In this document: positions 1 to 64,000 of the stretch, one piece after another | Layout of the letters: every line of letters begins with the position of its first letter | Numbering within the stretch: the stretch's first letter is position 1 | Assembly (NCBI RefSeq): GCF_010728925.1 | Contig: NZ_AP022608.1 | Coordinates: 2,108,001-2,172,000, forward strand | Length of the DNA stretch: 64,000 nucleotides | Source: Mycolicibacterium gadium | Lineage (GTDB): Bacteria; Actinomycetota; Actinomycetes; Mycobacteriales; Mycobacteriaceae | Direction: 5' to 3' | Translations under genes and position numbers: made by a program | The notes under the pieces: model-generated | Database searches by the model: none | The model's input: only the letters and a program-made list of their open reading frames with translations | What the model was told of the DNA's origin: nothing

Positions 1-549
1 CATGTCTGCTGCGACATCCCCAGGACCGTTGTCGGATAGTTCAAGCAACTTGTCGCTCTTCTGCCGAATGGCGACCTGTTTGTCCTCGGGTATGCCCAAC
101 AGGTATCCGATGGTTCGCATCGGCATCCACGCACCGAGATCGGCGATGAAGTCGAATCGATCGGTCTCGGCCAGCGGTTCCAGTGATCGCCGGCAGAACT
201 CCCTGGCCAATGGCTCGATGGCGGCCATGCGCCGCGGAGTGAAAACGCCCGACAACAGGCGTCGGTGCAGGTCATGAATCGGTGGGTCTTCGAACAAGAT
301 GATGCCCGGGGGCACCTCGATATTGTTGAGCAGCACCTCGATGACCGTGCCGCGGCCGGATCGATAGTCCTGCCAGTTCACCAACTCCCGGGCGACGTCC
401 GAGTGCCTGCTGAGCGCATAAAAGCCGTACTTCTCGTTGTGGTAGAGCGGCGCTTCCTCGCGCAGGCGCCGCCACACCGGGTACGGATCGTCATCGATCT
501 CGAAGTCGAAAGGGTCGTAGTACGGGTCAACCTTCACCCTGTATGTCAC
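1..549 (-). CDS. Cytochrome P450, N-terminal part (cut by window edge)
   Basis: Open on the minus strand from a GTG at 549 through base 1 (183 codons, no stop). The translation has the bacterial CYP N-terminus: a PYPVWRRLREEAPLYHNEKYGFYALSRHSDV segment pattern (near residues 15-45), then a B'-C region ending in DPPIHDLHRRLLSGVFTPRRM, the usual 'D-P-P-x-H-x-x-x-R' helix C motif. The I-helix and haem Cys lie beyond the edge, so redox activity cannot be confirmed. It follows the SDR at 594-1424 on the same strand but has a palindromic site of its own (555-570) just upstream of the GTG. Substrate is unknown; the context of SDRs and a Bfd-like protein suggests oxidative catabolism. No good Shine-Dalgarno is visible, so the start could also be the GTG at 537. 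Confidence 0.85.
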   Translation of the reverse strand, partial: MTYRVKVDPYYDPFDFEIDDDPYPVWRRLREEAPLYHNEKYGFYALSRHSDVARELVNWQDYRSGRGTVIEVLLNNIEVPPGIILFEDPPIHDLHRRLLSGVFTPRRMAAIEPLAREFCRRSLEPLAETDRFDFIADLGAWMPMRTIGYLLGIPEDKQVAIRQKSDKLLELSDNGPGDVAADM

Positions 550-554
550 GAGCC

Positions 555-570
555 GAGAATAAGCGTTATC
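555..570. promoter_or_regulatory. Palindromic operator, GAGAA-N6-TTATC type (site 1)
   Basis: GAGAATAAGCGTTATC lies 5 bp upstream of the P450 GTG start and within the tail region after the upstream SDR. It extends outward as CCGAnAA...TTnTCGG. The same 16-bp pattern recurs at 1439-1454 and 4760-4775, always between a minus-strand gene and its upstream region. The shared form suggests one common regulator; its identity is not visible. Confidence 0.5.
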
Positions 571-593
571 GGCTGTCGCAACTACGTTTTCTG

Positions 594-1424
594 TTATTCC
601 GCAGGCCGCATGCTGTTGCCTTTGATGACCGGCATGTTCGTCCAGGTGCCCCTGTCATCGCGATACCAGCCCGCAGCGGCCAGGGCGCCACCGTCGGCGT
701 GCACGACGGATCCCGAGACCCACGCGGCCAACGGACTGGCCAGGAAAAGCACGCAGCCCGCGATGTCTTCCGGAGTGCCGAACCGCCCCAGCGGAATCCA
801 CCGCGGCATGTGATGCCGTTGCGATGGGTGGATCATCCTGTCGAGAGGAACCTGGGCGCTATCGGTGGTCTCTGGTGCGACCGCGTTGACCCGAATGCCT
901 TCCGGCCCCAATTCCAGGGCCAAGCTCATGGTGAAACCGGTGATCGCGGCCTTGAACGCGCCGTAGACCGCGAACTGTGGGATACCGCGGAAGCCTTCGA
1001 TCGACGAGATGTTCACAATGCTCGCGCCGCCGCCCGCGGCTCGCAGCAGCGGCAGCATCACCCGTGTGACGGAGAAGATGTGCTTGAGGTTCACCCGGTA
1101 GATGTCGTCGATCTGCTCGTCTGTCAGCTTCTCGAACGGCGTCGGACGCGTCATGAAGTGCCCGACGTTGTTGACCAACACATCGAGGCGCCCGAATCGA
1201 TCAGCGATTGTCGTTGCGAGTTCCGCCACGTCGACGGCGTCGGTCGCATCGCCGTGTATCACTGTGACGTTGGCGCCCGCAGTCCGCAGTTCGTCGGCTC
1301 GGGTCTCGTCGATCTCGAGCGCGACGACCGAGGCGCCCTGTTCGGCGAATATCGACACGGTCGCTCGCCCGATTCCTGCGCCGCCACCGGTGACCAGAAC
1401 AACCTTGTCGGTGAAGTCGATCAT
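594..1424 (-). CDS. SDR family NAD(P)-dependent oxidoreductase
   Basis: 276-aa classical short-chain dehydrogenase. The Rossmann motif VTGGGAGIG is at about residues 11-19, NNVG at about 85-88, and the catalytic Ser140/141, Tyr154 and Lys158 (YGAFK) are all present. The ORF opens further upstream at a GTG, but that GTG lies inside GGAGG; the ATG at 1424, six bases after GGAGG, is the better start. The closest relative in this window is the SDR at 22602-23459, which shares NLxHxFSVTR and SxEGxRG...VYGAxKAA. Acidic Glu after beta-2 (ALEID) favours NAD(H). It likely oxidises a secondary alcohol or hydroxyacyl compound; the substrate is not known. Confidence 0.88.
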   Translation of the reverse strand: MIDFTDKVVLVTGGGAGIGRATVSIFAEQGASVVALEIDETRADELRTAGANVTVIHGDATDAVDVAELATTIADRFGRLDVLVNNVGHFMTRPTPFEKLTDEQIDDIYRVNLKHIFSVTRVMLPLLRAAGGGASIVNISSIEGFRGIPQFAVYGAFKAAITGFTMSLALELGPEGIRVNAVAPETTDSAQVPLDRMIHPSQRHHMPRWIPLGRFGTPEDIAGCVLFLASPLAAWVSGSVVHADGGALAAAGWYRDDRGTWTNMPVIKGNSMRPAE

Positions 1425-1438
1425 GCCTACCTCCACTA

Positions 1439-1466
1439 GAGAACCAATATTCTCACATGCGAGAAT
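1439..1466. promoter_or_regulatory. Overlapping palindromic operators (site 2)
   Basis: Two overlapping palindromes lie between the divergent SDR and the 1475 gene: GAGAACCAATATTCTC (1439-1454) and ATTCTCACATGCGAGAAT (1449-1466). The GAGAA half-sites at 1439, 1450 (inverted) and 1461 are each 11 bp apart, about one helical turn. This suggests cooperative binding of a dimeric repressor covering both divergent promoters. Confidence 0.6.
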
Positions 1467-1474
1467 CGTCGATC

Positions 1475-2116
1475 ATGGGCGACACCGCACTCCGCAGCTT
1501 CGTCTTTGCGGTTGAGTTCGCGGTCGGCGAACCCGAACGCGTGTGGCCGGTTCTGACGCATCACGAAGAAAACCTGCGAGAGCTCGGCGCGCACTACGCG
1601 TTCATTTACGAATCGATCGTCGAGGCAGGACGGGTGCTGGTCGTCATCGGCGTTCGGACCCGGGAGCCGCTGTTGGACTTTCTCCGATCACCGCAGCTCT
1701 TCGAATGGTTCGACGCGGTTGGCCTCGACGATCTGCCCGCCGTATTCGCAGGGGAGGCTGTTGCACGATTCGATATCGGCGAGGCGCCCGCACCGGGCAC
1801 GGAGATCGTCGTCGCCGCGGTCACTCCGGTCGAAGACGTCGACGGGTTCATCGCCCGGGTGCGTGCATCGCTCTTCAAGTTCGGCAGGGCCGGGATTCGC
1901 AGGACCCTGGTCTACCGAGCGTTCGACACCCCGCACGAGGTGATGTTCCTGCAGCAACTGGCGGATCCGGACAAGGCACTCGTATGGGTCGAGCACTCGG
2001 AGGTGGCTGCGTCCTGGCTGACCGCCGCTGGCGTGGGAGCCTATCCGCCGGTATTTGTCGGACGGTTCGTCAACGCGATGCGCCCGGCCCAGACCAGCGG
2101 AACGGACCTGCACTGA
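1475..2116 (+). CDS. Unrecognised protein, two alpha/beta halves
   Basis: 213 aa from the ATG at 1475. An in-frame ATG at 1457 also exists, but it lies inside the operator palindrome. I do not recognise the family. The protein looks like two similar halves (about 1-110 and 111-213), each with alternating short strands and helices ending in a repeated (P/V)AVFAGEAVARFD or YPPVFVGRFVNAM segment. This is reminiscent of tandem ferredoxin-like (dimeric alpha/beta-barrel) domains. There is no signal peptide or membrane segment. It is the first gene of a plus-strand operon with the Bfd-like gene (stop and start overlap as TGATG) and two SDRs, so a role in the same pathway is likely. Confidence 0.7.
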   Translation: MGDTALRSFVFAVEFAVGEPERVWPVLTHHEENLRELGAHYAFIYESIVEAGRVLVVIGVRTREPLLDFLRSPQLFEWFDAVGLDDLPAVFAGEAVARFDIGEAPAPGTEIVVAAVTPVEDVDGFIARVRASLFKFGRAGIRRTLVYRAFDTPHEVMFLQQLADPDKALVWVEHSEVAASWLTAAGVGAYPPVFVGRFVNAMRPAQTSGTDLH

Positions 2117-2310
2117 TGTACGTCTGTCTGTGTCAAGGTGTCACGAACGAAACGGTTTCTGCCGCCGTCGTCGCCGGAGCGAAGACCCCCAAGCAGGTGT
2201 CCACGGCGTGCGGGGCAGGATCGGAGTGCGGTAGATGTTGCCGCACCATCCGGTCGATCATCGATTCGCTGGCGACAACGACGAAACCAGGCAGGGGAAG
2301 CAGAGTATGA
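2116..2310 (+). CDS. Bfd-like [2Fe-2S] protein
   Basis: 64-aa protein of the bacterioferritin-associated ferredoxin (BFD-like [2Fe-2S]) type. Cys4 and Cys6 (CLC) near the N-terminus and Cys38/Cys41 (CxxC) supply the four cluster ligands in the usual CxC...CxxC layout; Cys32 and Cys42 are extra. The start ATG overlaps the stop of the upstream gene, and its own stop overlaps the next ATG (ATGA), so it is translationally coupled to both neighbours. In Bfd the domain docks on bacterioferritin. Here there is no bacterioferritin gene nearby, and the context of P450 and SDR genes suggests electron transfer to a pathway enzyme instead (inference). Confidence 0.85.
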   Translation: MYVCLCQGVTNETVSAAVVAGAKTPKQVSTACGAGSECGRCCRTIRSIIDSLATTTKPGRGSRV

Positions 2311-3065
2311 CTGATCCGCACTCCGACATCGCGGGGATACGGATGCTCATTGTCGGCGCGTCCTCGGGAATCGGACGGGCGCTGGCACTGGCGGCCCATT
2401 CGCGAGGCGCCAAAGTCGCGCTCGCAGCGCGCCGGGTGAACATCCTTTCCAAGCTGGCCGATCAGCTCGGCGGCTCCGCGCACGAGCTCGACGTGTCCGA
2501 CCCGCAAGCCATCGAGCGCGTCGTCAGCGAGGTTGCGACACTCCTTGGCGGCCTCGACGCCATAGTGTTCACCAGCGCCTCTGCGCCATTCGCGTTGATC
2601 GAAGACACCGATGTGACGACATGGATGCACACCTACGCTGTCAACGCGGTCGGCGCCTCCCACTTGTTGCGCGCCGCAGTGCCGCACCTTAGCGACAACG
2701 CAGTCGCGCTCGTCGCCTCGAGTCACGACGTCGGGAGACCCCGTGCGGGCGTCGCGGCGTATCACGCGAGCAAGGCCGCCCTCGACGAGATCCTGAGGTC
2801 ATGGCGTGCCGAGCATCCGGAACTGCCAGTCATCCGGGTGAGCGTCGGCCCGACGGAGGGTACCGAGATCCTGCGCGGTGCTGACCGCGATCTGCTGGCA
2901 GACCTCTACCGGACCTGGGCCCAGGAGGGTCAGATTCCCGCCGAGATGTCAGCGGTCGACGATGTCGCGAACGCCCTGCTGTCCTTCATTGCCGTCGCGC
3001 GAGCCAACCCGACGGTCGTCAGCGATATCGTGCATCTCGCGCCGCGCGCTCGCGCCAAGAACTGA
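2307..3065 (+). CDS. SDR family oxidoreductase
   Basis: 252-aa short-chain dehydrogenase with VGASSGIG at about residues 16-23, catalytic Ser138/139, Tyr152 and Lys156 (YHASK). Arg-rich 'AARR' after beta-2 favours NADP(H). The ATG overlaps the Bfd stop (ATGA), with GGGGAAG upstream as ribosome site. The C-terminal half (SWRAEHPELPVIRVSVGPTEG) is similar to the SDR at 13748-14536, marking a paralogous pair. It is the third gene of the 1475-3881 operon. Substrate unknown. Confidence 0.88.
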   Translation: MTDPHSDIAGIRMLIVGASSGIGRALALAAHSRGAKVALAARRVNILSKLADQLGGSAHELDVSDPQAIERVVSEVATLLGGLDAIVFTSASAPFALIEDTDVTTWMHTYAVNAVGASHLLRAAVPHLSDNAVALVASSHDVGRPRAGVAAYHASKAALDEILRSWRAEHPELPVIRVSVGPTEGTEILRGADRDLLADLYRTWAQEGQIPAEMSAVDDVANALLSFIAVARANPTVVSDIVHLAPRARAKN

Positions 3066-3077
3066 GGAGTACACACC

Positions 3078-3881
3078 ATGGATCTGGGCTTTGCGGGCGC
3101 CAAAGCTGTCGTCACCGGGGGCAGTAAGGGCATGGGACTGGCGATTGCCGAAACCCTTGGCGCCGACGGTGCTTCGGTCGCGATCATGGCGCGGGGACAG
3201 CAGGCCCTGGAGTCGGCGGCTGAGTGCGTTCGAAGCGCAGGCGCTCCAGAGGTCCTCGCCCTGAGTGTCGATATGGCCGACGCTGAATCGATCGCGGCCG
3301 GGTATGCCGCGGTGAGTGATGCGTGGGGCCAACTCAATGTTCTGGTGCACACGATCGGCCCGAGTGCCGGTTCGTTCGAGGAGCTCGACGACGACGACTG
3401 GCACGCGGCATTCGATCTGGGCACGATGTCGGCGGTCCGTTCGGTGCGCGCGGCGCTGCCCATGCTCCGCGCCGCCGAGTGGGCCCGCATCGTCACGCTG
3501 TCCGCGCACTCGATCCAGCGCCAGAGCGAACGCCTGGTGGCCTATACCGCGACGAAGGCCGCGCTGTCGAGCTTCACCAAGAATCTCTCGAAGAGCCTCG
3601 GTCCCGAAGGCATCCTTGTGAACTGTGTATGTCCAGGCACGATCGTGACCGCCAGTTTCACCGAAATCCTCAAGGACGTGCTCGCCGCCGATGGCCTGGA
3701 CTCCTCCGATCCTCACGATGTCATGAAGTGGGTGGAGCAGACCTACGGGCATCCCTGCGACATCGGCCGTGCCGGACTACCCGAGGAAATCGCCTCTGCG
3801 ACAGCGTATCTGGCGTCACGTCGCAACGGCTACGTCACCGGTGCGACCGTGAACGTCGATGGCGGATCGGACTTCATCTGA
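3078..3881 (+). CDS. SDR family oxidoreductase
   Basis: 267-aa short-chain dehydrogenase, last gene of the operon starting at 1475. VTGGSKGMG lies at about residues 12-20; Ser142, Tyr156 and Lys160 (YTATK) are present, and the C-terminus ends with the common NVDGGSDFI-type motif. A GAGGAG ribosome site precedes the ATG. Overall it resembles 3-oxoacyl-ACP-reductase-like SDRs. It ends 9 bp from the convergent SDR at 3891, with no room for separate long terminators. Confidence 0.88.
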   Translation: MDLGFAGAKAVVTGGSKGMGLAIAETLGADGASVAIMARGQQALESAAECVRSAGAPEVLALSVDMADAESIAAGYAAVSDAWGQLNVLVHTIGPSAGSFEELDDDDWHAAFDLGTMSAVRSVRAALPMLRAAEWARIVTLSAHSIQRQSERLVAYTATKAALSSFTKNLSKSLGPEGILVNCVCPGTIVTASFTEILKDVLAADGLDSSDPHDVMKWVEQTYGHPCDIGRAGLPEEIASATAYLASRRNGYVTGATVNVDGGSDFI

Positions 3882-3890
3882 AGAGACGGC

Positions 3891-4733
3891 TCAGCCGTTC
3901 TTGGACATCTCCCGGTCGGCGGTATCCGTCCACGTCGCCTGGTGGCGATCCATCGTCATCGCCCCGTCCCACCCACCATCGGTCCACAACACGGTACCGC
4001 CGACATAGCTGAACCGCGGACTGCCCAGACACACCAGCGGCCAGGCTTGCTCCTCCGGCGTCGAGTAGCGGCCAACCGGGCCGACCGACTGGTCGACGAC
4101 CGCTTTGGTGGCGAAGTCCTGGAAAGCCGGCATCATCGCGGTCTCGGTGGGACCCGGGTTGATGCAGTTGATCCGGATGTCCTTGGTCGCCAGTTCCGGA
4201 TACCACCAACTCACCCACGCATCGGTGATGTACTTCGAGTAGGCGTAACCGCTCCACGACCACTTCTTCTCATTCGCGGTGAGCCATTCGACCGCGGCAT
4301 CGAAGCCGTCGGTCTCCAGAAGCTCCGTGATCACCTTGATATGGTCCTGCCAGCCGATCGCGGCCGACGAGGAGATCACGCTGATCGACGAGCCGTCAGC
4401 CATCTTCGGCACCAGCTGCTCGGCCAGATGCCGTGCACCGACGAAGTTCACCAAAATCGTGTCCCACTCGCTGAACGGCGGGCCGGGAAGTCCTGCGCAG
4501 CTGAACAAGCCGTCGACCGGACCGTCGATCGATGCGGCGACGGTTTCGATGTTCGCGCGATCGCGCAGGTCGATCGTCAAGGCGCGGTCCACATCAACGG
4601 TGGTCGGATTGATGTCGAGCGCAGTCACGCGGGCGCCCAGGTCGACGAGAATCTGCGCCGCCGCCTGACCCATTCCCGACGCCGCTCCTGTCACGACGAC
4701 CGATTTGCCCTTGTAACCGAGCACGTCTTCCAT
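3891..4733 (-). CDS. SDR, 3-alpha-hydroxysteroid / coniferyl-alcohol dehydrogenase-like
   Basis: 280-aa SDR with VTGAASGMG at about 14-22, SSSAA around 120-124, then an unusually long insert before Tyr163-x3-Lys167. The enlarged gap between catalytic Ser and Tyr is typical of the 3-alpha-hydroxysteroid dehydrogenase/carbonyl reductase and coniferyl-alcohol dehydrogenase group. The ORF is open 40 codons further upstream, but only the ATG at 4733 has a fitting ribosome site (AGTGAGG), and the upstream stretch contains the operator at 4760. It is divergent from the DAPDH-like gene at 4825. A hydroxyl on a ring or side chain of a polycyclic/aromatic compound would fit, but this is inference. Confidence 0.87.
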   Translation of the reverse strand: MEDVLGYKGKSVVVTGAASGMGQAAAQILVDLGARVTALDINPTTVDVDRALTIDLRDRANIETVAASIDGPVDGLFSCAGLPGPPFSEWDTILVNFVGARHLAEQLVPKMADGSSISVISSSAAIGWQDHIKVITELLETDGFDAAVEWLTANEKKWSWSGYAYSKYITDAWVSWWYPELATKDIRINCINPGPTETAMMPAFQDFATKAVVDQSVGPVGRYSTPEEQAWPLVCLGSPRFSYVGGTVLWTDGGWDGAMTMDRHQATWTDTADREMSKNG

Positions 4734-4759
4734 ATCGAGAACCTCACTTCGCGAATAGT

Positions 4760-4775
4760 GAGAACAAACATTATC
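4760..4775. promoter_or_regulatory. Palindromic operator (site 3)
   Basis: GAGAACAAACATTATC sits between the divergent SDR (3891-4733) and DAPDH-like gene (4825). It extends as GTGAnAA...TTnTCAC. It matches sites 1 and 2 in length and half-site spacing. An additional inverted repeat, CTCACT...AGTGAG, lies just before it at 4743-4762. Confidence 0.55.
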
Positions 4776-4824
4776 ACCATCGATACTGTGAAACTCTGCG
4801 CCTGGACTGAAGGGAGCGCTGAAG

Positions 4825-5904
4825 TTGACAAGAACGCGACCGATACGGGTCATTCAGTGGGCCACCGGTGGAGTCGGTACCGAGATGGTGACGACCATCC
4901 TCGATCACCGCCCCGACATCCAACTGGTCGGTGCGCGTGTCTACTCCCAAGCGAAGCACGGTGTCGACATCGGCAGGATCGTCGGCCGCGACCAGATCGG
5001 CGTCACTGCGACGATCGACACCGCCGAGATCCTCGCGCTCGACGCCGATCTCGTACTCTACGCGCCGTCGTTCACCGATCTCGACGATGTCTGCGCCCTG
5101 CTCGCGAGCGGAAAGAATGTGGCGACGCCGTCGTTCCTATTCCACCCGCGGCGCATTCCGGAGGCGGATCGGCGACGTCTGCAGGAAGCCTGCGAGCAGG
5201 GTGGCGCCACCATCCACGGCAGCGGCTTGAACCCGGGCAACCTGTCCGGTGTGCTGCCGTTGGCGCTGTCGGGGATGAGCCGCACCATCGACCAGGTCAC
5301 GCTGCAGGAGCGCGCCGACTGGACGCTGTGGGAAAGCACTGAGATCACCTTCGACGGCATGTGGTTCGGTCGTCCGCCGGACGAGGTGACGCCGTCGGCC
5401 AATGGGTACCTCAGTTTCCTGACAAAGCTGTTCGTCGAGCAGACCTGGTTCATCTCCGACACGTTGAACGCCGAAATCGACGACGTGTCGGTGAGTCTCG
5501 AATGCGTGCCCGCGACCAAGGACTTCGAGATGTTCGGCCACGTGGTGCGCGCTGGCAGCACGGCCGGGCAACGCTGGAACTTCCGCGGCCATCGCAACGG
5601 CAAGACGCTGATCGAGTTCGAGACCCTGTGGACCATTGGCGGCGAGTATCCCGGGCACTGGCCCAAGCCCTTGGACGGCTGGACGCTGACAATCGAAGGT
5701 GACCCGTCGATGCGCACACATTTCTTCCCCCTCGCCAGCTTCTCGCGCGACGCCTCGATCGAAAAGCATGTGAAGGCCGGATTGATCACGGTGGCGATGC
5801 AGGTCGTCAACGCGATTCCTGCGGTGTGCGACGCACCGGCCGGCTTCGCGACCATGGCGGATCTGCCCTTGATCCGCAGCTATACCGGCTTCGGCAACCG
5901 GTGA
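4825..5904 (+). CDS. DapB/2,4-diaminopentanoate-dehydrogenase-like oxidoreductase (paralog 1)
   Basis: 359-aa protein with an N-terminal Rossmann fold starting VIQWATGGVG (about residues 9-18), the DapB-like NAD(P)-binding form. A conserved GLNPGNLSG turn follows near residue 134, and then the C-terminal domain of the 2,4-diaminopentanoate-dehydrogenase-like (DAP_DH_C) family. The start is a TTG at 4825 preceded by AAGGGAG at proper distance; no ATG fits. Known family members deaminate or reduce small amines with NAD(P), but the mycobacterial members have unproven substrates. It is one of four paralogs in 8 kb (also 7011, 9445, 11852). It is divergent from an SDR across a shared operator and converges on the SDR at 5950. 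Confidence 0.82.
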   Translation: MTRTRPIRVIQWATGGVGTEMVTTILDHRPDIQLVGARVYSQAKHGVDIGRIVGRDQIGVTATIDTAEILALDADLVLYAPSFTDLDDVCALLASGKNVATPSFLFHPRRIPEADRRRLQEACEQGGATIHGSGLNPGNLSGVLPLALSGMSRTIDQVTLQERADWTLWESTEITFDGMWFGRPPDEVTPSANGYLSFLTKLFVEQTWFISDTLNAEIDDVSVSLECVPATKDFEMFGHVVRAGSTAGQRWNFRGHRNGKTLIEFETLWTIGGEYPGHWPKPLDGWTLTIEGDPSMRTHFFPLASFSRDASIEKHVKAGLITVAMQVVNAIPAVCDAPAGFATMADLPLIRSYTGFGNR

Positions 5905-5918
5905 TTTGGGTGCGTATA

Positions 5919-5935
5919 CGTTCGCTTACCGAACG
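5919..5935. terminator. Short palindrome between convergent genes
   Basis: CGTTCG-CTTAC-CGAACG lies in the 45-bp gap between convergent genes ending at 5904 and 5950. It could form a small hairpin acting for both strands. There is no T-tract, so termination is a guess. Confidence 0.3.
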
Positions 5936-5949
5936 TTCGCGCACCGAAA

Positions 5950-6903
5950 TCACTTGGGCGGTAGGCTCTCCGGCGATGTGACGTAACCCATCTCGTCGTA
6001 CAGGGTTCGAGGCACGAGAAGACCTGTCGTGTCGAGGATCTCGGGTAGATGCTCGGCCACGTCCTCAGCACTCAGGCTGCCGTCGGGCGACGTCCAACCG
6101 CGTGAGATGCCGATCTGAACCGCTGCAACGCGACCCATGAACGCACTGAACACGGTCTGCGTCTGCGTGCAGGCCTCGCTCGCGAGATACGCCACCACGG
6201 GGGCCACCTGGTCCTGCCGCAACGTGTCGAGGAAGGCGCTGCCGTCGGGGTCGTCGGCGCCCACCCCCGTGACCGCGTCAGCCATCCGGGTACGAGCCAT
6301 CGGCATGATCGCATTGGTCGCGATGCCGAAGTCTGCGCCCTCCAGCGACAGCACGTTCATCAACCCGAGCATTCCCGTCTTGGCCGTCGAGTACCCGAGC
6401 ATGCCGTGCTGACCGAAGATTCCCGCCGCGGACGCCACCAGGACGATTCGACCGTAGCGGGCGCGCTTCATCACCTCGAATCCCGGACGAACAACGTGGA
6501 ACGCGCCGAGAAGATGATGCCGCAGGAGAGATTCGAAGCGTTCCGTCGGCCAGTCATCGACCGGGGCGTTGAACACGTTGCCCGAGTTGGCGACGATCGC
6601 GTCGAGCCTGCCGAATTCACCTTCGGCCAATTCGACGGCCATCTGCCCGCCCTTTTCGGTGCTGACATCCTCGACACACGCCACTGCCCGCCCACCGTCG
6701 GCGACGATCTCGGCAACCACATCATTGGCAGGCGTCGGATCGGAACCATTGCCGTCCACGTCGCAGCCGTTGTCGGCCACCACGACCGCGGCGCCGCGCC
6801 GGGCGACCTCGCGACAGTACGCCGCACCGAGTCCGCGTCCTCCTCCCGTGACGAGGACGACGCGATCGGCGAATGAGACCGTGGTCATGGTCCGTACAGT
6901 CAT
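5950..6903 (-). CDS. SDR, peroxisomal MFE-2-like hydroxyacyl-CoA dehydrogenase type
   Basis: 317 aa from the ATG at 6903, or 312 aa from the ATG at 6888, which gives a more normal SDR N-terminus. Neither has an ideal ribosome site: GGGAG abuts the first ATG. VTGGGRGLG is followed by the long, acidic, Gly-rich loop (DNGCDVDGNGSDPTPAND) typical of SDRs related to the dehydrogenase unit of multifunctional enzyme 2 (HSD17B4). Counted from 6888, catalytic Ser153, Tyr166 and Lys170 (YSTAK) are present. The extended C-terminus (about 60 residues after the core) also fits that group. A role in beta-oxidation-like hydroxyacyl-CoA oxidation is plausible. Confidence 0.85.
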   Translation of the reverse strand: MTVRTMTTVSFADRVVLVTGGGRGLGAAYCREVARRGAAVVVADNGCDVDGNGSDPTPANDVVAEIVADGGRAVACVEDVSTEKGGQMAVELAEGEFGRLDAIVANSGNVFNAPVDDWPTERFESLLRHHLLGAFHVVRPGFEVMKRARYGRIVLVASAAGIFGQHGMLGYSTAKTGMLGLMNVLSLEGADFGIATNAIMPMARTRMADAVTGVGADDPDGSAFLDTLRQDQVAPVVAYLASEACTQTQTVFSAFMGRVAAVQIGISRGWTSPDGSLSAEDVAEHLPEILDTTGLLVPRTLYDEMGYVTSPESLPPK

Positions 6904-7010
6904 CTCCCACTCGGATGCGGTAGGTCAAGCGTCAGGACGATACCTGGCGGTCCCGCCCCCACAGCCGTGATGTTGTTCACGACTACCGACGCGACAGCGA
7001 CCATGCTTGT

Positions 7011-8057
7011 CTACCGATTGGTCCAGTGCGCGACGAATGGTGAGATCGAGGACACGTCGTACAGGCCGGGTTCGGCGGCGAGCACCGCGGGTATCGCATT
7101 GATCGCGTGCATCGCCGTCGCCAGGCATCCCTGCTCGGCGTGATCCTCGTCGTGCGAACCGATCACGAGGTGTACCCGCATGTTCGGCTCCCCCTCGAAG
7201 GTGATCTCATAGCCGATTTCCGTCGGCCAGTCCGGCGCCAGATCATCGGCCATCCGGGTGAGATGCTCGACGGACATGGTCGTCTCACCGCAGTCGACGG
7301 TTACACCGAAACGCATGGCGCCGACGGTGCCGGCCGGGATCTCGCCCGCGGCGACCGTCAAGGCCCGCGGCGTCGTCGCCACCTCGCGGAAGCCCTCGAC
7401 CGACTGGATCTGGAGGCCCAGCGATTGCGCGAGCACGGTCGCGCTCCCGATCCACGCGCTGGCCGCATAGTCGGTGTTGGTGAGCAGCGGCGTGGTGTCC
7501 TCTGGCGCATGACCGAAGCCCATCGCGTTGAAGATCAGATCGTGGCTGGCATATGTCGAGTAATTGAGCACCTCGCGCACGCTGATGTGGTCCGTCTTCT
7601 GCGTCAGGCGGGAGAGCACGGGACCAAGCGACTCTCCGAAGAAGCCGGGATACAAACCTAGACCCAGGAACGAGGAACCACCTGTGCGACAGGCAGTCTC
7701 GATCCCATCGGCCAGCGACTCGTGCAGTGAGCGCGGATGGATGAATCGGCTGCCGATGGCCACCACGTTCTTACCGGACGCCAGCAAGTCGCACACATCG
7801 GCGAAGCAGCCTTCGGTGTCGGTTTCCACTTTGCCCATGTAGAGGACGATGTCGGCGTCGGACTTGATCAATGCGTCGCGGTCGTCGGTGGTGAGCACAC
7901 CAACCTCGCCCCCGCCGCCGAGCACCCCGGCGTCGACACCCACCTTGGCGGGGTCGTAGACGCGGGCACCGACAAGCTCGAGGTCGGGCCTGGCCAGGAC
8001 ATGCCGCAGGGACATCATCCCGGTGACGCCGGTTGCCCACTGAATGACGCGTGTCAT
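7011..8057 (-). CDS. DapB/DAPDH-like oxidoreductase (paralog 2)
   Basis: 348-aa member of the same family as the 4825 gene: RVIQWATGVTG at the N-terminus, LGLYPGFFGE in the middle, MGFGHAPED, and a C-terminal DAP_DH_C-like domain. The ATG at 8057 has a strong GAGGAGG ribosome site; the open frame continues upstream only into the P450 gene. It lies 13 bp downstream of the P450 at 8071-9318 on the same strand, so the two are almost certainly co-transcribed. The pairing suggests this protein acts on the P450 product or on its precursor (inference). Confidence 0.82.
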   Translation of the reverse strand: MTRVIQWATGVTGMMSLRHVLARPDLELVGARVYDPAKVGVDAGVLGGGGEVGVLTTDDRDALIKSDADIVLYMGKVETDTEGCFADVCDLLASGKNVVAIGSRFIHPRSLHESLADGIETACRTGGSSFLGLGLYPGFFGESLGPVLSRLTQKTDHISVREVLNYSTYASHDLIFNAMGFGHAPEDTTPLLTNTDYAASAWIGSATVLAQSLGLQIQSVEGFREVATTPRALTVAAGEIPAGTVGAMRFGVTVDCGETTMSVEHLTRMADDLAPDWPTEIGYEITFEGEPNMRVHLVIGSHDEDHAEQGCLATAMHAINAIPAVLAAEPGLYDVSSISPFVAHWTNR

Positions 8058-8070
8058 CTCGATGTCCTCC

Positions 8071-9318
8071 TCAGTCCCACACCACGTCGAGGCGCGGTGG
8101 CGAACGAAACATGGTTCCGGTGACATAGGGCGGTGGGGCGTCGGGATCCAACCGCAGCCCTGGCAGTTCGTCGAACAGCGCGTTGAAGATCTTGGTGGTC
8201 TCCAGCCGTGCCAGGTGCATTCCGAGGCAAACATGAGCACCGTGGGCAAATCCGATGTGCGGCTTACGTTCCCGGAAGATGTCGAACTTCTCCGGATCGT
8301 CCCAGCGGGTTTCGTCGTGGTTGGCGCTGCCCAGGCTGAGCATCATCGTCGCGCCCTTGGGGACCTGCACGCCACCGATCTCGGTGTCGCAGGTGACCTC
8401 ACGCATGAAGTTCAGCAAGGGTGTCTCCCACCGAATGCCTTCCTCGATCGCCTGGGGCAACAGGCTGCGGTCTGCACGTACAGCGTCGAACTGGTCGGGG
8501 TGTGTCAGCAGTGCCATGGCCAAACTGGCCGTCGAACGCGACGTCGTCTCCGCCCCCGCGGGTAGCAGGTTGCGCATGAAGCCGTAAATCTGCTCGTCTG
8601 TCATCTTCACACCGTTGACTTCCGAGGCGGCCAGGATCGACACCATGTCGTCCTGCGGTTCCCTGCGCCGGTCAGCGAGAATGCCGACGAAGTACTCCTT
8701 CATCTCCGCCGACGCGCGCATTGCGCAGTCCATGTCCGCGCGGAAACCCAGCAGGTCGATGGCTAGACGGTGAAACCACAGCACGTCGGAGTCGGGTAGT
8801 CCGAGCAGGGCGGCAATCACCCGTACCGGGATCGGCATGAAGACCTTGTCGACCAGATCGGCGCGTTTGGCGTCCTTGAACTTCGCGATGGTGCTGTCCA
8901 CCAGCGGTCCGACAAGCTCAGCGTCCCAACGCTTCATCGACGAACGCGCAAACGCGAACTCGTGCAGCTTGCGATAGATCGCGTGCTCGGGTTCCTGCAT
9001 CTCCAGGATTGTGGGGCCTTGCAGCGGCCGCACGACGTCCTCATAGCATCGTGTGCTGAACGTGATGTTGTCGGTGAAGACGGCCTTCACGGTGTCGAAC
9101 GAGTACGCCGTGAATGTCTGCGGACCATCGCCGCTGTTGCCGACCATCCCCATCTCCGGCCAACCGGCGTGTACGGGGCCCTGGGCGCGCAGTTCCTTCA
9201 GCGTCGGATATGGCGACGCATCACCGTCGGCGCCCATCCCCTCGTTGAATTTGTCCTGCGCATCCCGGATGCTCTGCTCGAGTTCCTCTTGGCTTGTCCT
9301 GGTCGCCGGCTTCGCCAT
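8071..9318 (-). CDS. Cytochrome P450
   Basis: 415-aa complete bacterial P450. The I-helix is AGAETT (254-259), the K-helix ExxR is Glu293/Arg296, and the haem-binding loop FAHGAHVCLG has the axial Cys at 364. It is soluble, with no membrane anchor, so it needs separate ferredoxin and reductase. GAGGAG eight bases upstream marks the ATG at 9318; an in-frame ATG at 9339 lacks one. The promoter region contains a duplicated operator at 9352-9392, shared with the divergent DAPDH-like gene at 9445. Substrate unknown; general fold resembles mycobacterial CYPs that oxidise terpenoid or steroid-like molecules. Confidence 0.95.
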   Translation of the reverse strand: MAKPATRTSQEELEQSIRDAQDKFNEGMGADGDASPYPTLKELRAQGPVHAGWPEMGMVGNSGDGPQTFTAYSFDTVKAVFTDNITFSTRCYEDVVRPLQGPTILEMQEPEHAIYRKLHEFAFARSSMKRWDAELVGPLVDSTIAKFKDAKRADLVDKVFMPIPVRVIAALLGLPDSDVLWFHRLAIDLLGFRADMDCAMRASAEMKEYFVGILADRRREPQDDMVSILAASEVNGVKMTDEQIYGFMRNLLPAGAETTSRSTASLAMALLTHPDQFDAVRADRSLLPQAIEEGIRWETPLLNFMREVTCDTEIGGVQVPKGATMMLSLGSANHDETRWDDPEKFDIFRERKPHIGFAHGAHVCLGMHLARLETTKIFNALFDELPGLRLDPDAPPPYVTGTMFRSPPRLDVVWD

Positions 9319-9351
9319 CTGACGGCTCCTCACTGCCACTTGCCATCGAAC

Positions 9352-9392
9352 AACCTACATGTTGTTGGTTGAGAACCTACATGATGTAGGTT
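9352..9392. promoter_or_regulatory. Tandem operator between P450 and DAPDH-like genes
   Basis: Two 19-bp elements are spaced 22 bp start to start: AACCTACATGTTGTTGGTT (9352-9370, imperfect) and AACCTACATGATGTAGGTT (9374-9392, perfect palindrome around a central G). They fill the divergent promoter region of the P450 (start 9318) and the DAPDH-like gene (start 9445). The form is typical of a TetR-class dimer site bound twice. Confidence 0.68.
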
Positions 9393-9444
9393 GAACGGAT
9401 CCATCAACCGTGGTAATCGCGAAAATGCAACCAGGAGCGTTCGA

Positions 9445-10524
9445 TTGGCAACTCGAGTGGTGCAGTGGGCAACCGGCGCGGTCGGAACCCCCGCGTTGGC
9501 GGAATTGATCGAGAATCCCGATTTCCAGCTCGTTGGTGTGCTGGTGTACGACCCGGCCAAAGCCGGTCAGGATGCTGGGGCCCTATGCGGCCTACCCCCC
9601 ACCACGGGCGTGCTGGCCACCACAGACAAAGAGGAGATCCTGGCATTGCGGCCCGACGTGGTCATCCACGCGGCGAGCAAGGCACATGCCGTCGAAACCA
9701 ATGCCGAGGACATCTGCCGACTCCTCGGGTCGGGAATAAATGTCATCACCACGACCTCCTACAACCATCTGCCCACCTACGGAGCCGAGACCGAGTCCGC
9801 GTTCGTCGAAGCCTGCCGCACCGGCGGATCCCGTTTCCACGCTGCGGGTGAAAACCCTGGCTTCATGTTCGAGCGCCTCGTCGCGACGGTGACCGCGCTG
9901 TCGAAGACGATCGACCGCATCGACCTGTACGAGGCCACCGATGTGTCGGCCGTCGACAGCAGGCCCATGCTCGTAGATCTGATGGGCATGGGCCGTCCGC
10001 CCGAGGACGTCAGCGCCGACTCGCCGATCATCAAGAAGCTCGACCTCGCCTACCGGCAGGCGCTCAATGCCACGGCGGACGTTCTGGGTATCACGCTGTC
10101 GCATGTCGATGTGTCGGTGGACGCCACGACGCTGCCCCACGACATCGAGGTCCGCGCAGGCACGATCGAAGCGGGAACGGTCGTCGGTCAACGCTTCTCG
10201 TGGGTGGGGCACTGGTCAGGCCGGCCACTGCTCGCCATCCACGAGGAATGGGTGCTGACGCGCGACCTGCCGCAATGGGGATTGAAGCCGCTGGCACCGG
10301 GCGAGAAGGCGCCGTTGATCCGGGCCGTCATCAAGGGCACACCGAGCTTCGAACTACAGCTGGACGTCGGGTTCGACGAGAAGCCGGCCGACGGCACGCA
10401 CGCGCAGCCCGGTCATCTCATGATCGCGATGGGCGCGGTACGGGCGATACCCGATGTGCTGGCCGCGCCGCCGGGTGTTGTGGCGGCGCCGGTGTTCGGG
10501 GCGATCCAACTGAGATCCGACTAA
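9445..10524 (+). CDS. DapB/DAPDH-like oxidoreductase (paralog 3)
   Basis: 359 aa starting at a TTG (9445) seven bases after AGGAG. The ORF is open 18 codons upstream to another TTG, but that one overlaps the operator. It carries TRVVQWATGAVG at the N-terminus, GENPGFMFE near the middle, MGMGRPPED, and the same C-terminal domain as its paralogs. Like the 4825 gene it uses TTG, suggesting low-efficiency initiation as a shared trait. It is divergent from P450/paralog 2 across a duplicated operator and ends at a strong bidirectional hairpin. Confidence 0.82.
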   Translation: MATRVVQWATGAVGTPALAELIENPDFQLVGVLVYDPAKAGQDAGALCGLPPTTGVLATTDKEEILALRPDVVIHAASKAHAVETNAEDICRLLGSGINVITTTSYNHLPTYGAETESAFVEACRTGGSRFHAAGENPGFMFERLVATVTALSKTIDRIDLYEATDVSAVDSRPMLVDLMGMGRPPEDVSADSPIIKKLDLAYRQALNATADVLGITLSHVDVSVDATTLPHDIEVRAGTIEAGTVVGQRFSWVGHWSGRPLLAIHEEWVLTRDLPQWGLKPLAPGEKAPLIRAVIKGTPSFELQLDVGFDEKPADGTHAQPGHLMIAMGAVRAIPDVLAAPPGVVAAPVFGAIQLRSD

Positions 10525-10527
10525 GTC

Positions 10528-10587
10528 TCGCGCCCTAACGGGTTGATCGCATGCAGCTGGTGCCGGTAATCAACCCGTAAAGCGCGA
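10528..10587. terminator. Long-stem bidirectional terminator
   Basis: Nested inverted repeat in the 82-bp gap between convergent genes: outer arms TCGCGC (10528-10533) / GCGCGA (10582-10587), inner arms CGGGTTGAT / ATCAACCCG (10539-10547, 10569-10577). The stem is strong and lacks a U-tract, as is common in mycobacteria. Confidence 0.65.
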
Positions 10588-10606
10588 TTCCGCTCGGGCG
10601 AGCCCA

Positions 10607-11752
10607 CTAGGAGCTGCCGACTCCCACCGCGAGTGAGATGTGGTCACTTGGCGCCGAGTGGAACACGTGAGCGCTGCCGTCCGGCAGCACCCTGCGGGCG
10701 ATCAGGTAATCCGACCCCAGCCAACCCTGCCGGATGAAGCGGCCGAAGCGCAGGAACGTGCCGGGCGCGCCGCTGGCTGACGGCACGAGCTTCACCTGCT
10801 CGATACCGTCCTTGACCCCTGAGCCGGTCAGTGGTCGGGCGGCCGCAAGCCCGCGCACGATCACCGTCGCGACGTCGTGAGCGAGTCCGGGCATGGAGTG
10901 GCCTGGCCTGCGACCGTAACGGGCCTCGAACCGGTCCAGGAACGCTTGTCCGATGGTGTTGCGCTCGTCGTAGCTGTCGAGTCCGATCCAGCCGCGTAGA
11001 TGGTGCCTCCACTCGGCGCTGATGTGCGCCATCTCGAAGGCGGTGGTCGTATACCGCGGTGGATCCCAATCGTCGGCGAGCAACGCGTCGGAGAAACCCC
11101 ACAGCCCGTGGCCGAAGCCCACGTGCACAAGAGCGTCGGGTTCGGCATCCCGGAGCTCTTTCACCGCGACGGCCTTGTCGGCCTCGACCTGCGGAATAGC
11201 AACCGTCGTAACGACTTTCAAACCAGCGGCCGCGTAGGCCTTCTCCGCGAATGCGAGGTACTCTTTGCCGATCAACGATGCCTCGTAGGCGATCGCGATC
11301 CGGGATCTGCCGTCGCCGAGCATCACCGCCGCCAGCATGACGGGCTCTTCCGGCATCGACCCGTTGTTGAGTGCGAACGTCCATTCAGTCAGTGCGCCTT
11401 CGGAGCCTGACAGGATGATGTTGGGGACCTTGGCGATGCGGTTGGCGTGCGCAGCAAGGGGGACCGCGTTGTCGGACACATACGGCCCGAAGATCGCCAG
11501 GCACCCTTCGGTCACCAACTCGTCGTAGCCCTGCTCAACCGCCTGGTACGTGCCATTGGGCAGCCCGATCACGTTGCGCTCTATCAGTTCAATCGGCCGG
11601 TCGACGAGCCCGGAGGCGACGGCCTCGTCGAACACCAGCCGCAAGCTGTCCACAGTGTCGTTGTCGGTTCCGGCCCGCGTCGGATAGTCGTTGAGCAAGC
11701 CGACTTTGAGCGGTGCCACTGAGCCGTACGCGCGAACGTCATCGTCTGCCAT
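10607..11752 (-). CDS. Type-1 periplasmic-binding-protein-like (branched-chain amino acid / amide type), no signal peptide
   Basis: 381 aa from the ATG at 11752 (an in-frame ATG at 11767 overlaps the operator). The fold pattern is that of ABC branched-chain amino-acid substrate-binding proteins (Peripla_BP_6): PLKVGLLNDYP at the start, AIFGPYVSDNAVPLA around 90-105, then IAIAYEASLIGKEYLAFAEKAY and ALVHVGFGHG in the second lobe. It has no Sec signal, no lipobox and no nearby permease or ATPase genes. It is therefore probably a cytoplasmic ligand-sensing or ligand-binding protein rather than a transporter component. It is divergent from DAPDH paralog 4 and sits beside an operator resembling that of the TetR gene at 12996. 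Confidence 0.78.
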   Translation of the reverse strand: MADDDVRAYGSVAPLKVGLLNDYPTRAGTDNDTVDSLRLVFDEAVASGLVDRPIELIERNVIGLPNGTYQAVEQGYDELVTEGCLAIFGPYVSDNAVPLAAHANRIAKVPNIILSGSEGALTEWTFALNNGSMPEEPVMLAAVMLGDGRSRIAIAYEASLIGKEYLAFAEKAYAAAGLKVVTTVAIPQVEADKAVAVKELRDAEPDALVHVGFGHGLWGFSDALLADDWDPPRYTTTAFEMAHISAEWRHHLRGWIGLDSYDERNTIGQAFLDRFEARYGRRPGHSMPGLAHDVATVIVRGLAAARPLTGSGVKDGIEQVKLVPSASGAPGTFLRFGRFIRQGWLGSDYLIARRVLPDGSAHVFHSAPSDHISLAVGVGSS

Positions 11753-11756
11753 AAGG

Positions 11757-11779
11757 GCAACATACATTATGAAGGTTGT
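11757..11779. promoter_or_regulatory. Operator matching the TetR autoregulatory site
   Basis: A 23-bp element with arms GCAACATACA and ATGAAGGTTG. It agrees with the site at 12961-12983 in 18 of 23 positions by eye. It lies between the divergent binding-protein gene (start 11752) and DAPDH paralog 4 (start 11852), so the TetR at 12996 probably controls this promoter too. Confidence 0.55.
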
Positions 11780-11825
11780 CTCCCAGGAGACGAAAATCGC
11801 CGTTTACGGAATCGCATATGACGAT

Positions 11826-11840
11826 TACCAACGCTTGGTA
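11826..11840. promoter_or_regulatory. Perfect 15-bp palindrome before DAPDH paralog 4
   Basis: TACCAA-CGC-TTGGTA ends 11 bp before the ATG at 11852. It would sit at the transcription start or leader of this gene and may be a repressor site. A second hairpin, GTCTCC-CA-GGAGAC, is nearby at 11778-11791. Confidence 0.4.
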
Positions 11841-11851
11841 GCGTCGCCGCC

Positions 11852-12955
11852 ATGCCTGTCGACACGACCACCAGAAAGAAGTACCGCGTCATCCAGTGGG
11901 GCATGGGCAATGTCGGGACACTCGCATTACGCCATATGGCCCACAATCCGACCTTCGACGTCGTCGGCGTGCTGTGCAATCGTCCCGAGAAGGTCGGCAG
12001 GGACGCGGGTGAGCTCGTCGGGGTCGCACCCATCGGTGTCTCGGCCACCACCGACAAGGACGCCCTTGAGGCGCTCGACGCCGACTGCGTCTTCTATGCA
12101 CCACTGTGGTCGGACGTCGACGAGATCTGCCGGCTACTGCGCGGCGGCAAGAGCGTCGTCGCCTCGGGCGGTGCGTGGTGGCACCGAACCGAGACCAACG
12201 GCGCAGACATCGACAAGATCGAAGCCGCCTGCCAAGAAGGACGGACGTCGTTCCACGGCGGCGGCATCCATCCGGGCTACGCCGCAGATCTATTGGTCCT
12301 CACGCTTGCCCGCATCGTCGGCAAGACCGACCACATCCACATCTACGAAGCGGTGAATTTCAACAAGGACACCTTGAAATACCTCGACGAAATGGGATTC
12401 GGAAAGACACCAGACGAGTTCGCCAAGGGCAATCTCTTCGCGGACGCGTGGTCGCTTTTCGCGCAGTCGCTGACCATGGTCGTGGAAGGTCTCGGCAAGA
12501 CCGTCGAGAAGTTCACGACGGATGTCGAACTCGGCCTCGCCGTCCGTGACATCCCGTACGAGGGCTCGGCCGACATGGACATGCCCGGCCTGAAAGGGGT
12601 GATCAAGCCGGGGACCGTCGCGTCCCAGCATCACATCTGGACGGCTTGGGTAGACGGACGGCCATTCATCACGCTGCATGAGCTGTACTCGTTCACCGAC
12701 CACGACGCGATCGAGCCCAAGCCCGACTGGGAGCCCTACTACCACTACCGGATCGTGATCGAAGGCGACCCCGGCACCGAGTTGATCCTTCGCGGCGACC
12801 AGCACGCTCGCGACACCGCCAAGCCCGGCTACGTCGGTTACGCGTGGACGGCCATGGAGCCGGTCAACTCGATTCCGGCAATCTGCGACGCGCCACCCGG
12901 CTTCAAGGCCCACAGCGATCTAGGGCTCATGCCCGTGATCGGGATCGTGCGCTGA
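11852..12955 (+). CDS. DapB/DAPDH-like oxidoreductase (paralog 4)
   Basis: 367 aa from an ATG. RVIQWGMGNVG replaces the WATG of the other paralogs, GGIHPGYAAD is the mid-protein turn, and EMGFGKTPDEF and an acidic C-terminal domain follow. It is the most diverged of the four (different beta-1 loop, longer C-terminal half with GSADMDMPGLKGVIKPGTVASQHHIW). It is divergent from the binding-protein gene and immediately upstream of the TetR gene on the same strand, with 40 bp between containing the TetR operator. Cofactor NAD(P)(H) is inferred from the fold. Confidence 0.82.
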   Translation: MPVDTTTRKKYRVIQWGMGNVGTLALRHMAHNPTFDVVGVLCNRPEKVGRDAGELVGVAPIGVSATTDKDALEALDADCVFYAPLWSDVDEICRLLRGGKSVVASGGAWWHRTETNGADIDKIEAACQEGRTSFHGGGIHPGYAADLLVLTLARIVGKTDHIHIYEAVNFNKDTLKYLDEMGFGKTPDEFAKGNLFADAWSLFAQSLTMVVEGLGKTVEKFTTDVELGLAVRDIPYEGSADMDMPGLKGVIKPGTVASQHHIWTAWVDGRPFITLHELYSFTDHDAIEPKPDWEPYYHYRIVIEGDPGTELILRGDQHARDTAKPGYVGYAWTAMEPVNSIPAICDAPPGFKAHSDLGLMPVIGIVR

Positions 12956-12960
12956 CGCCT

Positions 12961-12983
12961 GCAACATTCAGCATGAATGTTGC
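12961..12983. promoter_or_regulatory. TetR autoregulatory operator
   Basis: Perfect inverted repeat with 9-bp arms GCAACATTC and GAATGTTGC around AGCAT, ending 12 bp before the TetR ATG at 12996. Position and symmetry are those of a self-binding TetR site. Confidence 0.72.
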
Positions 12984-12995
12984 TACGATGCTCGA

Positions 12996-13628
12996 ATGGC
13001 CAAGCGTGGTGGCACCGATGTCGAGCGCCGGGCGCGTGGAGATCAGACCAGAAGCGATCTCGTCGACGCCGGACGCGCATTGTTCGTCGAGAAGGGATAT
13101 TTCGGGACCAGCATCTCGGATCTGGTGACGAGGTCCGGGGTCGGCACGCGAGGCGCCTTCTACCACCACTTCAAGGACAAGGCGGAACTGTTTCGCGCGG
13201 TGTTCGAGGACGTGGAGCGCGACCTGACGCTGCGCTCACTGGCGTCGCCGCCGCCCGGCGCGGATGCGTGGGAACGACTGTCCACCGGCATGCGCGGCTT
13301 TCTCGAATCGGCGCTGGAGCCCGAAGTGCAGCGCGTGATGCTACTCGACGGTCCGGTCGTGCTGGGCTGGCAGACACTGCGCGCCATCGAGGAAGGCAAC
13401 AGCATCGCCCTGATCAACGAAATGGTGGCCGAGGCCATCGCTGACGGCATCATCGATGACCACCCCGTCGGCGAGCTGACTCACCTCTTAGTGGCCGCAG
13501 TCGAGGAGGCAGCCCTACTCGTCGCCCATGCCGACAAGCCCGCCAAGGCGCGAGAGAGGGCGACCCAAGTCCTCGACCGCCTGCTGCTGAGTTTCGCCGT
13601 CGAACCGCGAAAAGTACTGCGCCGGTAA
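12996..13628 (+). CDS. TetR/AcrR family transcriptional regulator
   Basis: 210 aa. The N-terminal helix-turn-helix (residues about 17-62) has the family signature FVEKGYFGTSISDLVTRSGVGTRGAFYHHFKDKAELF. The C-terminal domain is helical and would bind an effector. No ribosome site is obvious, but the ATG fits the HTH position. The operator directly upstream implies autorepression, and the similar site at 11757 implies control of the divergent binding-protein/DAPDH promoter. Candidate further targets are the SDR-ALDH-ADH operon that follows. Confidence 0.92.
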   Translation: MAKRGGTDVERRARGDQTRSDLVDAGRALFVEKGYFGTSISDLVTRSGVGTRGAFYHHFKDKAELFRAVFEDVERDLTLRSLASPPPGADAWERLSTGMRGFLESALEPEVQRVMLLDGPVVLGWQTLRAIEEGNSIALINEMVAEAIADGIIDDHPVGELTHLLVAAVEEAALLVAHADKPAKARERATQVLDRLLLSFAVEPRKVLRR

Positions 13629-13679
13629 AGTTCTGCCCAGTCATGAAGCCGGGGCCGCCAAAGTGGAAATGATTGTTTT

Positions 13680-13695
13680 CGATATGTGAATATCG
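13680..13695. promoter_or_regulatory. Inverted repeat upstream of SDR-ALDH-ADH operon
   Basis: CGATAT-GTGA-ATATCG lies 53 bp before the SDR ATG in an AT-rich stretch. It differs from the TetR operator, so it may bind another regulator or overlap the promoter. Confidence 0.4.
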
Positions 13696-13747
13696 TGCTT
13701 CTGCACCAATGATAATGTTCCTCTCAATGTCCTTTCAAGGAGACCTG

Positions 13748-14536
13748 ATGGCAGACGTACCGCCGCTGAGAGTTGCCGTCGTCGGCGCATCTGCGGGGCT
13801 GGGCCGGTGCATCGGCATCGGCCTGGCTGCGAAGGGCGTACGCGTCGCCTTTCTGGCCCGCCGACGTGACCGGCTGGAGAACGCCGCCAAAGAGGCGGGC
13901 GAAGGCGCGCTCGCCGTTGCTTGCGATGTCACCGAGGGTGCGGCCTGCCGAAATGCGATCGCAGAGGTCGTTGACGCATTCGGTGGTCTCGATGCACTCG
14001 TGTACACAACCGGCGTCGGCGTGCTCTCCCCGCTGGCCGATGTCGACGCCGAACAGTGGGCGAAGTTGTTCGCCACCAACGTCACCGGCGCCTCCCTGAT
14101 CACCGCTGCCGCCGCACCTCACTTGGCTGCCGCTGCAGGTTCGGCGATATACCTCTCTTCGCTCAGCGCTTCATACTCGGCGCCCTGGCCGATGCTGGGT
14201 GCGTATGCAGTCTCGAAAGCTGCACTGGACAAGCTAGTCGAGGCGTGGCGCATCGAGCATCCGAACATCGGCTTCACCCGACTGGCGGTCGGCGATTGTT
14301 TCGGCGGCGAAGGCGACTCACAAACCGAATTCAACAAGACCTGGGATGCCGAAGCACTGGAAAAGGCGATCCGGTTGTGGATGGATCGCGGCGAGATGCA
14401 GGGCGGCTTGGTCGAGGCTGACCACCTCGTCGATGTCGTGCACTCGGTACTTCGTTGCGGCAATAGCAGCTTCATCCCCTATTTGACCCTGGCTCCTCGG
14501 CCGTCCGGTGCCGTGGCCGAACTTCGACAATGGTGA
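13748..14536 (+). CDS. SDR family oxidoreductase
   Basis: 262-aa short-chain dehydrogenase beginning at the ATG after AAGGAG (13737-13742); the frame is open further upstream without a ribosome site. VGASAGLG is at about 12-19; Ser138/139, Tyr153 and Lys157 (YAVSK) are present, and 'LARRR' after beta-2 favours NADP(H). It resembles the SDR at 2307-3065, including the EAWRIEHPN motif. It is the first gene of a three-gene operon with ALDH (13 bp gap) and alcohol dehydrogenase. Confidence 0.88.
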   Translation: MADVPPLRVAVVGASAGLGRCIGIGLAAKGVRVAFLARRRDRLENAAKEAGEGALAVACDVTEGAACRNAIAEVVDAFGGLDALVYTTGVGVLSPLADVDAEQWAKLFATNVTGASLITAAAAPHLAAAAGSAIYLSSLSASYSAPWPMLGAYAVSKAALDKLVEAWRIEHPNIGFTRLAVGDCFGGEGDSQTEFNKTWDAEALEKAIRLWMDRGEMQGGLVEADHLVDVVHSVLRCGNSSFIPYLTLAPRPSGAVAELRQW

Positions 14537-14549
14537 AGGACACTGAGAA

Positions 14550-16016
14550 GTGACACACGAATCCCGCATGCTCATCGACGGCAAGCTTGTCGAATCTGAA
14601 ACCGGACGCCAATTCGACAACATCAATCCGGCGACGGAAGAAGTGCTCGGCGGCGCGTCTGATGGCACGCGCGCCGACATGGAACGTGCAGTGGCCGCCG
14701 CGCGCCACGCCTTCGACAACACCGACTGGTCGCGCGACGGCGAGGCCCGCGCGGCCGCTCTGCGTCAACTCCAGGCGGCGCTGGAGGCCGAGCGTGAGGA
14801 GCTGCGTGGCGAATTGATCGCCGAAGTTGGCTGCCCACTGCTCAGCACGTTCGGACCGCAGCTCGACGTACCGCTCAAAGAGGCGCTGAGCTGGCCCGCC
14901 GATATGATCAGCCAGTTCCCGTGGAAACGAACGCTTCCGGACAAGGACGCGTTCGGGATGGGCACACCGGCCGCACGTGAAGTCTGGAAGGAACCGATCG
15001 GCGTGGTCGGCGTCGTCACGCCCTGGAACTTCCCGCTCGAGATCATCCTCAACAAGCTCGGTCCCATTCTCGCGATGGGTAACACCGTTGTGCTCAAACC
15101 CGCTCCCGATACACCGTGGAATGCCACCCGGATCGGACGGATCATTGCCGAGCAGACGGACATCCCGCCGGGCGTGGTCAACATCGTCACGTCGTCTGAT
15201 CACCTTGTCGGCGAGGTCCTCTCCACATCGCCGTTGGTCGACATGGTGGCGTTCACCGGATCGACCGCGACCGGTCGACGCATCATGGCTGCCGCTTCGG
15301 AAACTGTGAAGCCGACATTCCTCGAACTCGGCGGTAAGTCGGTGTACCTCGTTCTCGACGAGGAAAGCGTCGACACTACCGTCGGTGGTTCAGCGTTCAT
15401 TTCCATGCACGCCGGCCAAGGCTGTGCGATGCCCACCCGTCTCTTGGTGCCGAATTCCCGGTACGAGGACGCCGTCGAGATCGTCAAAGTCGCGATGGAG
15501 AAGAACAAGTACGGCGATCCGACGGATCCCTCGGTGCTACAGGGACCACAGGTGTCCAAGCGGCAGCAGGAGCGGGTGCTCGGATACATCGAGAAGGGCA
15601 AGCAGGAGGGCGCGCGACTCGTCACCGGCGGCGGTGTGCCCCAACACCTTTCCAAGGGTTACTTCGTCGAACCGACGGTCTTCGCGGACGTGGACAACGC
15701 CATGACGATCGCCCAGGAGGAGATCTTCGGCCCGGTGCTCTCGGTTATCGGTTTCGACGACGACGACGACGCGGTGCGCATTGCCAACGACTCGATCTAC
15801 GGCCTGTCCGGGGTGGTGTTCGCCGACGACCTGGAACGTGCGAAGGGCGTGGCCAGCCGTATCCGGACCGGCACGCTCGGCATCAACGGCGGCCTGTGGT
15901 ACGGCGCTGACGCGCCATTTGGTGGCTATAAGCAGTCCGGCATCGGGCGGCAGTGCGGCATCGAAGGTCTGGAGATCTTCACCGAAACCAAGACCGTCGG
16001 CTGGCCGGCGTCATAG
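14550..16016 (+). CDS. Aldehyde dehydrogenase
   Basis: 488-aa NAD(P)-dependent aldehyde dehydrogenase. The oxyanion Asn160 (TPWNFP), general base Glu259 (LELGGKS) and nucleophile Cys292 (GQGCAMPT) are all in place, and length is normal for the family. The start is GTG with AAGGA upstream. It lies between an SDR and a zinc alcohol dehydrogenase, so the operon could convert an alcohol to aldehyde and then to acid. Substrate unknown. Confidence 0.95.
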   Translation: MTHESRMLIDGKLVESETGRQFDNINPATEEVLGGASDGTRADMERAVAAARHAFDNTDWSRDGEARAAALRQLQAALEAEREELRGELIAEVGCPLLSTFGPQLDVPLKEALSWPADMISQFPWKRTLPDKDAFGMGTPAAREVWKEPIGVVGVVTPWNFPLEIILNKLGPILAMGNTVVLKPAPDTPWNATRIGRIIAEQTDIPPGVVNIVTSSDHLVGEVLSTSPLVDMVAFTGSTATGRRIMAAASETVKPTFLELGGKSVYLVLDEESVDTTVGGSAFISMHAGQGCAMPTRLLVPNSRYEDAVEIVKVAMEKNKYGDPTDPSVLQGPQVSKRQQERVLGYIEKGKQEGARLVTGGGVPQHLSKGYFVEPTVFADVDNAMTIAQEEIFGPVLSVIGFDDDDDAVRIANDSIYGLSGVVFADDLERAKGVASRIRTGTLGINGGLWYGADAPFGGYKQSGIGRQCGIEGLEIFTETKTVGWPAS

Positions 16017-16035
16017 CCGGATTGAAGGAGACCTC

Positions 16036-17202
16036 ATGAGATCAAAGGCCGCAGTCCTGCGCGGAGTCGGCGTGGACTGGGAAGTCACCGAAGTCGAACT
16101 CGACCCCCCGCACGCGGGCGAAGTGCTGGTCAAGATGGCCTATGCCGGTGTCTGCCATTCCGACGAGCACTTCTACACCGGAGACAGCGTGCCGAGCAAG
16201 GACATGGAGGAGATGATGCGGGCGGCCGGTGTGCCGGTGCCCGAGTGGTTCCCCATGCTCGGCGGACACGAAGGCTCGGGCGTTGTCGAGGAGGTCGGCG
16301 ACGGCGTGACGACGCTCAAACCCGGTGACCACGTAGCGATCTCGTTCTTCCCCGCCTGCGGAAGTTGTCGTTTCTGCGTCACGGGTCAGACCTACCTCTG
16401 CGATGTCGGCGCCGACATCTACAGCAAGGAGATGACGACCGACCACACGCGTAGGCGTCACCTCGGCGACGAAGATCTCATGGCGATGATGCAGGTCGGC
16501 ACCTTCTCCGAATATGTCGTCGCCTCCGAACGGTCACTGGTGAAGATCAACGACTGGATTCCACTGGAGGCGGCGTCGCTGGTGTCATGCGGCGTGACAA
16601 CAGGTTTCGGTTCGGGGTCGGTGGCCGCAGGTACGGAGGTCGGCGACACGGTCGTGGTCGTAGGTGTCGGCGGCATCGGGATGAACGCCGTCCAAGGGGC
16701 CAAGGCTGCGGGCGCGAAACACATTGTCGCGGTTGATCCGAACGAGTTCAAACGCGACGTCGCGCCCTCGTTCGGCGCCACACACACCGCTGTCGACGCC
16801 GGCGCCGCGGTCGACCTCGTCAAGGAGATCACCTGGGGTGTCATGGCCGATCGCGTCGTGCTCACACCGGGTGTCGTGCCGCCGGATCTCATCCTGGTGG
16901 CGATGATGTTGCTGCGCAAAGGGGGCACGTGCGTGCTCACCGGCATGGGCAAGGTGACCGACATGATGGTGCCGCTGGTCATGGGTGACATGGTCAGCTC
17001 ATGCAAGACGCTCAAGGGCGTGCTTTACGGGTCGATGAACCCGCGCGAAGCAATGCCCCGCCTGCTGTCGATGTACGAAGCTGGCACACTGAAGCTCGAT
17101 GAACTCGTCACGCAAAAGTACAAACTCGACGACATCAACGAAGCGATGAGAGACCTCCGCGCGGGCAAGAACATCCGGGGTGTGATCGCGTTCGAGGAGT
17201 GA
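16036..17202 (+). CDS. Zinc-dependent alcohol dehydrogenase, NDMA-dependent type
   Basis: 388-aa medium-chain dehydrogenase. Catalytic zinc ligands Cys40, His78/Glu79 and Cys185 and structural zinc ligands Cys108, Cys111, Cys114 and Cys122 are all present. The Rossmann motif GVGGIG is followed by an Asp (AVDPN), so NAD is expected. The insert after the structural zinc site (DIYSKEMTTDHTRRRH) and overall length match the actinobacterial/mycobacterial NDMA-dependent alcohol dehydrogenase group, which may keep NADH tightly bound. The ATG has AAGGAG. It is the last gene of the operon and is followed by a hairpin. Confidence 0.93.
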   Translation: MRSKAAVLRGVGVDWEVTEVELDPPHAGEVLVKMAYAGVCHSDEHFYTGDSVPSKDMEEMMRAAGVPVPEWFPMLGGHEGSGVVEEVGDGVTTLKPGDHVAISFFPACGSCRFCVTGQTYLCDVGADIYSKEMTTDHTRRRHLGDEDLMAMMQVGTFSEYVVASERSLVKINDWIPLEAASLVSCGVTTGFGSGSVAAGTEVGDTVVVVGVGGIGMNAVQGAKAAGAKHIVAVDPNEFKRDVAPSFGATHTAVDAGAAVDLVKEITWGVMADRVVLTPGVVPPDLILVAMMLLRKGGTCVLTGMGKVTDMMVPLVMGDMVSSCKTLKGVLYGSMNPREAMPRLLSMYEAGTLKLDELVTQKYKLDDINEAMRDLRAGKNIRGVIAFEE

Positions 17203-17225
17203 TCCCTTGGGTGTTCTGACAGCCT

Positions 17226-17254
17226 CCTGGGTCGCGGTCTCACGACCACCCAGG
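17226..17254 (+). terminator. Hairpin after the alcohol dehydrogenase gene
   Basis: Arms CCTGGGT (17226-17232) and ACCCAGG (17248-17254), 24 bp past the stop. It is GC-rich with no clear T-tract. It most likely ends the SDR-ALDH-ADH transcript. Confidence 0.55.
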
Positions 17255-17369
17255 TGGGGTTTCACGACCGTAGGATCCGCAATATTGCACCGGCCCGTTG
17301 ACGATAGATGTTGTTGCCGGAAGCGCGTTTTCCCGTTCCCACAGGGTTGGCGCCGGTACTGTTTGACTC

Positions 17370-18581
17370 ATGAATTCACGCTCGGACAGCGAGCGCCGCC
17401 GACCGACGCCATGTTCAACCATGCGGTGGCTTATGCGCGCAAGTCCCTCGGATCTCCTGTTGGCCACAAGTGCGGCGGCCGCATCGTTGCCGTTGGTCGG
17501 GCGCCATGTGCAACGCGCCGGCTCTTTCGCCGCGATGGGCGTGTGGGGCAGCCGATACGCCGGCGACTTCGCCGTGGCTACGCGCCGACGTCTCGCGCCG
17601 GACACCTCCGGCATCCGTAAGCGCGAGCGCAGCATGACAGACGGCGCCGTAGTCGGCGCCCTCAGCGCTTTTGTTCCACGGTCGGATTTCACTGATACGC
17701 GGGACAAATCCGACCAGTTGCCGCCTCTGTTGAGAGCGTCCACCCATCGCCGCGCGATCTACCGGAGCACTGTGCAGTACGGTCCGCTGCCTTCACAGGT
17801 ACTCGACGTGTGGCGTTCGAGGGATCTTCCAGACGAACCTGCCCCCGTCCTTGTGTTCGTGCCCGGTGGCGGATGGATCCACGGCAGTCGGCGGATGCAG
17901 GGATATGCGCTGATGTCACACCTCGCCGCGCAGGGTTGGGTGTGTCTGTCCATCGACTATCGGGTGGCACCGAAGAGCCCGTGGCCGGCACATCTGATCG
18001 ACGTCAAGACCGCCGTGTCCTGGGCGCGAGAACATGCGCAGGAATTCGGTGGTGATCGGAACTTCATCGCGATCGGCGGCGCCTCGGCGGGTGGACATCT
18101 CGCGGCGTTAGCCGGATTGACGGCGAACGACGCGCCAGCCGAGGTCGGCCTTCCGGTCGAGGCGAACACCTCGGTCGACGCGGTGGTGTCCCTCTACGGG
18201 CGTTACGACTGGGAGGACAGGTCCACCCCAGAACGCGTGCGCTTCATGGACTTTCTGGAGCGTGTAGTGGTAGCGGGCACAGCAGCGCGGTATCCCGACG
18301 TGTTCCGCCAGGCATCGCCGATCGCCCTCGTGCACCGCAGCGCTCCACCATTCTTCGTGGTCCACGGCACGGCGGACTGGATCATTCCGGTGGACCAGGC
18401 TCAGAGTTTCGTCGAGAGGCTGCGCTCGGTATCGGATTCCGCCGTCTGCTATCTGGAGCTACCAGGCGCCGGTCACGCATTCGATCTCGTCGATGGAACA
18501 CGCACCGGTCCCGCCGTGGCTGCCGTTGGAATGTTCCTGAATCAGGTGCGGCGCAACAGCCTTCTCACGAAAGCCGTGTGA
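17370..18581 (+). CDS. HSL-type alpha/beta hydrolase (Lip family esterase)
   Basis: 403-aa esterase of the hormone-sensitive-lipase type. The oxyanion GGGW (166-169), nucleophile Ser239 in GASAG, Asp336 (HGTADW) and His369 (GAGHAFD) form a full catalytic set. An N-terminal region of about 110 residues precedes the hydrolase core and has a moderately hydrophobic stretch around 28-45, as in mycobacterial LipC/LipM/LipO-like proteins. The initiating ATG at 17370 lacks a clear ribosome site, so the true start may lie downstream. It ends 8 bp from the convergent acyltransferase gene. Confidence 0.88.
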   Translation: MNSRSDSERRRPTPCSTMRWLMRASPSDLLLATSAAAASLPLVGRHVQRAGSFAAMGVWGSRYAGDFAVATRRRLAPDTSGIRKRERSMTDGAVVGALSAFVPRSDFTDTRDKSDQLPPLLRASTHRRAIYRSTVQYGPLPSQVLDVWRSRDLPDEPAPVLVFVPGGGWIHGSRRMQGYALMSHLAAQGWVCLSIDYRVAPKSPWPAHLIDVKTAVSWAREHAQEFGGDRNFIAIGGASAGGHLAALAGLTANDAPAEVGLPVEANTSVDAVVSLYGRYDWEDRSTPERVRFMDFLERVVVAGTAARYPDVFRQASPIALVHRSAPPFFVVHGTADWIIPVDQAQSFVERLRSVSDSAVCYLELPGAGHAFDLVDGTRTGPAVAAVGMFLNQVRRNSLLTKAV

Positions 18582-18589
18582 CCTCCGTG

Positions 18590-19396
18590 TCAACCGATCA
18601 CGGGAAGGCGGCGTTGGTCCGCCAAGTCGTCCAGCGCTTCCTGCATGACCGACCGTACGTGTGCGTCGACCGCGTCGATATCGGGGTCGTCGCCAAATCG
18701 CTCAACCACGTCGATCGGCGGTAGCACCTGAATCACGATTTTCGACGGCATCGGAAGGTTCAGTGGTAACACCGCGGACAGCCCGAAGGGAACTCCGAAC
18801 GACAACGGAATAATCTTGACCCGCATCAGTTTGTCCAGACGAAGCGCCTTAGCCAGCCAAGTGCCCCGCGATAGAAACAGCTGGGTCTCCTGGCCCCCGA
18901 TTCCCACGGCAGGAACGATGGGGACTCCGGCGTTGACGGCCGCCTTCACGTACCCTTTGCGGCCCGCGAAGTCGATTGTGTTGGCGCCGCGTGTCGGCCG
19001 GTACACATCGTGGTCCCCGCCCGGAAACACCACCACCAGGCCGCCCGAGCGCAACGCTTCCTCGGCGTTGTCGTGGGAGGCACGAATGAACCCGGTCCGC
19101 TGCAGCGCCCCTGCCTGCGGACCCGACAGCAGCACGTCGTGACTCAGGGTGTATACCGGTCGGTCGTAGCCGAATCGCTGGTAGTACTCGGACGCAAATA
19201 TCGGTACATCAATGGCGAAGAGCCCGCCTGAGTGGTTGGACACTATGAGTGCACCACTCTGAGGCAGTGCCTCCAGACCACGGACTTCGATGCGGTGATA
19301 AGCCTTCAGCAAGGGGCGAAGCCAGCCCATCACTCGTTTCGTGAACTCGGGATCCCACTTGGTCAGCTCTGAACAGTCCTCGCTGTTGTCAATCAC
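18590..19396 (-). CDS. PlsC/MGAT-like acyltransferase
   Basis: 268-aa lysophospholipid acyltransferase-family protein. NHSGG (about residues 54-58) contains the catalytic His of the acyltransferase motif, and FPGGDHDVYRP (about 125-135) is the acceptor-binding motif in the MGAT-like variant form. It likely acylates a glycerolipid or related alcohol at the membrane. It lies downstream of the WS/DGAT gene on the same strand with a 21-bp gap, so both probably belong to one storage-lipid operon. Confidence 0.87.
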   Translation of the reverse strand: MIDNSEDCSELTKWDPEFTKRVMGWLRPLLKAYHRIEVRGLEALPQSGALIVSNHSGGLFAIDVPIFASEYYQRFGYDRPVYTLSHDVLLSGPQAGALQRTGFIRASHDNAEEALRSGGLVVVFPGGDHDVYRPTRGANTIDFAGRKGYVKAAVNAGVPIVPAVGIGGQETQLFLSRGTWLAKALRLDKLMRVKIIPLSFGVPFGLSAVLPLNLPMPSKIVIQVLPPIDVVERFGDDPDIDAVDAHVRSVMQEALDDLADQRRLPVIG

Positions 19397-19417
19397 AGGC
19401 GCGTGCCCTTTCGAGGT

Positions 19418-20860
19418 TCATCCCGCAGCCATATCGGGCGCGTTGTCTGTCGGCAACGACACCCTGATGGTTTCTCCGGGTATCGCTTTCAACGATTGAA
19501 TTTCGCGGAAACTGTCGATCATCGCGTCGGTCATCTCATGGGGATCGTCGACGGTGATGTCGTCGGTCAGCACAGAGATGTTCAGCTGATCGATGTAACT
19601 CCAGACGGTGACGTTCATCCCACTCGCCGCCGCCAACGGCCCCACCGAGTAGATCTCGGTGATCTCGGCGCCGTCGACACTGCGGGCTTCGCGCGGACCG
19701 GGAACGTTGGAAACGGTCAAATTCATCACCGTGCCTGAGTTGAGGCGCCGGGATTGCCAGCGAAACATAGCGGGCGACAGCGGTGGCGGAAGATACTCCA
19801 GCCACGAGGCGAGGAGAGTCGGCCCGCTGAGGCGAAAGTTCTCCTTGGCATTGCCACTTGCCATCGCAGTCAGCGCGAGCCGTTCCGCAGGATCGCAGAT
19901 GTGGACGGGCAGTGGTGGCAGCATATATCCGAATGCGTTGCCGCTGAGACGTTCTGGCGACTTATCCAGGCTGACGGGGACCCCGGCGATCAGTGGCGTG
20001 TCGGCGTTGCCGTCGTACTTGAGCAAGAGCGTCCGCAGGGCACCCGCCGTCATGGCCAATACGGCGTCGTTGATCGTGACGCCAAGGGTTTTGCATGCCG
20101 ATTTGACCTCCGAGAGCGGCAGCGACGCCGTGTCGAACCGTCGTTGAGGTGTGACGACGTGATTGAGAAAGCACGGCGGTGGGGTGAGCGGTCGAGCAGG
20201 TCTCGGTTGCTTCCGCCGTGCGCGGAAGCGCATAGCGACCCGCGAGATACCGCCGGCCGTTTGCCATACAAGTTTGGGTGTCCGTGCCAGCTGCCGTAGG
20301 TGGTCGTACATGGCGTCGCGAAGCAACTCGCGGCGGCTGGGAATCACGTCTGGCTGGAGAGTCCGGCCGACCTGCTCCAGCACATCCGGTGACAGAAGCG
20401 CCGCTGTGATCAAGTTAGCCGAGGCCACACCGTCCGCTAATGCGTGATGCATTTTCAGAATGACCGCGACCCGGTTACCGGCAAGGCCTTCAGCGACATA
20501 CAGGTGCCACAGAGGTCGATCGCGAGGGAGCTGGACAGCAGCAATCTGCCCGACGAGATCATCGAGTTGGCGTCGGCCGCCCGGCGGCGCGACCACGACA
20601 CGGCTGATGTGGTCGTAGGCTTCGGTGGGCGAATTCTCCTGCCACATGGGGTGGTGGAACTTGAACGGGATGTCTACGAGCCGGTAGCGCATCGGGGCCA
20701 GCCCAAGCATGCGGGCGGCCATCACCCGCCGGAAGGATTCGAATGTGTAGCCGTCCCTCAGACCGGACACGTCGAAGACGCCGAGCTTGATCGTATGGGT
20801 GTGGATCTGCGGAGTTTCGCTGTACAAGAGCATGGCGTCGAGTCCCGTGAGTCGTTTCAT
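19418..20860 (-). CDS. WS/DGAT wax ester / triacylglycerol synthase
   Basis: 480-aa acyltransferase starting at MKRLTGLDAM, the usual WS/DGAT N-terminus. The active-site HHALADG (His138, His139, Asp143, Gly144) and PLW (116-118) are present, as are the C-terminal NVPGPR and family-specific SVGPL segments. The frame is open 49 codons upstream, but that stretch overlaps a SigF-like promoter (20959-20984) and is not family sequence. It makes triacylglycerol or wax esters from acyl-CoA. The downstream PlsC-like gene supports a role in storage lipid. Confidence 0.95.
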   Translation of the reverse strand: MKRLTGLDAMLLYSETPQIHTHTIKLGVFDVSGLRDGYTFESFRRVMAARMLGLAPMRYRLVDIPFKFHHPMWQENSPTEAYDHISRVVVAPPGGRRQLDDLVGQIAAVQLPRDRPLWHLYVAEGLAGNRVAVILKMHHALADGVASANLITAALLSPDVLEQVGRTLQPDVIPSRRELLRDAMYDHLRQLARTPKLVWQTAGGISRVAMRFRARRKQPRPARPLTPPPCFLNHVVTPQRRFDTASLPLSEVKSACKTLGVTINDAVLAMTAGALRTLLLKYDGNADTPLIAGVPVSLDKSPERLSGNAFGYMLPPLPVHICDPAERLALTAMASGNAKENFRLSGPTLLASWLEYLPPPLSPAMFRWQSRRLNSGTVMNLTVSNVPGPREARSVDGAEITEIYSVGPLAAASGMNVTVWSYIDQLNISVLTDDITVDDPHEMTDAMIDSFREIQSLKAIPGETIRVSLPTDNAPDMAAG

Positions 20861-20958
20861 CGGCCGCCGCCCGGCATTGAACGCTCGCGTCGCTCCCCGC
20901 GAGTTCTGCGCGTCACCAGGCTCATCTCGACCATCCCCTGCCCTTACTTGCTGAGAAC

Positions 20959-20984
20959 ATACCCTCTCAGAATCGAGTTCATTC
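20959..20984 (-). promoter_or_regulatory. Candidate SigF promoter for WS/DGAT
   Basis: On the minus strand GAAT (20984-20981), a 16-bp spacer, then GGGTAT (20964-20959). This fits the mycobacterial SigF form GGWWT-N16/17-GGGTAY except for the first G. The start codon is about 90 bp downstream. The -10 lies in a palindrome, TGAGA...TCTCA. Confidence 0.4.
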
Positions 20985-21057
20985 GTTTCCAGGAAAACGG
21001 TCTGCAATCAACGTCATCGCGGAGCTCCGCGGCTTCAGCGAATCGCCGACACCTCGG

Positions 21058-22605
21058 TCATCGGGACGCCGCCATGTGCCGTGCCGCGCGGTGGCTGAAC
21101 AGCAGCGACGCGCCAATCGGGTTGCCGCCGCCCGGGTAGGTCTCACCGGACACCGCGGCCATCGTGTTGCCCGCCGCATAAAGACCAGGGATCGGCCGGC
21201 CCTCGGCGTCAAGCACACGCGCATCGACGTCGGTCCGCAGACCGCCCTTGGTGCCCAGGTCCGAGGTCCCGAACGCCGCCGCCCGGAACGGTGGTGTGTC
21301 GATCGGCACCAGCGGTGATGCGCCGCCGGTAAACGCGCGGTCGAAGGATTCCCGGCCGCGGCCGAAGTCCTCATCCTCACCGCGTTGCGCGAGCACATTG
21401 AAACGGCAAACGGTTTCGACGAGATTTGCTTCTGGCACATCGATCTTGGTGGCAAGCTCTTCTACGGTGTCGGCCTGCACCCACAGCCCCGCCGACTCGT
21501 ACTCGCGGGTCGGCGAGAAGGAAACGTTGGTGGCCATCACCGGTGGTTGTTCACCGGCTCGGCTGTCGTAGACCATCCAGTACGGTGTGCCGACGGCGCC
21601 GTCGCGCATCGCACTCAAGATCTCGCGGCCCAGCCTGTCGTAGGCGGCCGATTCGTTGACGAACCGGCGGCCGGCCTTGTCGACGAAGATGCCTCCGGTG
21701 AAGCACAGCGCGAACGCCGCGCGACCATCGGGATGGATCAGCCCCGGTGACCACCACGCCTGGTCCATGAGGTCGGTACTCGCGCCGACCGCGATCGCAG
21801 CCTTATGCGCCAGTCCCGTATTGCCGGGTGCGCCCATCGTGCCGGATGCCGTTCCGGGAACCCCATATTCGGCTCGCATTTCGGCGTTCTGCTCGAATCC
21901 GCCCGCCGCCAGCAGGACACCGCGGCACGCCCTGATCGTGCGGCGCTCCCCATCGCATTCGACCACCCCGCCGGTCACTCGGCCGTCTTCGACGATCAGC
22001 TCGACGAGGCTGGTGTTCAGATAAGCCGCCACCGCGGGGTTGTCGGCCATCGCGGACAGGAAGCGACCGATCACCGCTCGCCCACCGGTCAGGAAGTCGG
22101 GCTGTGGCTCGCCGAGACGTTCGTGGTCCAGCGGACCGCGGACCTTTCCTTGGAATCGCCCGAGGCGGTCGCCGGGCAGTCCCTTGCAGACAGTGTGGCG
22201 CATACCGTCGTTGCGCGCACCGGGGACCGAACTGTAGTAGTCAGGCCATGGCAGGATCTTGAACGCGAAATGGTCGTCCTGCTCAAGGTATTCGATCAGT
22301 GTGGCGCCACCGCGCACATACGTCTCCTGGAGTTCGGCGGGCGTACGGTCGCCGACGACGCTGCGGTAGTAGCGCAAGGCTTCGTCGATGGTGTCGTCGC
22401 TGCCCGCGCGGACCAGCACCGGATTGCAGGGGTACCACATCCCGCCGCCGCCGGAGTAGGCGAATGTACCGCCGAATTGGTCGGTGGCCTCGACGATGGC
22501 TACCGAAAGTCCCTCGCGCGCAGCGGTGTACGCACCCGCCAGGGCACCGGCGCTACCGGCCACCAGGACGTCGACAGCTTCGTCGGTATCAGAAGATGTG
22601 GTCAC
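21058..22605 (-). CDS. FAD-dependent 3-ketosteroid dehydrogenase (KstD)-like
   Basis: 515-aa flavoprotein of the 3-ketosteroid-delta1-dehydrogenase / fumarate-reductase-like group. The FAD site starts VLVAGSAGALAG (GxxGxxxG), followed by an acidic VEATD and GGTFAYSGGGGMW. The C-terminus has GLYAAGNTMA and a Tyr near residue 490 in TYPGGGNPIG, matching the catalytic Tyr-Gly segment of KstD enzymes. The GTG start at 22605 overlaps the stop of the upstream SDR and has GAGGA five bases before it. Cyclic ketone delta-1 (or other) desaturation is likely; steroid specificity cannot be read from sequence. Confidence 0.88.
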   Translation of the reverse strand: MTTSSDTDEAVDVLVAGSAGALAGAYTAAREGLSVAIVEATDQFGGTFAYSGGGGMWYPCNPVLVRAGSDDTIDEALRYYRSVVGDRTPAELQETYVRGGATLIEYLEQDDHFAFKILPWPDYYSSVPGARNDGMRHTVCKGLPGDRLGRFQGKVRGPLDHERLGEPQPDFLTGGRAVIGRFLSAMADNPAVAAYLNTSLVELIVEDGRVTGGVVECDGERRTIRACRGVLLAAGGFEQNAEMRAEYGVPGTASGTMGAPGNTGLAHKAAIAVGASTDLMDQAWWSPGLIHPDGRAAFALCFTGGIFVDKAGRRFVNESAAYDRLGREILSAMRDGAVGTPYWMVYDSRAGEQPPVMATNVSFSPTREYESAGLWVQADTVEELATKIDVPEANLVETVCRFNVLAQRGEDEDFGRGRESFDRAFTGGASPLVPIDTPPFRAAAFGTSDLGTKGGLRTDVDARVLDAEGRPIPGLYAAGNTMAAVSGETYPGGGNPIGASLLFSHRAARHMAASR

Positions 22606-23459
22606 AGGTTCCTCGATCTGTTGACGAAGCGGCCTTCTCGCGGCGAGAAAAGCCATCCGCCACCGGCTTTGGTCCCGCCGTCGACGGGAATGTTATGGCC
22701 GGTGACGAAAGCCGACTGATCCGATGCCAGAAACAGCGCGACGCGGGCCTGGTCCTCCGGCCACCCGACCCGGCCGACGGGCGCCCACGACGCCCATAGT
22801 TCGTCGACGTCCTCGTAGCCGGTCAGGTAGTCGACCTGCGCCGTCTGCGCGAGGTCGGTGCCGATGCCGTTGACGCGGATGCCGTGGCGACCGAGATCCA
22901 CGGCCAGACAGGTGGTGAAGTGCGCGGCCGCGGCCTTCATCGCCCCGTACACCGGATCCTTTGGATAGCCCCGCATGCCCTCCACAGAATGCACTGTGAC
23001 GATGTTGCCGCGATGGGCGCTCATCATCGACGGGACGAAAGCCCTTGTGACGGAGAAGACATGGCGCAGGTTGATGTCGTACTGCTGCTGCCACGACTCA
23101 GGCGTCGAATGGTGAAACGGCACCAGGGGCCGATAGTCGCCCACGTTGTTCACCAGCACGTCGGCGCGTCCGTGTTCGCCGAGCACGGCGTCGGCGAGCC
23201 GGGCGACATCGTCGTCGACGGTGACGTCCACGACATGGCTGCGAATCGATCCGCCGGCGCCGGTCACCTCGTCGCGGATTCGGTTGGCACGTTCCCGGTC
23301 GATCTCGGCGACCTCGACGTGCGCACCGTGCTCGGCGAACAGCCGGGCGATGCCGGCGCCGATACCGTCGCCACCACCCGTGACGACCGCGACGCGGCCG
23401 TCGAGCAGCCGATTCCAATTGTCGATAGGCGGGGACCGTCGTCCATCGTCACCGGTCAT
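22602..23459 (-). CDS. SDR family oxidoreductase
   Basis: 285-aa short-chain dehydrogenase, with VTGGGDGIG at about 29-37, NNVG at about 104-107, Ser158, Tyr171 and Lys175 (YGAMK). It is paralogous to the 594-1424 SDR. The ATG overlaps the IclR stop (ATGA), and its stop overlaps the KstD-like GTG, so all three genes are translationally coupled. Oxidation of a hydroxyl to the ketone used by the KstD-like enzyme would be a logical order (inference). Confidence 0.88.
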   Translation of the reverse strand: MTGDDGRRSPPIDNWNRLLDGRVAVVTGGGDGIGAGIARLFAEHGAHVEVAEIDRERANRIRDEVTGAGGSIRSHVVDVTVDDDVARLADAVLGEHGRADVLVNNVGDYRPLVPFHHSTPESWQQQYDINLRHVFSVTRAFVPSMMSAHRGNIVTVHSVEGMRGYPKDPVYGAMKAAAAHFTTCLAVDLGRHGIRVNGIGTDLAQTAQVDYLTGYEDVDELWASWAPVGRVGWPEDQARVALFLASDQSAFVTGHNIPVDGGTKAGGGWLFSPREGRFVNRSRNL

Positions 23460-24316
23460 GGCGACGGACAATAGCCGGTCGCTTCTATCCGGCGGGCCGC
23501 ATCGCGAACCGCGGTCCCAATCTTCCGGATTTCCCTGGCGTTGAGTCCGCGGAACGGCGCCGCGGTGATCGACATCGACACCACCCCATCGGCGTCCTTG
23601 ACCGGCACCGAGATCGTCGCGACCTGATGGTCGGCGGTGTCATCGAGTTCGGCGGGTAGGTAGTCGACCAGCGCCAGATCGGCGAATGCGCCGGCCAGCC
23701 GCGCGGTGATCTCGTCGGGCTCGCCGTTTGCGGCCAGCGCGCGCAGGGCCGTGTAGACGCGGACGTATTCGCGACTGAGGCGTTCGATCACATACCCGCG
23801 CTCACGCACCTCGGCGAGCACCGCGGTCAGCCGCCTGCGCAGCTTGGTCGACGGTTCGCCGATCCCGGCAAGCCACTGCTTGATGGCCGCCTCCCCGGCC
23901 CAAGCCACATAGTCACGCCCGAACGGCGCCACCAGTGGCATGCGCAGACCGGCCGTGACGCGCGGTGCGGTGAGCGAGTCCCCGACCGAATCGGTCACCA
24001 CCAGCGTCGCACCCTCACGACGAGCCAGGAAGACCTGTGCGCCAACGGTTTCAGACAGGGTGTCCAGCAGGGAGCGGAATGCGCGGTCGCTGTTCGGTCG
24101 GGCCAGCGCACCGATAGCGGGACCACACGAATAGCTCGCTGACGATTCGTGCTTTACGACCCAACGGTGTTGAGCGAGGGTGGCGAGGATGGCGTGACCG
24201 GTGGCGCGGCTGATACCCAGATCGCGACAGATGTCGGCGAGCGAGAAATCCCGCTCCGGATCACCGGCGAGCAGATGCATCACCGCGACGACGCGTTCGG
24301 TGGGCGGGGAGGGCAC
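23456..24316 (-). CDS. IclR family transcriptional regulator
   Basis: 286 aa from the GTG at 24316; the frame is open further upstream, but only this start places the winged HTH correctly (SPPTERVVAVMHLLAGDPERDFSLADICRDLGISRATGHAIL pattern, residues about 3-45). The C-terminal effector domain (about 80-280) follows. It is the first gene of the IclR-SDR-KstD operon, so it is co-expressed with its presumed targets. Palindromes between it and the divergent sulfotransferase gene are candidate binding sites. Confidence 0.9.
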   Translation of the reverse strand: MPSPPTERVVAVMHLLAGDPERDFSLADICRDLGISRATGHAILATLAQHRWVVKHESSASYSCGPAIGALARPNSDRAFRSLLDTLSETVGAQVFLARREGATLVVTDSVGDSLTAPRVTAGLRMPLVAPFGRDYVAWAGEAAIKQWLAGIGEPSTKLRRRLTAVLAEVRERGYVIERLSREYVRVYTALRALAANGEPDEITARLAGAFADLALVDYLPAELDDTADHQVATISVPVKDADGVVSMSITAAPFRGLNAREIRKIGTAVRDAARRIEATGYCPSP

Positions 24317-24355
24317 TTGACGGCCTTTGCTCCCAACGTCTACGTTCAGCGTCAC

Positions 24356-24383
24356 AATATCGAACGGTATGTCGAATATTCGA
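24356..24383. promoter_or_regulatory. Palindromes between IclR and sulfotransferase genes
   Basis: The stretch contains AATATCGA (24356-24363) opposite TCGAATATT (24372-24380), and the perfect 12-mer TCGAATATTCGA (24372-24383). It lies in the 91-bp divergent intergenic region and could serve both promoters as an IclR site. Confidence 0.45.
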
Positions 24384-24407
24384 ATCATGCAATCACGAGG
24401 ACCGGCG

Positions 24408-25670
24408 ATGGGCAGCACTACCGAGCTCAGCTTCGACGATCTGACTGCGCCGCGACTCACCGACGTCCAGCGCCAGATTTTGGAGCACACCGAAAACCGG
24501 CGCGTCGTCCTCGACATCGAGCAGATGGCCGGCGAGGCCGTCTCTGAAGCGGGAGCCGACGATTTCGCCGCCGACGACGAGTTCTGGGACCGGGTCGGAG
24601 CCTACGTCGACGCGATCGAGGCCGACGTTGGCCTGACGCAGCTGATCCGCGGGACGCTGCGCCAGCGCATTGTGCGCCTGCTGCGCAACCGGCTGTCGCT
24701 GACCGACCTGCTCAAGCGCCACCCGGAAATCGAATCGATCGCGATCGAGAAACCGTTCATCGTGGTGGGGATGCCCCGCTCGGGGACGACACATCTGGTC
24801 AACCTGCTGGCCGCCGATCCACGGCGCCGCGCGCTGCCCTACTGGGAAAGTCAAGAGCCGCTGCCGATCCCGGGCCAGGGTCCCGACGTCAACGGCGTCG
24901 ACCCGCGGTACACCCGCGCGAAGAACGAGCACGACGCGATGATGATCAGCGCTCCCGCCACCGCCGCCATGCATGACCGCTTCCCCGAGGCGATCGAGGA
25001 GGAAGTCGAGATCCTCGACCTGGACTTCGCGGGGTATGTCCTGGAATGGCACGCCCGCGTCCCAGGTTGGCGGGACTTCTATCTCAGCCTCGACCAGACC
25101 CGGCACTACGGGTACATGAAAAAGGTCCTGCAGGCATTGACGTTCCTGCGCGGTCCCCGTACCTGGGTGCTGAAGTCGCCACAGCACTGCGAGCAACTCG
25201 GCCCGCTGATGTCGACGTTCCCCGATGCCACCGTGGCTTTCACCCACCGCGATCCCGTCGCGGTAATCCAGTCCGCTATCACGATGATGGCCTACTCCGA
25301 CCGCCTCCGCCGTCGCACCATCGAGCCGCAGTGGCTGCTCGATTATTGGGCAGACCGCGTCGAGCGACTGTTGCGCGGCTGTGTGCGGGATCGGGGGCTG
25401 GTGCCAGCCGAGCGCAGCGTCGACATCGGCTTTCACCACCTCAACGGCCACGAGTTCGATCTGCTCGACGACCTGTACGCACGCGCGGGCGTCGAACTGA
25501 CGTCCAGGGTCCGCCGGGCGTTCCAGGCGTATCTGGACAGCAACCCGCGCGGCAAGCACGGCTCGGTGCGCTATGAGCTGCAAAGGCACTTCGGGGTGTC
25601 GCCCGACGAACTACGCTCGCAATTCGCCTTCTACTTCGAACGATTCGACGTGCGACCCGAAGGACACTAG
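24408..25670 (+). CDS. PAPS-dependent sulfotransferase family protein
   Basis: 420-aa sulfotransferase-fold protein. The 5'-phosphosulfate-binding loop GMPRSGTT is at residues 121-128 and the 3'-phosphate region (FTHRDPVAVIQSAI) follows around 282-295. An N-terminal domain of about 110 residues precedes the core, as in mycobacterial Stf-type proteins. The ATG at 24408 follows GAGG at good distance; upstream in-frame ATGs lack one. It is the first gene of an operon with the alkylsulfatase-like gene (TTG directly after its stop), an SDR and an LLM oxidoreductase. The acceptor is unknown. Confidence 0.9.
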   Translation: MGSTTELSFDDLTAPRLTDVQRQILEHTENRRVVLDIEQMAGEAVSEAGADDFAADDEFWDRVGAYVDAIEADVGLTQLIRGTLRQRIVRLLRNRLSLTDLLKRHPEIESIAIEKPFIVVGMPRSGTTHLVNLLAADPRRRALPYWESQEPLPIPGQGPDVNGVDPRYTRAKNEHDAMMISAPATAAMHDRFPEAIEEEVEILDLDFAGYVLEWHARVPGWRDFYLSLDQTRHYGYMKKVLQALTFLRGPRTWVLKSPQHCEQLGPLMSTFPDATVAFTHRDPVAVIQSAITMMAYSDRLRRRTIEPQWLLDYWADRVERLLRGCVRDRGLVPAERSVDIGFHHLNGHEFDLLDDLYARAGVELTSRVRRAFQAYLDSNPRGKHGSVRYELQRHFGVSPDELRSQFAFYFERFDVRPEGH

Positions 25671-26918
25671 TTGAGCCAACAACCGATCTACCGGAGTCGT
25701 CCCGGCGCCGATGCGCTCGCCCCGGCAGCGGCGGAGCGAGCCGAGGAAGTCGAGCCCGGCATCTGGTGCTCGCCCGGCCTGTCGAACACCTACCTGCTGA
25801 CCACCTCCGATGGCCGCGTCGTCGTCAACACCGGAATGGGATTCGAAAGCCAGCTCCACCGAGCGAATTTCGACGCCGTAGACACGTCCCCCATCCGCTA
25901 CATCATCGTCACGCAAGGCCACTACGACCACGTCGGCGGACTCGATACGATGCGCGACCCGCAGACGCAGGTGGTGGCGCAGGCCAACTGGCGGCACTGG
26001 CGCGACGACAACGAGCGTCTCCTGGCCTACCGCGCCAACAACAGCGCCTTCGCGTTCTCCGACAAGCTCGCCAACGGCATTGCCGCGATTCAGCAGCGGT
26101 TCGGAAAGCGGCTCCCAGCCCAGGCCGCACACTCCGCCGACATCGAAGTGGACGACTCGCTGGTACTGACCGTCGGCGGCCGCACCATCGAACTGCTGGC
26201 AACGCCGGGCGGGGAGACCACCGACTCGATGGTCGTCTGGCTTCCCGAACAACGGGTGTGCCTGTGCGGCAACACCTTCGGGCCGGTCTTCGGACATATC
26301 CCGAATTTCGTCACGATGCGCGGCGACCGGTACCGCGACCCACTGACGACCATCGCCTCGATCGAAAGGGTGCGCGAGCTTCGGCCGGAAGTCCTGATCA
26401 CCGGGCACTTCGAGCCGATCCGCGGCGCCGATCTGATCGACGCCGAATTGACCCGCCTACGCGATGCGATCGCGTACCTTCACGACCGGACGGTGGAGGG
26501 CATGAACGCGGGCAAGGACGTCTACACCCTGATGCGGGAGATCACGTTGCCCGCCGAGCTCGAGGTCGGCCAGGGCTACGGCAAGGTGGCCTGGAACGTG
26601 CGGGCCATCTGGGAGAACTACTCCGGTTGGTTCCATCACCGTTCGACCACAGAGCTTTACGGCATCGGACCTGATGAGCTCACCGTCGACCTGGTTGACC
26701 TCGCCGGCGCCGAGCCCGTCGTGGCGCGGGCCGAAGAGCGGCTCGCGGCGGGCCAGGCGGTGCATGCGATCTATCTCGCCGAGGCCGTCGTCCATGCCGA
26801 CCCGGCACATATTCGCGCCCGCGCCGTCCTCAAGGCCTCCCATGAGGACCTGCTCGCCGCCAGCACCAACTTCTGGGAATCCGCCTGGCTGACCAAGAAA
26901 ATCGGAGACTACTCATGA
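25671..26918 (+). CDS. Metallo-beta-lactamase-fold alkylsulfatase-like protein, altered metal motif
   Basis: 415 aa. The N-terminal MBL fold and the C-terminal helical region (EERLAAGQAVHAIYLAEAVV...) match the architecture of type III alkylsulfatases (SdsA1-like), including the alkyl-sulfatase dimerisation segment. The metal motif HxHxDH reads QGHYDH (Gln82, His84, Asp86, His87): the first His is Gln. The later GNTFGP and TGHFEP stretches supply other possible ligands. The enzyme may bind one metal or use a changed site. The TTG start directly follows the sulfotransferase stop. The pairing of sulfotransferase and alkylsulfatase suggests handling of sulfated alcohols or lipids. Confidence 0.82.
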   Translation: MSQQPIYRSRPGADALAPAAAERAEEVEPGIWCSPGLSNTYLLTTSDGRVVVNTGMGFESQLHRANFDAVDTSPIRYIIVTQGHYDHVGGLDTMRDPQTQVVAQANWRHWRDDNERLLAYRANNSAFAFSDKLANGIAAIQQRFGKRLPAQAAHSADIEVDDSLVLTVGGRTIELLATPGGETTDSMVVWLPEQRVCLCGNTFGPVFGHIPNFVTMRGDRYRDPLTTIASIERVRELRPEVLITGHFEPIRGADLIDAELTRLRDAIAYLHDRTVEGMNAGKDVYTLMREITLPAELEVGQGYGKVAWNVRAIWENYSGWFHHRSTTELYGIGPDELTVDLVDLAGAEPVVARAEERLAAGQAVHAIYLAEAVVHADPAHIRARAVLKASHEDLLAASTNFWESAWLTKKIGDYS

Positions 26919-27655
26919 CCGCGCGCGCCACGTTCGACTTCACCGGGACGACGGCACTGATCACCGGGGGCACGAGCGGGATCGGCCACGCCACGGCGGC
27001 GCTGTTCCGCGACGCCGGCGCCGCGGTGACCATCACCGGCACCAAGACCGGCCCCGGCGACTACGACACCGACCTCACCGGCATGACCTACCGGCAGCTC
27101 ATCCTCACCGACCCGGCCTCGATCAACGAGTTGGTCTCGGAGACAATCACATTGGATGTGCTCGTCAACAACGCAGGAGCCAATTTTCCGGGTGGACTCA
27201 ACGAAGCCGAGCCCGACGGCTTCGACGCATCCGTGGCGGTCAACCTCACGGCGCCCTACCGTCTGACCGCGGGGCTGCTTAAGGCGCTGGCAGCGTCGGG
27301 CGGTGCGAGCGTCGTCTTCCTGTCGTCGTTGTCGGCGCTGCGGGCGGTGACCATGGTGCCCGGCTACGGCGCGGCCAAGGCCGGCATCGGGAGCCTCACA
27401 CACAATCTCGCCGTGAAGTGGGCGCCGCGCGGCATCCGGGTCAACGCGGTGGTACCCGGCGTGATCGACACCCCGATGACCGAGCTCGCCCAAACAGTGC
27501 CGGAAATCATCGATGCCGAACTCGCCCGAATCCCGCTGGGCCGCTTAGGGACACCAGCCGAGATCGCCGGGACAATCGCCTTTTTGTGCACTGAGCAGAG
27601 TTCGTACACCACTGGGGCGCTGCTGGTCGTCGACGGCGGATCGACCAGCCAGTGA
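26915..27655 (+). CDS. SDR family oxidoreductase
   Basis: 246-aa short-chain dehydrogenase of compact length. ITGGTSGIG at about 16-24, NNAG near 86-89, Ser138, Tyr151 and Lys155 (YGAAK), ending VVDGGSTSQ. The ATG overlaps the alkylsulfatase-like stop (ATGA). It resembles 3-oxoacyl-reductase-like SDRs. Operon position suggests it oxidises the alcohol released from a sulfate ester (inference). Confidence 0.88.
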   Translation: MTARATFDFTGTTALITGGTSGIGHATAALFRDAGAAVTITGTKTGPGDYDTDLTGMTYRQLILTDPASINELVSETITLDVLVNNAGANFPGGLNEAEPDGFDASVAVNLTAPYRLTAGLLKALAASGGASVVFLSSLSALRAVTMVPGYGAAKAGIGSLTHNLAVKWAPRGIRVNAVVPGVIDTPMTELAQTVPEIIDAELARIPLGRLGTPAEIAGTIAFLCTEQSSYTTGALLVVDGGSTSQ

Positions 27656-27668
27656 ACGAGGCTTCTCA

Positions 27669-28640
27669 ATGACGATGGCCATCCTGCGGTTCAATTTCGC
27701 CGCGCCTCAAGACGACCCGTCCGCTCGCCGCGATCGGATACGGGCGGCGATGGAACTCAGTTCCTGGTCGGAAACACGCGGTGTGAGCGCCGTCAGCTTC
27801 GACGAACACCATCAGAGCGGGCACGGCTGGAGCTGCAATCCCGTCATGACCGCCGCAGTCCTGCTGTCCCGCACCGAACGCGTCGTCGCCAGCGTCGACT
27901 GCACGCTGGGCCCCCTGTGGCACCCGGTACGGCTTGCCGAAGACATCGCCATGGCCGACACGATCGGTGGCGGGCGGTTGATCGTCACAATCGGGATGGG
28001 ATACCGGCCCGTCGAATACGAGTTGTTCGGAATGCCATTCGAAGAGCGCGGCCGCCTGATGGACAACCTCCTCGACACGCTGATGTTCCTGTGGTCGTCA
28101 CCGGACTTCACTCCAGGCCCGTTGACACGCCCGCACCCCACGGTGTTCGTCGGCGGAAGTGTGCGCGCGACCGCGCGGCGGGCCGCCAGACACGGTCTGC
28201 CGCTCAACCTGCCCAGCCACCTTCCCGAACTCGCCGACTACTACCGCCAACTGTGCGCCGAAGCAGGGCACACCCCGATCGTCGTCATGCCACCGTCGCG
28301 CAGTCGCGGCATGGTTTTCCTGCACGAGGACCCGGACCGTGCATGGGCCGAACTCGGCGAGCACTATCTATGGGAGGCGCGCGTCTACTCGGGCTGGGGT
28401 GGCGGTGAGGTGCATTCGTTCATGCATGGCACGGAGAAGATCGAAACCCTTGAAGACGTCAAGGCCGCCCAACGGTATCGCTTCATGTCGCCCGAGCAAT
28501 TGGTCGCGGACGTGAAAGAGAATCCGCACGATCACCTGGTGCTTCACCCGCTCGTCGGCGCCATGCCGATCGAGGAGGCGTGGAAGTCGGTCCAACTTCT
28601 GACCGACGAGGTACTGCCCGCCCTCAACGGGCGCCGATAG
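27669..28640 (+). CDS. LLM class flavin-dependent oxidoreductase
   Basis: 323-aa luciferase-like monooxygenase fold. The start MTMAILRFNFAAPQDD, a FDEHHQS-type segment (EHH) and the VGGS strand in the later half are typical. FMN or F420 could be the cofactor; the sequence alone does not decide. It is the last gene of the sulfotransferase operon. No terminator is obvious before the next gene, 28 bp on. Confidence 0.85.
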   Translation: MTMAILRFNFAAPQDDPSARRDRIRAAMELSSWSETRGVSAVSFDEHHQSGHGWSCNPVMTAAVLLSRTERVVASVDCTLGPLWHPVRLAEDIAMADTIGGGRLIVTIGMGYRPVEYELFGMPFEERGRLMDNLLDTLMFLWSSPDFTPGPLTRPHPTVFVGGSVRATARRAARHGLPLNLPSHLPELADYYRQLCAEAGHTPIVVMPPSRSRGMVFLHEDPDRAWAELGEHYLWEARVYSGWGGGEVHSFMHGTEKIETLEDVKAAQRYRFMSPEQLVADVKENPHDHLVLHPLVGAMPIEEAWKSVQLLTDEVLPALNGRR

Positions 28641-28668
28641 GACGGCAGCGGGCACAATCGCGGTGAGC

Positions 28669-29361
28669 ATGTCCGATATCGAGGAACCACCGCCCGCCTC
28701 GCGGCGGCGCCACATCGTGCGCCTTGCCGTTGTGGTGGCGTTCCTGCTCGGGTTGTTCTATCTCGTGGCGATCGCCAGGGTGATCGACGTCGAAGCGGTT
28801 CGCGGTGCTGTGGCCGCCACGGGTCCGGCCGCCCCCGTCGCCTATGTCGTGGCGTCCGCTCTGCTCGGCGCCGTGTTCGTACCCGGACCGATCCTGGCGG
28901 CGGGCAGCGGCGTGCTGTTCGGACCCGTCCTCGGCCTGTTCGTGACGCTGGGCGCGACCGTGGGGACGGCGATCATCGCGAGCCTGATCGGCCGTCGCGC
29001 CGGCCGCGTGAGCGCACGCGAACTGCTCGGCACCGAACGGGCCGATCGGCTGGACAGTCTGATCGAGCGGCGCGGCTTGTGGGCGGTCGTCGGGCAGCGC
29101 TTTATCCCGGGGGTGTCCGACGCGCTCGCGTCCTACGCGTTCGGCGCGTTCGGAGTGCCGCTGTGGCAGATGGCCGTTGGCGCGTTCATCGGGTCGGTGC
29201 CGCGGGCGTTCGTGTACACGGCACTGGGAGCCTCGATCGGCGATCTGAATTCACCGTTGGCGTACGTCGCGGTGGTGGTCTGGTGCGTGACGGCCGTCGT
29301 CGGCGCGTTCGCCACCCACCACGGCTACCGCAAATGGCGGGCACGCTCCACCTCCCATTGA
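28669..29361 (+). CDS. TVP38/TMEM64 (DedA-like) membrane protein
   Basis: 230-aa polytopic membrane protein. A short cytoplasmic N-terminus with RRR is followed by several hydrophobic segments (about 17-37, 50-75, 80-105, 150-175, 190-215). The central GAxxGAxxGAxxGRRAGR-type block and FxPGVSDALASYAFGAFGVPLWQ are typical of the SNARE-associated/DedA superfamily. A GTG six bases earlier (28663) could also start it. Family members flip or shuttle membrane lipids; specificity not known. Its stop overlaps the -35 of the R2lox promoter. Confidence 0.85.
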   Translation: MSDIEEPPPASRRRHIVRLAVVVAFLLGLFYLVAIARVIDVEAVRGAVAATGPAAPVAYVVASALLGAVFVPGPILAAGSGVLFGPVLGLFVTLGATVGTAIIASLIGRRAGRVSARELLGTERADRLDSLIERRGLWAVVGQRFIPGVSDALASYAFGAFGVPLWQMAVGAFIGSVPRAFVYTALGASIGDLNSPLAYVAVVVWCVTAVVGAFATHHGYRKWRARSTSH

Positions 29362-29385
29362 CTGTGACAGCAGTCACACTAGAGT
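29358..29385 (+). promoter_or_regulatory. R2lox promoter, apparently leaderless, with palindrome in spacer
   Basis: TTGACT (29358-29363), a 16-bp spacer, and TAGAGT (29380-29385), with the ATG at 29392. That places the transcription start at or next to the A of ATG. The spacer contains the inverted repeat TGTGAC-AGCA-GTCACA (29363-29378), a possible repressor site. Confidence 0.55.
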
Positions 29386-29391
29386 CGTGTC

Positions 29392-30330
29392 ATGGACAGG
29401 AACCACTCCGATTCACTCGCCGCGGGCGGCCTCAACTGGGACAGCCTTCCCTTGAAGCTGTTCGCCGGCGGCAACGCCAAATTCTGGGACCCGGCCGACA
29501 TCGACTTCTCCCGCGACCGAGCCGACTGGGAGGCGATGACCGAACTTGAACGCGACTGGGCCACCCGGCTGTGCGCCCAGTTCATCGCGGGCGAAGAAGC
29601 GGTTACCCAGGACATCCAGCCGTTCATGGCGGCGATGCGTGCCGAAGGTCGCCTCGGTGACGAGATGTACCTGACGCAGTTCGCGTTCGAAGAAGCCAAA
29701 CACACGCAGGTGTTCCGCATGTGGCTCGACGCCGTCGGGATGACGGGCGACCTGCAGCACTATCTCGACGATCTGCCTTCGTACCGGCAGATGTTCTACG
29801 ACGAGCTACCGAAATCACTGGACACCCTGGCGACAGATCCCTCGCCAGCCGCGCAGGTCAGGGCCTCGGCGACGTACAACCACGTCATCGAGGGGATGAT
29901 GGCGTTAACGGGATACTATGCGTGGCACCGCATTTGCGTCGACAACAACATTCTTCCCGGGATGCAGGAGCTGGTCCGCCGGATCGGGGACGACGAACGC
30001 CGCCACATGGCGTGGGGCACCTTCACCTGCCGGCGCCACGTCGCCGCCGATGACGCCAACTGGACGGTCTTTGAGAACCGAATGTCGGAGCTCATCCCGT
30101 TGGCGTTGCGCAATACCGACGATGCATTCGCCCTCTACGACGAGATCCCCTTCAACTTCACCATGGACGAGTTCACGGCGTACGCCACCGACAAGGGGAT
30201 GCGGCGGCTCGGCACCATCGGCAGCGCGCGGGGACGACCGCTCGCCGAGATCGACATCGACTACTCGCCGGTGCAGTTGGAGGACACCTTCGCCGACGAG
30301 GACAGGAAGAGCCTGGCCGCCTCGGCCTAG
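29392..30330 (+). CDS. R2-like ligand-binding oxidase (R2lox)
   Basis: 312-aa ribonucleotide-reductase-R2-like Mn/Fe protein, the Rv0233-type R2lox. All metal ligands fit the known numbering: Glu68, Glu101, His104, Glu167, Glu202, His205. Val71 and Tyr162, which form the ether crosslink in R2lox, are both present. It binds a long-chain fatty acid ligand and carries out a two-electron oxidation; it lacks the radical Tyr chain of true R2. The promoter suggests a leaderless transcript. The physiological substrate is not known. Confidence 0.95.
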
Positions 30331-30440
30331 ACGCTGCCGCCGACTAACCGTGCCAACGGTGAAGGTCGGCGTTCAGATTCATCCGCAGCTTTCGATAACG
30401 CTGGCCGCGAAGGCCGCGCCTTTTCACGCCCAAATCCGAG

Positions 30441-30475
30441 TTTTGTAGACGATTACTCGCACTTTTCCTACAAAA
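30441..30475. repeat. Inverted repeat TTTTGTAG / CTACAAAA
   Basis: Perfect 8-bp arms (30441-30448 and 30468-30475) with a 19-bp spacer lie in the 192-bp gap between convergent genes (R2lox and DUF35). It is AT-rich relative to surroundings. It may be a terminator or a repeated extragenic palindrome. The rest of the gap shows nothing gene-like. Confidence 0.4.
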
Positions 30476-30522
30476 GTCGCCTTTCGTGGCGGTGACGACG
30501 TCGAACGCCTGGTGGCGGCCCG

Positions 30523-30954
30523 CTAGTCAACCCGCGGAGCGAAAACCGGCATGAACACACTTTCGTCGCCGACGACCTGGTGTTCGAAGCGCACCTCGAC
30601 CGGAAGACCCACGTAGACCGAGTCCGGTTCACAGTCAACGATATTCGTCGCGATTCGCAGATCGTCCTGCTCCTCCAGCTCGACGATCGCGATCAAATAC
30701 GGCACGGGCACACCCGGGTTGAAGGGCTGGTAGTTGACGGTGTACGTGAACACCGTCCCCCGACCGGACACCGGGCGATACTCCAGCACGCCGTCGCAAT
30801 CCGGGCATTCGGCGGCCAGCGGCGTCGCCCACGTGCCGCAGGAAGCACAGAAGGGGATTTTGAGCGCTCCCTCGGCTCCCCCGGTCCAGAACCCCCGGTT
30901 GTGGTCGTCGAGCGCGGGCAGAATCCGCGCTGAGGGTGGGGCGTGGTCGGACAT
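30523..30954 (-). CDS. DUF35 OB-fold zinc-ribbon protein
   Basis: 143-aa Zn-ribbon/OB-fold protein of the DUF35 (ChsH2-like) type. Cys36-x2-Cys39 and Cys50-x2-Cys53 form the rubredoxin-like zinc ribbon; the OB-fold acyl-CoA-binding part (VSGRGTVFTYTVNYQPF) follows. Such proteins partner thiolases or hydratases in acyl-CoA side-chain degradation. It is divergent from the thiolase at 31012 across a palindrome. The ATG at 30954 lacks a ribosome site and may be leaderless. Confidence 0.9.
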   Translation of the reverse strand: MSDHAPPSARILPALDDHNRGFWTGGAEGALKIPFCASCGTWATPLAAECPDCDGVLEYRPVSGRGTVFTYTVNYQPFNPGVPVPYLIAIVELEEQDDLRIATNIVDCEPDSVYVGLPVEVRFEHQVVGDESVFMPVFAPRVD

Positions 30955-30977
30955 AGGAAGCAAAGTACATTCCTATG
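30952..30977. promoter_or_regulatory. Inverted repeat in divergent DUF35/thiolase promoter
   Basis: CATAGGAA (30952-30959) and TTCCTATG (30970-30977), 10-bp spacer. The first arm contains the DUF35 start codon, so binding would directly block that gene's initiation region. Confidence 0.5.
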
Positions 30978-31011
30978 GGCTGTCATTACAAAAATAGATG
31001 GATGGGTGCCG

Positions 31012-32205
31012 ATGAGCTACTTCGAGAAGGACACGATTGTCAGTGGCCTCGGCATTTCGCGCATCGGCCGCAAGACAGGCATCCCCGGGCTGGAACTGAC
31101 CATGGAAGCGGTACGGGATGCGATCGCCGACGCCGGCCTGACGCCCCAAGACATCGACGGTATCGCGACCTTCGGCGACACGCTGCCGTCTGAAGTCGTT
31201 GCGAGCCTTGGCAATGACGCCGCCGACGTCGGCGTTGGGTTCGGTACCGGCGGGGTGCTGACTCCGTTCATGTCAGCGCTGGTCGCGGTGTCCGAGAAAC
31301 GGGCGCGACATGTGCTGGTCTATCGAACGGTGCAGATGCTCGGCGGGGCGATGACCGGTTCGACCGCCTCACCGCTTCTCGCTCCCCTCGCGGACCCGCC
31401 GCTCGAGCCTCGACAGCCGGGGACACGCAGGAGGCTCAAACCGTTCGAGGACATCAACGTGCTGCTGGCGGCGCACGCGTACTCGGCGGCGAACTGGGTC
31501 GCCATGCACTGCCGACGTCATATGGAGATGTATGGAACGACACGCGAGCAGCTGGGCTGGCTCGCGATCAACAGCAGGCGCAACGCCGGCCTCAACCCTC
31601 GCGCGGCGTTCCGCGATCCGATGAGCATGGACGACTACCTGACCTCACGCCCTATCTCGACACCGTTGGGCCTCTTCGACTGCGACGTTCCGATCGACGG
31701 CGCGATTGCGCTGGTGGTGTCGCATTCCGACTATGCGGTGGACTGCCCAAACCCCGCGGTGAAGGTCGAGGCGGTCGGTGGAGCCTACGGCTCGGACGGC
31801 TGGTTCCATCGCGACGACTTTCCGAAAATGGCGTCCAGTGAGGCGGCGACGGAGATGTGGTCGCGCACCGATCTCACCCCGTCGGATGTGGACGTGGCCG
31901 AAATCTACGACGGCTTCACGTATCTCACGTTCGCGTGGCTGGAAGCCCTGGGCTTTTGCGGTGACGGCGAAGCCGGGCCATTCGTCGAGGGGGCGACGCG
32001 GATAGCGCTCGACGGCGAGCTGCCGCTGAACACCTATGGGGGCCAACTGTCCGCCGGACGCATGCACGGCTACTGGCTGTTGCACGAAGCGTGTCTGCAG
32101 TTGCGCGGACAGGCCGGCGACCGGCAAGTTGCGCAACGGCCCGAGGTCGCCGTCGCTGCGGCCGGGGGCGGTCCGATCGCCGGCTGCATGGTGCTGACCC
32201 GCTGA
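31012..32205 (+). CDS. SCP-x-type thiolase-like protein (lipid-transfer/thiolase family)
   Basis: 397-aa thiolase-fold protein with AIADAGLTPQDIDGIATFGDT near the N-terminus and GGGPIAGCMVL at the C-terminus. It resembles the SCP-2 thiolase / acetyl-CoA acetyltransferase group that pairs with DUF35 proteins, as in steroid side-chain retro-aldol or thiolytic cleavage. The GxN-like HGYWLLHE segment and C-terminal GGG are conserved, but the active Cys position of true thiolases is not obvious. The ATG at 31012 is chosen because the upstream 23 codons overlap the promoter palindrome. Confidence 0.86.
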   Translation: MSYFEKDTIVSGLGISRIGRKTGIPGLELTMEAVRDAIADAGLTPQDIDGIATFGDTLPSEVVASLGNDAADVGVGFGTGGVLTPFMSALVAVSEKRARHVLVYRTVQMLGGAMTGSTASPLLAPLADPPLEPRQPGTRRRLKPFEDINVLLAAHAYSAANWVAMHCRRHMEMYGTTREQLGWLAINSRRNAGLNPRAAFRDPMSMDDYLTSRPISTPLGLFDCDVPIDGAIALVVSHSDYAVDCPNPAVKVEAVGGAYGSDGWFHRDDFPKMASSEAATEMWSRTDLTPSDVDVAEIYDGFTYLTFAWLEALGFCGDGEAGPFVEGATRIALDGELPLNTYGGQLSAGRMHGYWLLHEACLQLRGQAGDRQVAQRPEVAVAAAGGGPIAGCMVLTR

Positions 32206-32227
32206 CGTCCGGACAGCCGCGAAACTG

Positions 32228-32809
32228 CTAGTCGGGAAGTTGCGCACTGCCCGGCGGTGGCACAAGCGCCCATGTATCGCACGCCATCGCCAGCATCGCG
32301 TACGTACCGACGACGAAGATGAGCTCCATCGCCTGATGCGTGCCGAGCTGGTCGACGAGCCGTTGCCAAGTCGGCGGTGCTGCGCGACCGTTGGCCAGCA
32401 GTTCGTCGGTGGCCTCGAGAATCAACCGGTCGATGCCCGCGAAGCCGTCGTTGCCTGCCGCTAGAAGCGCGATGTCAGACTCCGGCAGACCGCCGGCGGT
32501 GGCGACCCTGACGTGCTCCCCCCAGAAGAACACCGAACGACGCGTGTGCGCCAGGCGTAGGATCGCCAGCTCGCGCAGGCGTAGCGGCAGCTCGCCGCGC
32601 TGCAGCAGAAAAGCGTTGTAGCTCATGAACTCCCGGGTCATCGCCGGGTGTCGCGCGAGCACACCGAGGATGTCGAAGTTCATCGGGTCCCGTGGGCCCC
32701 CCGAACCTGCGCGCGGCACGTCGTCACCCGGTATCCCGAACAGTGCACCGACCGCGGCGTATTCGTCGTCGCCCCACTCATCCTGGGTCAACGGGGGTAG
32801 CAGTGTCAT
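32228..32809 (-). CDS. Carboxymuconolactone decarboxylase (CMD)/AhpD-like protein
   Basis: 193-aa CMD-family protein. The conserved LRxRELAILRLAHTRRSVFFWGEHVR segment carries the characteristic ExxxLRxA...ExxHH-like region, with WGEH at about residues 95-98. It lacks the CxxC of true AhpD peroxidase, so a catalytic role in lactone or ring chemistry is as likely. It is the last gene of the Rieske operon, with its ATG overlapping the preceding stop. Confidence 0.82.
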   Translation of the reverse strand: MTLLPPLTQDEWGDDEYAAVGALFGIPGDDVPRAGSGGPRDPMNFDILGVLARHPAMTREFMSYNAFLLQRGELPLRLRELAILRLAHTRRSVFFWGEHVRVATAGGLPESDIALLAAGNDGFAGIDRLILEATDELLANGRAAPPTWQRLVDQLGTHQAMELIFVVGTYAMLAMACDTWALVPPPGSAQLPD

Positions 32810-33672
32810 GCCGGCGGTCCGTTCAGACCGTGCAGCTCAGCCAACGCATGAAGCTGTTCGAGGTAGTGATCTAACGACTCGTGAGCGAAATAGGCGAACA
32901 CCGTCGTCGTGCCGGCCGAGGCCATCTTCTCGAGCGTTTCCCTGGCCGCCTCCGGATTTCCCACCGGATCCAGCGGCTTGTCTGCGGGCAGCACGACCTC
33001 GAAGCCGTCGGGGACGTCGCGTGTGCTCAGCCATTCGGCAGCGGTGTCGATGGACACGGCAAACGGGCACCAGCCGTCGGCAAGCGTGAGCGCCCGGCGC
33101 AACGAGCGTTTCGTTCGTCCGCCCACCCAGATCGGCATATGCGATTGCAGGGCGCAAGGGTCGACGGTGAGGCCACCGAAGGAGTAGAAATCGCCCTCGT
33201 ACACGGGTTCATTGGTCGGCAGCGCAACCCGCAGGGCCCGCAGGGCGTCGTCACCGCGCACCCCTCGGTCGTCGAACGGCGCGCCGAGCAGGTCGAACTC
33301 CTGCTTCAGCGACCCGACCCCGACACCGAGTATGACCCGCCCCTTGCTGACGTGATCGAGCGTTCCGTAACGCTTCACGATCTCGAGCGGATGGTGATAC
33401 CCGAGCACCAGTGTCATCGTGGCGAGCCGGATCCGCTCGGTGCGAGCCGCGATGTAACCCAAGGTGGCCAGCGGATCCCAGTAGCGCGCACCGCGCCGAC
33501 CCGCCTCGGAGGCGGGTATGCCGATGTGCTCACTGCAGGTCAGGAAGTGATAGCCGAGCCGGTCCGCCGTCTCGGCTACTCGGCCGATGTCCTCGATCGT
33601 CGCATCGCGCTCCCACCCGAGGGCCGCGCCGCCGACGTTGGTGACCACCGGCGTCGCGATGCCGATTTTCAC
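32806..33672 (-). CDS. LLM class F420-dependent oxidoreductase
   Basis: 288-aa luciferase-like protein of the TIGR03619 F420-dependent type: GIATPVVTNVGG at the start, SEHIGIPA near 46-53, LGYHHPLEIVKRYGTLDHVSKGRVILGVGVGSLKQEF in the middle. The actinobacterial context and family favour F420 over FMN. It overlaps both neighbours by 4 bp (ATGA), so it is translationally coupled within the Rieske operon. Confidence 0.88.
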   Translation of the reverse strand: MKIGIATPVVTNVGGAALGWERDATIEDIGRVAETADRLGYHFLTCSEHIGIPASEAGRRGARYWDPLATLGYIAARTERIRLATMTLVLGYHHPLEIVKRYGTLDHVSKGRVILGVGVGSLKQEFDLLGAPFDDRGVRGDDALRALRVALPTNEPVYEGDFYSFGGLTVDPCALQSHMPIWVGGRTKRSLRRALTLADGWCPFAVSIDTAAEWLSTRDVPDGFEVVLPADKPLDPVGNPEAARETLEKMASAGTTTVFAYFAHESLDHYLEQLHALAELHGLNGPPA

Positions 33673-34499
33673 TGCAGAGGCTCTTCACCCGCGAGGATCG
33701 TGCGATGCATGAGGCGCCCACTGTCGATGGAATATTCGAGCACCCGGTGCATCGTGCCGGTGTTGTCCCACATCAAGAGATCGCCGGGCTGCCACTGGTG
33801 ACGGTAGACGTATTGCGGCTGGGTGGCCCAGTCACGCAGACGGGCAAGGAGTCCGCGGCTCTCCTCGACGGGCATGCCGACAACGTAGTCGGCAGTCGCA
33901 CCGAGCAGCAACGACTTTCGGCCGGACTGATGTGTCCACACGATGGGGCACGTCTTCGTCGGCGACTTCTGCCAGAACGTGATCTCCTCGAAGCTCATTT
34001 CGGGGCGGACGTAATACTGCGAGCGTTCCGCGCTGTGGACCACGCGAAGATCCGCGATGAGTTCCTTATCGGACTGCGGCAGGTCGTCGTAGGCCGCGTA
34101 GGTATTGCAGAACTCGGTCTCGCCACCGGTTTCTGACAGCGTGATGGCCCGCAGTAGGGTCGCGAGGTTCGGATAGGGCTGCAATGATCCGTCGAAATGC
34201 CAGAACATCGAGCCCTTCAGATACTCGGCTCGCTGGTTCACGTTCTTGTCGAGCGAGATCTTGTAGATGCCGCTCTCGCCCTCGTTCGCGGGGATGGCGC
34301 CGAGGGTCCTGGCGATCGCGACTTGCTGTTCGTCGGTGATGTCGAGTCCACGGAAGAAAACGACCCCGCGCTGCTCGAGAATTGCGCGGATGTGCTGGGC
34401 TTCGGAGCCGCTGAGTAGCGTGTCCAGGTCGGTTCTGATCTCGCTACCGATCCGCGGGGTCAGGTCAACGACCTCGAGCTGTGCAGACGTGAGTCCCAT
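33669..34499 (-). CDS. TauD/TfdA-family Fe(II)/2-oxoglutarate dioxygenase
   Basis: 276 aa from the ATG at 34499. The facial triad His101-x-Asp103 ... His251 and the 2-oxoglutarate-binding Arg266 are all present. The N-terminal RGVVFFRGLD is typical of the family. The upstream 21 codons overlap the preceding gene and are not family sequence. Its presence beside a Rieske oxygenase gives two separate oxygenases in one operon. Confidence 0.92.
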   Translation of the reverse strand: MGLTSAQLEVVDLTPRIGSEIRTDLDTLLSGSEAQHIRAILEQRGVVFFRGLDITDEQQVAIARTLGAIPANEGESGIYKISLDKNVNQRAEYLKGSMFWHFDGSLQPYPNLATLLRAITLSETGGETEFCNTYAAYDDLPQSDKELIADLRVVHSAERSQYYVRPEMSFEEITFWQKSPTKTCPIVWTHQSGRKSLLLGATADYVVGMPVEESRGLLARLRDWATQPQYVYRHQWQPGDLLMWDNTGTMHRVLEYSIDSGRLMHRTILAGEEPLQ

Positions 34500-34504
34500 G
34501 GCGA

Positions 34505-34828
34505 TCAGCTCACTCTCGTGAGAATGGTGTTGGCCGAATGCTTTACCCGCGGCTGCTTCCACAGTTCGACCGCGAGCGACACGGTGATCAGCGAGTAGAG
34601 CAGGTTGCGTAGGTTCGCGACATCGTCGGGCAGCGGTTCGGAGTAGTCGAACTTGTCGACGTAGGTGACGGCTTCTTCGGCATAGGGGAACACCTGGTCA
34701 TAGAACGCCTGGATCTCCTCCATCGAGGAATTCACCCGCTTCACGTAGCGCTGATGACCGTCCTCGATGGCCCACTCGGCCACGAGATGTTCGAGTTGCG
34801 AGAACTCCGGCGGCAGAAGCGCGCTCAT
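34505..34828 (-). CDS. Small unrecognised protein in Rieske operon
   Basis: 107 aa, mostly helical by composition (MSALLPPEFSQLEHLVAEWAIEDG..., an acidic N-terminal half and a basic tail). I do not recognise a family. Length and position directly after the oxygenase alpha subunit would suit a small partner subunit, but it does not resemble a normal Rieske beta subunit. The ATG overlaps the Rieske stop by 4 bp, and its stop is 5 bp before the TauD gene. Confidence 0.75.
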   Translation of the reverse strand: MSALLPPEFSQLEHLVAEWAIEDGHQRYVKRVNSSMEEIQAFYDQVFPYAEEAVTYVDKFDYSEPLPDDVANLRNLLYSLITVSLAVELWKQPRVKHSANTILTRVS

Positions 34829-36102
34829 CGGGTCGCCGCCTCGCCGGCCGCCACGTAGTCACCGACCACCTTGTGCAGATGACGCAACAGGATCTCCTCG
34901 TCGTTCATCGTGAAATGTGTCAGGGCACCGCTGTTCAGCATCGCCTGCAGGCCTTCGGACGGGCTGGCGTCCTCCAGGATGATGTCGTTGAGGAAGGTCA
35001 TCGTCAGTTCCTGGCCCAACCGTTCCCGATGGCTGGTAGGCGGCTGGTAATACGCCTCGGTTTCGAAGATGTGCGAATGCGGACCCGTCGGCCAATGGGT
35101 GTGGACCGTGAAACCGGACGCGCCGAAGATCAACACGAAATTCGGGAAGAACTGGAAAGAATCGAATCCGTACTTCTCGGCGCGCGTCGGATTGATACCC
35201 GGCGGCATCGGCCCCCGATTGGGCTTTTTGTTCCACGGACCCGCCGCGCTGGCCTCCATCACGCATTCGATCGGCTTGGAGTAAGGCGTCTTCTGCGACG
35301 GTTCGCCGGCGAAGGAAAACATCCGGTGCGGCCCCTTCAGCTGGTAACCCAGCGCATCAGTGAACGGATTCGGTTGATCGAAGGCCTCTCTGGCTTCCGC
35401 GGTGAGCGCGCCGAAGGACGAAGCGTGCAGATAGGGGCCGTGGTAGCTTTCCGCGAAGCCATCGACGAAAATCTTCCAGTTGCACTGCAATTCGGCCTTG
35501 AATTGATAGACCTGATGCGGCCCGTCGAAGGGATAGCCCTCCAGGCCGTGTGCCAGTTCCCCGAGAAACGACCGCAACGACTCGGTGTTGTGCGGGTTGA
35601 GATTGATGAAGATGAACCCTTCCCACACCTCGCACTGAATGGCGGGAACCCGGCAACTCGCGGCGTCGAAGTCGAGCAGCAGATCCTGACGCGTCGCCGA
35701 ATGCAGCGAGCCGTCCAGCTTGTAGCGCCAACCGTGGAATCGGCAGTACAGCAGCGGCGCGCGGCCCTGGACCTCCTGGAAGGGATCGTCCTCCCAGAGC
35801 ATCTTGTTGCCGCGGTGCGGGCAGATGTTGTGCATAGCGCGGATCACGCCGTCCTTGCCCCGGACGACGATGACCGACGTGTTGAGAAACCTCAGCTCGC
35901 GGGTGAAATAACTGCCCGACTTCGGTACCCGCTCGACCCGGCCCACATAGAGCCACGTCTTTTTGAAGACGTGTTCGCGTTCCTTCTCGTAGAACTCCTC
36001 GGAGACGCAGTCTTCGAGTGACACGGGGCCGCGGCCGAGTTCGGGATAGGCGTCGGTCCAGTGTCCGCTTTCGGGTTTGGTCACCAGGCTGTCGTGACTC
36101 AT
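34825..36102 (-). CDS. Rieske aromatic-ring-hydroxylating oxygenase, alpha-type subunit
   Basis: 425 aa. The Rieske [2Fe-2S] site is Cys94-x-His96 and Cys120-x2-His123. The mononuclear iron site includes Asp214, His221 and His226 (DGFAESYHGPYLH). Domain order and length fit oxygenase alpha subunits. No beta subunit, ferredoxin or reductase gene is adjacent. It is the first gene of the five-gene operon and is divergent from LysR. Substrate unknown. Confidence 0.93.
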   Translation of the reverse strand: MSHDSLVTKPESGHWTDAYPELGRGPVSLEDCVSEEFYEKEREHVFKKTWLYVGRVERVPKSGSYFTRELRFLNTSVIVVRGKDGVIRAMHNICPHRGNKMLWEDDPFQEVQGRAPLLYCRFHGWRYKLDGSLHSATRQDLLLDFDAASCRVPAIQCEVWEGFIFINLNPHNTESLRSFLGELAHGLEGYPFDGPHQVYQFKAELQCNWKIFVDGFAESYHGPYLHASSFGALTAEAREAFDQPNPFTDALGYQLKGPHRMFSFAGEPSQKTPYSKPIECVMEASAAGPWNKKPNRGPMPPGINPTRAEKYGFDSFQFFPNFVLIFGASGFTVHTHWPTGPHSHIFETEAYYQPPTSHRERLGQELTMTFLNDIILEDASPSEGLQAMLNSGALTHFTMNDEEILLRHLHKVVGDYVAAGEAATR

Positions 36103-36163
36103 GAGGCTCCACCTCCTGGCCGAAAACTACAGCTGCGGAAATAGTCAAAACAGATGCAGTAGC

Positions 36164-36178
36164 GCAACACCCTGTTGC
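36164..36178. promoter_or_regulatory. Palindrome in LysR/Rieske intergenic region
   Basis: GCAACA-CCC-TGTTGC lies 17 bp before the LysR ATG. It has the T-N11-A type symmetry expected for a LysR-family site and sits between the divergent promoters. Confidence 0.55.
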
Positions 36179-36194
36179 ATATTTGGAACAACCG

Positions 36195-37112
36195 ATGGAA
36201 CAGAACCTGCCTTTCGACCTCGACGCCCTGCTGGTATTCGGCAAGGTCGTCGAGTGCCGCAGCCTGTCGAGAGCGGCCGCGCTGCTCGGCATGCCCAAGT
36301 CCACCGTGAGCCGCAAGCTGACCAAGCTGGAAGCCGACCTCGGCATCAAGCTGCTGCGGAAGAACACGCACCAGCTCACGGTCACGGACCTCGGCGAGCA
36401 GGTCTACAGCCACGCCGTGAACATTCTGACCGAGGCCAACGGCGTGCGTGCCCTGGTCGAGAGCAGCAGACAAGAACCGCAGGGCGAGCTGAAGGTTGCG
36501 ATCCCGATCTTCCTCGGCATCGACTACGCGTCGCGCGTCGGTGCCGCATTCCTGCAGCGCTATCCCCAGTCGCGGTTGGACATCCGACTGGTGGACAACC
36601 TCGTCGACCCGATCAAGGACGGATTCGACGTCGTGTTCGGCACTGGGCCACTTCAGGATTCGACGTTGATCGCCCGAAAGGCGTTCAGCCTCGAGCTCTT
36701 TCTCTGCGCGACGCCCGACTTCGTGCAGCAGTTGCCCGAACCGATCGCCGACCCGACGCAGTTGGACGCCCTGCCATTCATCGACTTCGGCTTCGGCGGA
36801 CCGCGAAAATTCACCGTCATCAAACAGAAGCGCCGTTACGAACTGTCACCGCAGGTGCGGGCGCGCGCCAACAACTTTCAGGTGTGTAAGCAGTACATCT
36901 TGCAAGGACTCGGCATGGGACCCATGCCCACCCAGATCATCTGCACGACCGAATTGCGCGAGGGCAGCATCGTCCCCGTCCTGCCGGAGTGGCAGCTCGA
37001 GGCGATGGACGTGCACATGATCTATCCATTCGAGCTCTCGTTCTCGACTCTCATCAGCGCGTTCTACGAAACTGCGTGCGAGATCATCGTCGAGAATTCC
37101 GCTCGAACCTGA
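36195..37112 (+). CDS. LysR family transcriptional regulator
   Basis: 305 aa from ATG 36195 (a TTG at 36183 is also in frame). The N-terminal winged HTH (SLSRAAALLGMPKSTVSRKLTKLEADLGIKLLRKN) and the substrate-binding C-terminal domain (EGELKVAIPIFLG onwards) are typical. It is divergent from the Rieske operon, and the palindrome at 36164 is its likely binding site. Confidence 0.92.
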   Translation: MEQNLPFDLDALLVFGKVVECRSLSRAAALLGMPKSTVSRKLTKLEADLGIKLLRKNTHQLTVTDLGEQVYSHAVNILTEANGVRALVESSRQEPQGELKVAIPIFLGIDYASRVGAAFLQRYPQSRLDIRLVDNLVDPIKDGFDVVFGTGPLQDSTLIARKAFSLELFLCATPDFVQQLPEPIADPTQLDALPFIDFGFGGPRKFTVIKQKRRYELSPQVRARANNFQVCKQYILQGLGMGPMPTQIICTTELREGSIVPVLPEWQLEAMDVHMIYPFELSFSTLISAFYETACEIIVENSART

Positions 37113-37119
37113 GTAGTTC

Positions 37120-37179
37120 ATCGCTTTCAACGTTATGCAGTGAAAGCACTAGTGCCCTCTGCATTTCGTTGATAGCGAT
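37120..37179. terminator. Imperfect long inverted repeat between convergent genes
   Basis: ATCGCTTTCAACG and CGTTGATAGCGAT form the arms (37120-37132 and 37167-37179). The gap between LysR and the DDN-type gene is 84 bp and is mostly this structure. It probably ends both transcripts. Confidence 0.55.
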
Positions 37180-37196
37180 GAGGCAGTCGAGCAGAC

Positions 37197-37706
37197 CTAC
37201 GACGACTGAAGGTCGGACTCCTCGAACACGTCGATGGACGTCACAGGAGTCATCATGATGACCGGGATGTGCCGCGTCGTCGCCCGTTGATAGCTCAGGT
37301 ACGGCGGATACACATGTGACATGAAGTCCCAGATCCGGTGCCGCTCTTCACCTTCGGGTTCACGCCACGAGGCACGGAACGCCTGGGTGGCGATCTGCAG
37401 GTCGACTTCGTCACCGGCACGCAGGTTGTGATACCAGTCCGGGTTTTCGTCGGCGCCCCCCTTGGACGCGACGATCACGACCTCGCCCCCGATGTCGCCG
37501 TAGATCAGCGGAACGATCTGCGTCCTACCCGACTTGCGGCCCTTCACCCTGATCAGGCAGTGCGTCGTGAACGCATGTCCCCCGGCCTCGCTGATGTCCA
37601 TGACGTGGCCTTGCGCGCCACCGGAGCGCAGGTACGTGTCGCGGTGTTTGGCCATCCAGTCGCGGCGTTCCTGTCGAATGGCCGCCGCGGATTCGTTGCT
37701 GCTCAT
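37197..37706 (-). CDS. DDN-type deazaflavin (F420)-dependent nitroreductase family protein
   Basis: 169-aa protein of the deazaflavin-dependent nitroreductase family: LIRVKGRKSGRTQIVPLIYGDIGGEVVIVASKGGADENPDWYHNLRA is the hallmark region, with the substrate/F420 pocket. The ATG at 37706 has AGGAAG. The open frame runs upstream through a divergent gene, so only the downstream part is real. It is divergent from another family member, with only 39 bp between. Confidence 0.88.
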   Translation of the reverse strand: MSSNESAAAIRQERRDWMAKHRDTYLRSGGAQGHVMDISEAGGHAFTTHCLIRVKGRKSGRTQIVPLIYGDIGGEVVIVASKGGADENPDWYHNLRAGDEVDLQIATQAFRASWREPEGEERHRIWDFMSHVYPPYLSYQRATTRHIPVIMMTPVTSIDVFEESDLQSS

Positions 37707-37745
37707 TGCGCTTCTTCCTGATGGGCTGGTCTGGACATACATACC

Positions 37746-38285
37746 ATGGTGATCATGACCGATCTGCTGAATGGGATCCCGAGGGTCGACCCCACGGCCG
37801 ACCCGCCATGGACGCTGCGGATCGTCGCCCGCGTTCTCTCGACGAACCTCGGTTCGGTGGTCCATCGGCGCGTCATGGCGCCTCTCGACGGGCCCCTCGG
37901 GCGCCTGACCCGCGGCCGTCTGCATTTCGGTAAGGGCACGATCCCTCTCGTCGTATTGCGGTCGACCGGAGCCAAATCCGGAATCGAGCGTGATGTGCCG
38001 CTGGGATACTTCACCGACGGCGACGACGTCATTCTCATCGCCTCGAACTACGGCCAGGCCCACCACCCGAGCTGGTACTACAACTTGCTGAAGAATCCGC
38101 ACTGCCAGTTGTTCCCGGAAGGCCGTACCGACCGCGGTGGTCATTTCGTGGCCCGCCTGACCGAGGGTGCAGACCGTGACCGCCTGTTCGACCTCGCGGC
38201 CGGCTATGCCGCCAACTTCGCGTCGTATGCGGTGAAGACCGACGGCGTCCGCACCATCAACGTGTTCCGCCTGTCCCCGGCGTAG
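37746..38285 (+). CDS. DDN-type deazaflavin-dependent nitroreductase family protein
   Basis: 179 aa from ATG 37746 (ATG 37755 also possible). It shows the same pattern as its divergent neighbour: LVVLRSTGAKSGIERDVPLGYFTDGDDVILIASNYGQAHHPSWYYNLLKNP. It also has the longer N-terminal helix before this block. The two divergent paralogs probably share one regulatory region. Substrate unknown. Confidence 0.88.
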   Translation: MVIMTDLLNGIPRVDPTADPPWTLRIVARVLSTNLGSVVHRRVMAPLDGPLGRLTRGRLHFGKGTIPLVVLRSTGAKSGIERDVPLGYFTDGDDVILIASNYGQAHHPSWYYNLLKNPHCQLFPEGRTDRGGHFVARLTEGADRDRLFDLAAGYAANFASYAVKTDGVRTINVFRLSPA

Positions 38286-38324
38286 GCGGGTTTAGCAAGC
38301 GCGATGCCGGGAGAACCTCTGCGC

Positions 38325-38480
38325 ATGTCGCAGACCAACGATCCGCCGTCGACACCGAAGGACGCCACCAAAGCGACCGACGACCAACGCGAGATCCAGG
38401 ACCAGCTCGACCACCAGGACGACGACCCTGACGCCCCCGGGGGGCATCAGACCAAGGATCAGGTCGCCGACGAAACCTAG
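38325..38480 (+). CDS. Small acidic hydrophilic protein
   Basis: 51 aa from the ATG at 38325, ending TAG at 38480. The protein is rich in Asp, Gln, Lys and Pro (DDQREIQDQLDHQDDDPDAPGG) and has no hydrophobic core, so it is likely disordered. GGGAG lies 11 bases before the ATG. I do not recognise a function. Confidence 0.5.
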   Translation: MSQTNDPPSTPKDATKATDDQREIQDQLDHQDDDPDAPGGHQTKDQVADET

Positions 38481-38486
38481 ATCAGA

Positions 38487-39341
38487 TCACCTGCCGTGGG
38501 TGGCGAAGAACTGGCCGCTCGCGAACGACGCGTCCAGCCAGGTGTGACCACCGCCGTCGATCTGGATGAACGACACCTCGGTGCCGTCGGCGCAACCGGC
38601 CGCGGTGAACCGGTGCACCGAGGGCGACGGGGAGTCCTCGACGGGCGCCGGGCACCCGTCAAGCTCACGCCAGCGCTGCGCCATCGCCGGCGCGGACACG
38701 ATGTCGCTCGCTCCGCCGCGCCCCACCATCGGGCCGCCGTTGAACGGCACGACGTTGTCTGCGGTTCCGTGAATGCTCAGGACGGACACCGGTTGCGATG
38801 GATTGCACGGGGACGCCGAGCCGAGCGTGCCCGCGACGGGCGCGACCGCGGAGAAGACGTCCGCGCGCGAGCAGGCCAGCCGGTTGGCCATGAAGGCGCC
38901 CGCCGACATTCCGGTGGCGAATACGCGGCCGGGGTCGATTCCGAAGTCCTGCGTCAGCCGGTCGGCGAGCGCGACGAGAAAGCCCACGTCGTCGACGCCC
39001 TGACGGTCGGGAACCGACGCGCCCCGTCCATCGGCCCAGCTGAGGTCCACGCCCTCGGGATAGACCACGACGAACCCGTGCTGATCGGCCACGGCGTTGT
39101 AGTTCGTCATCGCCGCTTGAGCACCGCCGGTCATTCCGGCCCCGTGCAGGTTGATCACGAGCCCCGTCGGCTGCTCGAGGCCCGGCGGCACGTGGACCAG
39201 ATAGTTGCGCTGCAGCCCACCGAAGTTCAGGCCGGCGGGGAAGTCCCCGGCCGGAACCGCGGCGGCGTGAGCACCACTGAACATGAGAAGAGCCAGAAGG
39301 ACGGCGGCCAGCAGTGCCGTCGTGCGCCCGATCAACCGCAA
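38487..39341 (-). CDS. Secreted LpqC/PHB-depolymerase-like esterase
   Basis: 284 aa from a TTG at 39341, chosen because GGGAG lies seven bases upstream and it gives a proper signal peptide (about residues 1-26, LLAAVLLALLMFSGAHA then AA). The mature part is an alpha/beta hydrolase of the LpqC / PHB depolymerase type: INLHGAGMTG oxyanion region, nucleophile Ser in GMSAG, IHGTADNVVP Asp region, and DGGGHTW His. No lipobox Cys is visible, so it is probably secreted rather than lipid-anchored. Confidence 0.85.
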   Translation of the reverse strand: MRLIGRTTALLAAVLLALLMFSGAHAAAVPAGDFPAGLNFGGLQRNYLVHVPPGLEQPTGLVINLHGAGMTGGAQAAMTNYNAVADQHGFVVVYPEGVDLSWADGRGASVPDRQGVDDVGFLVALADRLTQDFGIDPGRVFATGMSAGAFMANRLACSRADVFSAVAPVAGTLGSASPCNPSQPVSVLSIHGTADNVVPFNGGPMVGRGGASDIVSAPAMAQRWRELDGCPAPVEDSPSPSVHRFTAAGCADGTEVSFIQIDGGGHTWLDASFASGQFFATHGR

Positions 39342-39458
39342 TTCAGCTCTCCCTGTCGCGACATGCCACCCGACAGTAGGGACCGCCATTGCGACTGCGC
39401 AAATAGCCGACATCCACGTGGCGGTGAGATTCCGTGCTGGAAGGCGCGCAAGCCGCGG

Positions 39459-39902
39459 TTAACCGACAGCAAACAGCTCGAGCTGGATGTTGTCGGGGTC
39501 GCGAAACACCACCGTCGCAAATGGGAACGGCTGGTCCCCGGATCTGATGCCCGAGTGTTCGATGCCGAGTTCGTCCAGCCGCGCCGTCCAAGACTCGAGG
39601 TCGTCGCGCGAAGCAACGTTGAGCGCCACATGGTCCAACCCGGTGCGGGCCTCGTCAAAGGCCTGGCCGTCGTTGCCGGTGTTGGTGTGCAGGCCGATCA
39701 CGACGCCCGAGCGCGGTTCGACGAGAAGTTCACCGTAGCCGGTGTCCTCGCATCCATAGTGTGGAAACTTCATCGGTACCCGGTCGGCTCCGAGCAGGCG
39801 CTGGTACCAGGCCAGGCTGGCCTCGAGGTCGGTGACGGTGATGGAGAGGTGGTGGATCCCGGTCACGCCGGGCATTGGTCGTTCACTCGCGTCGGGCTCC
39901 AT
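39459..39902 (-). CDS. VOC/glyoxalase-family protein
   Basis: 147-aa vicinal-oxygen-chelate protein with two beta-alpha-beta-beta-beta modules. The His in IHHLSITVTD, another in LDHVALNV, and the C-terminal Glu of NIQLELFA are the expected metal ligands. Start could also be the ATG at 39875. Typical roles are isomerisation, ring cleavage or resistance; none is indicated specifically. Confidence 0.88.
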   Translation of the reverse strand: MEPDASERPMPGVTGIHHLSITVTDLEASLAWYQRLLGADRVPMKFPHYGCEDTGYGELLVEPRSGVVIGLHTNTGNDGQAFDEARTGLDHVALNVASRDDLESWTARLDELGIEHSGIRSGDQPFPFATVVFRDPDNIQLELFAVG

Positions 39903-39963
39903 TCGGATGGTCTACCAGGTTGACCCTTCATACCTGGGCCGATGCAGAGAATTCGACGCGGGC

Positions 39964-39990
39964 GGTTTCGGCAGTCCCGTAATTGGGTAC
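39964..39990 (+). promoter_or_regulatory. SigF-type promoter before the sigma factor gene
   Basis: GGTTT (39964-39968), 16-bp spacer, GGGTAC (39985-39990), a full match to mycobacterial GGWWT-N16/17-GGGTAY. The leader to the GTG at 40061 is about 65 bases. It implies that this SigF-class gene is transcribed by SigF-type polymerase, including its own product. Confidence 0.72.
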
Positions 39991-40060
39991 AGCTACCTGC
40001 ACTAGAGGTTCAGATCCGAGCCGCTTCATCAGCAAGGCAACCGGATAGGGGCAACCTCGC

Positions 40061-40867
40061 GTGTCCGAAAACAGTACGTCCGAGTACGCCGACCTCACCG
40101 ACATGTTTCGCCGATTGGCGACTCTCGATGAAGGTTCGGCCGCATACCGCCGTCAGCGCGACGAGATCATCGCGCGTGGACTGCCAATCGCGAATCACAT
40201 CGCCCGTCGCTTCCGTAATCGGGGCGAGCCGAACGACGACCTCGTACAGGCGGCCCGGGTGGGACTGGTCAACGCCGTCAACCGTTTCGACCCAGAGAAC
40301 GGCGCGGACTTCCTGGCCTTCGCCGTGCCGACGATGATGGGCGAGGTCCGCCGCCACTTCCGCGACTACGGATGGGCCGTCAAGGTCCCCCGCCGCCTGA
40401 AAGACCTCCAGGGCCAAATCGTCAAGGCTCGTGGCGCGCTGTCCCAGGACCTCAATCGGGCGCCGACCGCCACAGAGATTGCGAAATACCTGGAGATCGA
40501 CCGCGAATCGGTAGTCGAAGCGACGATCGCGAGCAGCAACTACTCCACGCTGTCCACTGACGTGCAGGCAGGCCCGGACACCGACTTCCGGCCGATAGGG
40601 GACACGATCGGCGAGGTGGATCCCAACATCGATAAGGTGCTCGCCCTCGCGACCGTACGTCCATTGATCGCTGCCCTGCCTGAACGCGAACAACGGGTGC
40701 TGAGCCTTCGGTTCTTCGACAACATGACCCAGACGCAGATCGCCGAGCGGATGGGCTACTCACAGATGCACGTATCGCGGCTCATCTCCAAGGCCCTCGC
40801 CACGCTGCGTGACCAGGTTCGCGAAGCTGACGAGGCAATCACGAGCAGGGCCGCAGTACCCGCCTGA
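40061..40867 (+). CDS. SigF-class (sigma-B/F/G) sigma factor
   Basis: 268 aa starting at GTG after ATAGGGG. Region 2 (GEPNDDLVQAARVGLVNAVNRFDPENGADFLAFAVPTMMGEVRRHFRDYGWAVKVPRRL) and region 4 (LPEREQRVLSLRFFDNMTQTQIAERMGYSQMHVSRLISKAL) are intact; regions 3 lies between. No rsbW/usfX-type anti-sigma gene is adjacent, unlike the classical sigF operon. The RsbW-like domain of the 53621-57781 protein is a distant candidate partner. A matching promoter is directly upstream. The MMPL-FHA gene follows 68 bp later. Confidence 0.93.
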   Translation: MSENSTSEYADLTDMFRRLATLDEGSAAYRRQRDEIIARGLPIANHIARRFRNRGEPNDDLVQAARVGLVNAVNRFDPENGADFLAFAVPTMMGEVRRHFRDYGWAVKVPRRLKDLQGQIVKARGALSQDLNRAPTATEIAKYLEIDRESVVEATIASSNYSTLSTDVQAGPDTDFRPIGDTIGEVDPNIDKVLALATVRPLIAALPEREQRVLSLRFFDNMTQTQIAERMGYSQMHVSRLISKALATLRDQVREADEAITSRAAVPA

Positions 40868-40935
40868 GCAGTACACATACCCGGCCGCGGCCCGCCCTTT
40901 AGAAACTACCAAGGGCGAAGCCGGACCCTGTCGTC

Positions 40936-43900
40936 ATGAACGAGGTCGGGTTTCGTCCGCTGGTCGCAAAGGTGATGCAGAGTAGTTCAGCGAACGGCGG
41001 CGCGCTGACGCGGTTGGCCGCCTTCACCGTGCGCTCCCCCAAGCTGGTTCTCGCAGTCCTCGCGCTCCTGCTCGGTGTCAGCATCGTCATCGGCGGCGGC
41101 GTGTCCGACAAGCTCGCTGTGGGCGGCTACAACGCCCCGTCATCAGAGTCGACTCACGCCGCCGAGGTCATGGATCAGAACTTCGGCACCACCGCGAACC
41201 TGGTGATCCAGGTGCTTCCGCGGGAAGGCACCGTCGACAGCCCCGAGGTCGCCGACGTAGCCGACCAGGTCAACGACCTCATCAAAGCTGAGCCCGAGGC
41301 GAAAGTCCTCCGATCGTTCACCGACCCCGCGGCCACCGATCTGCGCAGCCATGACAATCGCTCCGGCCTCATGCTGGTGCACGTCAGCGGAACCGCGGAT
41401 GAGGCGGCCGACACCGCCAAGCAACTGGTCGCCGACCTGCCCGCCAACCCGGACGTCGCGGTGCGCGCCGGCGGCACCCTTGGTGTCCAGCAAGAGATCC
41501 GAGCCAAAGTCAAGAAGGACCTCCTGGTCAGCGAGAGTATTGCGCTGCCGGTCTCGATGGCCGTGCTCGTCATCGTCTTCGGGGGGCTCATCGCCGCATT
41601 CCTGCCGATCGTCGTCGGCATCACGTCGATCGTCACGACGCTGCTCGTGCTCGTACTCATGACGCGCGTCACCGAAGTCTCGACACATGCCCTCACCGTC
41701 GCGACGGCCTTCGGTCTCGGGTTGTCCATCGACTTCGGCCTGTTGATGGTGTCGAGATTCCGCGAAGAACGCGACAGCGGTAAGGAACACCAGGCGGCGA
41801 TCGTCGCCACGGTGGCCACCGCGGGCCGCACGATCATCTTCAGCGCGGCGACGGTCACCCTGGCGATGTTGTCGCTGCTCGTGTTCCCCACGTATTTCCT
41901 GCGCTCGGTCGGCATCGCCGCGAGCGCTACCGTCATGCTGTCGGCGTTGAGCGCAATCATCGTGCTGCCCGCGATGCTGTCGCTGCTGGGAAAGCGCATC
42001 GACTCGCTGGCCATCATCCGGCGGAAGACGCCCCCGTCCGCGGACTCCGCGTTCTGGCGGCGGTTCGCCGCGGCGGTGATCCGCCGCCCACTCCTCTACG
42101 CCTTGCCCGTCGTCGTGGTGCTGATCGGTCTCGGGGTTCCTTTCCTGAAAGTCCAGTTCACCAATCCCGATGAGCGCGCGCTGCCCACCGACTCGAACGC
42201 GCGACTGGTGGCCGAGTCGTTACAGCGGGACTATCCGCTGGATCCCTCCCAGGCGATCACCTTGGTGACGCAGAACAACGCCGACGCCCTGGAAACGCTT
42301 GCCGCCGATGTCTCCCAGATGCCCGACGTGGTACTCGTCAATGGATCCGTCGGCAAGTTCGAGCGCGGCGCGCAGGTCGGCGAGGCCCCGCCCAGCGAGA
42401 GTGATGGCGCGGCCTATGTGTTGGCATATCTTGCGGTGGACTCGGATTCCCAAGCGGCAGAACAGCTCGTGCACGACATCCGCGCGAAGATCACCGACAA
42501 GCAGGTCGAGGTGGGCGGACCGTCGGCCACGCTGATCGACAGCCGGTCGGCGATCGCACAGCGGCTGCCGTGGGCGATCGGATTGATCGCGGTCTTCACC
42601 TTCATCCTGCTGTTCCTGTTCACCGGCAGCGTCGTCGTTCCGGTGAAGGCGCTGCTACTGAACCTGCTGGTGCTGTCCGGTGTCCTCGGCGTCATGACGT
42701 GGATCTTCCAGGACGGGCATCTGTCGTCGCTGCTCGGATTCACTCCTGCGCCGCTGAATTTGTCGATGGTGGTTCTGCTCTGCGCCATCGCGTTCAGCCT
42801 CTCCGTCGACTACGAGATCTTCCTACTGAGCCGCATCAAGGAGGCCAGAGACTCGGGTATGTCGAACGACGAGGCCATCGTCGTCGGACTTGGCCGGGTC
42901 GGCCGGATCGTCACCAGCGCAGCACTTTTGCTGACCATCACACTGGTCTCGTTCGCCAACGGAATGTCGTTCATGAAGATGTTCGGTATCGGCACGGCGC
43001 TGGCCGTCGTGATCGATGCGACGATCATTCGTGGCGTGGTCGTACCGGCGTTCCTACGTCTGGCAGGCGAACTCAACTGGTGGGCACCGAAACCGTTGCG
43101 GTGGCTGCATTCCCGCATCGGTATCAGCGAGGCGCTGTCCTTCGCCGTGGAAGAGGCGACGATGGAGGTGCCCAGGCCGGCTGTTCTGTCGCTGAACTCG
43201 ATGCATGCGGCGCCTCCGGTCCGCACGCCGGCCGAACTCGCCCGCCGGGTCCAGGTCATCTCCGGTCAGCATCTGGTTGCGAACGTGAACGGCATCGTGA
43301 TCGTGGTGGCCAACCGCAAGTCGCTGGCGCAACAAGCGATGGCCGCCCAGCAGATGTCGCACCTCGTCGAGATCGTCCGGCGGAGCGAGCCCGCGATGTT
43401 GTCGTATGCGTTCTCGCAGCTCGCCCAGAGCGGCACGTGGAGTCGCGATCTCGCGGAGGTCGGCATCGTCATGCCCACCGAAACGGGTCTGGAGATCTTC
43501 TTGTGCGGCGGTGTCACGGTGGCGCTCGACGACGGTACGGGGGTCACCCTGATCGAGGGGCGCAACCGCTGCCTACACCAAACCGTGCGGACGCCCGGCG
43601 TCGCCGCGGTGGTCACGGTCGACGAACTGGGCAAGCGGCCCGCCCTTCCCGCTCCCGACCAAAACGCCGTCTACTCGATGTCCGACGGCGTTGTTCCGGG
43701 GCGCGGCGCGGTGGTGTGGACGACGGAGGCCGCCGCGACGACACCACCCGTGCGATGCGTGGTCCTCGATGACAACTCCCGGATCGAGGTCGACCGTGAC
43801 TGCGTCGTCGGTCGCTATCCGCACGACTCGCACGCGGCGCGGCAGGGTCTTCGTCCGGTGTCTGTCTACGACCGCTCCGGCCTGATGTCCCGGGCGCACA

Positions 43901-44133
43901 TGGAGATTCGAATCATCGACGGCGAGCTGTTCGTCGTGGACCGGAACTCGACGAACGGCGTATTCATCCGTGAGCCTCGACAGGACGGGTGGATGCGGAT
44001 CGACCCGTGGCGACCCACGGCCTTCCGGGACGGCGCCTCGGTGCGCGTCGGCGGTCGGACATTTCGGGTCCAACCGCAGGCCAAGGTGCAAGAGCAGCGC
44101 GAGCAGCCTCGCGTGCCCGCCATGTCGGTCTAG
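40936..44133 (+). CDS. MMPL/RND transporter fused to a C-terminal FHA domain
   Basis: 1065 aa. Residues 1 to about 730 form an MMPL (YdfJ-like RND) transporter: N-terminal membrane helix near 35-55, extracytoplasmic loop, two multi-helix bundles (about 190-375 and 545-720) with FGLGLSIDFGLLMVSRFREE and CAIAFSLSVDYEIFLLSRIKEA. Residues about 740-930 are an unassigned soluble region. Residues about 935-1045 are a forkhead-associated domain with Gly959-Arg960, Ser985-Arg986-x-His988 and Asn1004-Ser-Thr-Asn-Gly1008, the conserved phosphothreonine-binding residues. The fusion would tie export to Ser/Thr kinase signalling. It follows a SigF-class gene on the same strand. No ribosome site is evident. 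Confidence 0.9.
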   Translation: MNEVGFRPLVAKVMQSSSANGGALTRLAAFTVRSPKLVLAVLALLLGVSIVIGGGVSDKLAVGGYNAPSSESTHAAEVMDQNFGTTANLVIQVLPREGTVDSPEVADVADQVNDLIKAEPEAKVLRSFTDPAATDLRSHDNRSGLMLVHVSGTADEAADTAKQLVADLPANPDVAVRAGGTLGVQQEIRAKVKKDLLVSESIALPVSMAVLVIVFGGLIAAFLPIVVGITSIVTTLLVLVLMTRVTEVSTHALTVATAFGLGLSIDFGLLMVSRFREERDSGKEHQAAIVATVATAGRTIIFSAATVTLAMLSLLVFPTYFLRSVGIAASATVMLSALSAIIVLPAMLSLLGKRIDSLAIIRRKTPPSADSAFWRRFAAAVIRRPLLYALPVVVVLIGLGVPFLKVQFTNPDERALPTDSNARLVAESLQRDYPLDPSQAITLVTQNNADALETLAADVSQMPDVVLVNGSVGKFERGAQVGEAPPSESDGAAYVLAYLAVDSDSQAAEQLVHDIRAKITDKQVEVGGPSATLIDSRSAIAQRLPWAIGLIAVFTFILLFLFTGSVVVPVKALLLNLLVLSGVLGVMTWIFQDGHLSSLLGFTPAPLNLSMVVLLCAIAFSLSVDYEIFLLSRIKEARDSGMSNDEAIVVGLGRVGRIVTSAALLLTITLVSFANGMSFMKMFGIGTALAVVIDATIIRGVVVPAFLRLAGELNWWAPKPLRWLHSRIGISEALSFAVEEATMEVPRPAVLSLNSMHAAPPVRTPAELARRVQVISGQHLVANVNGIVIVVANRKSLAQQAMAAQQMSHLVEIVRRSEPAMLSYAFSQLAQSGTWSRDLAEVGIVMPTETGLEIFLCGGVTVALDDGTGVTLIEGRNRCLHQTVRTPGVAAVVTVDELGKRPALPAPDQNAVYSMSDGVVPGRGAVVWTTEAAATTPPVRCVVLDDNSRIEVDRDCVVGRYPHDSHAARQGLRPVSVYDRSGLMSRAHMEIRIIDGELFVVDRNSTNGVFIREPRQDGWMRIDPWRPTAFRDGASVRVGGRTFRVQPQAKVQEQREQPRVPAMSV

Positions 44134-44150
44134 AACGCGACGCGCGTCCT

Positions 44151-44185
44151 AACCCCGCACTCGGCCCCTCGAGTGCGGGGTTATT
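44151..44185 (+). terminator. Rho-independent terminator after MMPL-FHA
   Basis: CCCCGCACTCG - GCCCCT - CGAGTGCGGGG followed by TTATT. It has an 11-bp perfect stem with a T-rich tail, 18 bp after the stop. Confidence 0.85.
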
Positions 44186-44197
44186 GCATGGCGCGGA

Positions 44198-44239
44198 CAC
44201 CCACCCGCCGGCTGTGGACTCAACACACGCCAAACCGCC
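44198..44239. repeat. 5' half of a 73-bp repeat, left of IS
   Basis: These 42 bp differ from 45651-45692 at one position only (CACACG versus CACACA). They stop just before the IS left inverted repeat, while the 3' half of the same unit resumes at 45581. This is best read as one repeat copy split by the insertion. Confidence 0.75.
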
Positions 44240-44245
44240 TTGGGG

Positions 44246-45569
44246 TCTAGGGGTCGATGCAACAGTCTCTGATTCGTGTGGAGGCGTGTTGCGTTGTCTG
44301 TTTTGACTTTGAGCTCTGTTGTTCGTCAGTTCTGGAGGCATGTCAGTGATGGCCATACTGTCGAGGAGGCAAGCTGGGCTGTCGGCGTGTCGAGGCGCAC
44401 GGGATTTCGCTGGTTCCGCGACGCTGGCGGGGTGAAACCACGATCGGTAGTGCCCAGCTCATCGGGCCTGAAGCCGCGGATGACGCTGCAGGATCGGATT
44501 CAGATCGAAATCGGCGTGGCGACCAATGAGTCGCTGCGTGCGATTGGTAGCCGGCTGTTACCTCCTCGGCCGGCGTCGACAATCAAACGCGAAATCGACA
44601 ACAACGGCCGACACACCGTCGATCACCCGGACCGCAACTCAGGGTATCGGCGAAAGCATGCCTTCGGGGCACGCCAGAGTACCGCAGCGCCGCGGGGGGC
44701 TACTGCGCGCTGACGGCGCAGGCATACTCTGATCGGCGGGCGCGTCGCCCGAAAGCGGGCAAGCTGGCTGTTAGCGAGAGCTGCACGATGAAGTGCAGGC
44801 CCGGCTGCTCGACGAGCACAGTCCCAAGCAGATCGCCAAGCGGTTGGTGCTGGATTTTCCCGACGATGTGGAGATGCGGGTGTCGCACGAAACCATCTAC
44901 ACCTCGATTTATGTCCAGGGCAAAGGCAGTCTGCGTCGCGAACTGCATACCTGTCTGCGCACCGGGCGAGCGTTGCGTAAGCCCCAGCGCCGCCCCGATG
45001 AACGCCGTGGTCGCATCCGCGACATGGTCAACATCAGTGAGCGTCCACCCGAGGTTGAAGACCGCGCGGTGCCCGGGCATTGGGAGGGCGATCTGATCCT
45101 GGGCAGTACTGCCTCGGGTTCAGCGATTGGCACCGTGGTCGAACGGATGACCCGGTTTGTGATGCTGCTGCATCTGCCCGACGATCACACCGCGGTGGCC
45201 GTGCAGGAAGCGATCGTGGCGAAAATGGCGCAACTGCCGTTGATCCTGCGCAAAACACTGACCTGGGATCAGGGCAGCGAGATGGCCAACCATGCGGCGA
45301 TCGCCCAAGCCGCCGAGCTCAATATTTACTTCTGCGATCCGCACTCCCCGTGGCAGCGCGGCACCAATGAGAACACCAACGGCCTACTGCGCCAATACTT
45401 TGCCAAAGGCACCGACCTATCGGTCTTTCCGGCCGATTACCTCGACTACGTCGCGACCAAACTCAACCGCCGGCCCCGCGAAACCTTGAGCTGGAAAACA
45501 CCCGCCGAAGCCCTCGACGAACTACTGTCCAACCCGTCCAAACCACCCGCTGTTGCATCTACCGCTTGA
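44246..45569 (+). mobile_element. IS30-family insertion sequence, decayed
   Basis: About 1324 bp bounded by imperfect 20-bp inverted repeats, TCTAGGGGTCGATGCAACAG on the left (44246-44265) and the reverse complement of TCAAGCGGTAGATGCAACAG on the right (45550-45569), 17 of 20 matching. The transposase between them is frame-disrupted. The right repeat overlaps the transposase stop codon, as in compact IS elements. The flanks are two halves of a local repeat. Exact ends and target duplication are uncertain by a few bases. Confidence 0.78.
44276..45569 (+). pseudogene. IS30-family transposase, frameshifted
   Basis: The N-terminal part (44276-44713) has the IS30 HTH region: GHTVEEASWAVGVSRRTGFRWF and a SLRAIGSRLLPPRPASTIKREIDNN-type block. 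The C-terminal part (44793-45569) has the DDE catalytic core: HWEGDLILG, TWDQGSEMANH and NENTNGLLRQYFAKGTDL. Between about 44640 and 44795 the reading frame shifts at least twice: a third frame carries the linking YSDRRARRPK-type segment, and a shift near GAGAGCTGCAC (about 44780) is needed to re-enter HDEVQARLLDEHSPKQIA. The enzyme is therefore probably inactive. Confidence 0.82.
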
Positions 45570-45580
45570 AACCGCCCGCC

Positions 45581-45611
45581 CCAGGCGTGCCACAACCCCA
45601 CACTCGACGCC
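45581..45611. repeat. 3' half of the 73-bp repeat, right of IS
   Basis: 31 bp starting CCAGGCGTGC, identical to 45693-45723 except for one C/T change. It directly follows the IS, preceded by AAACCGCC, which also ends the left half. Confidence 0.75.
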
Positions 45612-45650
45612 CCAACCAAAGGCAAGCAGTCGCCGGTCATCACATCGACC

Positions 45651-45723
45651 CACCCACCCGCCGGCTGTGGACTCAACACACACCAAACCGCCCCAGGCGT
45701 GCTACAACCCCACACTCGACGCC
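45651..45723. repeat. Intact 73-bp repeat copy
   Basis: An uninterrupted copy of the unit whose two halves flank the IS (44198-44239 and 45581-45611). It lies about 40 bp beyond the right half, so the two copies were originally near-tandem. Confidence 0.8.
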
Positions 45724-45779
45724 GCCGGCCCTCACCACGAAGGGTGGCGAGTCCTCGACGCGTCCACGCGCACCAAAGC

Positions 45780-45817
45780 GCACAGCGGCCGGGGCCTAAG
45801 CCGCCCGGCCGCTGTGC
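45780..45817 (-). terminator. Strong hairpin terminator
   Basis: A perfect 14-bp stem, GCACAGCGGCCGGG / CCCGGCCGCTGTGC, with a 10-bp loop. It lies 24 bp past the stop of the minus-strand hydrolase at 45842. No gene is visible between 45724 and 45841. Confidence 0.75.
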
Positions 45818-45841
45818 AGAGTGAAGAGTGTATGAAGCCCG

Positions 45842-47620
45842 TCAGTAGTCGGCTGCGGCCTTCTGGACGATGGCCTCGACCTCGTCCGCGAGCAGGAACC
45901 GCTCGGCAACAAGCGATTCCGCCGCGGTGCGGGCCGCGACGACGTAGTCCTCGCGGGACGGATACCGTTCGGTGACCGACGGCCGGCCCGGAGGGAACGC
46001 CAACTTGCTGCCCACCCGCTCGTAGAGCACATCGGGCAACTCGTCGATGTGACGACGCGGATTCCAGCCCGTGTATGAGGCGAGCGGTGCGGCGACGGCA
46101 GGAAGGCGGATGCCCGCGACCTCGTTGCCGTCCGCGTCGACCGCCGACACCAGGTCGACGTACGGCTCGCCCAGCTTGACCGGCCAGCGACCGATCCCGC
46201 GATCGGCATCGGGACCGAGGTCGATGTACCGCGCGTGCGGTAGCGCCGACGGGTCCGGGCCGGTGGCGTGGCTGAAGACCGACAGGACCTCCTTGCGCGC
46301 GACCGCAGTGCCGTCGCTGGTCCGCGGCACCTTGCTGCGCGGAGGCTCGACACCCTCGCAGACCCAGTCCTCGAGCGCGACGAGCAGCGCCCGGTTGACC
46401 GGCGTGACATCCAGGCGGTGCACCGGATTAGCGACCGGCAGCGCCTCCTTGAGCTTGCTGCTGCCGAAATGGTCGGTGCTGGCCAGCAGGTAGGTGCGGA
46501 CATCGGGATCCTCGGGCAGATCCACGCCGGTGACCGGGTCGACGTGCAGCAGCGCGCCTCCGCTGGTCCAGTATTCGGTTGCACTGTTGGTGAAGATCGT
46601 CTTCGGCACTCCACCCAATTCGCGCTGACGCGCCAGCAGTTCGCTAGCCGCGAACGGTGCCATGTTCCCGAAGCCGTTGACCTGTGCAACGGACGGCTGC
46701 GCGTACCGGTGGTTGAACTCTCCCGTTGCCGCGCTCGCGGACTCGCTGAATACGCCGTCGAAGACGATCATGCCCGCCTCATCGACATTCAGCCCGTCCG
46801 AAATGAACTGACGAAGGAGCCGGCCGGCCTGCGAGACGCCGTATGCGAACGCGTGCTGGATGCCGGCAATCGAGCCGTCCCCCCGCAGGTGCGACACGAT
46901 GTCGCGGATGGCCAGCAGGCCGGCGCCGGCGACCGGCGCCCGCGACGTCCGGTACACCAGCTCGTACCAGTGGAACGGCTTGAAACCGCCATCGAGCGTC
47001 AGATGCGTCTGATCGGTGAATCGCCAACTCTCCCTTGGGATGATGGTCGGCTCGGCATCGGGCGAGGTGCGAACGCTCAGAACGGCGTCGGGGTCCTCGA
47101 CGTCGACCGTCGGATAATCGGTGAACGTAAACATCGCCTCGGCGCCGGCGGGCAGCGCGTCGATCTCGGGCACGGTGAAGCTGAGTGGATGATCCACGCT
47201 CGCACTGTCGGATCGCCATTCCAGACGCATGAATCCCGGCGGCACGTCAGCCTGCGGAGCGGATATTCCGAGGATGCCGGACCCGCGCTGAGTGTCCCAC
47301 TGCCAGCCGCACGACGCGATGGTGTAGCCGCGATCCAGCAGGAAGCCGTTCTTCAGCCACGGCGCAAGGGTGGGTACGCCGCGGTTGGGTACGACGAAAA
47401 GCAGCTTGCCGTTGCCACCGTCGACGGGGCGCAGAAGTTTCAGGTCAGCGTCGAAGCGGACCAGCCCGTCGGCGTCGCGAGGAGCGAGTTCGAGGTCGAC
47501 GATGCGCTCGTTCGACAACAACTCGGGGTCGACGGCGAAGTCGACGGTCGCCTCCACCCACTCGTAGCGGGTGTCGGAATGGGGGTAAACCGCGTTTACG
47601 TGAACGGATTCGACGGCCAT
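45842..47620 (-). CDS. Alpha/beta-hydrolase-domain protein
   Basis: 592 aa from ATG 47620 (GGAG upstream); 58 upstream codons are open but not family-like. It is a large actinobacterial/proteobacterial hydrolase type (alpha/beta-hydrolase-domain, Abhydrolase_10-like). The probable nucleophile is Ser in YGVSQAGRLLRQF, and His in the C-terminal half. An N-terminal beta-rich region of about 200 residues precedes it. No signal peptide is seen. Substrate unknown. Confidence 0.78.
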   Translation of the reverse strand: MAVESVHVNAVYPHSDTRYEWVEATVDFAVDPELLSNERIVDLELAPRDADGLVRFDADLKLLRPVDGGNGKLLFVVPNRGVPTLAPWLKNGFLLDRGYTIASCGWQWDTQRGSGILGISAPQADVPPGFMRLEWRSDSASVDHPLSFTVPEIDALPAGAEAMFTFTDYPTVDVEDPDAVLSVRTSPDAEPTIIPRESWRFTDQTHLTLDGGFKPFHWYELVYRTSRAPVAGAGLLAIRDIVSHLRGDGSIAGIQHAFAYGVSQAGRLLRQFISDGLNVDEAGMIVFDGVFSESASAATGEFNHRYAQPSVAQVNGFGNMAPFAASELLARQRELGGVPKTIFTNSATEYWTSGGALLHVDPVTGVDLPEDPDVRTYLLASTDHFGSSKLKEALPVANPVHRLDVTPVNRALLVALEDWVCEGVEPPRSKVPRTSDGTAVARKEVLSVFSHATGPDPSALPHARYIDLGPDADRGIGRWPVKLGEPYVDLVSAVDADGNEVAGIRLPAVAAPLASYTGWNPRRHIDELPDVLYERVGSKLAFPPGRPSVTERYPSREDYVVAARTAAESLVAERFLLADEVEAIVQKAAADY

Positions 47621-47714
47621 TTCCACTCCTTCGGATCGTTGGGCTGTGCACTGTTGTGAACCGTTAGACACCAATGTCCGGGTGGGGGCTTGGAGAGTTC
47701 TTAAAGGCTCGGTG

Positions 47715-48635
47715 TCAGGCCGGGACTGCGTGCAGGGTGCGTCGCGCGGCACGCACGGATGCCGGACGCGACTCCGTCCGGTCGGCGAAATCACTGACGA
47801 GGCGCGCGACGAGGTCGGGGCACTGCACCTGAGGCTGATGGCCTACACCGGGTATGACGTGCAGCTCGCTGCCCGGAATCGCCTGATGTACCGAATGTGC
47901 GTGCGCGACAGGGATGCAACGGTCCTCGTCACCGAAGATGATCAGCGTCGGCAGGTCTGCCCGCAGCCGATCCAATGCGCAGACCGCCTGGCCGCGGTGA
48001 TCGACGACCGAGCGCAGCGTGCGGAGAAACGCCGCGCGGCTACGTCGGTCCGACAGCGCGGCCTGACCCTTCAACGTCTCGCTGTATCTGGTGACATCGC
48101 GGCCTGACAAGAGCGCGCGCTTGCGAAGCGCCTTGCCGACCTCGACCGCCGGCCGCGACGCGAGCAGCTGCAACGCGATCTCGGCGCCGGGCAGAGACAG
48201 CATGCGCAGCAGCCGGCCCAGGTCGGGGCCCAGCCCGCCACTGCTGATCAACACCAGCCGGCGGCAGTACTCCTTGTGCTGATGAGCGAACTGCAGGGCC
48301 ACGCCACCGCCGAACGAATGTCCCACGACGGTGACCTCACGGATGTGCAGGGCATCGAGGAAGTCACGCAGCCACACCGCGAAGGCACCCAGCGAGTAGT
48401 CCCCTCGCGGCTTGTCGGACTGACCGTGACCGAGGAGATCGACGGCGATGACGCGATGCCGCTCGGAGAGCTTGTGCACGACGTTGCGCCAGCAGTCCGA
48501 ACTGCCGCCGATGCCGTGGATCAGCAACAGCACGTCTCCCGCGCCTTCATCCAGGTACGCCACGCGGTTTCCATGCAAGGTCAGCACGCGGCGGCCCGTC
48601 GTGTCGATCGGGGCCATTTCCCGGATTGCAGTCAT
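47715..48635 (-). CDS. Alpha/beta hydrolase
   Basis: 306 aa from ATG 48635 with GAGGAGGAA upstream. Typical of the epoxide-hydrolase / hydrolase group: oxyanion HGIGG, nucleophile Ser in VGHSFGGG, Asp in FGDEDRCIP and His in GVGHQPQ. It precedes the 45842 gene on the same strand with a 94-bp gap, so they may be one transcript. Substrate unknown. Confidence 0.88.
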   Translation of the reverse strand: MTAIREMAPIDTTGRRVLTLHGNRVAYLDEGAGDVLLLIHGIGGSSDCWRNVVHKLSERHRVIAVDLLGHGQSDKPRGDYSLGAFAVWLRDFLDALHIREVTVVGHSFGGGVALQFAHQHKEYCRRLVLISSGGLGPDLGRLLRMLSLPGAEIALQLLASRPAVEVGKALRKRALLSGRDVTRYSETLKGQAALSDRRSRAAFLRTLRSVVDHRGQAVCALDRLRADLPTLIIFGDEDRCIPVAHAHSVHQAIPGSELHVIPGVGHQPQVQCPDLVARLVSDFADRTESRPASVRAARRTLHAVPA

Positions 48636-48967
48636 CGTCTTCCTCCTCACTGTGTTGGGGAGGACTCTGTGGCGATCGCCTTGGAGGTTTCTTAACGGGT
48701 GCGTCAGAGCTTCAGAAATTCCACGGCTCGGCAATGACAGGTGTGCGACGCTGCGGCGATGACACGCGTGACGTCGACGCCCTTCCTGCCGGTGAACGGC
48801 TCGAGAACGGGCCCGCCGCCTGCGGCTCGACCTACCAGGGTGCCACCACGTGCCGGATCGGTGACCACGCGTTCGTCACCAACGGTTTCCTCGAGTGATC
48901 CGTGCCGCACACGCCACGGTTTCCCGATGCCGTCCCGAAAGCCGCGCATCCGCGCTATGAACACAAG
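48636..48967. other. Intergenic region of 332 bp
   Basis: Lies between divergent hydrolases. No palindrome or promoter stands out. A 54-codon plus-strand ORF, ATG 48734 to TGA 48898, encodes a Cys-containing peptide ending CRIGDHAFVTNGFLE. It lacks a ribosome site, so I would not call it a gene with confidence. A longer minus-strand frame in the same stretch is a coding shadow. Confidence 0.6.
48734..48898 (+). CDS. Possible small ORF, uncertain
   Basis: 54 aa beginning MTGVRRCGDD and ending with TCRIGDHAFVTN. It contains three Cys and an acidic centre, and the sequence reads more protein-like than the other frames. No ribosome site is visible and no family was recognised. It may be a short leader or noise. 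Confidence 0.25.
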   Translation: MTGVRRCGDDTRDVDALPAGERLENGPAACGSTYQGATTCRIGDHAFVTNGFLE

Positions 48968-49840
48968 ATGACCACCGCACCCGAAGCGTTCACCACGGCC
49001 GGCGACGGCGGCGTTCGCATCGTCGGCGATCGCATCGGCGATCCCCTTGCCCCGGCGGTGGTGTTCCTGCACGGCGGCGGGCAGACCCGCCGGTCCTGGG
49101 GCCGCGCCGCAGGCGCCGTAGCCGAGCGTGGATGGCAGGCGGTGACCCTCGACTTCCGCGGCCATGGCGAGTCCGACTGGTCCAGCGACGGGGACTATCG
49201 CGTCGCCTCCTTCGCGCGCGACGTGCTCGAAGTGCTGCGCGATCTTCCGCCGAAGCCGGTGTTGGTGGGCGCGTCGCTCGGGGGCTTCACCTCGATGCTT
49301 CTCGAGGGTGAACTCGCGCCGGGGACGGCACGCGCGGTCGTGCTCGTCGACATCGTGCCCGATATGGATCAGTCCGGCGCATCGCGGATCCACAACTTCA
49401 TGTTCGATCGCATGCAGTCTGGATTCGACTCACTGGACGAAGTCGCCGACATGATCCAGGAATACAACCCGCACCGTCCGCGGCCCACAGATCTGGACGG
49501 GCTGCGGGCGAACCTGCGCCAGCGCGACGGCCGTTGGTACTGGCACTGGGATCCGAAATTCATCGACGGCACCTCGGCGCTGCCGCCCACCGAGGTGACC
49601 GAGGTCGATCGGATGCACGCCGCTGTCCAAACGATTGTCGACGCGGGTGTGCCCATGCTGCTGGTGCGGGGGCAGATGAGCGACCTCGTCACCCAGGAAC
49701 GGGCCGACGCGTTCATCGCCAGGTTTCCCGAGGTCGATTTCGTCGACGTTGGCGGCGCCGGCCATATGGTCGCGGGCGACCGCAACGACCTTTTCGCGGA
49801 TGCCGTCGTGGAGTTCCTCGGCCGGCACGCCGCGCGGTAG
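48968..49840 (+). CDS. Alpha/beta hydrolase
   Basis: 290 aa from ATG 48968; a GTG at 48902 would add 22 residues. HGGGQTRRSWG oxyanion region, nucleophile Ser in VGASLGGF, acid in the VRGQMSDLVT region, and His in GGAGHMV. The long cap region (FDSLDEVADMIQEYNPHRPRPTD) is typical of the peroxidase-like/hydrolase group. It converges on the MmpL gene with a 9-bp gap. Confidence 0.88.
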   Translation: MTTAPEAFTTAGDGGVRIVGDRIGDPLAPAVVFLHGGGQTRRSWGRAAGAVAERGWQAVTLDFRGHGESDWSSDGDYRVASFARDVLEVLRDLPPKPVLVGASLGGFTSMLLEGELAPGTARAVVLVDIVPDMDQSGASRIHNFMFDRMQSGFDSLDEVADMIQEYNPHRPRPTDLDGLRANLRQRDGRWYWHWDPKFIDGTSALPPTEVTEVDRMHAAVQTIVDAGVPMLLVRGQMSDLVTQERADAFIARFPEVDFVDVGGAGHMVAGDRNDLFADAVVEFLGRHAAR

Positions 49841-49849
49841 GAGCGCCGG

Positions 49850-52705
49850 TCAGGATCGCACGGCGGCGTCGCGATCGCCGAAGATCTTCTGCATCCTGCG
49901 CTTCGACGCGGGCGTCTGCGGAACCTGAGGCCACCAGAACCAGCGCCCCATCAGCGCGGCGATCGACGGCGTCATGAACGACCGCACGATCAAGGTGTCG
50001 AACAAGAGCCCCAGCGCGATCGTGCTGCCGACCTGCGCGATGGACAGTAGGTCGCCGAATATGAATGACGCCATGGTCGCGGCGAACACCAGACCGGCCG
50101 ACGTCACCACCGAACCCGATCCCGCCATGGCCCGGATGATCGCCGTCTTCAACCCGTGGTGCAGTTCCTCCTTGAACCGCGACACCAGGAGCAAGTTGTA
50201 ATCGGAACCGACTGCCAGCAACAGGATCACCGACATCACCAGAACAATCCAGTGCAGGCGAATGCCCAGCAGATGTTGCCAGACAAGCACCGAAAGCCCG
50301 AACGACGTACCGAGCGACAGCAGTACGGTGCCCACAATGACCGCCGATGCCACGACACTTCGCGTGATGAGAAGCATGATGACGAAAATGAGTGCTGCCG
50401 CGGACAATCCGGCGATCAGCAGGTCGTAGTTGGCACCGTCCCGCATGTCCTTATAGGTCGCGGCAGTGCCGCCGAGGAAGATCGTCGAACCCTCCAACGG
50501 CGTGCCCTTGATGGCTTCCTTGGCCGCCTGCTTGAGCGCGTCGATGCGCGCAATGCCCTCGGGGGTAGCGGGATCGCCGTCATGCTCGATGATGAAGCGC
50601 ACCGACTTGCCGTCGGGTGAGATGAAGTTCTCGATGCCGCGTTTGAAGTCCTCGTTCTCGAACACTTCCGGCGGCAGGTAGAACGAGTCGTCGTTCATCG
50701 AGTCGTCGAAAGCGTCGCCCATCGCGGACGAATTCTCTTGCTGCGCCGCCATCTGATCCTGCATGCCCTTCTGGGTGGCATACATCGTCAACATCATCGC
50801 CTTCATCGTTTTCATGGTCTGGATCTGCGCGGGCATCAGCGCGACCAGTTGCGGCATCAGCGTGTCGAGATGCTCCAGATCGGGCAACAACTGCTGAATG
50901 TCGGCAGTCATGATGTCGACGCCATCCAGGGTGTCGAAGACCGACCGGATCGACCAACAGACCGGGATGTTGTAGCAGTGCGGTTCCCAATAGAGGTAGT
51001 TCCGCATCGGCCGGAAGAAATCGTCGAAATTGGCGATGTTGTCACGTAATTCGGCGATGTCGACGGTCATGTCCCTGGTCTTCGCGACCATGCTGTGGGT
51101 GACGGCGGCCATCTGCTCGGTCAGCGCCGACATCTGCGTGAGCGTGTCGATGGTCGTCTGCATCTCGTCGGCCTGAACCAACATGTCGGCCATGCGGTCC
51201 TGGTTGTACTTCTGGTTCAGCTGGTTCGTCGTGCCCTGCATGCTGAGCAGGAACGGGATCGTGGTGTGCTCGATCGGTTTTCCGTCGGGACGGGTGATCG
51301 TCTGCACCCGCGCGATGCCGGGAACCCGGAAGAGCGCCTTGGCGATCTTGTCGATCACCAGGAAGTCCGCCGAGTTGCGGAGGTCGTGGTCGCTTTCCAC
51401 CATCATCAACTCGGGGTTCATTCTGGCGCTGTCGAAATGCCGGTCGGCGACGGCGTATCCGATGTTGGCCGGGGTGTCCTCGGGCATGAAGTGCCGCGCG
51501 TCGTAATCGGTCTTGTAACCAGGCAGGGCGAGCAGACCGATCAGCGCAAGGGCGCACGTGGCCACGAGGATCGGGCCCGGCCACCGCACCACGACCACAC
51601 CGATTCGGCGCCAGCCGACGGACTTGATGGCGCGTTTGGGCTCGAACAGACCGAAGCGGCTGCCGATGACGACCACGGCCGGGCCGAGGGTCAGCGCAGC
51701 GATGACCGCGACGAGGATGCCGACCGCGCAGGGCACCGCCATGGTCTGAAACCACGGCAGACGGGTGAATTTGAGGCACAGCATCGCACCGGCGATGGTG
51801 AGGCCGGACCCGAGCACCACGTGTGCGGTGCCGTGAAACATGGTGTAGTACGCGGCTTCCCGGTCCTCGCCGTCTCCGCGGGCCTCTTGATAGCGCCCGA
51901 TGAGGAAGATCGCGTAGTCAGTGCCCGCAGCGATGGCGATCAACGTGAGCAGACTCGTCGCGAAGGTCGACAACCCCATGACGCCCGCGTTTCCGAGGAA
52001 CGCCACGATTCCGCGGGAGGCGCCGAGTTCGATGAACACCATGAGCAGGATGAGGATCGTCGTGGCGAACGAGCGGTAGACGACCAGCAGCATGACGAAG
52101 ATGACCACCAGCGTCACCAACGTCGCCTTGACCGCGCCCTTGTCGCCGGCGACGCGCTGGTCGGCGCTCAACGCCGCCCCGCCGGTGACATACGCCTTGA
52201 CGCCCGGCGCTGCGGGTGTCTCCTCGATGATGTCGCGAACGGCGGCGATGGACTCGTTGGACCGCGTCTCGCCCATGTTGCCGCGCAGATACAGCTGAAC
52301 GTAGGCGGATTTGCCGTCGCTACTCTGCGCACCCGCCGCGGTCAGTGGATCGCTCCAGAAGTCAGCGACGTGCTCGACGTGCTCGGGGTCGGCCTCAAAG
52401 GCCTTGATCAACTCGTCGTAATAGTGATGCGCCTCGTCGCCGAGAGGCTTGTCCCCCTCGAGGATGACCATGGCGTTGCTGTCGGAGTCGAACTCCTCGA
52501 AATTCGCACCGATGCGCTGCATCGCGATGAACGCCGGCGCATCGTGTGCGTTCATCGACACGGCTTGGGCCTCGCCCACCTTCTCCAGCGAAGGTACGAA
52601 GACGGTGGTGACGACCGTCAGGACCATCCAGCCCAGCACGATGGGCACGGCGAGCACGCGAATGGCGTGTGCGATCTTCGATCGCTCCGTGGTACCAGAA
52701 CTCAT
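49850..52705 (-). CDS. MmpL4/5-type RND lipid transporter
   Basis: 951 aa from ATG 52705 (GTG 52729 also in frame). Twelve predicted membrane helices in two bundles. Both carry the MMPL motifs: [20 protein letters not shown] and [18 protein letters not shown]. The second large external loop (about residues 480-700) is long, helical, Met/Gln-rich and probably coiled-coil, with a conserved [19 protein letters not shown] segment, as in MmpL2/4/5. No mmpS gene is next to it, unlike most of that subgroup. It likely exports a lipid or siderophore-like molecule. Confidence 0.93.
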
Positions 52706-52978
52706 AAGTCGGATTACCGGCCCCTCCACCCCGGCCTACAAGAAGCCGTGCGCGTTACACCTTCCGTATCGGTTGGAACACGCCTGCGCATATATGTAGC
52801 CAGTCAAACTGTCAGCTGTCAATTGCTGAGCCGCAGGTCTGACAGGGTTTTCACAGCAACTCCACAGGCGCAGCCCCGGTGGCGGACCGTCTTCTTGGGA
52901 TCGGTAGCCGTACCTGCTCGATGTACTTGCCGCACTGACGACGCCAAACCGGCGCCGCATGACATGAAGGAAACCGCA
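52706..52978. other. Intergenic region upstream of MmpL and a small membrane-protein gene
   Basis: 273 bp between divergent genes. It contains an inverted repeat CTGTCAG (52809-52815) / CTGACAG (52839-52845) in a T/A-richer stretch, a possible operator. No mmpS-like ORF is present here. Confidence 0.55.
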
Positions 52979-53245
52979 ATGAACATCGTGCCCACCCGTG
53001 TTCAGGAACAGATCAGCCAGGTCGACCGCACGTACAGCCTCGTCATCGGTATCAGCGCCGGCATCGCCGCGCTGTGGTCCTTCTATCGGGTGTTCTGGTT
53101 GATCTATACCGCCGCGACGTTCTCCAGCGTCGGCTGGTCCCCCGTCTCGCTCGTGTTCCCGCTGGTGCTGTGGAGTGTGTTCGCCCTCGGCGCGGCATTG
53201 GTGTCCGCAGCCTTCCTACTGCGGTACGCCAAGAACCCTGAATAG
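52979..53245 (+). CDS. Small membrane protein, unrecognised
   Basis: 88 aa from ATG 52979 after AAGGAAA. A short polar N-terminus (MNIVPTRVQEQISQVDRTYS) is followed by two hydrophobic helices (about residues 20-42 and 54-78) and a charged tail RYAKNPE. The function is unknown. It lies between MmpL and the STAS operon and converges on the STAS gene. Confidence 0.72.
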   Translation: MNIVPTRVQEQISQVDRTYSLVIGISAGIAALWSFYRVFWLIYTAATFSSVGWSPVSLVFPLVLWSVFALGAALVSAAFLLRYAKNPE

Positions 53246-53315
53246 GTGGGGGGAGCCGGGAGGGGCCGCAGACCTCTGCGGCCTCTCTTCGGTCGTTGAT
53301 CACCGACCGGTGCTG

Positions 53316-53621
53316 CTATCGAGCTATCACCGAAGTCACGTTGGTGAGACCACTGACCCTGAGGACCGGCATCAGCATCGGGTTGACGATCAGGCGGATG
53401 CGATCGGCCTGATCGAACAACGCGCCGATGCCGGCGCTGTCCAAGTACTCGACGCGGGTCAGGTCGATCGTCAAGACACCGCCGTCGTGGGAAGCCGGCA
53501 CCATCGCGTCGGCGATCGCGGTCGTGAACACGCCGACATTGCTCATATCGATTTCGCCGGCCACGCTCAGCACCGCGGTGCCGTCGACAAGACTGGTACG
53601 GACAGAAAGTGGAGTGGCCAT
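53316..53621 (-). CDS. STAS anti-sigma-factor antagonist
   Basis: 101-aa single STAS domain. The phosphorylatable Ser62 sits in YLDSAGIGAL, the normal RsbV/SpoIIAA site. The start overlaps the stop of the large kinase/phosphatase gene (ATGA), so it is translationally coupled. This arrangement suggests it is the direct target of that protein's RsbW-like and PP2C-like domains. Confidence 0.92.
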   Translation of the reverse strand: MATPLSVRTSLVDGTAVLSVAGEIDMSNVGVFTTAIADAMVPASHDGGVLTIDLTRVEYLDSAGIGALFDQADRIRLIVNPMLMPVLRVSGLTNVTSVIAR

Positions 53622-56600
53622 CAGGCGATCCCCGTGTGCATGCGAACCGTCGTGCCGCCGTCACTCGGCTCAATGGTCACATCCTGCATCAGTGCGCGCA
53701 TCAGCATGATGCCCCGACCCCGAAATGACGTCGGGTCTGCCTGCGGTGGGCGCCACGACCCGGTATCGACCACCGTCAGATGCAATCGATCCGCCAAAGC
53801 CGTCGCGCGCAAACGGACCGTGCCATCGCGCTGCTCCCGGTGTCCGTGCTCGATCGAATTGGCAACCGCTTCGCCCACCGCGATAAGCACGTCCAACGTC
53901 TGCTCGGCATCCACGCCGGCGCGGATCAGCCAGCCGCGCAGCGTAGCGCGAGTCGATGCAAGCTCGCCCACGTCTGCGGCGATGTCGATTTCGAGTGACG
54001 CGGGCTGCCGGTACAGCAGAACGGCGACATCGTCCTGGTAACCGTCGCCGGGCGCCAGGCGCGACATGATCTCATCGGCGAGCCCCTCGAGCGCGGTGTC
54101 CCGATTGTCTTTGACGAGATCGGTGGCACGGCGAATCCCCAAGTCCAGCGATTCACGACGACGCTCGATCAAACCGTCGGTGTACAACAACAGCGTCGAG
54201 CGGGCGGGCATGGTCGCGCGAGCCTCGGGTCGTGAGTGGTCGTACCGCAATCCGAGCGGAGTCGCCGCGGCGCCGTCGAGCAACTGCGTGCTGCGATCGG
54301 CCATGACGAGAATCGGCGGTGGGTGACCGGCACTGGAATACACGACTTCCCCAGAATCCGGATTCAGCACCGCGCAGAACGCCGTCGTACACCGCGCACC
54401 CTCCAGACGGGCGGCGAACCGGTCGAGAGCCGTCAGCGCCGCGGACGGGCTGGATTGTTCGAGTAGCAGTGCGCGACATGCGCTTCGGAGCTGACCCATC
54501 ACCGTCGCCGCCGCCAGCCCGTGCCCGACGCAGTCGCCGACGATCAGGGCGACACGGCCGTCGTCCAGATCGACGACGTCGTACCAGTCGCCGCCGACAT
54601 GCAGGGGCCGGGTCGCGGGCTGGTATCGCACCGCGAATCCACCGGACACATCGGGACCGAGGATCGCGTGCTGCAACGCCAATGCGGTCTCGCGCTGTTG
54701 GTCGAGTTGGTGTACCCGCTGCAGGCCCTGTCCGAGGCGCCCGGCCAGCACGGTCAACAGCGTGTGGTCCTCCGATGTGAACGGTCGGCGCTCGTGGAGT
54801 TCGACCACGATCACGAGGACACCACCCGGATGCTGCAGCGCGATGCCGGCGATGTCGAGTTCCGTTGTGGAGGAATCGAGTAGGTCACCGCCCCGCAATG
54901 CATGGATGACATCGCGGATGCGCGGCTCCAACTGCTCCAACGTCGCGGGCTCGCCTACGCATACGACGTCCGCGGGGTCGGCCTCTGTCTCATCGACCGG
55001 GAACGTGACTGCCACCACGAGGCGCGCCGACCAGATGTCGCAAAACTCCTGGGCCGCGGCGCGTACGGCGTCCCCAAGTGAATCGGCTTGTGCGAGCTGC
55101 TGATTGAGCGCAGCCAGCGCAGACTCTCGTTGCACGGTGTAGTGCTCGGCGGTGACGTCGCGGAAAGTGCCGACCATGACGCGACGCCCGGTGTCGGGAT
55201 CGTCGACGTGGCTGAAGGCGGCGGACACCCATACTCGGTGTCCGTCGCGATGGGAGGCGGGAGCTGTCAGCGTGCCCTCCTTTTCGTCCCGGAGGGCCTC
55301 GAAAGCCTCCGCCATCTCCCTGTGGGCGTCGGGATCCGTGTCGGCCGACGGCCACCACGGGTGGACGGGTTCGTATGGCAGGCCGTCGACGCCGAACCCG
55401 AGGATGTCGGTGAACGCCGTGTTGATTTCGATGACGGCCCCGCGTTCGTCGCACACGAAGAACGCTTCTTGCAGCGAGTCGACGAGCGCGGTGCGCCAGC
55501 GGGCGTGATGACTGCGCATCCGAGCCAGCCCGACGTTGGCACGCACCCGCGCAAGCAGTTCCGCGGCCGCGAACGGTTTCGTGAGGTAGTCGTCTGCGCC
55601 GGCCTGCAGACCGCCGATCGACGCCTCCTGTCCGGCGCGTGCGGACAACAGCAGCACCGGTATCGCCACCGTCCGCGGATCCGAACGCAGGGCCGCCACC
55701 AGCCCCAGCCCGTCGAGCTGCGGCATCATCACGTCGCTGACGACGATGTCGGGCAGGGTGGTACGAACTGCGTCCAGGGCCTGCAGACCGTCGGTGACCG
55801 CGTGGACCTCGTAGCCGTCGTTACTCAGCAGGCGCACCAGATAGTCGCGCATATCGGCGTTGTCGTCAGCGATCAGCGCACGGATCGGCTTCCGAGTGCC
55901 CGTACCTGACACGTCCTCACCGGTTTTCCCCGACTCCTCGGCCGTATGACCCGTCTCGGCCGGGATCCAGCGCAATGCCTCCTGCACATAGGGTTCGGCA
56001 GTTGCCGAAGATGCCCGGCCGGCATCCACCGTCACAACCTGGGCGGTGGGCAGATTCGCGGTGCCGAGCGGTATACGAATGGTGAAGGTGGTCCCGACAC
56101 CTTCTGTGCTGTCGGCCGCGATGCTGCCGCGGTGGACCTCGACCAACTCCTTGACAAGGGCTAATCCGATACCACTGCCCTCGTTGGATCGGGAGCGTAC
56201 ATTTTCGATGCGGTGGAAGCGCTCGAACAGCCGGGGTATCTCCGCGGCCGCTACGCCGATGCCGGTATCCGCCACAGTCACTACCGCTTCGCCGTTCTCG
56301 CCGCGGACGCCTACGGAGATGCTGCCTTCGAAGGTGAACTTCAACGCGTTCGAGAGGAGGTTGAGAATCACCTTCTCCCACATATCGCGATCGATGTAGA
56401 CGACATCGTCAAGAGGTGGGCAGTCGACGACAAAACCAAGGCCCGCCCGTTCGACGGCGGACCGAAACACGCTCGCCAGCTCTGCGGTGACGGCCGCAAC
56501 GTCGACCGGCACGAAGTGCGCCTGGGTGCGGCCCGCCTCGAAGCGCGAGAAATCCAGCAACGAGTTGACCAGCTTGGTCAGACGTAACCCGTTGCGCCAC

Positions 56601-57781
56601 ACGGTATCCAGCTCCTGGCGGGTCGGTTCGTCGAGTTCGGTGCGACCCCGCAGCTGGTCAACGGGGTCGAGTATCAACGTCAGGGGAGTGCGGAATTCGT
56701 GGCTGATGTTCGAGAAGAACGTCGTCTTGGCACGATCCAGTTCCGCCAGCTCCTCCGCCCGGCGTTGCTGGTCCCGGAAGCTTCTCGCACTACCGATACC
56801 GGAGGCGATATGCCCCGCAACGAGCGTCACGAAGTCGCGGTAGGCATCATCCAAGGGGCGGTAGCGGTTCAGTGCAGCCACCAGGAACCCGCGAGGAGTG
56901 CCGCCCTGCTGCAGCAGCAACGGCACCAGCAGTGCCTCAGTCGGGGGGTCGCGCCAATCCCCCGTCGGCAGATTCGGCAAGCCGTCCAGACCTACCGATA
57001 GCGTGTCGCCATGCGCAGCCTCCGCTGCCGGCCACGGCCGATTCTCGCCAGCGGGTATCAGCGCAGGAGCCGCGGGATGCCCAGGGTCGATACCGCTCGA
57101 GCCGGTGAGCCGTGCGTCACCGCTGTCATCGAGCAGGTAGGTCAGCGTGAACGGGAGGTCGCGCAAATTTTGTCCGAGCTGGCGACCGGCGAACGCGAGT
57201 GACTCTTCCTCGCTGCGCACGACGCTTGGATCGGAGCCAAGATCGCGCAGCGTCGCCATCCGCCGCTCGCCGATCACCTGTTGCGTGTCCTCACTGACCA
57301 CGCACAGCATGCCGACGATCTGGTTTTCCTCGTCGCGTAGCGGACTATAGGAGAACGTGTGATAGGTCTCCTCCTGATATCCGGAGCGCTCCAAGAAGAG
57401 CAACAGCTCGGAGTCCCAGGTGGCTTCTCCGGTGGACAAGACCCCGTCGATTCGCGGTCCGATGTCGTCCCAGATCTCCGCCCACACCTCGCGGGCCGGC
57501 CGTCCCAACGCCCACGGGTACTTGCGGCCCAGCGTGTCGCGTCGATACGCGGCATTGCAGAAGAACGTCAAATCCGGTCCCCATGCCATCCACATCGAGA
57601 AACGAGTCGACAGCAGGATGCCGACCGCCGTCTGTAGGCTCTGCGGCCACTGATGCGGCGAACCCAGTGGGGTGCCCTCCCAGTCCACCTGGGCAAGGTC
57701 GAAGCCGATTTCCGCGTCCGCGCTGAAAACGGTGGCCACGCCATCGCGCTCGCCGGCGGTACCGCTCATGTCAATGTCCAT
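53621..57781 (-). CDS. Partner-switch fusion: histidine kinase - receiver - PAS - GAF - PP2C phosphatase - RsbW-like kinase
   Basis: 1386 aa. Order: PAS-like (about 20-170), GAF-like (about 180-340), HisKA with His361 in SHEFRTP, HATPase (N-box about 472-482, DTGIG about 505, GSGIG about 535), receiver with Asp683 and Lys735, PAS (about 760-880), GAF (about 895-1030), SpoIIE/PP2C phosphatase (about 1035-1260, metal-type motifs GGDWYD and VGDCVGHG), and a C-terminal RsbW-like HATPase (about 1262-1386, EAVANSIEHGH, DTGSW, GRGIMLM). It joins two-component signalling to a RsbU/RsbW partner switch in one chain. The first ATG overlaps the preceding STAS gene by 11 bp; the ATG at 57769 is an alternative. 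It lacks the fused STAS of Rv1364c-type proteins; the STAS is the next gene. Confidence 0.92.
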   Translation of the reverse strand: MDIDMSGTAGERDGVATVFSADAEIGFDLAQVDWEGTPLGSPHQWPQSLQTAVGILLSTRFSMWMAWGPDLTFFCNAAYRRDTLGRKYPWALGRPAREVWAEIWDDIGPRIDGVLSTGEATWDSELLLFLERSGYQEETYHTFSYSPLRDEENQIVGMLCVVSEDTQQVIGERRMATLRDLGSDPSVVRSEEESLAFAGRQLGQNLRDLPFTLTYLLDDSGDARLTGSSGIDPGHPAAPALIPAGENRPWPAAEAAHGDTLSVGLDGLPNLPTGDWRDPPTEALLVPLLLQQGGTPRGFLVAALNRYRPLDDAYRDFVTLVAGHIASGIGSARSFRDQQRRAEELAELDRAKTTFFSNISHEFRTPLTLILDPVDQLRGRTELDEPTRQELDTVWRNGLRLTKLVNSLLDFSRFEAGRTQAHFVPVDVAAVTAELASVFRSAVERAGLGFVVDCPPLDDVVYIDRDMWEKVILNLLSNALKFTFEGSISVGVRGENGEAVVTVADTGIGVAAAEIPRLFERFHRIENVRSRSNEGSGIGLALVKELVEVHRGSIAADSTEGVGTTFTIRIPLGTANLPTAQVVTVDAGRASSATAEPYVQEALRWIPAETGHTAEESGKTGEDVSGTGTRKPIRALIADDNADMRDYLVRLLSNDGYEVHAVTDGLQALDAVRTTLPDIVVSDVMMPQLDGLGLVAALRSDPRTVAIPVLLLSARAGQEASIGGLQAGADDYLTKPFAAAELLARVRANVGLARMRSHHARWRTALVDSLQEAFFVCDERGAVIEINTAFTDILGFGVDGLPYEPVHPWWPSADTDPDAHREMAEAFEALRDEKEGTLTAPASHRDGHRVWVSAAFSHVDDPDTGRRVMVGTFRDVTAEHYTVQRESALAALNQQLAQADSLGDAVRAAAQEFCDIWSARLVVAVTFPVDETEADPADVVCVGEPATLEQLEPRIRDVIHALRGGDLLDSSTTELDIAGIALQHPGGVLVIVVELHERRPFTSEDHTLLTVLAGRLGQGLQRVHQLDQQRETALALQHAILGPDVSGGFAVRYQPATRPLHVGGDWYDVVDLDDGRVALIVGDCVGHGLAAATVMGQLRSACRALLLEQSSPSAALTALDRFAARLEGARCTTAFCAVLNPDSGEVVYSSAGHPPPILVMADRSTQLLDGAAATPLGLRYDHSRPEARATMPARSTLLLYTDGLIERRRESLDLGIRRATDLVKDNRDTALEGLADEIMSRLAPGDGYQDDVAVLLYRQPASLEIDIAADVGELASTRATLRGWLIRAGVDAEQTLDVLIAVGEAVANSIEHGHREQRDGTVRLRATALADRLHLTVVDTGSWRPPQADPTSFRGRGIMLMRALMQDVTIEPSDGGTTVRMHTGIA

Positions 57782-58124
57782 CGAGTGCGGCGGACAGACT
57801 CGGATAGACCCGCAGGATCGCGTCGAGCTTGGTGATCTGGATCGGACGCAGCACCTCTGAGTTGGCAGCGGCTACGCGGACGGCGACCCCCAGAACCTGT
57901 CCCTGCTCGTGGCATTCGAGGACGGCGTTGAGCCCGGCGCTGCCGAAATGCGTGACCTCCGACAGGTCGATGACCAGAAGCAAGGCCGAATGGTCGAGCG
58001 CCCTCTTGAGGGCGGTGTCGAGATGGAACTCCAGGTTGGTGAAACTCGCGGAGTCGACCTCGCCCGCCGCCGATACCACGACAGCTGCGTCGCGAACATC
58101 CTGATTCACTTCCAGTAGAGCCAC
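57771..58124 (-). CDS. STAS anti-sigma-factor antagonist
   Basis: 117-aa STAS protein, starting GTG at 58124. Ser62 in HFGSAGLNAV is the phospho-site. It precedes and overlaps the partner-switch fusion gene. With the STAS at 53316 it brackets that gene. A SigF-like promoter lies 39 bp upstream. Confidence 0.9.
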   Translation of the reverse strand: MALLEVNQDVRDAAVVVSAAGEVDSASFTNLEFHLDTALKRALDHSALLLVIDLSEVTHFGSAGLNAVLECHEQGQVLGVAVRVAAANSEVLRPIQITKLDAILRVYPSLSAALDGH

Positions 58125-58162
58125 GTCTCTGCACCTGTTGCTAGCCGATGGTTGGATGATCG

Positions 58163-58188
58163 GTACCCAATTTGCTGCTGGCGCACAC
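58163..58188 (-). promoter_or_regulatory. SigF-like promoter for the STAS-kinase-STAS operon
   Basis: Minus strand GTGT (58188-58185), 16-bp spacer, GGGTAC (58168-58163). The -10 is perfect for SigF, the -35 has one mismatch to GGWWT. The STAS start is about 39 bp downstream. The -35 lies just before the end of the upstream PAS-ANTAR gene. Confidence 0.5.
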
Positions 58189-58190
58189 GC

Positions 58191-58868
58191 TCATTCCTCG
58201 CCGTCGCGATCGATGCGTTCGTGCGCGGTGAGCAGTAGGTGATCAAACGACCGCCGCAGGTCGCCGGGTTCGAAGTCGACGGTAGCGAGCTCGGCGACTA
58301 CCTGAGTTGCCAGCGCGCGCAGTTTGGTGTTTGTGTGTTGCGAACGCCAGAGCAACAGCTCGAACGCCGCGTTGGCGTCGATGCGGTAGACCAACATGAG
58401 AGCGCCTTTGGCCTGCTCGATCGCCGCGCGTGACTCCACCAGTTCCGGAAGTGAGGCGTCCAGGACTTGGCGTCGCGTCTGGTCGAACGTGTCGGTCAAG
58501 TCGACGTAGTAGCCCTCGGTTCCCACGACTGTGCCGTCGTCGTCGAGCATTCGGTCGGCGAGCACGATGACGGTGTGGACCCGGCCACCGGTGTCGATGA
58601 AGCGGTGACGGCTCGAGAGCGACGCCCGAGAGAGCAGGGCATGGTCGAGCGCGTCCTGGACGTGCTGACGGTCGTCGGGATGCTTGTGGGAAAGCAGCAA
58701 CTCGGTGGTGGGCACGACCTCGCCGGGCTGATAGCCATGCATCCGGGCGACCTCGTCGGACCATTCCCATGACTGCCCGACGAACCAGAAGCGGAAGCTG
58801 CCGACGTGCAAGTCCGGCGATACCAACGCCGATCGCTCACCGCGGGCCGACACGCGGGGGTCATACAT
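58191..58868 (-). CDS. PAS - ANTAR domain protein
   Basis: 225 aa. An N-terminal PAS fold (about 20-130, EWSDEVARMHGYQPGEVVPTTELLLSHKHPDDR) and a C-terminal ANTAR RNA-binding domain (about 145-200, SRAAIEQAKGALMLVYRIDANAAFELLLWRSQHTNTKLRALA). ANTAR proteins act as antiterminators. It would sense a ligand or light/redox by PAS and act on mRNA. It lies just upstream of the STAS operon on the same strand. Confidence 0.92.
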   Translation of the reverse strand: MYDPRVSARGERSALVSPDLHVGSFRFWFVGQSWEWSDEVARMHGYQPGEVVPTTELLLSHKHPDDRQHVQDALDHALLSRASLSSRHRFIDTGGRVHTVIVLADRMLDDDGTVVGTEGYYVDLTDTFDQTRRQVLDASLPELVESRAAIEQAKGALMLVYRIDANAAFELLLWRSQHTNTKLRALATQVVAELATVDFEPGDLRRSFDHLLLTAHERIDRDGEE

Positions 58869-58975
58869 CGTCAGATAATGACATTAGTGAACGCCTCCCG
58901 ACAGACATATGGCGTCGGGACGCGTTGGGCGAGGCGAAGAGCCTGTACCGGGCCCTTTGCGCCTAAACTCATAGC

Positions 58976-59620
58976 GTGCGTAATGCATTCCATCAGCAGC
59001 TCGACGACCTGATCGTCGGAATCGCCGAGATGTGCGGTTCTGCGGGCAAGGCGATGGAATCCGCGACCCAGGCCCTTCTGCAGGCCGACCTGGTTCTCGC
59101 CGAGCAGGTGATCACCGACCACGAGGCCATCCTGCAACACGCCAGGAAGACCGAGGAGCAGGCCTTGACCGTTCTCGCGTTGCAGGCACCGGTCGCCGGT
59201 GATCTACGGGCGGTGGTCAGCGCCTTGAAGAACATCGCCGATGTCGAAAGGATGGCCGCGCTGGCCCTGCACGTCGCCAAAATCACCCGTCGACGGCATC
59301 CGCAAAAAGTGCTCCCCGAGGAAGTCAACGGCTACTTCACCGAAATGGGCCGCATCGCGGTCGATATGGGAAGCAACGTCAAGCAGGTCGTCCTTTCCAT
59401 GGATACACACCGCGCAGAACAGCTCGCCGACGACGACGACGATATGGACAACCTCCACCGTCACCTGTTCTCGGTGTTGATGGACAGGGAGTGGAAACAC
59501 GGCGTGGCCCCTGCTGTCGACGTCACGCTCCTGGGCCGCTACTACGAGCGGTTCGCCGACCATGCGGTCGAGATCGGTCGCCGCGTCATCTTCTCGGCGA
59601 CCGGAGAATCGGCGGTCTGA
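58976..59620 (+). CDS. phoU: PhoU-like phosphate signalling protein
   Basis: 214 aa starting at GTG 58976. Two similar three-helix halves with the family Asp/Glu motifs ([50 protein letters not shown]). PhoU proteins link phosphate transporters to PhoR-PhoP. No pst genes are adjacent, so it is an orphan. It converges on the YwaF-like gene. Confidence 0.9.
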
Positions 59621-59634
59621 CCCGCCGGGCGGGC

Positions 59635-60369
59635 TCAGACTGCAGTCTGGCTCTGTTCGGCCGGGCGGCGCATTCGTTCCCACGGCCAGGTGATCAGCGC
59701 CCAAACGACGAGCACAATCGCCACCTCGATGAGCAGATACACCGGCCACGGACCTAGGAAGTCCAGTACCGATGCGGTCGGTGGCTTGCCGTTCAAGTAG
59801 CCGTAGTTGGTTCCGACGATCGCGTTGAACGTGAACGTGAATGCTCCCCACACCAGCGTGGCGATGATCGCGAACCGGTAGTCGCGCCAGCTCGGCCGCA
59901 TCCTGCGCCCCCACGTCAGGTAAATGGCCGCCCACACGACCAGCACGTGCAGCGCGAAGAAGGTGATGAAAAGGTGATGGGGAAAATCCGGCGACCCTTC
60001 TTCTGCCGTGCCCACGTCGGGTGTGATCAACGCTTGCGAACTGAGCACGAGGCACCAGTAGTACGTGAGCACGAACGCCCAATGCCGTTGTGTCCAGAGG
60101 GCATAGACCGCGACAAGTTCCGCGACATCGCAGAGCTGCAGCGGTATCGACGTGTCAAGGACCGGGCTCATCAGCTTGTACGTCAACGCCACCAAGAACA
60201 TCGCGAGGATGACGAGCGCGAAACCCCGGCTGAAGAGACGAGCTTGGGCCTCGGTCTGCTTACGTCCACTCCAAACGAGCAATGCCGCGCCTATCGCGAA
60301 CACCGCGAGCACGATCAGATGCGACGGCCCGTACGCCGTGAATTCCCGCTCCGCTGCCAATAGCTCCAT
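59635..60369 (-). CDS. YwaF/TIGR02206-type membrane protein
   Basis: 244-aa integral membrane protein with about six hydrophobic segments. It starts at ATG 60369 (GGGGAT upstream); 39 upstream codons are open but polar. TYYWCLVLSSQALITPDV and NAIVGTNYGYLNGKP are typical of the TIGR02206 family. Function unknown. Confidence 0.85.
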   Translation of the reverse strand: MELLAAEREFTAYGPSHLIVLAVFAIGAALLVWSGRKQTEAQARLFSRGFALVILAMFLVALTYKLMSPVLDTSIPLQLCDVAELVAVYALWTQRHWAFVLTYYWCLVLSSQALITPDVGTAEEGSPDFPHHLFITFFALHVLVVWAAIYLTWGRRMRPSWRDYRFAIIATLVWGAFTFTFNAIVGTNYGYLNGKPPTASVLDFLGPWPVYLLIEVAIVLVVWALITWPWERMRRPAEQSQTAV

Positions 60370-60487
60370 CAGATCCCCTGTTTTGTTACGCCTACATGCG
60401 TTCGGGCGGGCGGCGGCCGGACTTACCGGGAATCGACCCCGATACAGGATATCGGTGGAACCGCGAAAGTACCGGACTGCGCGCAAC

Positions 60488-61111
60488 TCAGGGTGTGGCG
60501 GCGTCGACGAGTGTTCGAGTCACCCACTCGACCCGGTCTACCGCTTGGTCGAGACTCAGCGCTCCGGTGAGCACGGCTGCCAACGCGCTTGACAGCGCCG
60601 CGTTCACTCCGAAGCTGACGTTTGGAATAGATTCCGGCGCAATGCCTTCGAGCAGACGATCGAACAGGTCGGTGTTGGTGCGGGCCATGTGTTCAATGCC
60701 CGTTTTGGTTTCAGGGTCCGTGGACGTCATCGCCTGCAGCATCAATGCGGTCATGTTCGGATTGCGATGGAATGCCCGCTGCGCACGTTGCAAGTAGTCG
60801 AGTGTCCCAGGCAGCGGGCCGACGCCGGCGGTATCGCTTGCTGCGGCAACGCGCCGCGTCAACCGCTTCTGCCAGTCCTCAAGCGCGGCTGCGAGCAGAT
60901 GTTCCTTCGAATTGAAGTAGCGATACACGGTCCCCAGTGCCACGCCGGACCGTTGAGCCACATCGCGCATCTGCACGGCGTCGGCGCCAACCTCATTGAT
61001 CAAGGCGATAACCGCCTCGACGATTTTCGCCCTGCGTACCAACTGCCCGCTGGTCATATCCGCTACCGACAGGACGTCCCCCTCGGCGCGTCCCGCGATC
61101 CTGGCTGTCAC
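60488..61111 (-). CDS. TetR family transcriptional regulator
   Basis: 207 aa from GTG 61111 (AAAGG upstream). HTH at about 27-72 (ALINEVGADAVQMRDVAQRSGVALGTVYRYFNSKEHLLAAAL), then a helical effector domain. It is divergent from the amidohydrolase/FadE operon; two AGAAC-N3-GTTYT sites in between are its likely operators. General form resembles the mycobacterial lipid-metabolism regulators (KstR-like). Confidence 0.92.
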   Translation of the reverse strand: MTARIAGRAEGDVLSVADMTSGQLVRRAKIVEAVIALINEVGADAVQMRDVAQRSGVALGTVYRYFNSKEHLLAAALEDWQKRLTRRVAAASDTAGVGPLPGTLDYLQRAQRAFHRNPNMTALMLQAMTSTDPETKTGIEHMARTNTDLFDRLLEGIAPESIPNVSFGVNAALSSALAAVLTGALSLDQAVDRVEWVTRTLVDAATP

Positions 61112-61145
61112 GATCGGCCTTTCTGTGGCTGGAGGTCAATTAATA

Positions 61146-61158
61146 AGAACATAGTTCT
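61146..61158. promoter_or_regulatory. TetR operator near the regulator gene
   Basis: AGAAC-ATA-GTTCT, perfect palindrome with 5-bp arms, 34 bp before the TetR start. It is followed outward by TA...TA pairs (TAAGAACATAGTTCTAT). Confidence 0.6.
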
Positions 61159-61230
61159 ATCGGTTTCGCGCGACCGTAGCGCATTGAGTCCCCTCATGCT
61201 GCGCTTTTGGTCTCCCGTCCGCCCTGCTGC

Positions 61231-61259
61231 TTGACCTAACTAGAACCATGTTTCAATAT
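61231..61259 (+). promoter_or_regulatory. Amidohydrolase promoter with TetR operator
   Basis: TTGACC (61231-61236), 17-bp spacer, CAATAT (61254-61259). The spacer holds AGAAC-CAT-GTTTC (61242-61254), a near copy of the site at 61146. A bound TetR dimer would block polymerase. Confidence 0.55.
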
Positions 61260-61310
61260 TGAAGACGAGCCGTGGCGCTGCTTGCAGCGCACACCCGATC
61301 GGAGGAATCA

Positions 61311-62177
61311 ATGTCTGGACCCGTCGGTCTCCCCGTGATCGACACCATGATCGGCTTTCCCCACGAGGGGTCGGCGCAGTACGACTTCATCCGGCGGCAG
61401 ACCAAAGATCGCGAGTCCAAAGAAGATTTCGACTTCCCGGTTGAGTACATGTTCAAAGACGTTCCCAAGGAACTGCCCACCGACGATCCGGTGTCGCTCG
61501 TGTTGCAACAAATGGACCGGTTCAACATCGAGAGGGCAATGATCGGTGTCTCGGAAGAGTACGCAACCCGAGCGCTCAAGACGTTCCCTGACCGTTTCGT
61601 CGCGTCAGGCGCGATTCTCGACCCCAACGACGTGATGGGCTCTGTGAACGCGATCCGCCGCGATTACGAGGAGTATGGGATACGGGCGACTTCGGTGTTT
61701 CCTGCGGGGACCTTTCCGCAGGTGGCCATCGACGACCCGAAGATGTACCCGATCTACGCCACGTGCGTCGAACTCGGACTCCCGATCTTCGTGTGCGCCG
61801 GGATACCCGGCCCGAGGGTGCCCTTTGCTCCACAAGAGGTCTCGCGTATAGACGTCGTGATGTTCGACTTCCCCGATCTGGTGTTCGTCACTCGGCACGG
61901 CTGCGAACCCTGGGAGGACCTTGCGGTCAAGCTGATGTTGAAGTGGCCGAATCTGTACTACTCCACGTCTGCGTTCGCCCCCAAGTACTACCCGAAGGCG
62001 ATCGTCGACTACGCCAACTCCCGCGGCGCCGACAAGGTCCTCTATGCCGGCTACTTCCCGATGGGGCTGTCGCTGGAACGAATATTCAGCGAGTTGCCCA
62101 ACGTGCCGCTGAAGGAGGAGGTGTGGCCGAAGTTCTTGTACGGCAACGCCGCTCGTATCCTTGGTCTGGCGGACTGA
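61311..62177 (+). CDS. Amidohydrolase family protein
   Basis: 288 aa from ATG 61311 after GGAGGAA. TIM-barrel amidohydrolase of the ACMSD/2-pyrone-4,6-dicarboxylate-hydrolase-like type (PVIDTMIGFPHEG, FVTRHGCEPWEDLA, YYSTSAFAPKYYPK, LYAGYFPMGL). The usual N-terminal HxH metal motif is not seen in its normal place; His in TRHGCEP and Asp residues remain. It is therefore possibly a metal-light or atypical member. It is coupled to the following FadE gene with a 3-bp gap. Confidence 0.85.
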   Translation: MSGPVGLPVIDTMIGFPHEGSAQYDFIRRQTKDRESKEDFDFPVEYMFKDVPKELPTDDPVSLVLQQMDRFNIERAMIGVSEEYATRALKTFPDRFVASGAILDPNDVMGSVNAIRRDYEEYGIRATSVFPAGTFPQVAIDDPKMYPIYATCVELGLPIFVCAGIPGPRVPFAPQEVSRIDVVMFDFPDLVFVTRHGCEPWEDLAVKLMLKWPNLYYSTSAFAPKYYPKAIVDYANSRGADKVLYAGYFPMGLSLERIFSELPNVPLKEEVWPKFLYGNAARILGLAD

Positions 62178-62180
62178 TTC

Positions 62181-64000
62181 ATGGCCCTAGCGATCACCGA
62201 CGAGCAAGAGCAATTGGCGGACGCAGTCACGAGCTTTGCCGCGCGCCATGCACCGGTCGACAAGACGCGAGCATCGTTCGAGTCGATTGCAGCCGGCGAG
62301 ATGCCGCCGTGGTGGGAAGAGTTCACGGCGTACGGGTTTCACGCGGTGCACCTCCCCCCTACTGCCGGAGGACAGGGCGGCTCCCTCACCGATCTCGGGT
62401 GCGTCATCGAAGCCGCTGCTGCGGCCTTACTGCCTGGCCCCTTGCTTGCAACCGCGATCACCGGTGCAGTCGCCGCGCTGGCCGACGCTTCCGGTGCCAC
62501 CATGATGGCCTACTGCGCTGCCGGAACACCCGCCGCCGTCGTGCTACCGGAGCACTCCAACGTCGTCGCTGTCCGCGACGGTGAGGGATGGCTTCTCGAC
62601 GGCTCGAGCGCACCGACACTGGGAACTGTAGCCGCACAACGTATTCTGCTTGCCGCGACCAGTGACGACGGCACCGTGCGCTGGTTCGCACTCGATTCGC
62701 AATCCGCGGGCCTGTCGGTCGCGCCCCAACGCGGTACCGACCTCAGCACAGACGTCGGCAGCGTCACATTGACCTCCCACTCGGTCGACGCTGGCGCTGA
62801 ACTCACCGGAATCTCCACCGAGCGCGCACGCTGCACCGTGGTCGCCCTCACCGCGTGCGCGTCCGCGGGCACCGTGCGCCGATGTGCGGAGGACGCGACA
62901 AATTACATCCGCACCCGCGAGCAGTTCGGTCAGCCCGTCGGCGCTTTTCAGGCAATGCAACACAAGGCGGCGGCGCTGCTCGTCAACTCCGAATTGTCCT
63001 CCGCCGCAGCCTGGGACGCTGTTCGGGCTTCGACGGATTCGACCGAGCAACAACGACTGGCCGCAGGGGCGGCAGCCCTGATGTCCGTTGCGACGGGTCC
63101 CGACCTGGTGCTCGACGCACTGCTCATGTACGGCGCCATCGGATACACATGGGAACACGACACCCACCTGTACTGGCGACGCGCCATCGGGCTCGCAGCG
63201 TCCATCGGATCAGTCACGCAGTGGGCGCGTGAGTCGGGTGAGCTCCTACTGGAGGAGAAGCGGTCGACCGCCTTGAATCTGGGGGCCATCGAATCGGAGT
63301 TCCGCGCATCTGTGGCGGCGACACTCGACCTCGCCCGCAACCGACACAACGAGCACGCGTCTTATGAGGACAGAGCACCTGGACTTGCGTGGGGAGACCA
63401 GCGAAATCTGCTGGCCGACCACGGACTGGTCGCGCCGCATCTGCCTGCGCCGTGGGGAGTCGGTGCATCCTCGCTCCAGCAGGTGATCATCGCCGAGGAG
63501 TTCGACAAGCGTCCCGATGTTCAACGGCCGTCGCTGGGCATCGCAGAGTGGATACTTCCCACGATCCTCACGCACGGATCCGACTATCAACGACAACGGT
63601 TCGCCGATCCGATCCTGCGTGGAACCCAGCGCTGGTGCCAGCTGTTCAGCGAACCGGGTGCAGGTTCTGACCTTGCGTCGCTGAGCACTCGCGCCAACAA
63701 AGTCGATGGCGGGTGGCTCATCAACGGCCACAAGATCTGGACATCACTGGCTCACCGTGCCCACTTCGGAGCCTTACTCGCCCGCACCGATCCCGACGCA
63801 TCCAAGCACCGCGGAATCAGCTACTTCCTCGTCGACATGGCGTCGCCAGGAATCACGATCGAGCCCATAAAGCAGGCCAGCGGGCACCAGGACTTCAACG
63901 AAGTTTTCTTCACCGACGTCTTCGTTCCCGACGAGATGCTGGTCGGCAAGCCCGGCGACGGCTGGAACCTTGCGGTAGCGACGATGGCCGTGGAACGCAC
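62181..64000 (+). CDS. Fused acyl-CoA dehydrogenase (FadE34-like), cut by right edge
   Basis: Open from ATG 62181 to the window end (606 codons, no stop). Two acyl-CoA-dehydrogenase domains are fused: the first (about 1-365) ends with RTREQFGQPVGAFQAMQHKAA near residues 244-264, and the second (from about 375) has WCQLFSEPGAGSDLASL (about 483-499) and NGHKIWTS, the FAD/substrate motifs. This layout matches FadE34-type enzymes, known in Mycobacterium tuberculosis to act on steroid side-chain acyl-CoA. It is probably co-transcribed with the amidohydrolase and controlled by the TetR at 60488. The exact substrate is unknown. Confidence 0.9.
   Translation, partial: MALAITDEQEQLADAVTSFAARHAPVDKTRASFESIAAGEMPPWWEEFTAYGFHAVHLPPTAGGQGGSLTDLGCVIEAAAAALLPGPLLATAITGAVAALADASGATMMAYCAAGTPAAVVLPEHSNVVAVRDGEGWLLDGSSAPTLGTVAAQRILLAATSDDGTVRWFALDSQSAGLSVAPQRGTDLSTDVGSVTLTSHSVDAGAELTGISTERARCTVVALTACASAGTVRRCAEDATNYIRTREQFGQPVGAFQAMQHKAAALLVNSELSSAAAWDAVRASTDSTEQQRLAAGAAALMSVATGPDLVLDALLMYGAIGYTWEHDTHLYWRRAIGLAASIGSVTQWARESGELLLEEKRSTALNLGAIESEFRASVAATLDLARNRHNEHASYEDRAPGLAWGDQRNLLADHGLVAPHLPAPWGVGASSLQQVIIAEEFDKRPDVQRPSLGIAEWILPTILTHGSDYQRQRFADPILRGTQRWCQLFSEPGAGSDLASLSTRANKVDGGWLINGHKIWTSLAHRAHFGALLARTDPDASKHRGISYFLVDMASPGITIEPIKQASGHQDFNEVFFTDVFVPDEMLVGKPGDGWNLAVATMAVER

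What the first reader, a model, noticed from the sequence alone, without database searches (positions are those of the whole stretch)
40936..44133. RND-type MMPL transporter fused to an FHA domain
Residues about 935-1045 hold all the hallmark FHA residues (G-R, S-R-x-H, N-x-x-N-G). The region 740-930 in between is unassigned. A phosphothreonine-binding module on a lipid/RND exporter would let Ser/Thr kinases recruit or gate it. Together with an upstream SigF-class gene it may form a stress-signalled export unit. I know of no well-described protein with this exact architecture, but cannot search.
Basis: partly seen in the sequence, partly recalled or inferred. Interest (0 to 1): 0.75.

Follow-up and report, generated by a model that had tools for sequence, protein, structure and literature searches.

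The report
Lipid exporter with built-in phosphothreonine reader
This mycobacterial gene encodes an MmpL-type membrane transporter whose tail carries a domain predicted to have a phosphatase fold followed by an FHA domain, which would likely let the cell's protein kinases switch or position the exporter directly; a sister group of these transporters carries repeats that look like kinase target sites.

The parts
39965..39989 (+). SigF-type promoter motif GTTT-N16-GGGTA, ending 71 nt before the sigF ORF
   Evidence: Only match in the 64-kb window, 0.53 expected on both strands; one match in each of the five other distinct sigF-linked loci, its start 90-97 nt before the homologous sigF start; M. 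smegmatis SigF consensus GTTT-N14-19-GGGTA (PMC4694148, passages)
40061..40867 (+). SigF-class RNA polymerase sigma factor
   Evidence: NCBIfam SigF PRK07122 378.5 bits (cut-off 372) and SigBFG 278.1 bits (cut-off 234.35); one of two genes of this genome over the TIGR02980 cut-off; gene ends 68 nt before the exporter
40936..44133 (+). MMPL - PP2C-fold domain - FHA fusion protein, 1065 aa
40936..43140 (+). Residues 1-735: MmpL3-like RND/MMPL transporter; D266 and D625 in the two S-[IV]-D-[FY] motifs
   Evidence: Pfam MMPL, two stretches; MmpL3 structures E about 2e-96 to 1e-101; positions
43141..43248 (+). Residues 736-771: linker with one EEAT-x-x-V motif (T742)
   Evidence: Motif; a motif of this class is found before the FHA in 16 of 77 MMPL+MID+FHA proteins
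43249..43722 (+). Residues 772-929 ('MID'): predicted PP2C-fold domain, likely catalytically dead
43747..44085 (+). Residues 938-1050: FHA domain with R960, S985, H988, N1007

Best explanation
This gene encodes an MmpL-type RND transporter that carries, after its membrane part, a predicted PP2C-fold domain and an FHA domain, and it likely works as an envelope-lipid exporter that is switched on or off, or brought to its site, when the FHA domain binds a threonine-phosphorylated partner made by the cell's Ser/Thr kinases. Shown: the one-frame architecture, the intact phosphothreonine-pocket residues, its conservation across species, the SigF-type promoter motif in the sigF-linked clade, and about 25 kinase genes in this genome. 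Inferred: the tail is cytoplasmic (as in MmpL3, recalled); the PP2C-fold domain is inactive and serves as a docking or spacer module; the cargo is a lipid. In the sigF-linked clade SigF is predicted to transcribe its own gene and the exporter together, giving stress control of amount (SigF) and of activity (FHA).
For: MMPL and FHA over curated cut-offs; pocket residues R960, S985, H988, N1007; the Arg is kept in 85 of 87 FHA-bearing proteins with fewer than two repeats. PP2C fold: best match PstP, and the 50 rows listed are by title or by recall PP2C/PPM-fold proteins. Other transporters carry FHA too: an MFS protein with a related FHA (Pfam in one protein) and, read by eye, two ABC proteins with tandem FHA in this genome. 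Stand-alone MID+FHA genes lie two genes from a kinase gene in 5 of 5 loci of that gene cluster (kinase identified by Pfam in one, L083). Sister exporters carry tandem acidic-Thr-x-x-hydrophobic repeats, 101 motifs in 32 tails against 0.7 in shuffles (tails chosen by the same pattern), which fits the PknA-dependent sites (acidic -1 and -3 to -6, Leu/Val +3; PMC7164672 passages). MmpL3 is in the FhaA interactome (PMC11898655 passages). Precedent: the Rv1747 FHA-I domain binds phosphorylated Rv2623 (PMC5549992 abstract).
Against: No binding, phosphorylation, transport or expression data. The FHA score is low (24.6 bits against 20.7). Relatives without FHA, without MID or without either exist (4, 23 and 22 of 126; some are truncated or frameshifted records). 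Profile-profile comparison of MID with PstP found nothing (probability 0.4 %), so PP2C rests on predicted structure, and Foldseek gave no match under E 0.001 for MID. The promoter motif was not seen before the exporter in the 17 loci without this sigF.
Confidence: 0.6

Rival explanations
1. The FHA domain does not gate transport; it is a scaffold that tethers the exporter to phosphorylated polar-growth proteins, as FhaA may do in trans for the MmpL3 complex.
For: FhaA interactome contains MmpL3 and nine MmpL3 interactors (PMC11898655 passages); a non-catalytic PP2C fold plus FHA would suit docking.
Against: No localisation data; the exporter was found in a minority of species (at least 21 of 248 genus genomes, own included), unlike core growth machinery.
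Confidence: 0.25
2. The tail is regulated within the molecule: the linker threonine(s) are phosphorylated and bound by the protein's own FHA, as in GarA/OdhI (recalled).
For: An EEAT-x-x-V motif lies in the linker (T742); relatives with MID, acidic-Thr linker, zinc ribbon and FHA in one chain exist in other genera (read by eye).
Against: The motif is found in only 16 of 77 full-architecture proteins; in the repeat-rich clade the own FHA has lost the pocket Arg in 12 of 13.
Confidence: 0.12
3. The FHA and PP2C-like parts are passengers under weak selection, with no role in regulation.
For: Modules are missing in several relatives (23 MMPL+FHA, 4 MMPL+MID, 22 MMPL of 126).
Against: The R, S, R, H pocket letters are kept in 76 of 77 full-architecture proteins although identity of the tail falls to 43 % among the hits.
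Confidence: 0.06

Closest known systems
Rv1747 type (two FHA domains + ABC exporter, M. tuberculosis)
   Same: FHA domain on a putative envelope-lipid exporter; a phosphothreonine partner is proposed to control it (PMC5549992 abstract)
   Different: ABC ATPase instead of RND/MMPL, FHA at the N-terminus (as in this genome's own copies), no PP2C-fold domain; kinase gene pknF in its operon (PMC3908365 abstract start in listing), sigF here
MmpL3 (trehalose monomycolate exporter)
   Same: Closest solved transporter (E to 1e-101); phosphorylated and in the FhaA interactome (PMC7164672, PMC11898655 passages)
   Different: No FHA in cis (recalled); the window protein fails the MmpL3 equivalog cut-off (416 of 1400 bits)
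FhaA / FhaB-PstP locus proteins
   Same: FHA reader and PP2C fold used with envelope enzymes (recalled)
   Different: Separate proteins; PstP is an active phosphatase (recalled); here fused to the transporter and the PP2C signature not kept
Plant KAPP (membrane anchor-FHA-PP2C; recalled)
   Same: Membrane part, FHA and PP2C fold in one chain
   Different: No transporter, active phosphatase, unrelated lineage

Membership tests
MMPL/RND transporter | Pfam MMPL over cut-off, two repeats | tested here: met
   248.8 bits vs 20.5, two stretches
MMPL/RND transporter | Proton-relay Asp in TM4 and TM10 | tested here: inconclusive
   D266 and D625 present in the expected motifs; equivalence to the MmpL3 residues is recalled, not aligned
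MmpL3 equivalog | NCBIfam NF052608 cut-off | tested here: not met
   416.4 of 1400 bits
FHA domain | Pfam FHA over cut-off | tested here: met
   24.6 vs 20.7 bits
FHA domain | FHA fold | tested here: met
FHA domain | Conserved Arg, Ser, His, Asn of the pThr pocket | tested here: met
   R960, S985, H988, N1007
FHA domain | Binds phosphothreonine | not testable with these tools
   needs peptide binding
PP2C/PPM phosphatase | PP2C fold | tested here: met
PP2C/PPM phosphatase | Sequence match to a PP2C model | tested here: not met
   No Pfam PP2C hit at E up to 1; hhalign against PstP relatives probability 0.4 %
PP2C/PPM phosphatase | Metal-binding Asp residues | tested here: inconclusive
   A-D-G position reads A-[HN]-R in most of 69 rows by strand order; no residue-level structural alignment was available
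SigF regulon | GTTT-N14-19-GGGTA upstream | tested here: met
SigF regulon | SigF-dependent transcription of the operon | not testable with these tools
   needs RNA
Rv1747-type FHA exporter | ABC ATPase domain | tested here: not met
   no ABC match

The most novel reading that the evidence does not exclude
MmpL-type exporters come as reader and ligand forms: one form (the window's) carries an intact phosphothreonine-reading FHA, the sister form carries a phosphorylatable threonine array in its place, and where both are present the FHA tail of one exporter docks on the kinase-marked tail of the other, so that Ser/Thr kinases build mixed exporter assemblies on demand.
Probability: 0.15. Interest if true: 0.85.

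Novelty: new variant of a known kind. Interest (0 to 1): 0.62.

Why it matters
How Ser/Thr kinases reach the MmpL exporters that build the mycobacterial envelope is open: MmpL3 is phosphorylated and lies in the FhaA network, but those parts are separate proteins. Here exporter, PP2C-fold domain and FHA reader are one chain, so the wiring can be tested with one soluble domain and one deletion. The sister clade's tandem candidate sites give ready-made peptides to test, and the sigF-linked clade ties the exporter to a stress sigma factor.

Tried and rejected
Sequencing join or frameshift: rejected, same fusion in other species. MmpL3 orthologue: rejected by the NCBIfam cut-off. MID as a known Pfam family: none (DUF2625 at E 0.19 overlaps only its edge and is under its cut-off). 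MID to PstP by profile-profile comparison: no support, run twice, the second time with 19 of 30 fetched PstP loci (those found by a motif in either strand) plus this genome's own; several rows were read on the wrong strand. First cross-table of FHA residues took the first rather than the best HMM domain and misread six rows; redone. The two of 87 without Arg are P0078 (Ser) and P0062, whose tail matches only weakly and has no letter there. The Fisher value printed (1e-12) is not used as a probability, because the repeat-bearing rows form one clade (33 rows with one truncated, SH-aLRT 100; the label needs 2 changes; 121 of 126 proteins in the tree, P0017, P0051, P0062, P0063 and P0081 dropped): loss of the Arg is largely one event. 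In the 13 repeat-bearing FHA domains the Ser, His and N-G letters are kept, so they are not plainly dead. Viral structure library: no match under E 0.001. Counts are lower bounds: only 4-8 candidates per genome were scored. Searches take candidates by length (0.55-1.75 times 1065 aa), so short stand-alone relatives could not appear, and one search scored only the 7992 candidates sharing most words. Co-occurrence of reader and ligand forms in one genome: suggested only by two proteins (P0056, P0103) with the same longest-contig length 544770; not verified. This genome has no second exporter of this clade at E <= 1e-200 among the candidates scored, so the mixed-assembly idea is not supported for the window's own species. 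The promoter scan allowed no mismatch; in L079 one match lies about 0.5 kb upstream on the opposite strand. ORF 39942-40337 overlaps the promoter motif and has no family match: taken as spurious. Paper searches with nothing used: (0 papers) and 48, 54, 62 beyond the papers named.

Full report
OBSERVATION. The frame 40936-44133 (+) is open over 1065 codons. hmmscan finds MMPL (248.8 bits, two stretches) and FHA (24.6 bits, residues 980-1039), both over Pfam's cut-offs, and nothing over a cut-off between them. NCBIfam's best model is MmpL3, far under its cut-off (416 of 1400 bits); the nearest solved structures are MmpL3 (E down to 1e-101). The genome (5.96 Mb, one contig) is a mycobacterium: the C-terminal part is 96 % identical to a contig of Mycolicibacterium tusciae DSM 44338, although another record labelled M. 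tusciae (P0008) is only 64 %, so the species is not settled. It holds 12 FHA matches and 27 matches to the kinase family in 25 frames, so readers and writers of phosphothreonine are plentiful.

FAMILY. A search with the C-terminal 330 residues found 61 proteins, all with the MMPL domain (the tool only considers proteins of 0.55-1.75 times the full length, so short relatives could not appear). A search with the MMPL part listed the best 120 of 4560. Of the 126 proteins held, the window's included, 77 are MMPL+MID+FHA, 23 MMPL+FHA, 4 MMPL+MID and 22 MMPL without either by my HMMs; one of the 77, P0062, has no convincing FHA letters. In the genus sample at least 45 of 248 genomes match the C-terminal part at E <= 0.001 (many of these are other FHA proteins), and at least 21 of 248, own included, hold an exporter of this clade. 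In another genus of the family, genome G248 encodes a 1045-aa frame that reads MMPL, MID, FHA from end to end (read by eye; MID and FHA matched). Carriers named in the source labels include M. barrassiae, M. moriokaense, M. asiaticum, M. intermedium, M. vicinigordonae and M. camsae.

THE TAIL IS MODULAR. The same FHA type (50-55 % identical over the match) ends an MFS transporter of about 590 aa (two read in full; Pfam run on one), beside AMP-binding, ATP-grasp and DAHP-synthase genes. MID+FHA also occurs as a stand-alone gene next to an FHA-ferredoxin-oxidoreductase gene and, in 5 of 5 loci of that gene cluster, one gene further on a gene of a cluster identified in one of them (L083) as a Ser/Thr kinase; the sixth, more distant stand-alone locus L094 has the oxidoreductase but not that kinase cluster in its 20 kb. 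In other genera MID and FHA flank an acidic, Thr-rich linker and a zinc ribbon (read by eye).

READER AND LIGAND FORMS. Close relatives of the MMPL part (about 67-69 % identical) carry after the last helix a tandem array such as DEETQRLSPLRTPEPDTVRYPRP (P0118). The pattern [DE][DE]xTxx[LIVF], with x before T limited to seven residues, occurs 101 times in the 32 tails with two or more copies, against a mean of 0.7 and a maximum of 4 in 200 shuffles of the same tails (the tails were chosen by this pattern). It agrees with the sites lost on PknA depletion (acidic at -1 and -3 to -6, Leu or Val at +3; PMC7164672, passages). Of those 32 proteins 19 have no FHA and 13 do; the FHA's phosphate-contacting Arg is kept in 1 of these 13, but in 85 of 87 FHA-bearing proteins with fewer than two copies; Ser, His and N-G are kept in the 13. 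On the MMPL tree the repeat-bearing rows form one clade (33 rows including one truncated, SH-aLRT 100) nested among FHA-bearing ones, so this is mainly one evolutionary switch from reader to candidate substrate, not repeated evidence.

SIGF. A SigF-class gene ends 68 nt before the exporter (40061-40867). Of 21 loci compared (the window and 20 others; L101 is a second copy of L010 and is not counted; L079 and L080 showed MMPL+MID but no FHA match), 6 have this sigF directly upstream: window, L009, L010, L011, L074, L078. In others the neighbours include a TauD-family dioxygenase, a PF05145 protein, a CMAS-family methyltransferase, or PKS and AMP-ligase genes (Pfam on one representative each). 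GTTT-N13-18-GGGTA occurs once in the 64-kb window (0.53 expected), ending 71 nt before sigF, and once in each of the five other sigF-linked loci, in front of sigF, with diverged spacers. The M. smegmatis SigF consensus is GTTT-N14-19-GGGTA (PMC4694148, passages). In 17 loci without this sigF the exact pattern was not found upstream on the exporter's strand (judged by coordinates). So SigF autoregulation of a sigF-exporter operon is predicted for one clade only.

HOW IT LIKELY WORKS. Shown: architecture, intact FHA pocket, conservation, promoter motif. Inferred: the tail lies in the cytoplasm as in MmpL3 (recalled); a kinase-phosphorylated partner docks on the FHA and changes export or location; the PP2C-fold part is a docking module. 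Precedents: Rv1747, an ABC exporter whose FHA-I binds phosphorylated Rv2623, proposed to inhibit it (PMC5549992, abstract); MmpL3 in the FhaA interactome (PMC11898655, passages); decreased MmpL3 phosphorylation on PknA depletion (PMC7164672, passages).

LITERATURE. Searches for MmpL with FHA domain, fused, forkhead-associated or RND (4, 1 and 11 papers) list no paper whose title or abstract start describes an MMPL-FHA fusion; of these papers I read passages of PMC11898655 only. Database entries do exist under names such as 'MMPL family transporter' or 'FHA domain-containing protein', so the sequences are known while the architecture seems undescribed in what I could search.

Noticed in passing
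L084:9298-11085, L086:9829-11601: MFS transporter fused to an FHA domain of the same type, next to AMP-binding, ATP-grasp, DAHP synthase and FAD/NAD-binding genes (Pfam run on L084).
   Followed up: partly
L083:6946-16049: Stand-alone PP2C-fold+FHA gene beside an FHA-ferredoxin-oxidoreductase gene, with a Ser/Thr kinase gene beyond it and a histidine kinase-response regulator pair on the other side.
   Followed up: partly
32 of the proteins P0083-P0126: MmpL relatives with tandem DEETQRL/EPDTVRHP-type repeats after the last helix, a candidate multi-site phosphothreonine array.
   Followed up: yes
window 44276-45569: IS30-type transposase in two frames just downstream of the exporter; L010 has under 400 bases between the exporter and the next gene, so it is probably an insertion in this lineage.
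   Followed up: no
L098:6218-9403 and L004/L005: This genome has two ABC transporters with tandem FHA domains (Rv1747 type, read by eye), one about 11 kb beyond the window.
   Followed up: no
L130:6662-9745: In another genus, a PP2C-fold+zinc ribbon+FHA protein with a long linker full of acidic-Thr motifs (DERPTTFMPPAG type).
   Followed up: no
L128:7475-9499: Genome G028 has a repeat-tailed exporter of this clade without FHA.
   Followed up: partly
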